Positions 1-53,715 of a DNA stretch of 53,715 nt are shown here, piece by piece. Below the pieces are notes generated by a model. It was not told the origin of the DNA. It did not search any database and saw nothing but the letters and a program-made list of their open reading frames with translations. Source of the stretch: Nitrospirota bacterium (GTDB lineage Bacteria; Nitrospirota; Nitrospiria; Nitrospirales; NS-4). A program made the position numbers and the translations under genes. Every line of letters begins with the position of its first letter. Position 1 is the stretch's first letter. The DNA is taken from NCBI GenBank assembly GCA_005877815.1, contig VBOG01000035.1, positions 1 to 53,715 on the forward strand, given 5' to 3'.

Positions 1-2
1 CC

Positions 3-1289
3 AATGAGATCATCTGGATCTGCTCGCAATTCGCCGACGGCATCACGACCGCCATCGGCATCGGCGGCGACGCGTACCCCGGCACCGACTATGTGACGTA
101 CCTCGAAAAGTTCGAGCAGGACTCGCAAACCAAAGCCGTCGTCATCGTCGGCGAGATGGGGGGGGACCTCGAGGAGCGCGCGGCCGAGTGGTTTGGGGCG
201 AAGAAGCGGCGGATCAAATTATTGGCGGTCGTGTCCGGATTCTGTCAGGAAAGTTTACCCAAAGGCATGAAGTTCGGCCACGCCGGTGCGAAGGAAGGGC
301 TGAAGGGCGAGGGCTCGGCTCGGGCGAAGGCCGACGCCTTTAAAAAAGCCGGGGCGATCGTGCCGGATACCTTCGGCGCATTGGGCCCGGCGATCAAGCA
401 AGTCTATGAGGAGTTGCTGAAGAGCGGCCAAGCCAAGCCGATTCCTGAACTCAGCCCTGCCGAGATGCCGAAGCTTCCGAAGAGCGTGGAAGAGAGCATG
501 AAGGCCGGCGAAGTGATGGTGGCACCGCTGGTCAAGACCACGATCAGCGACGACCGTGGTGACGAGCCGCTCTACGACGGCTATCCGGCCTCGGAGTTGA
601 TCAATAAAGGGTACGAGATTCCGCACGTGATCGGGTTGCTGTGGGACAAGCGGCTGATCTCCAAGCAGGAAGCCGAGATTATCAAGCGCATCATGATGTT
701 GTCGGCGGATCACGGGCCGTGCGTCAGCGGCGCCTTGGGCACCATCATCGCGGCCTGCGCCGGCATCGGCATGTCGCAATCCGTCGCCGCCGGGTTGATC
801 ATGATCGGCCCCCGGTTCGGCGGCGCCGTCACCGACGCCGGCCGCTACTTTAAACATGCCGTGGACAACAAGATGTCCGTGGATGAGTTTCTCATCCATA
901 TGAAAAAGAATGTGGGCCCGGTGCCGGGCATCGGCCATCGGGTGAAGAGTCTGCGAAACCCCGACAAGCGCGTGAAGGAGTTGGTCTCCTACGTCAAGAG
1001 CCAGCCGATACCGACGCCGCATCTGGACTTCGCATTGTCCGTCGAAAAAGTGACGTCCGCCAAGAAGGACAATCTGATCCTGAACGTGGACGGCACGATG
1101 GCGGCGGTGCTGGTGGACCTTGGGTTCCCCGTGGACAGCCTGAACGGGTTTTTCATCCTGTCGCGGACCATCGGATTGATCGGACACTGGGTGGACCAGA
1201 AGCGCCAGGAGAGCCGGTTGATCCGTCTCTTCGATTATCTCGTCAACTATGCGGCCCCGAAACGCAGAGAAGTGCCGCCGCTCAAGTAA
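3..1289 (+). CDS. aclA: ATP-citrate lyase alpha/large subunit, C-terminal part (5' truncated by window edge)
   Basis: Open frame continues upstream of the listed ATG to the window edge (NEIIWICSQFADGITTAIGIGGDAYPGTDY...). CoA-ligase-like GHAGA segment followed by a citrate-synthase-like C-terminus (SADHGPCVSGALGTIIAACAG, GIGHRVKS). Confidence 0.9.
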   Translation, partial: NEIIWICSQFADGITTAIGIGGDAYPGTDYVTYLEKFEQDSQTKAVVIVGEMGGDLEERAAEWFGAKKRRIKLLAVVSGFCQESLPKGMKFGHAGAKEGLKGEGSARAKADAFKKAGAIVPDTFGALGPAIKQVYEELLKSGQAKPIPELSPAEMPKLPKSVEESMKAGEVMVAPLVKTTISDDRGDEPLYDGYPASELINKGYEIPHVIGLLWDKRLISKQEAEIIKRIMMLSADHGPCVSGALGTIIAACAGIGMSQSVAAGLIMIGPRFGGAVTDAGRYFKHAVDNKMSVDEFLIHMKKNVGPVPGIGHRVKSLRNPDKRVKELVSYVKSQPIPTPHLDFALSVEKVTSAKKDNLILNVDGTMAAVLVDLGFPVDSLNGFFILSRTIGLIGHWVDQKRQESRLIRLFDYLVNYAAPKRREVPPLK

Positions 1290-1301
1290 CAGCGAGGGTC
1301 T

Positions 1302-5805
<4,504 letters not shown>

Positions 5806-5864
5806 AACGGCTTTCGAGAAGGGCATGGCCAAGGCGATCATCAATCATATGGAGTAGAATGGTG

Positions 5865-5887
5865 GACGGGATGCTCTCCATCCCGTC
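5865..5887. repeat. Perfect 9-bp inverted repeat (hairpin) between icd and the iron-sulfur gene
   Basis: GACGGGATG-CTCTC-CATCCCGTC, followed by ATTTC. Confidence 0.6.
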
Positions 5888-5905
5888 ATTTCAGCAAAAG
5901 AGACG

Positions 5906-6625
5906 ATGGACCAGAAAGCATTCGACAGTAACGTTCTTATCGATCAGGAGGAAGTCCTGCGCCCGAAAATGGTGACGGTCGAGATCGCCGGCAAGAAGTA
6001 CGAGGTGCCGGAAGGGATCACCGTCATCAAGGCACTCTGGTACAGCGGGCAGGAAGTGATCCACGGCGTCGGGTGTCTGGGCGGCTATTGCGGCGCGTGC
6101 GCGACGTACTACCGGACGAAGGACGACCCGAAGGTCCGAACCTGCCTCGCGTGCTCCACCGCCGTGGAGGATGGCATGTCCTTCAGCATGATGGCGCCGT
6201 TTCCGGCCCGTAAGGCGACGTATCAGATGGCTGAACTGAAGGACCCCAAGCAGGATCTCTTCAATCTCTATCCGGAAGCGCCGATGTGCCGGAACTGCAA
6301 CGCGTGCACCGAGGCCTGTCCGCAGGGCATTGATGTACGGGACGGCGTCTGGAAGGCGGTCTTCGGTGACTTCAAATCCGTGTCCGAGATGTTCATGGAT
6401 TGCGTGATGTGCGGGCTCTGCACGCCTGTCTGCATCGCCGATATCGCGCCCAATCTCGTGGCACTCTACGCGAGCCGCGCGCAGGGCGCGCACTTCATGG
6501 AGAAGCCGAAGCGTTTGCAGGAGCGTATCGGCGAGATCGAGCAAGGACACTATACCAAGGAATGGGACCGCATCCTCGGCATGAACGACCAGGAGCTGAA
6601 GGACGTCTGCGCAGCCATTAAATAG
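5906..6625 (+). CDS. 2Fe-2S / dicluster 4Fe-4S protein, fumarate reductase / succinate dehydrogenase iron-sulfur-like subunit
   Basis: CLGGYCGACATYY...CLAC plant-type ferredoxin pattern; CRNCNACTEACP and CVMCGLCTPVC CxxCxxCxxxC motifs. Confidence 0.8.
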   Translation: MDQKAFDSNVLIDQEEVLRPKMVTVEIAGKKYEVPEGITVIKALWYSGQEVIHGVGCLGGYCGACATYYRTKDDPKVRTCLACSTAVEDGMSFSMMAPFPARKATYQMAELKDPKQDLFNLYPEAPMCRNCNACTEACPQGIDVRDGVWKAVFGDFKSVSEMFMDCVMCGLCTPVCIADIAPNLVALYASRAQGAHFMEKPKRLQERIGEIEQGHYTKEWDRILGMNDQELKDVCAAIK

Positions 6626-6749
6626 GTGCCGCGGCCGGGCCGCAGGCTTCCGTAGCTGCGACGTCGGGGAATCCGTTGCTCCTCTAAGTGCAATGGGTCA
6701 TGAGCGGCGTGTGCACTGCCGAGGCGTCTCGGCGCCAAGGCGTTAAAAG

Positions 6750-8333
6750 ATGCAGCTACTCGCTCTTCAGGAACTTGTCCATAAGACTCGCGATACGCGC
6801 CGTGCGCAGACGCTGCCGAAGTTTCCCGCGAACGAACGCGACACCCTGATCAAGAAGTACCACCCCGATCATCGCGAGAGCGCCTACCGTCCCATCAAAT
6901 TCGGTCCGAACGCCGGTGACATGACGGTGCGCGAGCTGGCCGCCTTGCTCGAAGGCGAGAGCCCCGTCCCTGCCGATCTCGATCTCACGCCGGCGTACAC
7001 CGTAGACGTGCTGGTGGTGGGCGGGGGCGGAGCCGGATGCGCGGCAGCCTTGCATGCTCACGCCCATGGCGCGAAGGTCATGCTCGCGACGAAACTTCGT
7101 CTGGGCGATTCGAACACCGTCATGGCGCAGGGCGGGATTCAGATCGCGATCACCAATGAGGACAGCCCGGTCCAGCACTTCCTGGATACGCTCAAGGGCG
7201 GTCATATGAAAAACGACCACCTGCTCCTGAAGACGATGGTCGAGGAGGGACCATCCATCGCGAAGTGGCTGCTTGATCTCGGCGTGCTGTTCGATCGCGA
7301 CGCGGACGGCAACCTTCACGTCAAGAAAGGCGGCGGGAGTTCGAAGCCCCGGCTGCTGACCTGTTCCGACTATACCGGCCTTGAGATCATGCGGGTGCTG
7401 AAGGACGAGGTGCTGAACCAGAAGATTCAGCTCCTGGAGTTCAGCGCCGCGGTCGAACTGCTCAGCGATGAGCAAGGCCGGTGCAGCGGGGCCGTGCTGC
7501 AGGACTTGGACAACAAGCGCTTCCTGCCGGTGGCGGCCAAAACGGTGATCCTTGCGACGGGAGGCATCGGGCGGCTGCACATTCAGGGCTTTCCCACTAG
7601 CAACCATTTCGGCGCCACAGGGGACGCGCTTCCCATGTCCTATCGTCTCGGCGCCAAGCTGCTCCAGATTGATACCTTCCAATACCATCCCACCGGCGCG
7701 GTCTATCCGGAGCAACTCGTCGGCGCCTTGGTGACGGAGGGCATCCGGTCGGAAGGCGGCCATCTCGTCAATGCGAAGGGCGAGCGCTTTGTGAATGAGC
7801 TCGACACTCGAGACGTCGTGTCGTCGTCCATCATCCGGGAGTGTGAAGAAGGGCGGGGAGTCCGCACGGCAACGGGCCGTCTGGGCGTGTGGCTGGATAC
7901 GCCGCTACTCGATGTGGAATCAGGACCCGGCACGCTGGAGAAACATTTTCCGGCGATGGTCCGCCAATACAAACGGTACGGCCTGGATATCACCAAGGAT
8001 CCCGTGCTCATCTATCCGACGCTGCATTATCAAAACGGCGGGGTGCAGATTGACGTGCACGGCGAGTCCGGCGTGCCCAACCTCTTCGTGGCGGGGGAGG
8101 CCTCAGGCGGGCTGCATGGCCGGAACCGTCTGATGGGCAATTCACTGCTGGACCTCATGGTGTACGGCAAGCGCGCGGGCACGGCCACGGCCACGCGCGC
8201 CCAGTCGATGTCGCACGGCAGGCTGACGCTCGATCATCTGCGGCGTTTCCGCGATGAGGCGCGCAAGCACGGCGCCTCGCTCGAGACTCATTCGCCGATG
8301 CTGTTTCCCGATTACGTCAGGAAAGAGGCCTGA
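6750..8333 (+). CDS. FAD-dependent fumarate reductase / succinate dehydrogenase flavoprotein-like subunit
   Basis: VLVVGGGGAGCAAALHAHAHG FAD motif; TVMAQGGIQ, FQYHPTGAVYP, TRDVVSSSI, LHYQNGGV and GRNRLMGNSLLDL match FrdA/SdhA catalytic segments. Confidence 0.88.
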   Translation: MQLLALQELVHKTRDTRRAQTLPKFPANERDTLIKKYHPDHRESAYRPIKFGPNAGDMTVRELAALLEGESPVPADLDLTPAYTVDVLVVGGGGAGCAAALHAHAHGAKVMLATKLRLGDSNTVMAQGGIQIAITNEDSPVQHFLDTLKGGHMKNDHLLLKTMVEEGPSIAKWLLDLGVLFDRDADGNLHVKKGGGSSKPRLLTCSDYTGLEIMRVLKDEVLNQKIQLLEFSAAVELLSDEQGRCSGAVLQDLDNKRFLPVAAKTVILATGGIGRLHIQGFPTSNHFGATGDALPMSYRLGAKLLQIDTFQYHPTGAVYPEQLVGALVTEGIRSEGGHLVNAKGERFVNELDTRDVVSSSIIRECEEGRGVRTATGRLGVWLDTPLLDVESGPGTLEKHFPAMVRQYKRYGLDITKDPVLIYPTLHYQNGGVQIDVHGESGVPNLFVAGEASGGLHGRNRLMGNSLLDLMVYGKRAGTATATRAQSMSHGRLTLDHLRRFRDEARKHGASLETHSPMLFPDYVRKEA

Positions 8334-8402
8334 ACCACCCATAGATTCTTCGCGGTCACACAGAATGACAGTGCTCTTGCGTACCTCATCGAAGGGACTC
8401 GT

Positions 8403-9602
8403 ATGAACATTCATGAATTCCAGGCCAAGCAGTTATTCTCGCAGTTCGATATTCCGGTGCCCCGCGGCAAGGAAGTGAAGAACCCGGTGGCGGCCGAGAA
8501 GTGGGCCGCCAAGCTGAATGCCCCGGTCTACGTCGTCAAGGCGCAGATCCATGCCGGCGGACGGGGGAAGGCGGGCGGCGTCAAGCTGACGAAGAACCGC
8601 GACGAAGTGCCGGGGCTGATGAAGGAGATGCTCGGCAAGAAACTGGTCACGCACCAGACGGGGCCCAAGGGACGAAAGGTGCGGCGCGTGCTGATCGAAG
8701 AGGGCGCGGGGATCGCCAAGGAACTGTACCTGAGCCTTCTCGTGGACCGCGATTCGGGGCGACCGGTGTTTATTGCCAGTACCGAAGGCGGCATGGAGAT
8801 CGAGGAGGTCGCGGCCCATACGCCGGAAAAGGTCTTGCAGGAGGCGATTGACCCCGCGGTGGGGTTCCAGGGCCACAACGGCCGGAACCTTGCGTTCAGC
8901 CTCGGCCTGCCGGCATTGGAGCCGTCCATCGTCAATCCGTTCATTGCCCTGCTGGGCAACCTCTACCGGCTGTTCATGGAGAAAAATGCCTCCTTGGTCG
9001 AGATCAATCCGCTCGTCATCACGACCGACAAGCGGTTGATCGCCCTGGACGGCAAAGTGTCCTTCGACGACAACGCGTTGTTCAAGCATGCCGACGTCCA
9101 GGCGTTCCGCGATCTGAATGAAGAAGAGCCGTTGGAGATCGAGGCGGCGAAGAACAACCTGAACTACGTCAAACTGGACGGCAACATCGGATGCATGGTG
9201 AACGGGGCGGGTCTTGCCATGGCGACGATGGACGTGATCAAATTGGCCGGCAGTGAGCCCGCAAACTTTTTGGATGTCGGTGGGGGCGCCACGAAGGAAA
9301 CGGTGGCGGCCGGTTTTCGCATTCTGTTAAAAGACCGTAACGTGAAGGGCATCTTCATCAATATCTTCGGTGGGATTGTCCGGTGCGAGCGGATCGCCCA
9401 TGGCGTCATCGATGCGGCCAAGGAAGTGGCGATCAAGCTGCCGGTCGTGGTCCGTCTGCAGGGCACGAATGCGGAGGAAGGACGGAAGTTGCTGCAGGAA
9501 TCCGGCCTGAAAGTGGAAGTGGCCACCGATCTTTGGGAAGCGGCGCAGAAAATCGTGGCGGTGACCGGTAAGAAACGCAAAAAGGCCGAGGCTGCCGCGT
9601 GA
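8403..9602 (+). CDS. sucC: Succinyl-CoA synthetase (ADP-forming) beta subunit
   Basis: MNIHEFQAKQLF...; VKAQIHAGGRGKAGGVKL; FLDVGGGA; INIFGGIVRCERIAHGV. Confidence 0.95.
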   Translation: MNIHEFQAKQLFSQFDIPVPRGKEVKNPVAAEKWAAKLNAPVYVVKAQIHAGGRGKAGGVKLTKNRDEVPGLMKEMLGKKLVTHQTGPKGRKVRRVLIEEGAGIAKELYLSLLVDRDSGRPVFIASTEGGMEIEEVAAHTPEKVLQEAIDPAVGFQGHNGRNLAFSLGLPALEPSIVNPFIALLGNLYRLFMEKNASLVEINPLVITTDKRLIALDGKVSFDDNALFKHADVQAFRDLNEEEPLEIEAAKNNLNYVKLDGNIGCMVNGAGLAMATMDVIKLAGSEPANFLDVGGGATKETVAAGFRILLKDRNVKGIFINIFGGIVRCERIAHGVIDAAKEVAIKLPVVVRLQGTNAEEGRKLLQESGLKVEVATDLWEAAQKIVAVTGKKRKKAEAAA

Positions 9603-9651
9603 GGTGTGTTCCGGCCGGTGCCTCGTTGCTGTCACAGGATTCTGCGGATAG

Positions 9652-10143
9652 ATGACCGCCGAAGAGTGGTTCAAGGAATTCTATCAGCGATATTACTTTC
9701 AGAAGTCATTCGACGGGCACACGCTCGACCAACTGGACAAAAAACATTGGCACGTCGCCGATTGGGCGAAGGCCATGGACGCGTTCCTGCATGTCATGGC
9801 GGCCGACCTGCGTTTCTCGGTCGTTCCCCAAAGCAAGGACCGGGTCGAGCATCGGTGGAAACAGGACGCAGAGGAAATCCTGGTCGTCAATGAAAACGAC
9901 GGTCGGCGCGTTTCGAAAGAGATCGGGACGATGTGCAAGGACCCTTGCCGTCTCAAGGTCCTCGTCACCTACGTGCCAGATGAAGGCTTCGTCGGGCACG
10001 CCATGGAGCTTGCCAAAAAGGTTCGCGAGGACATTGACGAGGTGGGCGCGTTCGAAGGTGAATTCTTGCTGGTGGTGGGTGGGACGGAGATGGACTGGAC
10101 GGCGATCAAGTCCGTCGCAAAGACGCAAAAAGGATCATCATGA
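9652..10143 (+). CDS. Protein of unknown function encoded between sucC and sucD
   Basis: 163 aa ORF with ATG start; ATGA overlap with sucD suggests translational coupling. Region [19 protein letters not shown]...[17 protein letters not shown] is loosely reminiscent of PD-(D/E)XK-like folds. Confidence 0.8.
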
Positions 10144-11024
10144 GCATACTTGTTGATAAATCGACGCGGGTGGTGGTGCAGGGCATTACCGGCAAGGAAG
10201 GTTCGTTTCACGCGACGCAATGCAAGGCCTATGGCACGCAGGTTGTCGCCGGGGTGACGCCGGGTAAAGCGGGGCAGGACGTGGAGGGCATTCCGGTCTT
10301 TAATACGGTGCACGACGCCGTGAAGAAGACGTCGTGCGATACCTCGCTGATCTTCGTGCCGCCGCCGTTTGCCGCCGATGCGATCCTCGAAGCCGCCGAT
10401 GCCGGCATCCGATTAGTGATCTGCATCACGGAGGGCATTCCCGTCAATGACATGGTGAAGGTCAAGCGCGCGCTGGCGGGGCGGGACGTGCGACTGATCG
10501 GTCCCAACTGTCCGGGGATCATCACGGCGGATGAGTGCAAGATCGGGATCATGCCCGGCTTCATCCACAAGAAGGGCCGTATCGGTGTGATCTCGCGGAG
10601 CGGCACGCTGACCTATGAAGCGGTCAATCAACTGACGAACCTGGGACTGGGCGAAACAACGTGCATCGGCATCGGCGGCGATCCGATCATCGGCACGGGA
10701 TACATTGATCTGCTCGGAATGTTCGAGAAAGATCCGGAACCGGAAGCGGTGGTCATGATCGGCGAGATCGGCGGCGATGCCGAAGATCGCGCGGCGGCCT
10801 TCATCAAGGAGCATGTCCGAAAGCCCGTCATCGGCTTCATCGCCGGCATCACCGCGCCGCCCGGCCGACGGATGGGCCATGCAGGGGCCATCATCACGGG
10901 AGGGAAGGGCACCGCGTCCGAAAAAATGGCCATACTGGAAGCCGCCGGGGTTCGTGTCGTGAAGAACCCTGCCGAGATTGGCAAGACCGTGCAGGAGGCG
11001 CTCAGTCCACGTGGCGGGGTGTGA
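10140..11024 (+). CDS. sucD: Succinyl-CoA synthetase alpha subunit
   Basis: [73 protein letters not shown]. Confidence 0.96.
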
Positions 11025-11045
11025 TGATCCTCACACAAAAAAATA

Positions 11046-11151
11046 GCGGCTAAGGGATGGTGTCGAAATCGGGAAGTTTCCAGTTCCGGCTTTCCGCCTT
11101 TCGGCTTTGGCCTTCTCTGCAACCCTCTCGGTTGCGCCATCTCTTAGCCTC
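11046..11151. ncRNA. Candidate structured RNA or long imperfect inverted repeat downstream of sucD
   Basis: GGCTAAGGGATGG (11048-11060) pairs with CCATCTCTTAGCC (11137-11149), 13 bp with one G.U; internal GCAACC-CTCTC-GGTTGC hairpin (11119-11135). Confidence 0.4.
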
Positions 11152-11253
11152 GCCCATCATCGCAGAATGGTCATCAACCATCCATTCCTCTCGCGTGTCA
11201 CCTGAGGATTCTAAAGTAGCACGCGCATAGCGTAGTCAGACACGGAGGCCATC

Positions 11254-12108
11254 ATGAACGTATGGGGACGAGCGCTCCTTCTCGCCATGGGACTGCTGTT
11301 GATGGCCGCCGGCGCAGGGGCGGAGACCACGCTGACGTGGCATGGGCATGCGGCGTTTCAGATCGTGACGCCTAACGGCGCCGTGCTGCTGATCGATCCC
11401 TGGCTCACGAATCCGGTGAACCCGAAGGTCAAAAACAAGAAGGACCCGCTGGCCGATCTGAAAAAGGTCGATTACATCCTGATCACGCATGGCCATTTTG
11501 ATCATGTCGGCGATGCCGTCGCGATCGCGAAGAAGACCGGCGCGAGGCTGGTGACGAACTTCGAGCTCGGCACCAACCTGAGCAAGCTGCAGGGCTATCC
11601 AAAGTCCCAGATGGGGTTCGACACCTTGATGAACATCGGCGGAGAAATTACGATCGCCAACGGCGAAGTCGTCGTGGCCATGACGCCGGCCATCCATTCA
11701 AGCGGCATGGCGAATCCGAACGCGAAAGAGTCGGAGCCCGAGGTGGCGTTCGGCGGCAGTCCCGCGGGCTTTGTGGTCATCATCCGGAATGGGCCCACCA
11801 TCTATCATACGGGGGACACCGCCTATTTCCGGGACATGGAGATGATTGGGGAACAGTACGCGCCGGACGTGGCGCTGGTCAATATCGGGGGGCATTTCGG
11901 CATGGAGCCCTCGATGGCGGCGCGCGCGGCGGCGACCGTCAAGGCAAAGTATGCGGTTCCCCATCATTACGGCACTTTTCCGGTGTTGACCCAGGAGCCA
12001 AAAAGTTTCAGCGAGGAATTGACCAAGAGGGGCGTCGGCTATGCCTATATGGATCCCGGCACGACGCTGGCGTTCGAGGGGAAAAACTTTGCTCCTGGGG
12101 CGAAGTAA
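11254..12108 (+). CDS. Exported metal-dependent hydrolase (metallo-beta-lactamase fold, UPF0173/UlaG-like)
   Basis: N-terminal signal-like segment; TLTWHGHAAFQI, LITHGHFDHVGDAV, YHTGDTAYFRDM, VPHHYGTFPVL. Confidence 0.88.
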   Translation: MNVWGRALLLAMGLLLMAAGAGAETTLTWHGHAAFQIVTPNGAVLLIDPWLTNPVNPKVKNKKDPLADLKKVDYILITHGHFDHVGDAVAIAKKTGARLVTNFELGTNLSKLQGYPKSQMGFDTLMNIGGEITIANGEVVVAMTPAIHSSGMANPNAKESEPEVAFGGSPAGFVVIIRNGPTIYHTGDTAYFRDMEMIGEQYAPDVALVNIGGHFGMEPSMAARAAATVKAKYAVPHHYGTFPVLTQEPKSFSEELTKRGVGYAYMDPGTTLAFEGKNFAPGAK

Positions 12109-12393
12109 CATGGTGTCTGAAGTCTAAACAGGAGCTTTTCCCAGTTGGGTTTTCCGTAGGATTTAGGCCGGGTATCAGTCTCCAGACCTCGGCCTGGCGT
12201 GGGGTTTCAGCCCACCTCGGCTCTACACCCCAGGCTATTCAGCCTAGATATCATTTTCCAGGCGAGCTTCCCAGTGTCGACTTCTTTACCACTTCCACCC
12301 TCATAGTGCCCGATCGCGGCGACAAGACCTTGTAAAACAGAAAGAGTTGAGAACCCTGCCAGTGGCAGGCTTTATGCCTACGCCAGAGGCGTC

Positions 12394-13464
12394 ATGAACG
12401 TGATCTTCCAGGCTCAGGTTCCCAAGGCGCATGGTCAGGATGTGAGCGCAAGGGGGATACTCGAGCCCATCGTGAGTGTGTGTATCCCCACCTATAACCG
12501 TGCGGCGATGCTCAAAAATGCGATGGACAGCGTGCTGGCGCAGACGTTCGGCGACTTTGAGTTGATCGTGTCCGACAATGCCTCATCGGATGGGACAGAG
12601 GCCTTGGTGCGTAGCTATCGCGACGAGCGCATCCGGTATGTCAAGCACGAGCGCAATATGGGGGCCGTCAGCAACTTCAACCGGTGCATGGCCATGTCCA
12701 GAGGGCGTTACATCACGGTGGTGAACGATGACGATGTCATGCTGGCAGAAAATCTTTTACTGAAGGTACAAGCGCTCAACGAGCATCCCAATGTGGGATT
12801 CGTCTATTCGGGATATGAACTGGTCGATGCGAGCCTTCGCCCTGTGCCGTGCCATCCGAATTTTATTCAGGCGGCGACCCGCGACGCCGTGGAGCGCGGA
12901 CACGACTTTTTGGAACACAGCCTCCTGTTCGGGTGCCATGTGGCCATGTCCTCTGTGGTGATCCGGCGAGACTGCATCGAACGAATCGGCGGTTTTAACG
13001 AGTCTCTTGACTATGCGTCCGATTATGACTATTGGATGCGTCTCTCGTTCCTCTACGATGTCATGGTGTTGGCTGTGCCGTTGGTGCAATACCGCATTCA
13101 CCCGACCAATGACACCGGCAAGTTTACAACCATGCTCAACGGACGTTTGGTGCCGAACCAGATCGGCCTGGAAGAGGTGTTCCGGACGAAACTCGCCATG
13201 ATCACTCACGCGCAGGCAGTATTACCGGCGCACACCAGGATCCTTGAGGCGGTGAGAGAGAAATCCACGGGGCAGTTGGCGCATCTCATTGAGCGGCAGT
13301 TGCTCGCCTACCAACTGAACCGCGAAGCCCGCGCCTATCTTCTCCGGATGTGGAAGCGATATCCGGCGCTGCTGGAATTTAGGACCATCGTCAAGCTTCT
13401 TCTCAAAACCTACGCCGCGAAACATCTTTTCTTTCTGTTCGAAAGGGTGAAATATTCGCAATAG
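12394..13464 (+). CDS. Family 2 glycosyltransferase
   Basis: VSVCIPTYNRAAMLKNAMDSVLAQTFGDFELIVSDNASSDGT and VVNDDDVM motifs (GT-A fold). Confidence 0.9.
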   Translation: MNVIFQAQVPKAHGQDVSARGILEPIVSVCIPTYNRAAMLKNAMDSVLAQTFGDFELIVSDNASSDGTEALVRSYRDERIRYVKHERNMGAVSNFNRCMAMSRGRYITVVNDDDVMLAENLLLKVQALNEHPNVGFVYSGYELVDASLRPVPCHPNFIQAATRDAVERGHDFLEHSLLFGCHVAMSSVVIRRDCIERIGGFNESLDYASDYDYWMRLSFLYDVMVLAVPLVQYRIHPTNDTGKFTTMLNGRLVPNQIGLEEVFRTKLAMITHAQAVLPAHTRILEAVREKSTGQLAHLIERQLLAYQLNREARAYLLRMWKRYPALLEFRTIVKLLLKTYAAKHLFFLFERVKYSQ

Positions 13465-13593
13465 CGGGATTCCGCACCGGCGACGGGAGCATAGCGCCGC
13501 TCGAAGCCCTTGCGGTCATCGTACGGACCTTCCCCCGCCACGTTACGATAGATTTTTTTAAGGTTTTATCATAGGCTTTGGCGGACGTGCCCA

Positions 13594-13830
13594 TTGGCTC
13601 ACCGGAGTCACATTAGGTTGGCAACAACGAGGACATGCGCCTTGTGCCGACGCGAGGTGAAGGCGGGCGTGGACGCCTGCCCTTCTTGCGGAGCCATCCT
13701 GGAGAATGCGAAGGCGTGGCAGATCTATCACCCGGAGCCTGCGCCCTCCTCTTCCCACGCCCGCACCATCGCGCTGTCGGGGGTGCTCGTGATCATCCTG
13801 TGTGTCGCCTATCTGGGATGGGAGCCTCAC
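13594..13830 (+). CDS. N-terminal fragment: zinc ribbon plus transmembrane segment, apparently frameshifted relative to the downstream Lon-like domain
   Basis: CALCRREVKAGVDACPSCG double CxxC ribbon, then IALSGVLVIILCVAYLGW hydrophobic helix. Frame then degenerates while the -1 frame becomes protein-like. Start (TTG 13594 or TTG 13618) uncertain. Confidence 0.55.
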
Positions 13831-14684
13831 CGCCCGTTGTGGCACCTCCGGCTGAGCGGTCGGCATCTCTCGGCAGCCCAGTTGACCCTATCCAGCAGGA
13901 AGCCCTTCCGCCTGACCCACCAGAGTCTGATGCTCCGCCGCCGAACAAGACAGAGATGCTCAGCCAACAGGTAAAAGACAAAGAGTTGGAATCGAAATTA
14001 GCCTCGGTGTCGCAGGACGTGCGGCGCCCTCCCAAAGCGCCCATCGAGACGCCGGCGGCGTCCTCAAAATTTTTCCCCGATATCACGCGGCAAGTGCCGG
14101 TGATTCTTACCAACGACACGACGGGCTCGATGAAGCAAATGGGTTTCTACCTGGCCAAGAAAGGCGACATCGTGTTGGTGGATATCGAGGTGCATCACGT
14201 TCCGGAAGCTGTGGGGCCGAAGATCATCGCCGACCAGCATTTCAAGGCCACGAGCGTGGAGACCTTTGAGACCGCCGTCTATGCGGCGGCACACGCCGTC
14301 CGCTACGATGTCCGTCACCTCAGAGCCCACCTTGAATTGAAAACCACCATACTCCAAAGCGGTGTTGCGATTGACGGGCCCAGCGCTGGACTGGGGTGGG
14401 CCATCGCGGTGGCATCGGCGATCTTGGGGGATTCGATCCGGCCCGACGTCTGTTTTTCCGGCACGATCAACTTGAATTTTGAGGTCGGACCCGTCGGCGG
14501 CCTCGAGGATAAAATCAATGGCTGCCGTCAGATGAAATATCAGGAACTCATCGTTCCCGCCGGGCAGCGGACCATGGACCTTGCGTTAAAGGGGATGGGC
14601 TACGACATGAAAATCACAGAGGTCAGGGCACTAGCCGACGCTTACCAGGTGGCAACCGGTCAACCGCTCCGTTCCGCACCGTAA
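13818..14684 (+). CDS. Lon-type (S16) protease-domain protein, C-terminal part
   Basis: Catalytic-type GVAIDGPSAGLGWAIAVASAIL and NFEVGPVGGLEDKINGC (Ser/Lys dyad) characteristic of Lon proteolytic domains. Confidence 0.75.
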   Translation: MGASPPVVAPPAERSASLGSPVDPIQQEALPPDPPESDAPPPNKTEMLSQQVKDKELESKLASVSQDVRRPPKAPIETPAASSKFFPDITRQVPVILTNDTTGSMKQMGFYLAKKGDIVLVDIEVHHVPEAVGPKIIADQHFKATSVETFETAVYAAAHAVRYDVRHLRAHLELKTTILQSGVAIDGPSAGLGWAIAVASAILGDSIRPDVCFSGTINLNFEVGPVGGLEDKINGCRQMKYQELIVPAGQRTMDLALKGMGYDMKITEVRALADAYQVATGQPLRSAP

Positions 14685-14699
14685 GACTCATCGCACAAA

Positions 14700-14730
14700 A
14701 AGGGGACCTCCATCGGCGGCCGGTCCCCTT
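14700..14730. terminator. Intrinsic terminator-like hairpin after the Lon-like gene
   Basis: AAGGGGACC (14700-14708) / GGTCCCCTT (14722-14730) followed by GGTTTTG; A-tract on the other side, so possibly bidirectional. Confidence 0.65.
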
Positions 14731-14744
14731 GGTTTTGTCAAGGC

Positions 14745-15089
14745 CTAGCGACCGAATGGAGGACTCGACTCCGACCCGGAGGACCCTCGGTTCTTGGCTC
14801 CCGAGATTTTCCGTACATAGTCCGCACTGCCGTCGGGCGCGATCGATGCCTCCACCTGATCGCCCACTTTCGGCGATCCTTCCCACTTGGTGTCTTTGTC
14901 CACGCGGAACGTCACTTCTCTTCCAGCCGGATCTTTCACGGTGTAAATGTCCCCTTGAATCCTGTCCAGCTGTCCCGTGATCTGCCCGGACGGGGCCGGA
15001 CTGGCGCTGATCGTTGGGTCTAAGGCATAGGCAGCGGCCCCCCAGCTCAGTATCGCGGCAAGCGCAAAAAGACCGATGTGCTTCTTCAT
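14745..15089 (-). CDS. Small exported protein, possible DUF5666/OB-fold-like
   Basis: Signal peptide MKKHIGLFALAAILSWGAAAYA; ITGQLDRIQGDIYTVKDPAGREVTFRVDKDTKWEGSPKVGDQVEASI. Confidence 0.7.
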   Translation of the reverse strand: MKKHIGLFALAAILSWGAAAYALDPTISASPAPSGQITGQLDRIQGDIYTVKDPAGREVTFRVDKDTKWEGSPKVGDQVEASIAPDGSADYVRKISGAKNRGSSGSESSPPFGR

Positions 15090-15376
15090 ATGGGATCCTC
15101 CCGGTTGTCGATGGCCAGGACTTTACAGAAGGCTAACTTTCGAATCTTCCGTCCTTTCGTAGGCTGTGTTTGTTCCACGCCAAAAACACTAGTGAACGCC
15201 ACGCACGCTTGGCTTGTCTTCTACCCTACGTGAGTGAGAGTACCTAATGCTTCTAGGATTCATACGCTGCCTTATCGCACGACATGCCGGTCTTCGGTAC
15301 CCTGAATGTACCCATCAATAGGTATTGCCGCGGGGTTCACGACTACATTTAGACAGATGTTTGGGGCAGGAAGGCC

Positions 15377-15634
15377 GTGCCGAATTTAGACACCGTTCAT
15401 CTCTCGGTCCTCATCTTGGTCGGCCCGGTGTGCAGCACCTCCTATGATGGCCAACGGGTGAATGCGTTGGTTGAGTCGCTGCTGAACCAGGGGTTTTCGG
15501 TGAAATTGGATTTCTATGGCGTGAAGTTGGTGACACCATCATTTTACGCGGCATCTGTTGGAGACTTGCAGTCCAGCCGGCCCAGTGCCTTTATCGACGG
15601 CAGGATTACCATCAGCGATTTATCGAGTCCGTAG
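15377..15634 (+). CDS. Small STAS-like (DUF4325-like) protein
   Basis: 85 aa, GTG start after AGGAAGG; VKLDFYGVKLVTPSFYAASVG resembles the DUF4325 'v.lDF.gV..it.SF' core. Confidence 0.5.
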   Translation: MPNLDTVHLSVLILVGPVCSTSYDGQRVNALVESLLNQGFSVKLDFYGVKLVTPSFYAASVGDLQSSRPSAFIDGRITISDLSSP

Positions 15635-15722
15635 TTCTAGTCATACCTCTTAAGTTCCCCTGCAATGTTTCTATCGTGCGCAGCACCAGAAGCAAAGCAT
15701 AGGTATATAATGGATCGAGAGG

Positions 15723-16817
15723 TTGCCGATGCATCAGGCCTTGGTCCTCGGCGCGGGCAAGATCGGATCGCTGGTTGCCTGTCTTCTGGCGGACAGCGGC
15801 GCCTATCGCGTGCACCTTGGCGACGTCACACTGGATGCGCCGAAGCGGTTGGTCGAAGACCTGGCGCTGGCCAATGTGACGCCCTGCGCGCTGGACGTGC
15901 GGCGTCCCACGATGCTCGAGGAATATCTCCTGGGCCATCAGTTCGACGCGGTTATCTCCAACCTCCCGTACTTCTGTAATGCCACGGTCGCGCAACTCGC
16001 GCGATCGCATCACCTGCAGTATTTCGACCTCACCGAAGACATCGAGGTGACCGCGCAAATCAAGTCCCTCAGCAGCGGAGCGGACCGGGCGTTTCTGCCG
16101 CAATGCGGCCTTGCGCCGGGATTCATCAGCATCGTGACCCACGAGTTGATGACCCATTTCGAGACGCTCGATACCGTCAAGATGCGGGTCGGCGCCCTGC
16201 CGGTCAATCCCAGCAACGCGTTGAAATATTCGCTGACCTGGTCCACCGACGGCTTGATCAATGAATATGGAAATCCGTGCTATGGGATTGAAGGGGGACG
16301 CGTAGCGACTCTGCAACCCCTGGAGGGATATGAGACCATCGAGCTGGATGGCCTGCTGTACGAAGCCTTCAATACCTCGGGGGGATTGGGCACATTGGCG
16401 GAGACCTACGCCGGCCGCGTGCGGACGATGAACTACAAGACGCTCCGGTATCCCGGACATTGCGAAAAAATCCAGTTGCTCATGAAAGATCTGAAACTGA
16501 ACGAAGACCGCGAGACCTTGAAGCGGATTTTGGAGTCGGCCGTTCCACAGACCCTGCAGGACGTCGTGTTGATCTATGCGTCGGTGACGGGGACTCGGCA
16601 GGGAGAGCTGTTTGAAGACACGTATGTCAAAAAGATCTACCCCCAGAAGATTCACGGTCGGCTGTGGTCGGCGATCCAGGTCACGACCGCGTCCGCGCTC
16701 TGCAGCGTCGTAGATCTGGTGCTGAACAAGCCCGCGGCGTACCAGGGGTTCGTCACACAGGAGACCTTTCCGTTGGCCAATGTGATCGGCAACCGGTTTG
16801 GAGCGTGCTTCCGGTAG
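15723..16817 (+). CDS. Saccharopine dehydrogenase-like oxidoreductase
   Basis: QALVLGAGKIGSLVACLLADSG Rossmann motif; LPQCGLAPGFISIVTHEL; LNKPAAYQGFVTQE. Start TTG 15723 or ATG 15729. Confidence 0.8.
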   Translation: MPMHQALVLGAGKIGSLVACLLADSGAYRVHLGDVTLDAPKRLVEDLALANVTPCALDVRRPTMLEEYLLGHQFDAVISNLPYFCNATVAQLARSHHLQYFDLTEDIEVTAQIKSLSSGADRAFLPQCGLAPGFISIVTHELMTHFETLDTVKMRVGALPVNPSNALKYSLTWSTDGLINEYGNPCYGIEGGRVATLQPLEGYETIELDGLLYEAFNTSGGLGTLAETYAGRVRTMNYKTLRYPGHCEKIQLLMKDLKLNEDRETLKRILESAVPQTLQDVVLIYASVTGTRQGELFEDTYVKKIYPQKIHGRLWSAIQVTTASALCSVVDLVLNKPAAYQGFVTQETFPLANVIGNRFGACFR

Positions 16818-16826
16818 GATGGAAGT

Positions 16827-18344
16827 ATGAACGTCCTCAAGGAATTAGGCATCGAGGCGGTGAATGCGGGGGGCAGCTCCGGCTCCGATTGGTGGAGCCG
16901 TCCGAGCGATGCCGGCGTGCTCGATTCCATCAACCCCGCGACCGGCGAAGTCATGGCCAGCGTGAACCTCTGTTCGGCGGCGGATTATGAACGGTTGGTG
17001 CAAGAGACGACCAACGCCTTTCAGCAATGGCGCATGGTGCCGGCTCCGAAGCGCGGCGAACTGGTCCGCTTGGTCGGAGAGGCGTTGCGGGAAAAGAAAG
17101 ACGTCCTGGGGACCCTCGTCGCGATGGAAGTCGGCAAGATCAAGGCCGAGGGTGACGGCGAGGTGCAGGAAATGATCGACATGGCCGATTTTGCCGTGGG
17201 CCAGTCCCGGATGCTGTATGGTCAGACCATGCATTCGGAGCGGCCGCATCATCGGATGTATGAACAATGGCATCCGCTCGGCCCGATCGGGGTGATCACG
17301 GCGTTTAATTTTCCGGTGGCCGTCTGGGCCTGGAACGCGTTCGTCGCCGCCATCGCCGGTGACCCCGTCGTGTGGAAGCCGTCGCCCAAGGCGTCGCTGT
17401 GCGCCGTCGCCGTGCAGCACATCTGCAATGCCGTGATGAAGCGGCACGGGTATGCCGGCATCTTCTCGCTCTTCATCACCAACACGGCGAAACTCGCCGA
17501 AACAATGGTGCGCGATCAGCGATTGCCGCTCATCTCCTTCACCGGGTCCGTGCCGGTGGGGCGCCACGTCGCGGAGGTCGTCGCGCAGCGGTTGGGGCGC
17601 ACGCTCCTCGAGCTCAGCGGCAACAACGCCATCATCGTGGATGAAAGCGCGGACCTCGACTTGGCCGTGCGCGCGATTGTCTTCGGGGCGGTGGGGACCG
17701 CGGGACAGCGGTGCACCACGACGCGGCGCGTGTTCATCCATGAGTCGCGGGCAACCGAGGCGGTGAACAAGTTGATCGCCGCGTACACACAGGTGAAGAT
17801 CGGCAATCCTCTCGACACCAAGGTGCTGATGGGGCCGCTGATCGATCACGCGGCCGTGGAAGCCTATCGCTCGGCACTGGGAGAGGTCAAAAAAGAAGGC
17901 GGCGAGATTCTTTGCGGCGGCCGGGTGCTCCCGGGACCGGGCTATTTTGTGGAGCCGACGATCGTACGGGCGCAGAACCGGTGGAATGTCGTGCAACGGG
18001 AGACGTTCGCGCCCATTCTCTATGTCATGACGTTTCGGACGATCGAGGAGGCCATCGCCATGCAGAACGACGTTCCGCAAGGCCTGTCCTCGGCCATCTT
18101 CACCAACGACCTTCGCCGCAGCGAGCGGTTTCTGTCGGCGGCGGGGAGCGATTGTGGGATTGCGAACGTCAACATCGGAACGTCCGGGGCGGAGATCGGC
18201 GGCGCGTTCGGAGGCGAGAAGACGACGGGCGGCGGCCGGGAGGCGGGATCGGATGCCTGGAAGGCGTATATGCGGCGGCAGACGAACACGATCAATTGGG
18301 GCACCGATCTTCCCCTGGCCCAGGGCATCACGTTTGACGTGTAG
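16827..18344 (+). CDS. Aldehyde dehydrogenase, ALDH7 (alpha-aminoadipic semialdehyde dehydrogenase)-like
   Basis: [67 protein letters not shown] typical of the ALDH7 subfamily. Confidence 0.88.
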
Positions 18345-18366
18345 GCCGGACGAGAAAGGAGCGGGC

Positions 18367-18927
18367 ATGGTACGCGGGGCGGAATTGGATGCCGTTATCG
18401 AGGGAATGCTCACGGACTACCTGGCGAAAAACCGGGCGGCGAGAGTCTTGCGTGATGCGCTCGACGAGGCGGGGGTCGGCTTCCGACCCGTGGTGGATCA
18501 TCTGACGATCCGCACATTGGACATCGATCAGCGCGCCGATGAATTCGTCCGCTTGGGGTATGGGTTTTCGGAAACGCTGAACTATGAGGATTGGTTTGCC
18601 AAGGTCTATCGCACCACGGGCTATCCGGCGTTGTTTGTGGATCAGGCCTATCGTGACGATCGTGGCAAGACGAGCATCATTCCCGGGTGGGTCAAAAAGT
18701 TCGGCCACGATGTGTTTCACCATATCGCGGTCCGCGTTGAAGACATCGAGCAAGCCATCCGCCAACTGAAAGCCCGGGGCGTCACCTTTGCCGGTGAGGT
18801 TGTCGGCGCCCGAGGCGGGGAGCTCCGGCAGATCTTCACGGCGCCGGAAATCGTGGACGGCCAGCCCTTCTCGGTTCTTGAATTGACCGAACGCCATCGG
18901 GGCTACCAGGGCTTTTCGCCGCCGTAA
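18367..18927 (+). CDS. VOC/glyoxalase-fold protein, possibly DUF1338/2-oxoadipate dioxygenase-like
   Basis: VDHLTIRT...FHHIAVRVEDIEQAIRQLKARGVTF...VLELTERHRGYQGF. Start set after the ALDH stop (ATG 18367). Confidence 0.65.
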   Translation: MVRGAELDAVIEGMLTDYLAKNRAARVLRDALDEAGVGFRPVVDHLTIRTLDIDQRADEFVRLGYGFSETLNYEDWFAKVYRTTGYPALFVDQAYRDDRGKTSIIPGWVKKFGHDVFHHIAVRVEDIEQAIRQLKARGVTFAGEVVGARGGELRQIFTAPEIVDGQPFSVLELTERHRGYQGFSPP

Positions 18928-19044
18928 GCCGACAGCCTCATGAAATCCACGGTCGTGGCGCGCTAGCCTGGAGGCCCCGGTATGACCCCACGTGTTGAAT
19001 ACGTAGTTCGTTCGAGGAAATAACGGCGCAAGAACTGCCTTGGC

Positions 19045-19281
19045 GTGAAGCTCTATGTGAATTGGGTGAGAAAGGACATTGCGGAAGATCTCCTTTGGCG
19101 ACTGTTCTCGTTCTATGGGACGGTGAAATCACTGCAGCTTGAGCTTGCGCGCGATATTCACGGGACGCCCATCGGCACCGCCATCGTCGAGATGTCTCAC
19201 CCCATGGAAGTGCAAGAAATCCTCTGCATCGAAGATCGGCTCTACGGCGACCTCCTCCGGATCGAAGAATCGGTGAATTAA
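19045..19281 (+). CDS. Small RNA-recognition-motif (RRM) protein
   Basis: KLYVNWVRKDIAEDLLWRLFSFYGTVKSLQLELARDIHGTPIGTAIVEMSHPMEVQEIL has RNP2/RNP1-like layout; GTG start. Confidence 0.65.
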   Translation: MKLYVNWVRKDIAEDLLWRLFSFYGTVKSLQLELARDIHGTPIGTAIVEMSHPMEVQEILCIEDRLYGDLLRIEESVN

Positions 19282-19297
19282 GCGCGCTCCCTCTCCT

Positions 19298-19480
19298 GGT
19301 CATTGCGCTACTGAGCCTGATGCTCTTCAGTGGGTTGTGACTGTCTATGCCACCGTCCGGGAAGAACCCAGAAGCCTATGATTTCTGAAGAGATCCGGAA
19401 AGCCGCGTGACCTGCTCACTGTCGCGGGCGTTTGGCAACAGCCGCGACAGGAGTCCCCAAACGTGCCGTATATCTACTGG
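19298..19480 (+). pseudogene. Degenerate copy of the 20451-20650 segment (small membrane ORF plus hairpin)
   Basis: GGTCATTGCGCTA...TATGCCACCGTCCGGGAAGAA...GAGATCCGGAAAGC...CTGTCGCGG...CCGCGACAGGAGT...TATATCTACTG shared with 20451-20650; reading frame interrupted by TGA and indels. Confidence 0.7.
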
Positions 19481-19562
19481 CTACCAAGGTAGGCAAAATA
19501 TTTCATTGACATTACGTATAGCGGGGCCCATGCTATCTTTCCCTCACTGAGAGGGATTTCGT

Positions 19563-19982
19563 ATGAGCAGGCTGCACGTCAACGGCCTCCCACCTGAAGT
19601 CACCGACAAGCACCTTCGAGACCTGTTTGAACAGTTCGGGCCAGTGGCCTCAGCGAAGATTGTTTGCGGCCTCGATGGGAACAGCCTCGGATTTGGCATG
19701 GTCGAAATGTTTCATGCGGAGGATCTTGCGGAGATTCTGACGACCAAGGACAAGCTTGCCATCGGTGGCAAGCGGCCTCACATCTGGCAGGTTTCAGAAA
19801 CCATCGGAGAGGTGATTCACACCAAGCGTCATGGTCTTCATGTCGAGAAGTGCAATGGGAAGTGGTATGTCTTCCAGCTCAATGAAGGACACTTGCAATG
19901 GTGCCGGGAGTTCGCCAAAGAGGATGATGCGCGTCACTACTATAGGCAAACGACATCACACCAGACGATCCTGCCTTCCTGA
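19563..19982 (+). CDS. RRM-domain RNA-binding protein
   Basis: RLHVNGLPPEVTDKHLRDLFEQFGPVASAKIVCGLDGNSLGFGMVEM (RNP2 LHVNGL, RNP1-like LGFGMVEM) plus an additional C-terminal segment. Confidence 0.85.
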   Translation: MSRLHVNGLPPEVTDKHLRDLFEQFGPVASAKIVCGLDGNSLGFGMVEMFHAEDLAEILTTKDKLAIGGKRPHIWQVSETIGEVIHTKRHGLHVEKCNGKWYVFQLNEGHLQWCREFAKEDDARHYYRQTTSHQTILPS

Positions 19983-20102
19983 AAGACTTTCTCGGTTCCT
20001 ACTTCATCCCGTTAGTTCCTTCCGAATTTAATCTGCGGCTAATCTTCCTCTAATTTATCGGCGCTATCCTAGGTTTAGGAACATTCACCAAGGAGGCGCA
20101 CC

Positions 20103-20420
20103 GTGAAAATGTCAGTCCTTGCCATTGGAGCTGTTGCATCGTTCTTGGCCTCAAGTCTCGCTCTTGCGGCTCCGCCTGCCCATGAAGGCTACCCGTATGG
20201 TGGAAAAGGCGGAGAACTCTACGGCCAGTCTGCTGAGAGGGAAGCCACAGAGGCGGCGAACAAGGAATTCCTCGGCGGATACCCGAACGAGCTAAAGTCC
20301 GCCGAAGACAACAGCCGTCTGGGGATACAGCAAACCAATGATCCCCGCCATCCGGCGCATCCCGGCTATCCGTACCGCGACCAGACGGCAAATACGATTC
20401 CGCACGCGCCGGCCCGGTAA
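20103..20420 (+). CDS. Small exported protein of unknown function
   Basis: RBS AAGGAGG; signal peptide MKMSVLAIGAVASFLASSLALAAPPA; HEGYPYGGKGGELYGQSA and HPGYPYRD segments. Confidence 0.7.
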   Translation: MKMSVLAIGAVASFLASSLALAAPPAHEGYPYGGKGGELYGQSAEREATEAANKEFLGGYPNELKSAEDNSRLGIQQTNDPRHPAHPGYPYRDQTANTIPHAPAR

Positions 20421-20442
20421 CGGCAGAAAGGAGGTGCCGACC

Positions 20443-20580
20443 GTGAATCAGGTCATTGCGCTATTGACGTTGATGTTCTTCATGTGGATCGTGGCGGTCT
20501 ACGCCACCGTCCGGGAAGAGCCTGAGGAGAAGCGTATATCTCCTGAAGAGTCTCCTCAAGAGATCCGGAAAGCTGCCTGA
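20443..20580 (+). CDS. Small (45 aa) single-pass membrane protein
   Basis: GTG start preceded by AAAGGAGG; MNQVIALLTLMFFMWIVAVYATVREEPEEKRISPEESPQEIRKAA. Confidence 0.6.
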   Translation: MNQVIALLTLMFFMWIVAVYATVREEPEEKRISPEESPQEIRKAA

Positions 20581-20594
20581 CCTTACTCATCTTG

Positions 20595-20629
20595 CCTGTC
20601 GCGGTTGTCGAACGCGCAGCCGCGACAGG
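20595..20629 (+). terminator. Hairpin after the 45-aa ORF
   Basis: CCTGTCGCGG (20595-20604) / CCGCGACAGG (20620-20629), perfect 10 bp; no clear U tract. Confidence 0.45.
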
Positions 20630-20827
20630 AGTGCCGTTATATCTACTGAAAGACGGCTCCCGTACGCGGTGTGAAAACAAGACGTTAGAAACGCGTCGCG
20701 TCGCCGGAACCCTTCTGAGGATTCTCCAGGTGAGCCCGACCAACGGCAAGACAGTGTTAGCGGTATCAGCGTCGAAGCATCTGTACGGGAGACGATTTTG
20801 CCAACGTACCGCCTCTTCGTGCCGGCT

Positions 20828-22099
<1,272 letters not shown>

Positions 22100-22122
22100 T
22101 CAGTTCCGTGAGTTCAGGAAAA

Positions 22123-22148
22123 GGGGACAGATCCGAAAACCTGTCCCC
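22123..22148 (-). terminator. Hairpin between metK and ahcY; on the minus strand followed by TTTTCC
   Basis: GGGGACAG (22123-22130) / CTGTCCCC (22141-22148), 8 bp perfect, T-tract on the metK transcript side. Confidence 0.6.
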
Positions 22149-22172
22149 CTGCATGGCAGGCTGTGATAAGGG

Positions 22173-23324
22173 TTACTTGCCGGCTTCTTTCTTGAGGATC
22201 TTCGCCTTGTCGGTCTTCTCCCACGTGAATCCGGGCTCGGTCCGACCGAAGTGCCCATAGGAGGCGGTCTGTTTGTAGATCGGCCGGAGCAGCTTGAGAT
22301 GATCGATGATGCCGCGCGGGGTCATCGGGAAATGCTTGCGGACGAGCTTGTCGATGAGCTCAATGGACACCTTTTCTGTATCCTTGGTATGGATGAGGAT
22401 GGACACCGGTTCGGGGATACCGATGGCGTAGGCCAACTGGATCTCGCACTTGTCGGCGAGCCCCGCCGCGACGATGTTCTTCGCGATGTAGCGAGCCATG
22501 TACGAGGCGGAGCGGTCCACCTTGCTCGGATCCTTGCCGGAAAAGGCGCCGCCGCCGTGGCTGCCGACGCCGCCGTAGGTGTCCACGATGATCTTGCGGC
22601 CGGTGAGGCCCGTATCGCCCATCGGTCCGCCGGTCACGAACCGGCCGGTCGGATTGATGTAGTGCTTGACGCTCATCGCATCGTAGATCTTCGCCGGCAT
22701 GACCGGCTTGATCACCTTCTCCATGACATCCTGCTCGATCTTCTTGGTGGTGATGTTCTCATCGTGTTGGGTGGAGACGACGATGGTATCGATGCGCACG
22801 GGTTTGCCGTTCCGGTATTCCACGGTGACCTGCGACTTGCCGTCCGGCCGCACCCACGGGAGAATGTTCTTCTTGCGGACTTCGGCGAGCCGCCGCGTGA
22901 GCTTGTGCGCCAGCACGATCGGCATCGGCATCAGTTCCGGCGTTTCGTTGCTGGCATACCCGAACATGAGCCCCTGATCGCCCGCGCCGCCCGAATCCAC
23001 GCCCATCGCGATGTCCGGTGATTGCTGGTGGATGGCCGTCAGGACGGAGCATGTCCGGTAATCGAATCCCCAGGTGGCGTCGCAATAGCCGACGGCCTTG
23101 ATCGTCTCCCGAATGATGTCCGGGATCTCGACGTAGGCTTTGGTGGAGATTTCCCCGGCGACGAACGCAATGCCGGTGGTCAGAATCGTCTCGCACGCGA
23201 CCCGCGACCGCTTATCCTTGGCGAGAAGGGCGTCCAGGATGCCGTCGGAGATCTGGTCGGCGATCTTGTCGGGGTGGCCTTCGGTGACGGATTCGGACGT
23301 GAACAGGAAGTTGTTGTGGCTCAT
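22173..23324 (-). CDS. metK: S-adenosylmethionine synthetase
   Basis: [59 protein letters not shown]. Confidence 0.98.
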
Positions 23325-23524
23325 TCGTTGGTCCTCTATATCGCTCGGGTAAAGTCCTATTGGAGTTAGCTGAAGCGGCCTCAGGTTATCGGGGGAAGTC
23401 CCTGGTTGTCAAGGGGAATTTCATTGTTTGAATGGTCCGAATGCGTCGGTGATTCCCTTGACCGCTCCGCGGTCCAGCTTGTAGAATGATCCCGTATTTC
23501 TTCTCCCGTACTAACGGAGCATTG

Positions 23525-24934
23525 ATGAACGGAACCACCGATGTTGCCAAGGCATTTTCGTTCAAAGAATTCGGAGACGCCTTCGTAGGATTCTTTGCCT
23601 CCCTGAAGCTCGCCATCCTGCTCATGATCACCCTGGCCATCCTCTCGACGGTCGGCACTGTCATCCAGCAAGGCGAGCAGCCCCAGGTCTATATCAAGGA
23701 GTACGGGGAGACCGCCTACTGGTGGTTGACCAAGCTGGGGATCACGGACATCTATCACCAGTGGTGGTTTAGCTCCGTCCTGGTGCTATTGTGCATCAAT
23801 TCGCTCACGTGTTTTCATCAGCGCTTTCCAGCGATCTGGCGCTCCATCCGGCAGGACAAGGTCCATGTCACCGTGCCCTTCATCCAAAACCTGAAGCGTT
23901 CAACGGTGCTGACGTTGGGCGCCGACCGGCAGAAAGTGACGGAGACGCTGGCCATGGGCTTTGCGGACCGCGGCTATCATGTCTTGTTCAACAAGGGCGA
24001 GCAGGACACGACAGTCTATGCGACGAAAGGCATCATGGGATGGGTGGCGGCGCACATCGCGCATCTGAGCGTGACCGTGATCATTGTCGGCGGGCTGTTG
24101 GGGAACGTGATCGGGTTCCGCGACTTCGGCGTGTGCCTGGAAGGCCAGACCTATCACATCCCGCAAGGAAACTTTGACCTGCACGTGGACAAGTTCTGGA
24201 TTGATTATTATGAGAATGGGGCGGTGAAGTCGTACAACAGTACGCTGACCGTGATAGATCAGGGCCAACCGTCGGTGACAAAGACGATCACTGTGAATGA
24301 TCCACTGGTCTACAAGGGCATCTGGTTCTATCAATCGAGCTATGGCGACTCCTGGGATCGGGTGGAAAAGGCTCGGATCGTGGTGAAGGACAAGGCGACC
24401 GACAAGGTGGTCGGCGAAGCGATCCTGGATTGGCAGAAGGAGGCGACGCTGAAGGACCTTGGCCTGAAGCTGCAGTTGACCGACTTTGTCGCGGACTTCG
24501 GCTTTGACTCCAAGGACCGCCGCGTCTATTCCAAGACGGTGGAGCATGAGAACCCGGCCATCAAGCTGGCGATCACCGAGAGCAACCAGGCGCTGCCGGC
24601 GCCGTGGATCTTCTATAATTATCCCGATCTCTTTGAGATCCAGGGCTCCAAGTACAAGTTCGAGCTGACCGGCTATTTGACCAAAAAGTTCACCGGACTC
24701 CAGATCACGAAGGACCCCGGTGTGATGTTCGTCTGGATCGGCTCGACGATGCTGGTCGTCGGTGTGATGCTGTCGGCGATGATCTACCACCGGCGTGTCT
24801 GGGCCAAGGTGGTGCCGAACGCGACAGGCGTGACAGTCTACATGGGGGGCACGGCGTATAAAGGGCAGATTGATTTCGATCGTGAGTTTGAGCGGGTGAC
24901 CGAGCGCGTCAAAGCGGCGGCGCCGACTGTTTGA
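23525..24934 (+). CDS. resB: Cytochrome c biogenesis protein ResB/Ccs1
   Basis: FFASLKLAILLMITLAILSTVGTVIQQ; WWFSSVLVLLCINSLTCFHQRFP; GIWFYQSSYGD. Start ATG 23525 preferred over 23486. Confidence 0.9.
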   Translation: MNGTTDVAKAFSFKEFGDAFVGFFASLKLAILLMITLAILSTVGTVIQQGEQPQVYIKEYGETAYWWLTKLGITDIYHQWWFSSVLVLLCINSLTCFHQRFPAIWRSIRQDKVHVTVPFIQNLKRSTVLTLGADRQKVTETLAMGFADRGYHVLFNKGEQDTTVYATKGIMGWVAAHIAHLSVTVIIVGGLLGNVIGFRDFGVCLEGQTYHIPQGNFDLHVDKFWIDYYENGAVKSYNSTLTVIDQGQPSVTKTITVNDPLVYKGIWFYQSSYGDSWDRVEKARIVVKDKATDKVVGEAILDWQKEATLKDLGLKLQLTDFVADFGFDSKDRRVYSKTVEHENPAIKLAITESNQALPAPWIFYNYPDLFEIQGSKYKFELTGYLTKKFTGLQITKDPGVMFVWIGSTMLVVGVMLSAMIYHRRVWAKVVPNATGVTVYMGGTAYKGQIDFDREFERVTERVKAAAPTV

Positions 24935-24945
24935 GAGGGGGAATT

Positions 24946-25857
24946 ATGTTTCGTTCATTGTTCCTGTTCGACGTGACGTTCTGGCTCTATCTCGCGGCCG
25001 TCGTCCTGTACTTTGGCTATCTCGCGGCATCGCGGTCGCTCTTGCAACCAGCCGTTGCGGGCCATCCCGCTGAGACGACCGACGAGGGGAGCTGGGCGGA
25101 GACCCTGGGGCTCCTCGCCACGTGGGTGACGTTCTTCGGCCTCATCGTCAATGGCATGGCGCTCGGCACGCGCGCGTATGAGCGCATGCAGCTCTCCGGG
25201 ACCTTCGCGCCGTGGTCGAACCAGTTCGAAGCGATGGCCTATGTCTCATTTGCGACGATCGCCGGATATCTGCTGCTCGAGCTCAAGTACAAGATCAAGG
25301 CGATCGGGGCCTTTGTCGTGTCCATCGGGTTCATTGCGATGGGCGCCGCGTCTCTGTTGCCGTATCGGTACCAGACTGCGGAGCCGCTGGTGCCGGCCTT
25401 GAACAGCTACTGGATCTACATCCATGTCTCGATCACGCTGACCAGCTATGCGGCTTTCGCGATGGCGGGCGGCCTGGGCGTCATGTATCTGTTGAAGGAG
25501 CGGGCGGAGCGGCGCGGGATGGCGCCGAACTCGATCTATGCCACGTTCCCGAGCCTCGAGAAGATCGACGAATTGGGGTACAAGGCCGTCATGGTGGGGT
25601 TCCCGCTGCTGGCCTTCGGAACGATTCTCGGGGCGATGTGGGCGAACTACGCGTGGGGCGGCTACTGGTCGTGGGACCCGAAGGAGACCTGGGCGCTGAT
25701 CGTGTGGCTGATCTACGGCGCATACATCCACGCACGAATGAACCGTGGATGGGAGGGACATCGCGCGGCGGTGTACCAGATCTTTGGATTGCTGATGGTG
25801 GTCTTCTGTTTCTGGGGCGTAAACTTCCTGCTCTCCGGATTGCACGCGTATGCCTGA
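24946..25857 (+). CDS. ccsA: Cytochrome c biogenesis protein CcsA/ResC
   Basis: Multi-TM with the heme-handling WANYAWGGYWSWDPKETWALIVWLIYGAYIHAR motif. Confidence 0.95.
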   Translation: MFRSLFLFDVTFWLYLAAVVLYFGYLAASRSLLQPAVAGHPAETTDEGSWAETLGLLATWVTFFGLIVNGMALGTRAYERMQLSGTFAPWSNQFEAMAYVSFATIAGYLLLELKYKIKAIGAFVVSIGFIAMGAASLLPYRYQTAEPLVPALNSYWIYIHVSITLTSYAAFAMAGGLGVMYLLKERAERRGMAPNSIYATFPSLEKIDELGYKAVMVGFPLLAFGTILGAMWANYAWGGYWSWDPKETWALIVWLIYGAYIHARMNRGWEGHRAAVYQIFGLLMVVFCFWGVNFLLSGLHAYA

Positions 25858-26467
25858 TCCGAAAGCGGCCGAGGTCCGACGCCCTGACGCCGCACCGCTC
25901 GCGGGGCCGTCCCGCATTCGCCGACGGCTGGTGGTGACCATCGGCGGCCTGGCGATCCTGGCGTTGTCCTTCGGCGTGGTCTGGCTGCAGAGCTCGAAGT
26001 ACGAACCATTGACGGTCGGCATGACGGCCCCGGATTTTTCCTTGCCGGATATGGCCGGGAAGAGTCAACGGCTTTCGGACTATCGCGGGAAGGTGGTGTT
26101 CCTGAATTTCTGGGCCACGTGGTGCAAGCCGTGCAAAGAAGAGATGCCCTCGATGCAGATGATGTGGGAGAACTTCAAGACCGAAGACTTCGTCATTCTC
26201 GCGGTGAGCATGGATCGGGTCACGACGAAAAAGGACATTCCCTCCTTCATCGAAAGCATGCGGCTGACGTTCCCGGTGCTGACGGACTCGTGGGGGCAGA
26301 CCGACAAGCGGTACAAGCTGATGGGCGTGCCGGAAACCTACATCATCGATCAGGACGGCGTCCTGCGCGAGAAGATCATCGGCCCGCGCGACTGGACCGC
26401 CCGTGAGAGCCTGGACAAGATCGTCCAGCTCCTCAAGAAGCAACCCAAATCGGTGAGCGTGAACTAG
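25850..26467 (+). CDS. resA: TlpA/ResA-type membrane-anchored thioredoxin-like protein
   Basis: TM anchor; GMTAPDFSLPDMAGKSQRLSDYRGKVVFLNFWATWCKPCKEEMPSM. Confidence 0.9.
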   Translation: MPDPKAAEVRRPDAAPLAGPSRIRRRLVVTIGGLAILALSFGVVWLQSSKYEPLTVGMTAPDFSLPDMAGKSQRLSDYRGKVVFLNFWATWCKPCKEEMPSMQMMWENFKTEDFVILAVSMDRVTTKKDIPSFIESMRLTFPVLTDSWGQTDKRYKLMGVPETYIIDQDGVLREKIIGPRDWTARESLDKIVQLLKKQPKSVSVN

Positions 26468-26477
26468 GCTCCTTCTA

Positions 26478-27035
26478 ATGTCTGTTCGAATCGCCGCACT
26501 GTTTCTTTTCCTCCTCACCGCAGTCTCGTGCAATCCTGTTCCCCAGGCTGAAGAAGCGCAGGGATCGGAGGAATCGGTGATGCGCGTCCTGACCGAGGCG
26601 CCGAGAGTGGGACATCTCGCACCCGATTTTGTGTTGCAGACGCTGGACGGCCGGGAGATACGGCTGTCGGATTATCGGGGGCATGTCGTGTTCTTGAATT
26701 TCTGGGCGACGTGGTGCGGCCCCTGTAAAATTGAAATGCCGGCAATGGAGAAGCTGTACCGTGAGTTTCGGCCGAAAGGATTTGCGGTGCTCGCGGTCTC
26801 GTCGGACCCGGAGGGCGCCGCGGTCACTCGCCCATACCGCGATGCCCTGGGCTTGAGCTTCACGATCGCCCATGATCCGGAGATGACCGTGGGCCATCTC
26901 TATGGCGTGCGCACATTGCCCATCACATTCCTCGTCGGGCGGGACGGTGTGATCACGCACCAGATCTTCGGCTCTCGTGAATGGGGCAATGCCGAAGCGC
27001 GAAGCGGCATGCGTAAATTATTGCAGGTGAAGTAG
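26478..27035 (+). CDS. TlpA-type thioredoxin-like lipoprotein
   Basis: Lipoprotein-like signal LFLFLLTAVSC; VVFLNFWATWCGPCKIEMPAM. Confidence 0.88.
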   Translation: MSVRIAALFLFLLTAVSCNPVPQAEEAQGSEESVMRVLTEAPRVGHLAPDFVLQTLDGREIRLSDYRGHVVFLNFWATWCGPCKIEMPAMEKLYREFRPKGFAVLAVSSDPEGAAVTRPYRDALGLSFTIAHDPEMTVGHLYGVRTLPITFLVGRDGVITHQIFGSREWGNAEARSGMRKLLQVK

Positions 27036-27778
27036 TGTTTCAGGCGCCAGACATTTCCCTTTTCATCGCGTTCGCGGCCGGATTGCTCTCGTTCGTCTCG
27101 CCCTGCGTGCTGCCGTTGGTCCCCTCATACGTCACGTACATCACCGGTCTCAGCCTGGAAGAGCTGACCAGCGAGACCGATCGGGCGCGGGTGCGCGGCG
27201 TCATTATCGTCAACTCACTCTTGTTCATCACGGGATTTTCCCTCGTCTTCGTCGCGTTCGGCGCGTCGGCGAGCCTCGTCGGGCAATTGCTGGTCACCTA
27301 TCAGGACTTCATCCGCAAATTCGGCGGCCTCTTGATTGTGGTGTTCGGTCTCTACGTGATGGGCGTGCTGAAGCTCAAGTTCCTTATGGCTGAAAAACGC
27401 ATCCATCTCCAAAGCCGTCCCGCGGGGTATATCGGTTCCGTTCTAATCGGCGTCGCATTCGCGGCCGGCTGGACGCCGTGCGTCGGGCCCATCCTGGGAA
27501 CGATTCTGGTGTACGCGAGCACCAGCGACTCGATGCTGACCGGCGTCAAGTTGCTCGCCAGCTATTCGCTTGGCATCGGGCTTCCATTGTTCCTCACCGC
27601 GCTCGCGGTGGACTCCTTCATCAACTACTTCAAGAAGATCAAAGCCTACATGTACGGCATCTCGGTGGCGAGCGGCGTCTTTCTCGTGCTGGTCGGCGTG
27701 ATGATCTATACGAACTCACTGACAGTGCTGACGAGCATCCTCGAGCGCAACGGCATCGGCTGGTACATCGGGCAATAA
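27035..27778 (+). CDS. ccdA: Cytochrome c biogenesis protein CcdA
   Basis: AGLLSFVSPCVLPLVPSYVTYITG and AFAAGWTPCVGPILG paired Cys motifs; GTG start overlapping the upstream stop. Confidence 0.93.
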   Translation: MFQAPDISLFIAFAAGLLSFVSPCVLPLVPSYVTYITGLSLEELTSETDRARVRGVIIVNSLLFITGFSLVFVAFGASASLVGQLLVTYQDFIRKFGGLLIVVFGLYVMGVLKLKFLMAEKRIHLQSRPAGYIGSVLIGVAFAAGWTPCVGPILGTILVYASTSDSMLTGVKLLASYSLGIGLPLFLTALAVDSFINYFKKIKAYMYGISVASGVFLVLVGVMIYTNSLTVLTSILERNGIGWYIGQ

Positions 27779-27803
27779 CGGCTGACTCAGAAACATTAAG
27801 TGC

Positions 27804-27943
27804 GCGGGTCCTGTTGCCGCATCACCCAGACGTGCTCGCGGCGTTTCGCCGTCGCAGCCCCGCAGACTCGGCTGTACGCCACTCCGCTCCGCCTGGGTCC
27901 CATGCGGCACCACCCGCATGAAACTTATCGGATTGTTCCGATA
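27804..27943. ncRNA. Candidate structured intergenic RNA between ccdA and the reductase gene
   Basis: Nested pairings GCGGGT(27804-27809)/ACCCGC(27912-27917), TGCCGCAT(27815-27822)/ATGCGGCA(27902-27909), ACCCAG(27824-27829)/CTGGGT(27893-27898), plus a separate hairpin TATCGGA-TTGT-TCCGATA (27926-27943). Confidence 0.45.
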
Positions 27944-28085
27944 GCGCTGTGGCAGTGGCCGGTCCGACTACGGCCGTCAGCGAGCACACTTCAAAACGCG
28001 TCTTCGCGTATACAATTGTCGAGTGTGCGGGATGCCGGGAGCAAAGGACCGGCACTGGCGCAGCAAATCCTGAAGGCGAGAGTAA

Positions 28086-29279
28086 ATGTACGACGTGATT
28101 GTGGTGGGATTGGGGCCGGCGGGAGCGACTGTGGCGGCGGATCTTGGCCGCGCGGGTTTATCGGTGCTCGCGTTGGAGTGGAAGCCAATCCCGCGTTACA
28201 AAGTATGCGGCGGTGGGCTCTCGGCCCGCATTGACGCGCTGCTCGATCCGGGCTACCGCGATCTCATCGAAGCCACCACCCATACGGTCCGATTCCAGCA
28301 CCCGCACGCACACCCGTTTCACCTCCGTTCGTCCGAGCCGATCGCGTACATGGTCATGCGCGACCGTTTCGACGCCCACCTTGCGCGGAAGGCGCAGGAA
28401 GCCGGTGTGCGCGTGCATGACGGTGAGCGCGTGCTGGATGTGCGCGAGGAGGCCGATGCCGTCGAGGTCATCACTACACAGCATCGCTACCTGGGCAAGG
28501 TAGTGATTGGAGCGGATGGAGCGGGCGGCATCGTGGCGCGCTCATTATTTCCAGGTCACCGCGGTCGGATGATGAGTGGTTTTGAGGGCGAGATATCGGC
28601 GTTGGACTATCCGCGCTTGCAAGCGGGCGAGATTGTTTTCGACCTTGGAGCAGTGAGGAACGGCTATGCCTGGGTGTTTCCGAAAACGCGCGGACTCTCG
28701 GTTGGCGCAGCGGAGTTTCAAGGGAAGGGTAAAACGGCGAGGCAAGCCTATGACGCGTTCCTTGAGAGTGAGCCGACCCTCGTCGGCCTCCCCAGTCCGT
28801 GCCGGCGGGGTCATGCACTTCCACTGTATGGCGGGCAGCCGGAGCCTCCGCTTGTCACGCGCCGCGCAATGCTCGTCGGCGACGCGGCGCATCTTGTCGA
28901 CCCATTGTTCGGCGAAGGCATCTACTATGCCGTCCTGAGCGGAAAGATGGCGGCCCGGGCGGCTGCGAAATATCTTCGCGGCGAAGCTGAAGATCTCCAA
29001 CCCTATGAGGCGGACATTGCCCACGAGATCTATCCCGAGTTCCAGGTCGCCGCTCGCATGGCCTGGTATCTCTACACATTCCCGCAACCGTTTTTATGGA
29101 TGATCGATCGACTGCCTGGCATGATCGAGCGCTATGCGGACGTGCTGAAAGGTCGCGAGACGTACCGAAGCTTCTATGCGAAGGCGCGCGGCGAGGCCAA
29201 AGCGGCTTTAGGGACGTTGCTGTCGCCGTGGCAACAAAGAAACTCTGCAAAGATTCCCGAATCTAACGCGTTAAAATAA
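28086..29279 (+). CDS. Geranylgeranyl reductase family FAD-dependent oxidoreductase
   Basis: YDVIVVGLGPAGATVAADLGRAGLSVLALE; PRYKVCGGGLSARI; MLVGDAAHLVDPLFGEGIYYAVLSGKMAA. Confidence 0.88.
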   Translation: MYDVIVVGLGPAGATVAADLGRAGLSVLALEWKPIPRYKVCGGGLSARIDALLDPGYRDLIEATTHTVRFQHPHAHPFHLRSSEPIAYMVMRDRFDAHLARKAQEAGVRVHDGERVLDVREEADAVEVITTQHRYLGKVVIGADGAGGIVARSLFPGHRGRMMSGFEGEISALDYPRLQAGEIVFDLGAVRNGYAWVFPKTRGLSVGAAEFQGKGKTARQAYDAFLESEPTLVGLPSPCRRGHALPLYGGQPEPPLVTRRAMLVGDAAHLVDPLFGEGIYYAVLSGKMAARAAAKYLRGEAEDLQPYEADIAHEIYPEFQVAARMAWYLYTFPQPFLWMIDRLPGMIERYADVLKGRETYRSFYAKARGEAKAALGTLLSPWQQRNSAKIPESNALK

Positions 29280-29948
29280 TCCCGCGATCCCTGTGCTGAG
29301 CTTCTCCTGCAGGACCGGCGTGGCTTCTGCCACATCCAGTTTCTTCTGTTCAACGCCCGCGACCATACGAATTTTGTGCACCTGCGGTTCGGCGGGTTTG
29401 CTGTCTTTGGGCGAAGACGCCGGCCTGTCCTTGGTGCGTTCGGCGATCTGCACGTCGGCCGCGCAGAAGTAAATGATGCCGTCAGTCGGAAGCGCTCCCC
29501 GTGAACTATACGAACCGCCTTGCATGGATGCGAAATTCGGGGGGATTTGGCCTGAGGAGAGCGCAGCCATCATGCCGCTCATGTCCTGCATCCCGCCGCT
29601 CATCCCCCTGCCGATGCCCGATCCGAACCCGCCCGCCAAGACAGTCTCAGGGGTGATGCCTGACTGGGCCTTGCTGCAGTAGACGACCCTGGTTTGAATC
29701 AGGAACTGTGCGCTTTGGGGATCCTTAACGAGCTCGTATCCTTTGGCGACGAGTTTCGTGCCGAGGTCGCTGAGCGTCACCTGCTGATTTTCGGACGTGT
29801 TGCGGCTGTGAACGTACACTGTCTTGGCGGACGTCGGCATGAGAAAGACCGAGTTGCTGCTGACAAGCATGCCGCTGCGCATATTCTCGGAACAGCCGAC
29901 GGCAAGCCCCGCACCTGCAAGAAGGAGGAGAAAGATGATGCGACGCAT
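29271..29948 (-). CDS. TraT-like outer-membrane lipoprotein (copy 1)
   Basis: Lipobox LAVGCS; SSNSVFLMPTSAKTVYVHSRNTSENQQVTLSDLGTKLVAKGYELVKDPQSAQFLIQTRVVYC; ADVQIAERTK; KKLDVAEATPVLQEKLSTGIAGLF. Confidence 0.72.
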   Translation of the reverse strand: MRRIIFLLLLAGAGLAVGCSENMRSGMLVSSNSVFLMPTSAKTVYVHSRNTSENQQVTLSDLGTKLVAKGYELVKDPQSAQFLIQTRVVYCSKAQSGITPETVLAGGFGSGIGRGMSGGMQDMSGMMAALSSGQIPPNFASMQGGSYSSRGALPTDGIIYFCAADVQIAERTKDRPASSPKDSKPAEPQVHKIRMVAGVEQKKLDVAEATPVLQEKLSTGIAGLF

Positions 29949-29975
29949 ACAGACCTCCATGGGACGCGAGAGGAA

Positions 29976-30656
29976 TTAAAAGTGCCCGGCTACGGCCGTA
30001 CTGAGCCTCTCCTGCAGCAGTGGTGTGGCTTCCGCCAGATCCAGTTTTTTCTGATGCACGCCGGCCGCCATGCGCGTTTGATAGAGTCCGGGCTCTTTCT
30101 TGTCCGGCATGTTCTTCATGCGCTCCGTGATCTGGATGTCGGCGACGCACGCATAAATTCGCTCATCGGTTTGCTTCGACGAAGACCCGCCCCCTCCGAA
30201 TAATCCGCCGACCGAACCGACCAGTCCCCCGACCGCGCTCTGCGCCGCAGACAGAATGCCCAGGCCCGCAGCGCCGACCGGGTGCATGGACCCCGCGACA
30301 CCCAATACAGACCCCAGCGTCCCGACGATGCTCGACCCGAAGCCACCGGACACCATCGCCTCCATCGGCATGTCGGGCGGTTCCTGATTGCAGTACACGA
30401 TATTGGTTTGGACCCAGTACTGCGCGGTCTCGGGATCGTTGATGACTGTGTAGCCCTTCGCGGCGATCTTGGTCTCGAGATCGATGAGCGTCACCTTCTG
30501 GTTGTCGGACATGTTACGGTTTTGCAAATAGACGGTGTTGGCTTGGCTTGGCGGCAGAAAAATCGTGTTGCTGGTGCTGAAGTTGGAGTCCACGATGTTC
30601 CCGGCGCAACCGGAAAAGACGGCGGCTATCAAGATAAGAGAATGTCGCGCGCGCAT
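29976..30656 (-). CDS. TraT-like outer-membrane lipoprotein (copy 2)
   Basis: Lipobox FSGCAG; TSNTIFLPPSQANTVYLQNRNMSDNQKVTLIDLETKIAAKGYTVINDPETAQYWVQTNIVYC; Gly-rich centre; ADIQITERMK; KKLDLAEATPLLQERLSTAVAGHF. Confidence 0.75.
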   Translation of the reverse strand: MRARHSLILIAAVFSGCAGNIVDSNFSTSNTIFLPPSQANTVYLQNRNMSDNQKVTLIDLETKIAAKGYTVINDPETAQYWVQTNIVYCNQEPPDMPMEAMVSGGFGSSIVGTLGSVLGVAGSMHPVGAAGLGILSAAQSAVGGLVGSVGGLFGGGGSSSKQTDERIYACVADIQITERMKNMPDKKEPGLYQTRMAAGVHQKKLDLAEATPLLQERLSTAVAGHF

Positions 30657-30674
30657 ACGGCTACCTCCCCATGC

Positions 30675-32072
30675 TTACTTTGCCTGTTCGGTTTCTTGCA
30701 TGAGTTCGAATTTGATGAACGTTTCGCCATGCTGGGACCCCTGGTTCCATTCAACCTTTAACTCCTTCGTCTCATCTGTCTGTGCGGCCATGTCGAATTC
30801 CGGTATGCGCGAGCTTGGCGTGGGGTCCATAGGCATCTTAATCTGCTTGTAGGTGGTGCGCCCCCGCCGGTCCGTACAGACCATGATGCCCTCCGCTGAT
30901 GCCCATGCCCATCTCGGCTTCGCGCGCAACCGTTCCGCCGATTCATCCACATTGCCTTCGATGCTGAGCGCATGCTTGAGGGTTAGATTCCCGCGGCACT
31001 CACCGGCGACAAAAGCCTGTTCCTGTGCGACCATGTCCATCTGCAGTTTAAAAGAGGCGTCATCGTTGAAGACAAGGGGCGCATGGCCGGGAGTGGCTTT
31101 GGTATTGAGGAAGGCAGAGATTTCCGGATCGCGATAGATGTTATTCCATTGTGCGCGCATCCCATAGCGGTGCGGTTTGCAGCCGCAATCCTTGGGACGC
31201 TTGTTCCAGTATCGGTCGCCGATCGCCTCAGCCCAGGCCTTTGCCCATTTCATCATCTCGCCGTGGGGCATACTGGGCGGCTCGAGCCTGAAAGTCTTCT
31301 TCGTCACGTCTTCATATGTCAGGATGCCGTTGTCGTTCAGTCCGCGATTTCCCTTGAAGCCGATCATCACGAAATCCTCATGGTCAAGATGATTCAAAAA
31401 GTCCGCCGGCGTGGCGAAGTCGCCGGTAATCGTGTGCGCTCGCATGAGCTCGCACAACTGCTCGTCACCCTTCGGCTGCCGGGAGCCAATATGCGCGAAC
31501 CAATTCTTCACCATCGGAACCCTCCAGCGGGGCAGCGGCGGCACGCTGTGACACTGCTGGCAGGATAAGAACACCAAGTCGCGATTGCTGCTGCCGATGT
31601 CGGCATCGCCGGTGTCAGGGTGCGACACGGCGTGTTCGATCGCGTCGCGGGCTTGTTGAACATCCTGATCAGTCGTGCTCATGCCGCCGCGGCTCTCGCG
31701 GACGGCGTTCGCAAACGATTGGCTCCTCGAATACTGTTGGAGGGTTTCATTAATATTGATGACACCGCCGACGTGGCCGCCGCCTTCGACGAACGGGTTC
31801 ACGCTGCCGTGGCAGTTGAGACAGCGTGGCTCTCGGAAGACCGTGGCGAGATGGTGGAAGGCCTCGATCGCCTCCTGTTCCTGTTTTTCCGACAATGCGC
31901 AGATGGTCTTATCCGGCTTCGATTGTTGGAACGGCGCGATAATATCGCTGCCGGGATCCACCGCTGGTGTCTGGGATTGCGTTGGCGCGGTTGAGACGAG
32001 GACGATGAAAGACGTGACAGCTAGCGATGCAAGACCGATCGCAAACGATGATCGTCGGAATGTACGGTTCAC
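30675..32072 (-). CDS. Exported protein with two c-type heme motifs, otherwise unknown
   Basis: Signal-like N-terminus; CLNCH and CQQCH heme-binding motifs. Confidence 0.75.
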   Translation of the reverse strand: MNRTFRRSSFAIGLASLAVTSFIVLVSTAPTQSQTPAVDPGSDIIAPFQQSKPDKTICALSEKQEQEAIEAFHHLATVFREPRCLNCHGSVNPFVEGGGHVGGVININETLQQYSRSQSFANAVRESRGGMSTTDQDVQQARDAIEHAVSHPDTGDADIGSSNRDLVFLSCQQCHSVPPLPRWRVPMVKNWFAHIGSRQPKGDEQLCELMRAHTITGDFATPADFLNHLDHEDFVMIGFKGNRGLNDNGILTYEDVTKKTFRLEPPSMPHGEMMKWAKAWAEAIGDRYWNKRPKDCGCKPHRYGMRAQWNNIYRDPEISAFLNTKATPGHAPLVFNDDASFKLQMDMVAQEQAFVAGECRGNLTLKHALSIEGNVDESAERLRAKPRWAWASAEGIMVCTDRRGRTTYKQIKMPMDPTPSSRIPEFDMAAQTDETKELKVEWNQGSQHGETFIKFELMQETEQAK

Positions 32073-32286
32073 GGCGCGGGATCCCAGGGACGATAGGTGG
32101 GCATCGCCGTCTATTTTCCTTAGGCCAAATCAAGGCAGAGATTTCATTGCGAGGATACCTGGAACTTACGTGCCGTCTATTCTTCCAAGGATGGGAAGAG
32201 TAAATACTATGGGAGTTCCTCTGAGTCCAGACCAGGCTAATCGGGATTGTCCCGACGCGTGTGAGGCGGGCGGCCGGTGAGGTTCT

Positions 32287-33852
32287 CTAGCTTTTGGAGG
32301 CTTCCAATTGCCGGTCGAAACCGGGCAAGATGGCCTTGAAGAATGCATTCTCAAACAGGCGGACGAGCGTTTCCCATGTGTCGGTTTTGGGATTGTCAGC
32401 CGGGCCTGAAACCGTCACCTTCGTCGCGACTTCCGCGCGCGGCTGGTTCTCCAGCAACTTTGCGACCGTATCTATCAGTCCTTCATAGAGCTTCCGGAAC
32501 GTGCTTTTTTCTTTGTCCTGCCGCTTGTCGTAGGCTTTTATGTCTTTGAAGAGCGGCTTCATATAGCCGTGGACGGTGCCGTCCTTGACCGACAGTTCCG
32601 AGTAAAACGAGAATTCACCCTGCACGACGTCGAAGTTGCCGTAGGCCCGCAGCAGCTCATTCATCGAACGCATTTGCGCCTGTTCGATCTTGACGTTCAG
32701 GTCGAAGTCCGGCGATTTCTGTTCCGGACGGAATGTGCCGCTGACCAGCGTGTCGCCGCTGCCCATGAATTTGCCCTTTATTTTGACCGTGCCAGTGCCC
32801 TCCGTGAACTGGTTGCTGATATTCGCGAGCTCCAGATGGGCCCCGGTGAGGTACACCCGGTAGGTGGGAACGGCGGCCTCGTTGACGAACCCGAATTCGC
32901 TGTTCTTGATCACGGCATGGTCCACGCGAATCAAGGTTTGCGGGTGATTCCCCAGTTCCTTCGCCGTCTCGACCGTCTTTTCCTTCACCTCTTGTTCGGC
33001 GGCGGCCGTGACGACTGCATGGACATAATCCACGCGGGCGCCTTCGATCGTGACGCGCTTGAGGTTCGCCACCGTCGTGCTATCGGCGGCATATTCGATG
33101 TGCCCGTCCCCCGAGAGGAGCCCGTGCCGGAGCTGTACGTTGTAACGGCTGGTGACGGGCAGCAGGTGATCCAATTCCACGTGGTCAAGCTTGATCTCGG
33201 CGTCGACGCCCATATGCGGCTCGGCGAGGAAATTGGCATGGCCATTCGCCACGACCTTGCCGGATTTAAAAAGAATCCCATCTAAATGAAGATCCGATGG
33301 GTAGGCGTCGTTCCTATAATGAATGTTCCGGATGTTGCCGACGCGAAAATTGAAGTGATGGAACACCAGGGGCCTGGAGGGGTCCTGGTCCACGTACGTC
33401 CCCTCGGCATCGGTGATTTTAAACTCGTTGATCTTGATGGGATAGAACGAATAGACCGCATCACGCCATCCTTTTTCTTTGACCGGCACCGGGTCCTTCA
33501 CTTCTTTGGCCGCCTGGGGCAACGTAATGTGCAAGACGGGCCGTTCGATGAGGTAATCGCTGACGATGTGGCCCGTGAGCAGGTGCCGCCATTGCACGCT
33601 AAAGTGCCATCTGGGAAGATGCGCGACCGGCGGGTCGGGGTGCGCGGTCTGATACATCGTGGCGTCGAGAATCTCCAGGGAAAGATTCGGATACAAATGG
33701 GCTTTGCCGATGCGGAAACTATACCCCTTCACATAGGCGTTGAGCTGCCCCTCGATGAAGGCACGAAGCGGCTCGTCGATAAAAAACAGGGCTGTGAATG
33801 CGATGGCGACAAGGAGGGCGATGCTAACGGCAAACCCACGCAGTATTCTCAT
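32287..33852 (-). CDS. DUF748/AsmA-like membrane-anchored protein
   Basis: N-terminal TM (MRILRGFAVSIALLVAIAFTALFFI), long repetitive beta-rich segment (IKLDHVELDHLLPV...GLLSGDGHIEYA...VKIKGKFMGSGDTLVSGTF). Confidence 0.65.
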   Translation of the reverse strand: MRILRGFAVSIALLVAIAFTALFFIDEPLRAFIEGQLNAYVKGYSFRIGKAHLYPNLSLEILDATMYQTAHPDPPVAHLPRWHFSVQWRHLLTGHIVSDYLIERPVLHITLPQAAKEVKDPVPVKEKGWRDAVYSFYPIKINEFKITDAEGTYVDQDPSRPLVFHHFNFRVGNIRNIHYRNDAYPSDLHLDGILFKSGKVVANGHANFLAEPHMGVDAEIKLDHVELDHLLPVTSRYNVQLRHGLLSGDGHIEYAADSTTVANLKRVTIEGARVDYVHAVVTAAAEQEVKEKTVETAKELGNHPQTLIRVDHAVIKNSEFGFVNEAAVPTYRVYLTGAHLELANISNQFTEGTGTVKIKGKFMGSGDTLVSGTFRPEQKSPDFDLNVKIEQAQMRSMNELLRAYGNFDVVQGEFSFYSELSVKDGTVHGYMKPLFKDIKAYDKRQDKEKSTFRKLYEGLIDTVAKLLENQPRAEVATKVTVSGPADNPKTDTWETLVRLFENAFFKAILPGFDRQLEASKS

Positions 33853-33938
33853 CTCATTACGATAGGCAAAGAGAGCACAGAGAGCCATGCCCCTTCAGGA
33901 CTAGGTACGCGAGGCTATGAGAAGAATGGACGAAGCGA

Positions 33939-34823
33939 TCAGCAGCTGACGTTCAGGCCGCAGGTGATGACGGGAGGCAACGCGCCGCTCACGCCGGCCG
34001 GAGGAAGGGCCGGGGGCTGGACCGATAAGGATCTGGTTTTTGGCAACGGCGCGGGAAGTGAAGTCTTGGGAGCGGCGGAAGGGGACGCGTCTGCAAGGTT
34101 GGTGGTGACCGACTTCACACCGAGTGACGCCAGGAGCTGTTGCCCTTGTGACCTGACCATGGATTTCGGAAATTGTTGCACGAGCGTTGTTAAGGATTGA
34201 ATGGCGCGTTCTTTTGCGCCGATGTCCCGGTAGGTCAGGGCCAGGTAATACCAGGCTTCGGCTGAGACTTCCGCGTCCGGATATTGTCCCAACAGTCCCT
34301 CGAACCGGTGAAGGGCTCCAAGATACGCCTCCTGCCGGTAATAATGCTTGCCGACGTAGAGTTCGTAACCGGCGAGATGCTCCCGGCATTCCTTGATCTT
34401 GGACCGTGCATCGTCTTCATACGGGCTGCCCGGGAATTCCTTCAAGAGCTTTTGCATTGTCTCCATGGCGTGTCGCGTCGGCTCGGGGTCCCGGTCTCTC
34501 GTCGAGACCTGTTTGAAGTAGCTCATCCCCAAGCGATATTGCGCATACGGCGCCAGCGTGTGCGTTTTATGGAGATCGAGGAAGTGCTGGTATTCGACAA
34601 TGGCCTCCGCATAGTCTTCTTTTTCGAAGAAGGCTTCAGCCCGTTTCATGATCACGTGAGGATCGTAGTTGCGCTCGATGGGGTCTTGTTTGAGGACCTG
34701 TTCGTCAGCATTGGAGACGCGTGACGCCTCACCGTTTTTTACATCGGGAGTTTTCGGCGTGCTGGAACAACCGGAGAAGAGGAGGACAGCCACCAGGGCC
34801 GCCAACGGCATGTATGATCGCAT
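33939..34823 (-). CDS. bamD: BamD-like outer-membrane assembly lipoprotein (TPR)
   Basis: Lipobox LLFSGCSS; AEAFFEKEDYAEAIVEYQHFLDLHKTHTLAPYAQYRLGMSYFKQ; ARSKIKECREHLAGYELYVGKHYYRQEAYLGALHRFEGLL. Confidence 0.85.
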   Translation of the reverse strand: MRSYMPLAALVAVLLFSGCSSTPKTPDVKNGEASRVSNADEQVLKQDPIERNYDPHVIMKRAEAFFEKEDYAEAIVEYQHFLDLHKTHTLAPYAQYRLGMSYFKQVSTRDRDPEPTRHAMETMQKLLKEFPGSPYEDDARSKIKECREHLAGYELYVGKHYYRQEAYLGALHRFEGLLGQYPDAEVSAEAWYYLALTYRDIGAKERAIQSLTTLVQQFPKSMVRSQGQQLLASLGVKSVTTNLADASPSAAPKTSLPAPLPKTRSLSVQPPALPPAGVSGALPPVITCGLNVSC

Positions 34824-34990
34824 CGGGAGGCATGATAGCAAATTTTCACCGCCACATCAACCCTACGGTTCTAGCATTCAGGTGTTTTACCCTACTCTTG
34901 AGGGTTAGGTAGCGTCGTGCAGCGTGTGATGCTTGTAATGGTGCGGCCCGTGCGAGGAAAATAGAAAGGTTGACGGGTGAGGGTGAGGGT

Positions 34991-35974
34991 ATGGGACAAC
35001 GAGCGCGGATCGTCGGGACGGGCAGTGCCCTTCCTGAGCGAATTGTCTCCAACGAGGAACTGGCCGGCCTGACTGGCATCAGCTCGGCGGCGATCTGGCG
35101 CCGGACGGGCATCCGCGAGCGTCGCTGGGCCGCACCCGACGATGCGACGTCCGACCTCGCTGCGCGCGCGGCCACCGCGGCATTGGCACAGGCGGGCATC
35201 GCGCCTTCCGCGCTCGACGCCATCATCGTCTCCACCACGTCCGGCGATACGTTATTTCCCGCCACCGCATGTCATGTTCAGCGGCTGCTTGATGCGAAGC
35301 GGGCCTTTGCATTCGATCTGTCCGCGTCATGCTCCGGCTTTCTCTATGCGCTTTCAGTCGGCGATCAACTGATTCAAGCAGGAAGCGCGCGGCGAATTCT
35401 CGTGGTGGCGGCCGAGATCAAATCCCGCTTTTTGAACTTTTCTGAAGGAGAAACCGCGATCCTGTTTGGTGATGGAGCAGGCGCGGCGGTGCTGGTCCCC
35501 GAGAGCGAAGGCCGTGGAATCGTCTCGGTCAGCCTGGGGACCGATGGATCTCAAGCCAATCTGATCCAAATCCCGGCCGGCGGTTCACGGGTGCCGGCCT
35601 CCGAGAAAACCGTCGGGCAGGGACAGCATGCTATCACAATGCGTGGGCCACGGCTCTTCCGCGCCGCCGTCCGTCGCCTGGAGTCCGCCGTGAATGCGGC
35701 GCTCACGGAGAATGAGTTGACGGTGCCGGGGGTGAGCTGGTTCCTGTTTCACCAGGCGAACGGACGGTTGCTGGAGAAGGTCAGGGAGCGGCTGGGCGTC
35801 ACATCCGAGCGGACGGAGAGCGTGATTGAACGCTACGGGAACACGTCCTCATCTTCGCTGCCGATCACGCTGGATACCGCCATCCGGGCGGGCAAGATCA
35901 AACCACATGACCTCGTGCTGATGGCGACCATCGGCGGAGGACTGACCTGGGGCACGGCGCTCATGCGCTGGTAG
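34991..35974 (+). CDS. fabH: 3-oxoacyl-ACP synthase III
   Basis: RIVGTGSALPERIVSNEEL; FDLSASCSGFLYAL; VSWFLFHQANGRLLE; RYGNTSSSSLPITLD. Confidence 0.93.
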   Translation: MGQRARIVGTGSALPERIVSNEELAGLTGISSAAIWRRTGIRERRWAAPDDATSDLAARAATAALAQAGIAPSALDAIIVSTTSGDTLFPATACHVQRLLDAKRAFAFDLSASCSGFLYALSVGDQLIQAGSARRILVVAAEIKSRFLNFSEGETAILFGDGAGAAVLVPESEGRGIVSVSLGTDGSQANLIQIPAGGSRVPASEKTVGQGQHAITMRGPRLFRAAVRRLESAVNAALTENELTVPGVSWFLFHQANGRLLEKVRERLGVTSERTESVIERYGNTSSSSLPITLDTAIRAGKIKPHDLVLMATIGGGLTWGTALMRW

Positions 35975-36014
35975 CGTGGGGGATTCTCCAGGGACAGCAT
36001 GCTATACTCGCTGG

Positions 36015-36512
36015 ATGAAACCTCATGAATGCCGGCGCTTGATCGGCGCATGGATGCTTGCTCTGGTGGCCATTGGCGCCATGGGTTGTTCCAAGCCGAG
36101 CGGCGTGCTGCCGAGCGATGCGGCGCAAGTGCGAAAGATTGACGAGGCGGTCGAGCAACTCCGCCAATCCTACATCCATAAAGACCCGAAGGCGTTTCAT
36201 GAGCTGTTGATGCCGCTCGACAGTCTCCGTCGGCTCGAGTTGGAAATCGAGCGCGACTTCGCAATTTACGATCGCATCAATGTGGATTTCGGCATTGACC
36301 GGGTCCTCGTCGAAGGCTCGGATGCGGCGGTCTATTTCCATTGGCAAGGCCAATGGCAGCGGAAAACCGACGACCAGCCGCTTCGTGAACGCGGCCATGC
36401 CATTCTCCATCTCGTCGGCCACAAGGATATGGTGCTGAGCTCGGTCGAAGGGGATTCACCCTTCGGCATCTCCGGCCGCCGATTGCCGACCGATCGAGCG
36501 TCGCAGCCCTAA
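36015..36512 (+). CDS. Putative lipoprotein of unknown function
   Basis: MKPHECRRLIGAWMLALVAIGAMGCSKPSG lipobox-like; no family recognised. Confidence 0.6.
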   Translation: MKPHECRRLIGAWMLALVAIGAMGCSKPSGVLPSDAAQVRKIDEAVEQLRQSYIHKDPKAFHELLMPLDSLRRLELEIERDFAIYDRINVDFGIDRVLVEGSDAAVYFHWQGQWQRKTDDQPLRERGHAILHLVGHKDMVLSSVEGDSPFGISGRRLPTDRASQP

Positions 36513-36516
36513 CACC

Positions 36517-38157
36517 ATGCCCGCACAACGTTCGCACACGACACGCAAGACCTTGTCCGCCGTCGATTTCCTTGTGATTGGAAGCGGGGTGGCCGGATTG
36601 CGCGCGGCGATCGGGTTGAGTCGCGCCGGCCGGGTCATGATTCTCACGAAGGGCATCACGGCGGAAGGCAGCTCGATTTATGCCCAGGGCGGGGTCGCCG
36701 TCGCCCCCGAGGAAGAGGACATTGCGCTCCACCGCGAGGATACCATCCGCGCGGGCAAAGGGTTGTGTCGTGAGGAAACGGTGCAAGTCCTGGTCGCCGA
36801 GGGGCCGGCCCGCATCCAAGAGCTGATTGATTGGGGCGCCCGTTTCGATAGGGAAGGGACGGGATATGCATTCGCGCGCGAGGCGGCGCACAGCCGCGAC
36901 CGCATCATGCGCGCCGGAGGGGATGCGACGGGGACCGAGATTGTTCGCGTACTGCTGAAGCGGGCTCGGGGGTTGAGGCGGATTGTGTGGAACGATCATC
37001 ATTTTACGATTGACCTTCTGCTCGACCGCAATGGGCGTTGCGCGGGCGCGCTCGTTCTGGACGAAGCCTCGGGAGCACTCTCACCGGTTCCGGCAAAAGC
37101 CGTCGTGCTTGCGACGGGAGGCGCCGGCCAGATCTATTCGCGGACTACGAATCCTCCGAGCGCGACAGGGGACGGCATCGCCATGGGGTACCGGGCCGGC
37201 GCGCTGGTCGAAGACATGGAATTCGTCCAGTTCCATCCAACCGCGCTCTACATGCCGGCCACTCCGCAGTTCCTGCTGTCGGAAGCGATGCGCGGAGAAG
37301 GCGCGATCCTGCGCAATGTCAAAGGCGAGGCATTCATGAAGCGGTACCATGAGCTGGCGGAAGTCGCGCCCCGCGATATCGTGTCCCGGGCGATCTGGAA
37401 TGAGATGCAGCTCACCGGCGCGCGCCATGTCTATCTCGACGTGACCCATCTCGGGGCGGACTTCATCAAGGCTCGCTTCCCGACGATTTACGCGACGTGT
37501 TTACGATATGACGTGGATATCACCGAAGAACTCATTCCGGTCTGCCCCGGCGCCCACTATATGATGGGCGGCGTCTGGACCGACGTCCATGGCGCCACCA
37601 GCGTGCCTGGATTGTTTGCGGCGGGGGAGGTGGCCTGCACCGGCGTCCATGGAGCGAACCGGCTGGCCAGCAACTCGTTACTCGAAGGTCTCGTCTTCGC
37701 GGCTCGCGTGGTGGATGCTGCGGTTGAGTCCGCGGCGAAGGTCCCGAAGGACCGGTCTTATGCGGAGCAGTTAGTGGTGGCGAACGGCCATGGCAGTCCC
37801 AAAGGGTCGTCGCCGGATATGGAAAAGATCCTCAACTCGTTTCGCCGGTTGATGTGGGAAAACGTCGGCATCATCCGAAGCGGCGAAGGACTTCGGACGG
37901 CCATCTCACGGGTTGCAGAATGGGATGCGCAAGTGAAAAACTGGTGCCGCACTCGCCGTGAGTGGGAAATCTGGAACATGATCACGGCAGGCCGCCTGAT
38001 CGCCGTCGCGGCGCTTCACCGCACTCACAGCGTCGGGGCGCATTTCCGGTCGGATGACACTGGCGAGCGGCCGGTCGAATGGGAGCAGCACATTCAACTG
38101 GAGGCAGTTGCCGGAGAGGGAGGAATCGAGCCGGGAAGGCGGATTCTGAAGACGTGA
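36517..38157 (+). CDS. nadB: L-aspartate oxidase
   Basis: DFLVIGSGVAGLRAAIGL; GSSIYAQGGVAVA; FVQFHPTALY; APRDIVSRAIWNEM; HYMMGGVWTD; CTGVHGANRLASNSLLEGLVF. Confidence 0.95.
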   Translation: MPAQRSHTTRKTLSAVDFLVIGSGVAGLRAAIGLSRAGRVMILTKGITAEGSSIYAQGGVAVAPEEEDIALHREDTIRAGKGLCREETVQVLVAEGPARIQELIDWGARFDREGTGYAFAREAAHSRDRIMRAGGDATGTEIVRVLLKRARGLRRIVWNDHHFTIDLLLDRNGRCAGALVLDEASGALSPVPAKAVVLATGGAGQIYSRTTNPPSATGDGIAMGYRAGALVEDMEFVQFHPTALYMPATPQFLLSEAMRGEGAILRNVKGEAFMKRYHELAEVAPRDIVSRAIWNEMQLTGARHVYLDVTHLGADFIKARFPTIYATCLRYDVDITEELIPVCPGAHYMMGGVWTDVHGATSVPGLFAAGEVACTGVHGANRLASNSLLEGLVFAARVVDAAVESAAKVPKDRSYAEQLVVANGHGSPKGSSPDMEKILNSFRRLMWENVGIIRSGEGLRTAISRVAEWDAQVKNWCRTRREWEIWNMITAGRLIAVAALHRTHSVGAHFRSDDTGERPVEWEQHIQLEAVAGEGGIEPGRRILKT

Positions 38158-38160
38158 CGG

Positions 38161-38811
38161 TCAGTAATGCGGCGTGATGAGCGCAGCAGTTTCGACGTTC
38201 AACCCCGTAGGTTCACGCTTTCCATCTTCCTTCAGGAAGTCTTGATAGAACCGTAAAACCCGTCGGACATATTCTCGAGTTTCCGGAATTCGGGTGTCCT
38301 TCCTGGCCTTCGCTTCTCCGGCATTGTAAGCCGCGAGGGCCAACGGGATATCGCCATGGAATCGATCGAGCAGATAGCGAAGATGACGGACTCCGCCGGA
38401 GATGTTCTGCTCCGGGTCGTAGGGGTTGGATACCTGAAGCGACCATGCGGTGTCGGGCATCAACTGCATAAGCCCCATCGCTCCCTTGGGGGAGACTGCA
38501 GCTGAATCGAACGCCGATTCTGCCTTGATGACGGCACGGATCAAGGCAGGGTCCATCCGGTGTTGAAGCGACATGACGTCGATGGTGCGATGCAGGGCTG
38601 TGGAAGGAACAGCGGGGACCACTCGGTATCTGGTGCGGTCCGACCTGAACGCCCGGAACCGGGCATCGGTGGGGGCATTCGAGAAGTGGATCACCCCGCT
38701 GGCATCCACATACCGGTAAATCGTATCGGCCGAGGCGAGAGGCGTGACCGTCAAGACGGCCGAGAATACCGTTGCCGAAAGCCACGTGGTATAGGCGTAT
38801 CCCTTAAGCAT
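38161..38811 (-). CDS. Lytic transglycosylase (SLT domain) with N-terminal DUF4124-like segment
   Basis: DTIYRYVDASGVIHFSNAPTD; MDPALIRAVIKAESAFDSAAVSPKGAMGLMQLMPDTA; LALAAYNAGEAKA. Confidence 0.88.
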   Translation of the reverse strand: MLKGYAYTTWLSATVFSAVLTVTPLASADTIYRYVDASGVIHFSNAPTDARFRAFRSDRTRYRVVPAVPSTALHRTIDVMSLQHRMDPALIRAVIKAESAFDSAAVSPKGAMGLMQLMPDTAWSLQVSNPYDPEQNISGGVRHLRYLLDRFHGDIPLALAAYNAGEAKARKDTRIPETREYVRRVLRFYQDFLKEDGKREPTGLNVETAALITPHY

Positions 38812-39011
38812 TCGGCCACGATAGCAATCGTCCTAGGATAGAGTCAACGTACATATAACGTGTAGGCGTAGCCATTGGTAGACAAATCATGAAGAATTTA
38901 CATCCGGTGAGGCTTATTTATTCAAGTAAAACATTAATTATATCGCTGCATCGTGCTGCCCGACAGGTCCTTGCCTTGTCTGAGTGAGGGGACTGTGTTA
39001 CCGTAATCGGA

Positions 39012-40343
39012 ATGTGGCTGGAACTGCTTGCTGTTGCTGGCCTCATCCTGCTGAACGGCTTCTTCGCCTGCGCCGAGCTGGCGATCGTCAATACCCGGCG
39101 CAGTCGTGTGAAGCAATTGGCCGAGGAAGGGAACCCAAACGCCCGCCTTGTCGCAGGATTTCAGGAAGACTCTGAGCGCTTTCTCGCGACCATTCAGATC
39201 GGAGTCACCGTGGCGGCCGCAACGGCGGCGGCCATCGGCGGCGCCGCGGCCGTTGAACATTTAAAACCTGCCTTGCTTGCCATTCCGCTGCCGTTCATGG
39301 AAAGCATCGCCGAACCCCTTGCGGTCGGCATCATCGTGCTCGCGATTTCATTTTTCACATTGATTCTCGGAGAATTAGTGCCGAAGATCCTGGCGCTCAG
39401 GAATCCCGAACAACTTGCGCTCATTGTCGCGGGCCCCATGGAATGGTTTTCCAAGGTGGCGGCCTGGGGGATCCGGCCGCTGACCCTCTCGACGCGTGCC
39501 GTCCTTCGGTTGATCGGGAGATCTGGCCAGGAGCAGAAACTATTTATCTCCGCCGAGGAGATCAATCTCCTCATGACCGAGGGCCGTGAAAAAGGTGTTT
39601 TCGACAAGACGGAACAGGATCTGATCCGGAGCGTCTTCGAATTTACCGACACATCCGTCAGGGAAGTGATGGTGCCGCGTCCCAAGATGTTCGCGATCGA
39701 GGTGGACACGCCGATTCCGGACGTTCTGCGGATCATCGATGAGAACAAATTCTCCCGCTATCCGGTGTACAGGAAGGAGCTGAACGACATCCGGGGGATC
39801 TTGTACCAGAAGGACCTCCTGAGTCGGGCCGTGGCGGGGCGGCCCTTCAAGCTGACCGATCTGCTCCATTCCGTCTATTACGTCCCGGAGTCTATGAAGG
39901 TGAGTGTGCTGCTCAAGGAGATGCAACGTCGCCGCATTCACATGGCCATTGTTGTGAACGAGCACGGCAGTGTGGAAGGTTTGGTTACGCTGGAGGACCT
40001 GATTGAGGAGATCGTCGGAGAGATTCAGGATGAATACGATACGGAAGAAAGGCCGGTGGAGCGGTTGAAGGACGGTTCGCTGTTGATTGACGCTTCCATG
40101 CCGATCAGGGATCTTGTTGATCTTCACGCGCTTCCCATCCCCATCACGACCGATTATGAAACCCTGAGCGGTTTCATCACTCACCAACTGCAGGGCATTC
40201 CTCGGGGCGGTGAGGTCATCCATCATGGCGGGTACCGGTTTACCGTGGTGGACCTGGGAGACCGCCGGGTGGCGAAGGTGAAAGTCGAACGCGTGGACCG
40301 ATCACACGCGGTCAAGGAACCGGTCCAAGCCGGATCGAAATGA
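39012..40343 (+). CDS. CNNM/HlyC-CorC family membrane protein with CBS domains
   Basis: LLAVAGLILLNGFFACAELAIVNTRRSRVKQLAEEGN; SVREVMVPRPKMFAI; VVNEHGSVEGLVTLEDLIEEIVGEIQDEYD. Confidence 0.92.
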   Translation: MWLELLAVAGLILLNGFFACAELAIVNTRRSRVKQLAEEGNPNARLVAGFQEDSERFLATIQIGVTVAAATAAAIGGAAAVEHLKPALLAIPLPFMESIAEPLAVGIIVLAISFFTLILGELVPKILALRNPEQLALIVAGPMEWFSKVAAWGIRPLTLSTRAVLRLIGRSGQEQKLFISAEEINLLMTEGREKGVFDKTEQDLIRSVFEFTDTSVREVMVPRPKMFAIEVDTPIPDVLRIIDENKFSRYPVYRKELNDIRGILYQKDLLSRAVAGRPFKLTDLLHSVYYVPESMKVSVLLKEMQRRRIHMAIVVNEHGSVEGLVTLEDLIEEIVGEIQDEYDTEERPVERLKDGSLLIDASMPIRDLVDLHALPIPITTDYETLSGFITHQLQGIPRGGEVIHHGGYRFTVVDLGDRRVAKVKVERVDRSHAVKEPVQAGSK

Positions 40344-41171
40344 CGTATGAAGCCGACGGGTCATCGGACCCGGCCGGCCGTCTGCAAGCACCCGCCCGTC
40401 AATCTCTCTCACCGGCAGGATTTCCTGAGTCGTATTCGTCAAAAAGCATTCGTCGGCGTTGAAGAGATCGTCGGCGGTGACAACTCGTTCCTCCGACGGG
40501 ATGCTGAGCTCTCGAGCCAGCCGCAGCACCAGCGATCGGGTAATGCCTTCTAGAATGCCGCAGTCGAGAGACGGCGTTCTGAGCCGTCCACGCTGAACCA
40601 GAAAAATATTGCTCGTCGTTCCCTCCGTCACCGCTCCCGCATGGTTCAGCAGCAATCCCTCGTAAGCGCCCGCCGCCTTCGCCTCCATTTTTGCCAGAAT
40701 GTTGTTCAGGAAGTTGAGCGATTTGACATGCGGAGGCACCGCCTCCGCCAGATTGCGTCGGGTATGGACGACGATCACCGAGACGCCCTCTTCGTACAGT
40801 GACGGAGGATAGGGTTGAAACGGCTGGGCGATGATGACGAGCGTGGGTCGTTTGCACAATGCCGGATCCAAGCCGATGTCTCCTTCCCCCCGTGAGACCG
40901 TCACCCGTACCGTTGCCTCCTGAAGGCTATTCCGGGTCAGCGATGCGCGAACCAGTTCGGCCAAGTGGCTGGGGCTGGCCGGCAGCGGGAGTTGCAGGGA
41001 GGAAGCCGAGCGGCCGAGACGCATCAAGTGTTCGGAGAGCTGAAGGACGCGGCCTTGGTAGGCGCGCATGGTTTCAAACACGCCGTCTCCATAGAGGAAG
41101 CCGTGATCGAAGACCGACACGACCGCTTCTTCCTTCGGCACAAACCGATCATTCAAGTAGACCCACATCAC
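40302..41171 (-). CDS. pabC: Class IV aminotransferase, likely aminodeoxychorismate lyase
   Basis: FDHGFLYGDGVFETMRAYQGR; VKSLNFLNNILAKMEAKAAGAYEGLLLNHAGAVTEGTTSNIF; overlaps pabB. Confidence 0.82.
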   Translation of the reverse strand: MMWVYLNDRFVPKEEAVVSVFDHGFLYGDGVFETMRAYQGRVLQLSEHLMRLGRSASSLQLPLPASPSHLAELVRASLTRNSLQEATVRVTVSRGEGDIGLDPALCKRPTLVIIAQPFQPYPPSLYEEGVSVIVVHTRRNLAEAVPPHVKSLNFLNNILAKMEAKAAGAYEGLLLNHAGAVTEGTTSNIFLVQRGRLRTPSLDCGILEGITRSLVLRLARELSIPSEERVVTADDLFNADECFLTNTTQEILPVREIDGRVLADGRPGPMTRRLHTSFRSGLDRFLDRV

Positions 41172-42640
41172 GCTTCTCGCAGGGCTTTCAGGAGCGCCTC
41201 TGCCTTGAACAGCGTTTCCTGGTACTCGCGCACGGGATCGGAATCGGCCACGATGCCCGCGCCAACCTGGAGATAGGCGTGCCCCCCCGTGATCGTCAAG
41301 GTCCGGATCGTGATGTTGAGATCGAGGTCGCCGCCGGCACTGAAATAACCGATCGAGCCGGTATACGGCCCTCGGCGCACCGGCTCCAGCTCATCAATGA
41401 TCTCCATGCAGCGAACCTTCGGCACACCGGTCACCGTTCCTCCGGGAAAGACTGCCTGGATCACATCAATCGCATCGCGGCCGGGTGCCAGACGTCCGTG
41501 AATGTTCGAGACGATGTGGCTGACGTGCGAGTAGCGTTCCACGACCATGAACTCATCGACTCGGACCGTACCATACTCGCACACCCGGCCCAAATCGTTG
41601 CGCTCGAGATCCACCAGCATGAGATGCTCGGCCCGTTCCTTGCCGTTCATCAGCAAGTCTTCCGTGAGGCGGCGATCCTCATCGGGCGTGGCGCCGCGAG
41701 GACGCGTCCCCGCGATTGGACGGGTCTCCACATCGCTGCCTGTCAGGCTCACCAGACGTTCCGGCGAACATCCGGCGAGTGTGACGTCGGGGAACTCCAG
41801 CAAGGCGGCGAAAGGCGAAGGGTTGATGTCGCGCAGCTTTTCATACACCGCTCGTGGTGAGCGCCCGCCCAGGCCCACCGTAAAGCGATGGGAGAGGTTG
41901 GCCTGGTAGATATCGCCGCGGGCGATGTACTCGAGGCACCGGCGGACGCGCCTGACATACTCGGTTTCATCGAGCCCGGGGGTGACGCTCATCGCGGTGA
42001 CAGGCGGCACGGTGGATGGCTGACAGGCAGACTCCGAGAGTCTCGACTCAAGAAGCGCCAGACGTGCGCGCCCTTCCTTATATAAGGCCTCACGCGGTTC
42101 TTTCAGAAAACGCTCGCCGAAAGGCGTAAAGACCAGCCAAAGGAGCGCCTCGTTGTGATCGATGACGGCGACCGTGTCGAAGAAGGCCAGCTCCAAGTCG
42201 GGTAAATGGAGATCATCGGGCGCTCGCCGGGGAAGATTCTCAAAGCACTGGGCAAGATCATAACCGAGAAAGCCGATGCCGCCGCCGTAGAAGGGAGGGA
42301 TGCCGGCGGGGCGTGGCACGGCCATGCGTCGCAGGAGATCGCGAAGCGCGGCCATCGGATCCCCGATGCAAGACTGCATGGGTTGATCACGTGTGATCCA
42401 CTCAAGGTGTCGGCCACGGGTCCGAAAGATCAGTGAAGGGTTGGCAGCGATAATGGAAAAACGATGGCGAGTGTCAGCCCCTCCAGAGGAATGGCCGCTT
42501 TCCAACAGCACGGGACACGGATCATCAGCCGTGAGGCGTTGATACAGATCGAATGCCGAGACCGCTGGCAGGGGGATCGTCGTGGCGAACGGAACGGGCA
42601 CGGAAGCAGTGAGAAAAGCTTTTCTGGTTGTGGCGGGCAT
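41168..42640 (-). CDS. pabB: Aminodeoxychorismate synthase component I
   Basis: GDIYQANLSHRFTV; RPIAGTRPRGATPDEDRRL; ERNDLGRVCEYGTVRV; FPGGTVTGVPKVRCMEIIDELEP; GSIGYFSAGGDLDLNI. Confidence 0.92.
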   Translation of the reverse strand: MPATTRKAFLTASVPVPFATTIPLPAVSAFDLYQRLTADDPCPVLLESGHSSGGADTRHRFSIIAANPSLIFRTRGRHLEWITRDQPMQSCIGDPMAALRDLLRRMAVPRPAGIPPFYGGGIGFLGYDLAQCFENLPRRAPDDLHLPDLELAFFDTVAVIDHNEALLWLVFTPFGERFLKEPREALYKEGRARLALLESRLSESACQPSTVPPVTAMSVTPGLDETEYVRRVRRCLEYIARGDIYQANLSHRFTVGLGGRSPRAVYEKLRDINPSPFAALLEFPDVTLAGCSPERLVSLTGSDVETRPIAGTRPRGATPDEDRRLTEDLLMNGKERAEHLMLVDLERNDLGRVCEYGTVRVDEFMVVERYSHVSHIVSNIHGRLAPGRDAIDVIQAVFPGGTVTGVPKVRCMEIIDELEPVRRGPYTGSIGYFSAGGDLDLNITIRTLTITGGHAYLQVGAGIVADSDPVREYQETLFKAEALLKALREA

Positions 42641-42779
42641 GGTCTTTTTGCGGGAATAGGAGTTTCGTTGCGTCGCATCTTAACGCAGCCGTTTCACTGC
42701 GGCAAGGCACACGTCGATCCTTGACAATCCCGTACGGATTCTGTTTAGATGGCGCCCGTTTAGCGGAGTCCGGGAGTTC

Positions 42780-42989
42780 ATGGCAAGCGAACCGAGTGAC
42801 TTCCGCAAAGGCCTCTCCTACGCCGCGCGGATCGGAGTCGAGTTGGTCTCGGCATTGGCAGTGGGTGGAGGCCTTGGGTATCTCGCAGACTGGTATTTCG
42901 GCACGAGTCCCTGGCTGATCGTCGTCGGTCTCTTCCTCGGGATGTCTGCCGGCCTCTTAAACGTCTATCGAATGGCATCGCGTCTCTGA
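42780..42989 (+). CDS. AtpZ/AtpI-like F0 accessory protein
   Basis: Small two-TM protein (GVELVSALAVGGGLGYLADWYFGTSPWLIVVGLFLGMSAGLLNVYRMA) directly upstream of atpB. Confidence 0.85.
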   Translation: MASEPSDFRKGLSYAARIGVELVSALAVGGGLGYLADWYFGTSPWLIVVGLFLGMSAGLLNVYRMASRL

Positions 42990-43735
42990 TGGAAAATCCT
43001 CTTCATCCCTTCGAATTACATTCCTATGGACATCTGTCGCTCTTCGGCCTTGATATTTCGTTGAACAAGGCCGTGATCATGATGTGGATCATCATTGCCC
43101 TTGCGGCGTGGTTTCTCATTCAGGCCGGCCGCGAGCGGCGTCTCATCCCCTCACGGTTGCAAAGCATCGCCGAAATGCTCGTGGAATTTCTCCGCGGCAT
43201 GATCATGGATACCATCGGGAAGGAGGGGATGCGGTTCTTCCCCTTCATCGGCACGTTGTTTATCTTTATTCTCTTTTCGAATCTCCTGGGCCTGATTCCG
43301 GGGTCGTATACTGTGACGAGCCAAATCGTCGTGACGGCAGCGTTTGCGCTGTTTGTCTACACGATGAGCATCGTCGTGGGGTTCGCCTACCACGGCATCA
43401 AGTTCTTCGGGATTTTGATCCCGCCCGGCACGCCGACGCTGCTGCTGCCGCTGATGATGCCGATTGAAGTAATCAGCCAGCTTGCGCGCCCGCTGGCGCT
43501 TGCCGTACGGCTCTTTGCGAACATGACGGCCGGCCATACGATCCTCGCGGTTCTCTTCGGCATGGCGCTCTCGTTGCCCTTGTTGATCGGCTGGCTGCCG
43601 TTTGCGTTTACGATCGCGATCTCGGGCTTGGAGGTCGGCATCGCCTTCATCCAGGCCTACATTTTTACGATTCTCACATGCGTGTATCTCGGTGACGCCA
43701 TCAATCTCCACGGGCATTCCGAGGGCGCGCATTAA
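42989..43735 (+). CDS. atpB: F0F1 ATP synthase subunit a
   Basis: FSNLLGLIPGSYTVTSQI; LARPLALAVRLFANMTAGHTIL; FIQAYIFTILTCVYLGDAI. Confidence 0.95.
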   Translation: MENPLHPFELHSYGHLSLFGLDISLNKAVIMMWIIIALAAWFLIQAGRERRLIPSRLQSIAEMLVEFLRGMIMDTIGKEGMRFFPFIGTLFIFILFSNLLGLIPGSYTVTSQIVVTAAFALFVYTMSIVVGFAYHGIKFFGILIPPGTPTLLLPLMMPIEVISQLARPLALAVRLFANMTAGHTILAVLFGMALSLPLLIGWLPFAFTIAISGLEVGIAFIQAYIFTILTCVYLGDAINLHGHSEGAH

Positions 43736-43767
43736 CGACGGGTTCTGGGACGAAAGGAGACGATTGA

Positions 43768-44001
43768 ATGGATGCTGCAGCGGCTGCATTTCTGGGGATG
43801 GGTTTGGCGGCCGCCGGGTTTGCCGGCGCCGGTGTGGGGATCGGGTACATTTTTGGGAAGATGATCGAGGCGGTCGCCCGGCAGCCTGAAGCCGAAGCAC
43901 GAGTCGGAAAATACATGTGGATCGGGTTTGCGCTCGTTGAAGCCATTGCGCTCTACGGCTTAGTCATCGCGTTCATTATTATGGGGCTGCGCGGGAAGTA
44001 A
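43768..44001 (+). CDS. atpE: F0F1 ATP synthase subunit c
   Basis: GMGLAAAGFAGAGVGIGYIFGKMIEAVARQPEAE...MWIGFALVEAIALYGLVIAFIIM. Confidence 0.95.
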   Translation: MDAAAAAFLGMGLAAAGFAGAGVGIGYIFGKMIEAVARQPEAEARVGKYMWIGFALVEAIALYGLVIAFIIMGLRGK

Positions 44002-44032
44002 CCCTGCACAGAGCCCGCTATAGAGGATCGAC

Positions 44033-44542
44033 ATGCCACAGTTCGAAACGCATTTCTTCTCGTCGCTGATCTTTTGGGAGATCGTCTCGTTCGCCGCGTT
44101 GCTGTTCGTCCTGGCGAAATACGCGTTTCCGCCGATTCTTGAAGGCCTCGATGCGCGGGAGCGCAAAATCCGCGAAAGCATCGAGTCTGCAGAACGGCTC
44201 CGCGCGGAAGCGGACCGCCGGATGATCGAGTACGAAGCGAAGATGAAGTCGGCGCAGAAAGAAGCGGAGACCATGATTCTGGAAGCCAAGCTCAGAGCGC
44301 AGCACGTCCAAGAAGAAAACGAGCGTCGCCTCTCAGCGGATGCCGAACGCATCAAAGCGGCCGCCACAAGGGACATCGACCAGGAACGCCGCCGGGCGCT
44401 GGAAGAGGTATGCCGCTCGGTCTCAGATCTCGCACTGCTCATTGCTGAAAAGCTCGTCGAGCGTAGCCTCAACGACGCCGATCACAAGCGGCTCGCGGAA
44501 GAATCCCTCGCCGCCGTCGCGAAGGATTACGAAAAGTCCTAA
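44033..44542 (+). CDS. atpF: F0F1 ATP synthase subunit b
   Basis: N-terminal TM FFSSLIFWEIVSFAALLFVLAKYAFPPI then long charged coiled coil. Confidence 0.9.
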   Translation: MPQFETHFFSSLIFWEIVSFAALLFVLAKYAFPPILEGLDARERKIRESIESAERLRAEADRRMIEYEAKMKSAQKEAETMILEAKLRAQHVQEENERRLSADAERIKAAATRDIDQERRRALEEVCRSVSDLALLIAEKLVERSLNDADHKRLAEESLAAVAKDYEKS

Positions 44543-44644
44543 GAGCAAACTCGCCTGTTCCCGAGAGTCAGTAATATTATTCCCAGTGTGCCGACTAAGG
44601 GAAAAGGCCCGCTCCGACCCTTCCCCCCACAATCAGCCGGCTGC

Positions 44645-44983
44645 TCACCTCGGCTCGGCTTGGATCTTCGTGGCATCTTTGATGTGGTCTTCCATCACTC
44701 CCTTGTTGACATAGCCAGGGTCTGTCACAACGGGCAACCGTGTCTCTCCGCGCCGTAAATTGTCCCGCTCTCTAATGGCCTTATTTTGATCGGCAAATGC
44801 GCCATCCTTAGGCTCATTTGCGACCGAGCCTTCGAGGGCAGACGATCCGTAGAGATCAGTCGCCTTAGTGCCTTCCGAGGGGTAGCCGGGCCGATCTTTC
44901 TTCATCAGAGCGGGATTGGCATGGGCAAGAGTGGTGACGGCAAGAGAGGCGACCAATGCCACTGTATACAACATGGCTTTCAT
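44645..44983 (-). CDS. Small exported protein of unknown function
   Basis: Signal peptide MKAMLYTVALVASLAVTTLAHA; RPGYPSEGTKATDLYGSSALEGS. Confidence 0.7.
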   Translation of the reverse strand: MKAMLYTVALVASLAVTTLAHANPALMKKDRPGYPSEGTKATDLYGSSALEGSVANEPKDGAFADQNKAIRERDNLRRGETRLPVVTDPGYVNKGVMEDHIKDATKIQAEPR

Positions 44984-45498
44984 GGTGCGAATCCTCCTTA
45001 TGTGAGAGCATGGAAGAAGATGGGTGGAGAGAATCCGTAACCTCCTTTCGCTGAGCTTCCCCAAGCATCGGCCCAGCTCCAGAAATTAGGCTAGAAGGCA
45101 TAACCACGCAAGTCAAGGTCCTCCCTACCAAAGGGGACATGCGCGGCTATTGAATGAGGCAATCACAAGCGGCTCGGAGATCATCCTAAACAGCGGAGGC
45201 ACGCTGGAAAAGTTAGGCCAGCGATCCCCAAATGAAGGGGCCCTGACAATGTGACCGCCACGGCCAGCCAGAGGTTCGATGTCGCAAAGAGCACGTAGGC
45301 GACAGTCAACAAGAGCGCGATCACCATCAACAGCCCACCCGCGGTGATCCATGGTTTCCGATGGGTGCTGGTTGAGTTGGAGGCGCTGCTGATCGGTATG
45401 GCCTACTTGTCCGGCATCAGCCGATGCCCATATCATAAACTCCTTCCTCAAGATAATAAACACCTCACGTTGTACTCTGTACAGGCTTTTTGAGAGAC

Positions 45499-46323
45499 TC
45501 AGGATGAATGAATGTTGGTGCTGCCTTGGCGGTAGCCCGAGGGATCGAGGGTGATCTCGGTGAAACCGAGGCCGGCAAGATTCAAGGTGACACGGTCCTG
45601 CATCGCGGGTTCGAAGAGCCTTCCCAGCTCATCCTGTCCGACTTCCACACGCGCGCGGCCGGCATAGTCGCGGACGCGTACCTGGCGAAACCCCTGCCCG
45701 AGCAAAAATGCCTCAGCGCGTTCCACGCGGGCCAGCTTTTCCACGGTGATGATGTCTCCGCGCGCGATGCGTGATGAGAGGCAGGCGGCCGCTGGCTTGT
45801 CCCAATTCGAGAGCCCCAAGATTTTGGCAGTTTCCCGAATATCAGCCTTGCCCATGGCCGCTTCCAAGAGTGGACTTCTCACCCCGTGCTCTCTGGCCGC
45901 GCGCAAGCCCGGCCGCTCGTCTCCGGCATCATCACGATGCGTTCCATCGAGCACATAGGCGAAGCCCATCCGCTCTGCCAGAGGGATGAGCGCGGAATAG
46001 AGATCGGTCTTGCAGTGATAGCATCGGGCGGCGTCATTTCGTATGAACCCATCGTAGCGAAGCTGGTCCGTGTCGTGAAGGATCTGGTGCACGCCGATCT
46101 CCGCGCACAATTGCCGCGCCAATGCGAGTTCCACCGCCGGGAATGTTGCCGACACGGCGGTGACTGCCGCGGTGCGATCCCCCAGGACGTCGTGCGCCGT
46201 CTTCAGCACCAGCGTGCTGTCGATGCCGCCCGAGAAGGCGACGAGGGCGGAGTCCATGCCCCGCATGATCCCCTGCAATCGCTCGAGGGGCCCGCTCGTC
46301 TCATGACCGTCATGGTTTGCCAA
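45499..46323 (-). CDS. larE: ATP-dependent sacrificial sulfur transferase LarE-like
   Basis: ALVAFSGGIDSTLVLKTA PP-loop; RCYHCKTDLYSAL; DGTHRDDAGDERPGLRAAREHGVRSPL; AAACLSSRIARGD. Start inferred as TTG 46323; uncertain. Confidence 0.85.
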   Translation of the reverse strand: MANHDGHETSGPLERLQGIMRGMDSALVAFSGGIDSTLVLKTAHDVLGDRTAAVTAVSATFPAVELALARQLCAEIGVHQILHDTDQLRYDGFIRNDAARCYHCKTDLYSALIPLAERMGFAYVLDGTHRDDAGDERPGLRAAREHGVRSPLLEAAMGKADIRETAKILGLSNWDKPAAACLSSRIARGDIITVEKLARVERAEAFLLGQGFRQVRVRDYAGRARVEVGQDELGRLFEPAMQDRVTLNLAGLGFTEITLDPSGYRQGSTNIHSS

Positions 46324-47653
46324 GGACCATCTCCGGATTGATCTTTGCTTCGGATTGCTTTGCCACCACCACCAGCGCGTAGACGTCGGGGTGGAGATAT
46401 TGTTCGGCGACGCGCAGCACATCTTCTTTCGTCACGGCTCGGATCGCCTTGGGATAATCTTCGAAATAACTGAGGCCCAGGCCATGCAGCTCCACCAGTG
46501 TCAGCAAGGCGGCGAGTTTGCCGGTCGTGTCGAGGCGCAAGGGGAAGCTTCCGATCAGGTACGCCTTCGCGTCGGCCAATTCCTGATCGCTCACCGGTTC
46601 GGTCCGGATGCGCTTCATCTCTTCGACGACGCTGGCAATCGCCTGATTGGCCGCTGCATTTCGCGTCTGCAGTTGAACGGTGAAGGGACCCGGCATGACG
46701 TTGGCCTGAAATCCGCTGTCCACATCGTAGGCTAATCCCTTCTGGTCCCGGATGCGGTTCACGAGACGGGAGGAAAAGCCGCCGCCGCCGAGGATGTAGT
46801 TCATCACGGACACCGCGTAGAAGTCAGGGTTCTTCCGGTCGATGCCGAGGTGCCCAAGGATTACATTCGCCTGCGTGAGGTCCTTGTCGATCAGTTTCAG
46901 CTTCGGCTGTTGGAGCGGAACCGCCGGCGAGAACGTGGATGGCACGCCATCTTTCTTGGTCCATTTTCCGAAGTGCTTGCGGACGACATCGAGCGCTTCG
47001 TGCTCCCGTATGTCGCCGACGATGGCGACGATCGTCCGGTTTGGCCGGTAATAGGTGTGATGGAACTGCACCAGGTCGTTGCGGGTGATTTTCGGCACCG
47101 TTTTCTCCGTGCCATTGGCCGCACGCCGGTAGGGATTGCCTTGAAACACGATCTCATCGAACGCCTTGATGGCGATCACGCCCGGCTCGTCCTTCTCTCC
47201 CTGGAGTTGGCCCATCAACTCGCCTCGGACGCGGGCCACATCCTTCTCGGCAAAGATCGGATTCATGAGGATATCGGACAATATCGTCAAGCCAAGGTCC
47301 ACGTCCTTCTTCAAGACCCGGAGCGTCACAGTGGAAAAATCCTGAGCGCCCTGCGTGGCAAGCTCTCCTCCGATGAATTCGATCTGTTGCGCGATTTGAG
47401 CGGCGCTCCTGGTTTTCGTGCCTTCATCCAACATCCCGGCGGTCATGTAGGCGAGGCCGGCCAGGGCATCGGGATCGTGGACGGCGCCGGCCTTGACCAG
47501 AACATTGACCGTGACGATGGGAAGAGACGGTTGGTCCACGATGAGGACGATCATGTTGTTCGGGGTGACGATCCGAACCGGTTTGATGTCCGCGGCGAAC
47601 GATGCCTGGGCAAGGACGAGCACAATGACGACCGCCGCCGCTATCCGCGTCAT
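46310..47653 (-). CDS. M16-family peptidase-like protein, apparently non-catalytic partner
   Basis: M16 architecture (KAGAVHDPDALAGLAYMTAGMLDEGTKTRS) but no HxxEH; YILGGGGFSSRLVNRIRDQKGLAYDVDSGF C-terminal motif. Start at the ATGA overlap. Confidence 0.88.
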   Translation of the reverse strand: MTRIAAAVVIVLVLAQASFAADIKPVRIVTPNNMIVLIVDQPSLPIVTVNVLVKAGAVHDPDALAGLAYMTAGMLDEGTKTRSAAQIAQQIEFIGGELATQGAQDFSTVTLRVLKKDVDLGLTILSDILMNPIFAEKDVARVRGELMGQLQGEKDEPGVIAIKAFDEIVFQGNPYRRAANGTEKTVPKITRNDLVQFHHTYYRPNRTIVAIVGDIREHEALDVVRKHFGKWTKKDGVPSTFSPAVPLQQPKLKLIDKDLTQANVILGHLGIDRKNPDFYAVSVMNYILGGGGFSSRLVNRIRDQKGLAYDVDSGFQANVMPGPFTVQLQTRNAAANQAIASVVEEMKRIRTEPVSDQELADAKAYLIGSFPLRLDTTGKLAALLTLVELHGLGLSYFEDYPKAIRAVTKEDVLRVAEQYLHPDVYALVVVAKQSEAKINPEMVLGKP

Positions 47654-49017
47654 GGCGTGCCTCCCGCGACCGGTGTCGCCTCCGCTGTGGGGGGCACAGG
47701 AATCAGGATCCCCACCGTCCGCGTGTCCTCTTGGAAATAGCGACGGGCCACACGCTTGACGTCCTCCTTTGTGACTTCTCGAAGCCTCTTCACGTAGTCG
47801 GCGATGTACTGCCAACCGGCGCCGACCGTTTCCGCAGTGCCCAGTAGCATCGCTTGGCGAAAAATGGAATCCTGCTCGAACATATGTTTGGCTTCCACCT
47901 GGTTCTTGGCCTTCTGGATTTCTTTGTCCGTCGGCCCTTCCTTTTTGATCCGCTCAATCTCCGCCAGCAGTGATTGTTCGACCTCCTCGATCTTGGCGCC
48001 CGGCTTCACGATTGCGTAAAACGTATAGAGTTCAGGATTGGCGGACAACTCGCTGTAGCTCGCTCCGACGGCAAGCGCGATTTTCTTTCGATACACGAGG
48101 GTATCATAGAGGCGCGAGCTTTTGCCCGAGGACAGGACGTTCTCAAGAACGGCCAACGCATGGACATCGGTGCTCATGAAGTTCGGCACCTTGTACCCGA
48201 AGTAGAGAAACGGCAATTGGGCCGCCCGTTTGACGATCACGCGTCGTTCGCCTCGCTGCACAGGATCGATGATCTCCGGGGACGTGGGGGGCGCACCTTT
48301 GGGCAGACGTTCGAAGTATTGCTTGGCCAAGCTGACGACGGCCTCGTTCTTGACGTCGCCCACGATCACCAACGTGGCGTTGTTCGGCACGTAGTAGCGT
48401 TCGTAATGCTGCTTGAGATCCTCCCTGGTCATCGCGTTCAGGTCATTGAACCATCCAATGATCGGCCAGTGATAGGGGTGCTCCATGAAGGCTTGCGCGA
48501 ACATCTGCTCGACCAGATACGCTTGGGGATTGTCCTCAGTCCGTAGTCTCCGTTCCTCTTTGACCACCTCGCGTTCCAGTTGAAACTCGTTGTCGTCCAG
48601 CAACAGTCCCTGCAGCCTGTCTGATTCCATCTCCAGCGCGAGCTCCAGCTTATCGGCCGCGAGGTTTTCAAAATACGCTGTGTAGTCCTGGCTGGTGAAG
48701 GCGTTGTCGTTGCCTCCGTTCTTTTTGATGATCTTCGAAAACTCGCCCTTGGCGTATTTCTTGGTGCCCTTGAACATCATGTGCTCGAGCATATGCGAGA
48801 GTCCGGCGCGTCCCATGATTTCATTGCGCGAGCCGACCTTATACCAGATCTGCACCGTGATGACAGGCGCCTTCGGCTCTTCGACGACCAGGACCTTGAG
48901 ACCGTTTTGCAGCACCGTCTCCTGTACGCGAGGTCCGGTTTCCGCTGCCTCGGACAGATCCGCCGCGAAGAGGGCGGCGGACAAAGCAATGAGAGCAACG
49001 AATCGTCGTCTGACCAC
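47650..49017 (-). CDS. M16-family zinc metallopeptidase
   Basis: IWYKVGSRNEIMGRAGLSHMLEHMMFKGTKKY with HxxEH (HMLEH); signal peptide. Confidence 0.93.
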   Translation of the reverse strand: MVRRRFVALIALSAALFAADLSEAAETGPRVQETVLQNGLKVLVVEEPKAPVITVQIWYKVGSRNEIMGRAGLSHMLEHMMFKGTKKYAKGEFSKIIKKNGGNDNAFTSQDYTAYFENLAADKLELALEMESDRLQGLLLDDNEFQLEREVVKEERRLRTEDNPQAYLVEQMFAQAFMEHPYHWPIIGWFNDLNAMTREDLKQHYERYYVPNNATLVIVGDVKNEAVVSLAKQYFERLPKGAPPTSPEIIDPVQRGERRVIVKRAAQLPFLYFGYKVPNFMSTDVHALAVLENVLSSGKSSRLYDTLVYRKKIALAVGASYSELSANPELYTFYAIVKPGAKIEEVEQSLLAEIERIKKEGPTDKEIQKAKNQVEAKHMFEQDSIFRQAMLLGTAETVGAGWQYIADYVKRLREVTKEDVKRVARRYFQEDTRTVGILIPVPPTAEATPVAGGTP

Positions 49018-49030
49018 AGGGATCTCCTTC

Positions 49031-50134
49031 TTAAGAGGACACGGGATTCAGAAAGCCGGCGCGGGTCGCCGGGCGTTCGAGTTGGAGAGGAAGCGATCCC
49101 GGCAGTGTCCCAAGCTGCCCGCAGGCGCCGAGGATCTCGCGGCCTTTGCTCTTCCGGATGTAGGCTGCGATGTCATGGCGGTCGAGGACGGCTTGAAACC
49201 GCAGCACCACATGATCCGAAGGCCGCCGGAACCCGCTGCCGGGAAATTCATTGAATGGAATTAAATTGATCTTGCAGCGAATGCCTTTCGTGAGCATGGC
49301 CAAACGGACGGCGTCCCGTTCCGTATCGTTTTCTCCTTCCAGTAGGACATATTCGAACGTCAGGCGGCGGCGCGGCTTCAAAGGAAAGGTCCGGCACGCC
49401 TTCATCAACATGTCGAGAGGGTAGGCTCGATTGACGGCCGGCATGAGCCGACTCCGTTGCGCATCCGTGGTGGCATTCAATGAGACGGCGAGGTTCACGC
49501 CGAGATTCGCAACGCGCGCCAGTCGGGTCGCCAACCCTGCGGTTGAGAGAGTGATTCGCCGGGGAGAGAAGCCGATGCCCCATGTCGTGTCGGTCAGCCG
49601 TCGGATGGCCTCCTCCACGGCCTCGATGTTCGCCAAGGGTTCTCCCATGCCCATCAGCACCACATTTGTCAGCCGACGGTGTCGAAGTCGAGACAGCTCT
49701 CGCTGGACAGCGAGCACTTGACCCACGATTTCATGGGCCTTCAGATTGCGCAGCAACCCCATGCGGCCAGTCAGGCAAAAGGCGCAGTCGAGCGTGCAGC
49801 CGACCTGGGTCGAAAGGCACACGGTTAGACGCTCCGCGTCCGGGATCACGACCGTTTCAATTGATTTGCGGTCTTCCAGGGCAAACACGAACTTTTGCGT
49901 GCCGTCCTCGGTGTTACGGATGGAGTCTGGCATCAGCGAACTAATGCATGCACATTCCGCCAGGCGCGCGCGGTCGGCCTTGGAAAGGTCCGTCATGGCC
50001 GTGATGTCGGTGAGCCGGCGTTGGTAGATCCAATGGAGTAATTGTTCCGCCCGATAATGCGGCCAGCTGAGTTTCTCAATGAGTTCGACAATGCCGGCGG
50101 AGTCGAGAGTCATGAGATCGAGCGCTGAAGACAT
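49031..50134 (-). CDS. rlmN: 23S rRNA (adenine2503-C2)-methyltransferase, radical SAM
   Basis: VCLSTQVGCTLDCAFCLTGRMGLLRNLKAHEIVGQV (CxxxCxxC); VVLMGMGEPLANIEAV. Long upstream ORF extension judged spurious; start ATG 50134. Confidence 0.93.
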   Translation of the reverse strand: MSSALDLMTLDSAGIVELIEKLSWPHYRAEQLLHWIYQRRLTDITAMTDLSKADRARLAECACISSLMPDSIRNTEDGTQKFVFALEDRKSIETVVIPDAERLTVCLSTQVGCTLDCAFCLTGRMGLLRNLKAHEIVGQVLAVQRELSRLRHRRLTNVVLMGMGEPLANIEAVEEAIRRLTDTTWGIGFSPRRITLSTAGLATRLARVANLGVNLAVSLNATTDAQRSRLMPAVNRAYPLDMLMKACRTFPLKPRRRLTFEYVLLEGENDTERDAVRLAMLTKGIRCKINLIPFNEFPGSGFRRPSDHVVLRFQAVLDRHDIAAYIRKSKGREILGACGQLGTLPGSLPLQLERPATRAGFLNPVSS

Positions 50135-50206
50135 GGTCGTGAGGGTAACACACGGTTTAGAAGGGCGGCAACCCTCGAAAGTGGCACTGCGTGGTATACT
50201 TCCGCC

Positions 50207-52483
50207 ATGATTCGCAAGGTTATACGCGTGCCGGCGAACTGCCAGATATTCCGTCCTCTCCGTGCATGGCGCCCGTTCGTGGGCTATCTCTTCCTGTTCA
50301 TCGCATATCTTGTCGTCGGCACCGTGACTCTTATTTTCGCCGAGGATCTGTCCGAGAAACCCGGCGGGGCCTGCCAGGTTCCTCAAGACTGTTTGAACGA
50401 TGCGGTTCGCGCCTTGAACGGCCGTGAAGCAGACCAGGCGATCGCGCGTCTGAACGAGTTGCTCGCAAAGTTTCCTGACACGCCTTGGGAGGGCCGGGCG
50501 GCTCTGCTCCTTGGAAAGTACTACCAAACAGTGGGGGACCGGCAAGCGTCGTCGCTTCTGATGAGAGCCGAACGCCAGCTGCCTCTCCTTGGCGACTACG
50601 CGCAATATTTCCTCGGAGAATTCTTCTTTCAGGCGGGAGATGTCAATGGAGGGGCGACCGCCTTTGACGTGCTTGTGGACCGATACCCCGGCAGCGTGCT
50701 CCGTCCCCAGGCACTCTACCGATCGGTCGAAACGTGGTTTCAAGGCGACGACTGCATGCGGTCCAGAGAACGGCAGGGAAGGTTTCTGGCCGAATACCCT
50801 AAGAACCCATTGGTCCCAGCGGTGCTGTTACGGCAGGGGGATTGTCTCCTCAAGGATGGTGACGCCGCTCTTGCTGCGGTGGTCTATAGACGCGCGTGGA
50901 GCCAGTACGCCGCGACACCACAAGGCGATGAGGCGGCCGCTAGAATGCAGCGCATGAGGCAGAACGGTATCACGGTGCCAGATCCCACCGCCCCAGAGTG
51001 GTGGCTGCGCGGACGGACCCTTTTCGATGCTGGCCAGCATGCACGCGCGATCACAGCCTTCGACGAGTTGCTCAAATTTCAGGACGTTCCGGACCGTCTC
51101 CAGGCCCGCCTGAATGTCGGCATTGCGCGCGTGCGTTTGAAACAATACGACGAGGCACAGCAGGTCTTCTCGCACCTGGCCAAAAGCCGCTCCGGACAAA
51201 TCTCGTTTGAGGCTGTGGTATGGCTGGCACGAATCTATCTCAGGCAGGGCAAGGATGACCTGTTGCTGTCGTTGGCCAGGGAAGTCGACGCCGGGCTACT
51301 ATCCGGTGACCTTAAGGCGAGATTCCTGGTCCTTTTTGCCGCCCAGCATGCCGACCGCGGACGACTAGACAAAGCCGTCGCTACCTACCTTCAGGCGGGA
51401 GACCTCGGCATGACGGCCACCACCACGGAGGCATACTGGCAGGCCGGGTGGTTGCAGTACACCATGGGGCGTTACGAGGATGCCGTCACGGCATTTGATA
51501 GAACACTGCATCTGAAAAATGTCGGCGTCCTTGGCTTGTCGGCTCTTTACTGGAAAGCCCGGAGCCTTGAGAAGTTAGGAGAAACGGCACAGGCCGCCAC
51601 GGCCTATCAGACGTTATGCGCAGATGTTCCCAATTCCTACTATTGCTCCAGCGCCAGACTTCGTCCCGCATGGAAAGACGGTAGTGACTCCAATGGAACG
51701 GCGGTCAAGCTGTCGGTCTCAGAAAATCCCGACAGCACCCTCATAGAGGACATCCATTACCGGCGCGCGTTGGAACTCAAGTTGCTGGGATGGCAAAAAG
51801 AGGCCGGAGAAGAACTGGCGCAACTGACTTCGAAGGTGGGCAAAGAGCGCGGAGTCGTGTTATGGGTGGCACGGCTGTTGAACTCATCGGGAGAGTTTCA
51901 TCGGGCGCTGTCATTGATTCAGATGTTTTTTTCGGATGTGCTTGACCGGGGAGGCCCGGACATCCCGAGCGCGTTTTGGGAGATCGCGTATCCCGGAGGG
52001 TTTCTGCCGTTCGCCAAGACGCTGCCGTTACAGGGGATCGACCCACATCTTGTGACGGCCGTCATACGGGAGGAGAGCGCCTATAACCCTCTGGCCATAT
52101 CCACGGCCGGCGCATTGGGATTGATGCAGGTCATGCCGCATACGGGCCAGAAGATCGCCGCGCAGGTGGGCTCTGACGGTTTCAGTCGGGAGAGGCTCTT
52201 TGACCCCTGTTATAACATTCGTTTCGGGTCCTGGTATCTCGGGCATCTGGCGGAAAAGTTCAACCACAATCTGGTGTATGCGATCGCCGCGTATAATGCG
52301 GGCCCGGACATCGTGACGAAATGGATCCAGCAATTCGGCTATCGGGAGCAGGATGAGTTTATCGAATCAATCCCGTATACAGAGACGAGGCAATACGTGA
52401 AGAAAGTTCTTCGAAGTTACAGACAATATGGAAAAATTTATGGCCCTGAGAGTAGGACGGCATTCCTTGACAAGGGGTGTTGA
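50207..52483 (+). CDS. slt: Lytic murein transglycosylase (TPR-rich, C-terminal SLT domain)
   Basis: TPR-like N-terminal region; GIDPHLVTAVIREESAYNPLAISTAGALGLMQVMPHTG; YAIAAYNAGPDIVTKW. Confidence 0.9.
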   Translation: MIRKVIRVPANCQIFRPLRAWRPFVGYLFLFIAYLVVGTVTLIFAEDLSEKPGGACQVPQDCLNDAVRALNGREADQAIARLNELLAKFPDTPWEGRAALLLGKYYQTVGDRQASSLLMRAERQLPLLGDYAQYFLGEFFFQAGDVNGGATAFDVLVDRYPGSVLRPQALYRSVETWFQGDDCMRSRERQGRFLAEYPKNPLVPAVLLRQGDCLLKDGDAALAAVVYRRAWSQYAATPQGDEAAARMQRMRQNGITVPDPTAPEWWLRGRTLFDAGQHARAITAFDELLKFQDVPDRLQARLNVGIARVRLKQYDEAQQVFSHLAKSRSGQISFEAVVWLARIYLRQGKDDLLLSLAREVDAGLLSGDLKARFLVLFAAQHADRGRLDKAVATYLQAGDLGMTATTTEAYWQAGWLQYTMGRYEDAVTAFDRTLHLKNVGVLGLSALYWKARSLEKLGETAQAATAYQTLCADVPNSYYCSSARLRPAWKDGSDSNGTAVKLSVSENPDSTLIEDIHYRRALELKLLGWQKEAGEELAQLTSKVGKERGVVLWVARLLNSSGEFHRALSLIQMFFSDVLDRGGPDIPSAFWEIAYPGGFLPFAKTLPLQGIDPHLVTAVIREESAYNPLAISTAGALGLMQVMPHTGQKIAAQVGSDGFSRERLFDPCYNIRFGSWYLGHLAEKFNHNLVYAIAAYNAGPDIVTKWIQQFGYREQDEFIESIPYTETRQYVKKVLRSYRQYGKIYGPESRTAFLDKGC

Positions 52484-52533
52484 GCCGATATAGTCTGCCC
52501 GCAATTTCCTCACAGCGATGGGATCCCGACCAC

Positions 52534-52767
52534 ATGGCCTTTAAGAAGTTCGCCGATCTCGAATCGAAGGTCAAGGGACTCATCGAACACTCCCATGAAC
52601 TGAAGCGTCGCACGGCGCAGTTGGAAGACCGATTGCGGGATGCTGATGCCAGGCTGGCGCGTCAACAGGCTTCGATCAAGCGCTGGGAAAAGGAGCGCGA
52701 CTGGCTCCGGATACGGCTGAGGAAAACTCTTGAGGACCTCACCTCGATCCAATCGAATACGCCATGA
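52534..52767 (+). CDS. Small coiled-coil protein upstream of zapA
   Basis: MAFKKFADLESKVKGLIEHSHELKRRTAQLEDRLRDADARLARQQASIKRWEKERDWLRIRLRKTLEDL; overlaps zapA start. Confidence 0.75.
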   Translation: MAFKKFADLESKVKGLIEHSHELKRRTAQLEDRLRDADARLARQQASIKRWEKERDWLRIRLRKTLEDLTSIQSNTP

Positions 52768-53060
52768 CGAAATCCTTTGAAATTGAAGTCTATGGTCAGC
52801 GCTATACCATCCGAGGGGAGGCCGAGGAAGCAGACGTTCAGGCACTGGCCCGGTTGATTGACGAGCGCATGAGAACACTGGCGGCCGGGATGAAAACCGC
52901 GACAGCCACACAACTTGCGGTGTTGACGGCTTTGAATCTGGCGCATGAGCTGAACCAGGCGTTGAAACAACAGCAGGAAAGTCTGGAAGAGGCGGATCGC
53001 AGAGCGGACGGCCTGATTAAATCCATCAAGGACACGCTAGGAGGGTCGTCATCAGAGTGA
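52764..53060 (+). CDS. zapA: Cell division protein ZapA
   Basis: FEIEVYGQRYTIRGEAEEADVQALARLIDERMRTLAAGMKTATATQLAVLTALNLAHEL. Confidence 0.85.
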   Translation: MTKSFEIEVYGQRYTIRGEAEEADVQALARLIDERMRTLAAGMKTATATQLAVLTALNLAHELNQALKQQQESLEEADRRADGLIKSIKDTLGGSSSE

Positions 53061-53476
53061 CTGTTGAAAGATTTGGGGAAGGTTGCTACACTAATCCCTA
53101 TAGTGTGAGGTGAATTAGTGGAAGTTGCTGGACCACACAGACCTTAGAAGGAATGGATTGAACGACTGTTACAGGAATTGGGCTCGAAAAACTCGGAGTG
53201 TCGGATCTGAACGTTTCTGGCTAAAGTGGTGAAATAGCATTCAACAATCAAGGACATCACAAACGCGGCTGATTTCTTTAGGGACATGGACGATCTAACC
53301 CTGTGTCTCAGCTCCGCGCGTAAGCCGCTGTAGCCACTGTCCGGCTCTCGACCGATGTAACGTCTTACAGTCGGCCATCCTCAGTCTGGTCCGGTTTTTC
53401 CCTTCCCTCACTCTCCTTAACATGACAAATCCCGACGGGACGTCTGTGGTTCTTGGCCTGTCGGACGGAGGCTGCT

Positions 53477-53715
53477 ATTACTACTGACCTAGCGCTTATC
53501 ATCATTGCCGTTGCGGTCGGCGCGTGTCTCGGCGCCTGGTTGTTTTGGATCATCCAAGGTCGGGTTGCCGCATCCCGGTTCAGGGACGCGGAGGATCGGG
53601 CCGCACAGATCATCCGTGCCGCGGAAAAAGAGGCCGAAACCAGGGCCCGGGAGGCAAAGCTCGAGGCGAAAGATCTGATCGTCCAGGCCAAGGCTGACCT
53701 GGACAAGGAGATCCA
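53477..53715 (+). CDS. rny: Ribonuclease Y, N-terminal part (truncated by window end)
   Basis: LALIIIAVAVGACLGAWLFWIIQGRVAASRFRDAEDRAAQIIRAAEKEAETRAREAKLEAKDLIVQAKADLDKEI: N-terminal TM plus Ala/Glu coiled coil typical of RNase Y. Start codon unclear (ATT 53477 or TTG 53453). Confidence 0.72.
   Translation, partial: MTTDLALIIIAVAVGACLGAWLFWIIQGRVAASRFRDAEDRAAQIIRAAEKEAETRAREAKLEAKDLIVQAKADLDKEI

What the first reader, a model, noticed from the sequence alone, without database searches (positions are those of the whole stretch)
6750..8333. Fumarate-reductase-like flavoprotein appears to lack the covalent-FAD histidine
Seen: the segment aligning with the canonical RSHTVAAQGG flavinylation motif reads DSNTVMAQGGIQ, i.e. 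Asn at the His position, while the catalytic HPTG, TRD, HYQNGG and GRNRL segments are kept. Known: covalent FAD on this His is typical of SdhA/FrdA, and replacing it in E. coli FrdA impairs succinate oxidation more than fumarate reduction. Inference: the enzyme may be biased to fumarate reduction, fitting its place in a reductive TCA cluster.
Basis: partly seen in the sequence, partly recalled or inferred. Interest (0 to 1): 0.6.

Follow-up and report, generated by a model that had tools for sequence, protein, structure and literature searches.

The report
Soluble fumarate reductase, FAD not anchored
A nitrite-oxidiser-type bacterium (Nitrospirota) carries, inside its carbon-fixation gene cluster, a two-subunit fumarate reductase that lacks the histidine which normally bonds FAD to the enzyme; the lack is a fixed trait of a whole enzyme clade, and suggests a one-way, non-membrane enzyme that makes succinate for CO2 fixation.

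Summary
ORF 6750-8333 (527 aa) has Asn122 where E. coli FrdA/SdhA have the flavinylated His; the catalytic His/Thr/Glu/Arg/His/Arg set is intact. It is not a local mutation: Asn is at this site in all 149 related proteins that cover it and in all 36 members of one fully supported clade, spanning Nitrospirota, betaproteobacteria, an alphaproteobacterium and a fusobacterium. Canonical SdhA proteins of related Nitrospirota keep His.

The enzyme differs from complex II in more ways: about 83 extra N-terminal residues, no C-terminal helical domain, loss of the active-site Phe116, a partner (FrdB, 5906-6625) with a fourth Cys at the third cluster, and no anchor gene in the window cluster. It lies in an ACL-aconitase-IDH-FrdB-FrdA-SucC-SucD cluster. 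Relatives sit beside fumarase, aspartase, NuoF or Flx-Hdr genes.

Best reading: a soluble reductase with non-covalent FAD, working one way (fumarate to succinate) in the reductive TCA cycle, probably fed by NAD(P)H or ferredoxin rather than quinol. The family was glimpsed before (Leptospirillum FrdAB, called covalent and membrane-bound; Nitrospira moscoviensis, annotated 'SdhA or NadB').

The parts
6750..8333 (+). frdA-like gene: flavoprotein of a soluble fumarate reductase (527 aa)
   Evidence: PF00890 over 86-466, 283 bits; clade 100/100 apart from SdhA/FrdA and NadB
7113..7115 (+). codon of Asn122, at the position of the flavinylated His of E. coli FrdA/SdhA
   Evidence: alignment, Asn in 149/149 relatives covering the site
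7329..7331 (+). codon of Gly194, at the position of FrdA Phe116 / NadB Glu121
   Evidence: alignment; Gly, Pro or Ala in the rest of the clade
6750..6998 (+). N-terminal extension of about 83 residues with no Pfam match, conserved through the clade (xHPDyR...GpNxG)
7686..7688 (+). codon of His313 (YHPTG); the other catalytic residues are Thr329, Glu330, Arg354, His426, Arg460
5906..6625 (+). frdB-like gene: Fe-S partner, one [2Fe-2S] and two predicted [4Fe-4S] clusters (Cys57,62,65,83; 128,131,134,138; 166,169,172,176)
   Evidence: all 12 Cys in 103/103 homologues; Cys169 is Val/Ile in E. coli FrdB/SdhB
93..1289 (+). ATP-citrate lyase subunit carrying the citryl-CoA lyase domain (C-terminal part)
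   Evidence: PF00285 and citryl-CoA lyase models
1302..3548 (+). aconitase of the cluster
   Evidence: translation; conserved neighbour
3553..5805 (+). monomeric-type isocitrate dehydrogenase of the cluster
   Evidence: translation; conserved neighbour
8403..9602 (+). succinyl-CoA synthetase beta (sucC), next step of the cycle
   Evidence: translation; conserved neighbour
10140..11024 (+). succinyl-CoA synthetase alpha (sucD)
   Evidence: translation; conserved neighbour

Best explanation
FrdB-FrdA is a cytoplasmic two-subunit fumarate reductase of the reductive TCA cycle. FAD sits non-covalently in FrdA because Asn122 replaces the bonding His (shown: the substitution; inferred: no bond). Electrons enter through the FrdB clusters ([2Fe-2S] plus two predicted [4Fe-4S]) and reduce FAD, which reduces fumarate at the conserved His/Arg/Thr/Glu site; succinate passes to the neighbouring SucCD. 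The low-potential flavin makes the reaction effectively one-way (inferred from the literature on relatives). No anchor gene is encoded in the window cluster, so the donor is probably a soluble low-potential one, NAD(P)H or ferredoxin, rather than quinol (inferred). A canonical membrane-type SdhA elsewhere in the genome would serve succinate oxidation.
For: Asn in 149/149 relatives with all catalytic residues kept; one clade of 36 proteins, support 100/100, all with Asn. Cluster ACL-Acn-(Idh)-FrdB-FrdA-SucC-SucD is conserved across Nitrospiria, and FrdB-FrdA-SucC-SucD also with CCS/CCL-type genes in family f22. FrdA hits at E<1e-140 in 136 of 141 genomes of families f1-f3, and orthologues in all 20 genomes of f5-f13 and in f14, f19, f22 (my count from the table). 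Fumarate as substrate: clade relatives lie beside both fumarase subunits (L209) and in an operon starting with aspartate ammonia-lyase in Ilyobacter. NADH input: NuoF directly after FrdB-FrdA in four proteobacterial plasmids; HdrB-HdrA-MvhD-Flx genes before FrdB-FrdA in Ilyobacter and in f19; FlxA-type NAD-binding and Fe-S genes right after SucD in f14. No transmembrane-like stretch in FrdA or FrdB: best 19-residue hydropathy means 1.43 and 1.67. Non-covalent relatives reduce fumarate only (PMC9557727); the bond adds about 100 mV and is needed for succinate oxidation (PMC10238741).
Against: No member of this clade is known to me to have been assayed. The window cluster holds no NADH-input gene. 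One relative (L209) has a b561-type cytochrome with a 4Fe-4S domain nearby, and Leptospirillia-type loci have a PsiE-like membrane protein just upstream, so a quinone link is possible in parts of the clade. Family f4 and several f21 genomes have ATP-citrate lyase but no such FrdA, so the cycle can run without it. The AlphaFold model was too poor (mean pLDDT 56) to examine the pocket.
Confidence: 0.72

Rival explanations
1. A reversible or membrane-bound enzyme: FrdBA docks on an unidentified anchor and exchanges electrons with menaquinone, as proposed for Leptospirillum FrdAB (type E with orf1 as anchor).
For: FrdB has the extra Cys at cluster 3 that type E enzymes also have (recalled); PMC2607301 proposes orf1 as anchor; L209 has a cytochrome b561/4Fe-4S protein three genes downstream of FrdB.
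Against: orf1 is a PsiE-family-like protein (23.8 and 26.3 bits, cut-off 23.9) seen between Ccl and FrdB in the f22 loci examined; Nitrospiria clusters have none. No membrane or CCG gene in the window cluster. Loss of the FAD bond argues against succinate oxidation.
Confidence: 0.15
2. It is an L-aspartate oxidase (NadB), as one automatic annotation suggests.
For: NadB also has non-covalent FAD and Ser/Asn at this site; TIGR00551 matches with 306.7 bits.
Against: Below the 452.75 cut-off; a true NadB (528.7 bits) lies in the same window at 36517-38157; NadB Glu121 is Gly here; separate clade; Fe-S partner gene, which NadB lacks.
Confidence: 0.02
3. It reduces another unsaturated acid, not fumarate.
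For: Phe116 of FrdA, which lines the substrate site (recalled), is replaced by Gly.
Against: Both carboxylate-binding sets are kept; neighbours are fumarate-cycle genes.
Confidence: 0.08
4. FAD is covalently bound through another residue or by ApbE.
For: None found.
Against: No SGAT-like ApbE motif in FrdA.
Confidence: 0.03

Closest known systems
FrdAB of Leptospirillum ferriphilum (PMC2607301), same gene order ccs-acn-ccl-orf1-frd-suc
   Same: L208 and the other f22 loci have this gene order and an FrdA 51-56% identical, with Asn at the site, inside the same clade
   Different: Described there as covalent-FAD, membrane-associated type E with orf1 as anchor; the sequences here do not support the covalent FAD, and orf1 is absent from the Nitrospiria clusters
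Flx-Hdr-linked fumarate reductase of Pseudoclostridium thermosuccinogenes (succinate operon, PMC7282089; its reference 15 is a 2019 preprint on a novel fumarate reductase potentially in electron bifurcation)
   Same: Ilyobacter and f19 members of the clade have the same kind of operon
   Different: The window cluster has no Flx-Hdr genes; the P. thermosuccinogenes protein itself was not compared
Highly expressed Nitrospira moscoviensis flavoprotein NITMOv2_0695, annotated SdhA or NadB (PMC6606698)
   Same: Very probably the orthologue (N. moscoviensis locus L070, 79-80% identity), judged by chromosome position only
   Different: There described as a single gene; here shown to sit beside FrdB and SucCD
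TfrAB, thiol:fumarate reductase of methanogens
   Same: Best NCBIfam match of FrdA (356 bits); soluble, non-covalent FAD (recalled)
   Different: Far below the 718-bit cut-off; no CCG domain in FrdB
Soluble NADH-dependent fumarate reductase of Hydrogenobacter thermophilus (Miura 2008, seen as a citation only)
   Same: Soluble reductase of a reductive TCA cycle
   Different: Five subunits (recalled); sequence not compared

Membership tests
Complex II flavoprotein (SdhA/FrdA) | His for covalent FAD | tested here: not met
   Asn122; 149/149 relatives Asn
Complex II flavoprotein (SdhA/FrdA) | C-terminal helical domain (PF02910) | tested here: not met
   no match; 68 residues (median) after the Arg390 column against 155-212 in SdhA, FrdA and NadB
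Complex II flavoprotein (SdhA/FrdA) | family score TIGR01812 | tested here: not met
   298.8 bits, cut-off 567.3
Complex II flavoprotein (SdhA/FrdA) | catalytic His/Thr/Glu/Arg/His/Arg | tested here: met
Complex II | membrane anchor subunit | tested here: not met
   none in the window cluster or the conserved Nitrospiria neighbourhood; an anchor encoded elsewhere is not excluded
Thiol:fumarate reductase TfrAB | TfrA model NF004900 | tested here: not met
   356.3 bits, cut-off 718
Thiol:fumarate reductase TfrAB | CCG domain in the B subunit | tested here: not met
   no PF02754 in FrdB; the CCG proteins of the genome are on other contigs
L-aspartate oxidase NadB | model TIGR00551 and Glu121 | tested here: not met
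   306.7 bits against 452.75; Gly at Glu121
Type E SQR | fourth Cys at cluster 3 of the B subunit | tested here: met
   Cys169 invariant in 103/103; link to type E recalled
Type E SQR | CCG-motif SdhE-type subunit in the locus | tested here: not met
Flx-Hdr / NuoF-linked FrdBA clade | falls in one clade with such FrdA proteins | tested here: met
   100/100
Flx-Hdr / NuoF-linked FrdBA clade | NADH-input genes in the operon | tested here: not met
   none in the window cluster; an orphan NuoF and [2Fe-2S] ferredoxin lie on contig C86
Soluble fumarate reductase with non-covalent FAD | FAD bound non-covalently, fumarate reduced | not testable with these tools
   needs purified enzyme

The most novel reading that the evidence does not exclude
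Nitrospira and relatives drive the fumarate step of the reductive TCA cycle with NADH, through FrdBA fed by the orphan NuoF-ferredoxin pair, as a one-way valve kept apart from a complex II that runs oxidatively; the cost of autotrophy in nitrite oxidisers would then be higher than quinol-based schemes assume.
Probability: 0.25. Interest if true: 0.65.

Novelty: new variant of a known kind. Interest (0 to 1): 0.48.

Why it matters
Nitrospira are major nitrite oxidisers and fix CO2 by the reductive TCA cycle, but which enzyme makes succinate has been unclear: the N. moscoviensis transcriptome paper describes this gene (probably) as 'SdhA or NadB', and the Leptospirillum paper describes its relative as covalent and membrane-bound. 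Naming it as a distinct soluble reductase clade changes the expected electron donor (NAD(P)H or ferredoxin instead of quinol) and so the energy budget, and the clade offers natural FrdA enzymes in which the role of the FAD bond can be tested by placing or removing one residue.

Tried and rejected
AlphaFold2 model of FrdA: mean pLDDT 56 because the permitted alignment was shallow (77-91% identity); not used, no fold search run. Orphan NuoF as dedicated partner: the FrdBA-linked NuoF of proteobacteria fall on the same side of a 100/100 branch as the orphan Nitrospirota NuoF, apart from the side holding E. coli NuoF and the genome's second NuoF, which is suggestive; but genome G311 (family f4), in which no FrdA orthologue was found, still has the orphan NuoF, so the link is not exclusive. 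SdhE flavinylation factor: not found in 8 of 8 genomes, including ones with canonical SdhA, so uninformative. NadB and TfrA identity rejected on score cut-offs. Leptospirillum orf1 as a general anchor rejected: PsiE-like and absent from Nitrospiria clusters.

Full report
What is there. The window is from a Nitrospirota genome; its nearest relatives are Nitrospirales/Nitrospiraceae metagenome assemblies. It starts inside a reductive TCA cluster: the citryl-CoA-lyase-bearing subunit of ATP-citrate lyase, aconitase, monomeric-type isocitrate dehydrogenase, FrdB, FrdA, SucC, an unknown 163-aa ORF, and SucD. ORF 6750-8333 encodes a 527-aa protein with the FAD_binding_2 domain (283 bits).

Check of the observation. 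In an alignment with E. coli FrdA, SdhA and NadB fetched from K-12, Asn122 lies exactly on the His that carries FAD in FrdA and SdhA. The catalytic residues are all present. In relatives from two collections the site is Asn in 149 of 149 sequences that cover it, Ser or Thr follows, and AQGG or AEGG is kept; nine full-length canonical SdhA proteins from related genomes have RSHS(V/N)AAQGG. The set contains some genomes twice, so the number of independent genomes is smaller; the non-redundant tree has 36 members, all Asn.

It is a separate clade. A maximum-likelihood tree (IQ-TREE, 59 proteins) puts the FrdA-like proteins of Nitrospirota, Ilyobacter, Cupriavidus, Paraburkholderia and Pseudoroseomonas on one side of a 100/100 branch, apart from SdhA/FrdA and NadB, which are themselves separated. 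The tree is unrooted and TfrA was not in it. No NCBIfam model passes its cut-off for this FrdA among the best 25 shown (best: TfrA 356 of 718; sdhA_frdA 299 of 567; nadB 307 of 453). Clade marks: about 83 extra N-terminal residues without a Pfam match, no Succ_DH_flav_C domain, and Gly (or Pro, Ala) at the site of FrdA Phe116 and NadB Glu121.

The partner. FrdB (239 aa) keeps the four [2Fe-2S] cysteines and two CxxCxxCxxxC motifs; all 12 cysteines are invariant in 103 homologues. In E. coli FrdB and SdhB the second cysteine of the last motif is Val or Ile, giving [3Fe-4S]; here it is Cys169, so a [4Fe-4S] cluster is predicted. No stretch looks like a membrane helix in FrdA or FrdB. Some lineages have two FrdB genes in a row.

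Context. Among 100 related loci, the commonest order is AclA-Acn-Idh-FrdB-FrdA-SucC-SucD; the FrdB-FrdA-SucC-SucD block persists into other classes, and in family f22 it follows citryl-CoA synthetase, aconitase and citryl-CoA lyase. By my count from the table, 136 of 141 genomes of families f1-f3, 20 of 20 of f5-f13, 4 of 4 of f14, 3 of 3 of f19 and 20 of 21 of f22 have it; most other families lack it. The association with the reductive cycle is not perfect: two f4 genomes and several f21 genomes have ATP-citrate lyase without it.

Substrate and donor. Outside the reductive cycle, relatives stand next to other fumarate genes: both fumarase subunits in L209 and aspartate ammonia-lyase in Ilyobacter. 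They also stand next to NADH-input modules of three kinds: NuoF in four proteobacterial plasmids, HdrB-HdrA-MvhD-Flx in Ilyobacter and as a second copy in f19, and FlxA-type with two Fe-S proteins after SucD in f14. The window cluster has none of these. Its genome has an orphan NuoF with a [2Fe-2S] ferredoxin and an IscA-like gene on contig C86, about 4 kb from malate dehydrogenase; a like trio is reported as highly expressed in N. moscoviensis (PMC6606698). In a NuoF tree the FrdBA-linked NuoF fall on the side of the orphan type, but the orphan NuoF also occurs in an f4 genome where no FrdA orthologue was found. The NADH proposal is therefore a lead, not a result.

Function. The covalent bond raises the FAD potential by about 100 mV and is required for succinate oxidation in complex II (PMC10238741); related enzymes with non-covalent FAD reduce fumarate and do not oxidise succinate (PMC9557727). 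Carried over to this clade, FrdBA would be a one-way reductase. That fits its cluster and leaves succinate oxidation to the canonical SdhA, of which a C-terminal fragment lies at the end of contig C68.

Earlier sightings. Leptospirillum FrdAB was described in 2008 as covalent-FAD, type E and membrane-anchored through orf1 (PMC2607301); here orf1 is PsiE-like, absent from Nitrospiria clusters, and the His is absent. A highly expressed N. moscoviensis flavoprotein, probably the orthologue, was annotated as SdhA or NadB (PMC6606698). A Flx-Hdr-linked fumarate reductase was proposed in P. thermosuccinogenes (PMC7282089). I found no biochemical study of the clade in the papers searched.

Verdict. 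Observation confirmed; interpretation right in direction but set in the wrong family. A real, clade-wide trait of an uncharacterised soluble fumarate reductase; new variant of a known kind.

Noticed in passing
9652-10143: 163-aa ORF between sucC and sucD with no Pfam or NCBIfam match and no tblastn match (E<=0.01) in any other locus fetched; most relatives have sucC and sucD nearly adjacent.
   Followed up: partly
36517-38157: Canonical L-aspartate oxidase (NadB, TIGR00551 528.7 bits) in the same window; useful contrast to FrdA.
   Followed up: yes
L220 8977-10593: Ilyobacter polytropus pILYOP01: aspartase, HdrB, HdrC, HdrA, MvhD, Flx genes, FrdB, FrdA in one run, a candidate NADH-driven, possibly bifurcating fumarate reductase.
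   Followed up: partly
L203 170-9175, L210 202-8680: Nitrospirota family f19 has a second FrdBA copy with Hdr-Flx genes besides the reductive TCA copy.
   Followed up: partly
L193, L194, L195, L199, L200: Two consecutive FrdB-like genes before FrdA; role of the second unknown.
   Followed up: no
G311, G357 (f4); G017, G026, G042, G049, G059, G069 (f21): ATP-citrate lyase present but no FrdA orthologue found; these may use complex II or another reductase.
   Followed up: no
L227 3450-5525: Orphan NuoF, [2Fe-2S] ferredoxin and IscA-like gene in the window's own genome, resembling the highly expressed N. moscoviensis trio.
   Followed up: partly
L209 7486-12269: FrdA-FrdB-FumB-FumA followed by a 4Fe-4S/cytochrome b561 protein: a possible quinone-linked variant of the clade.
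   Followed up: partly
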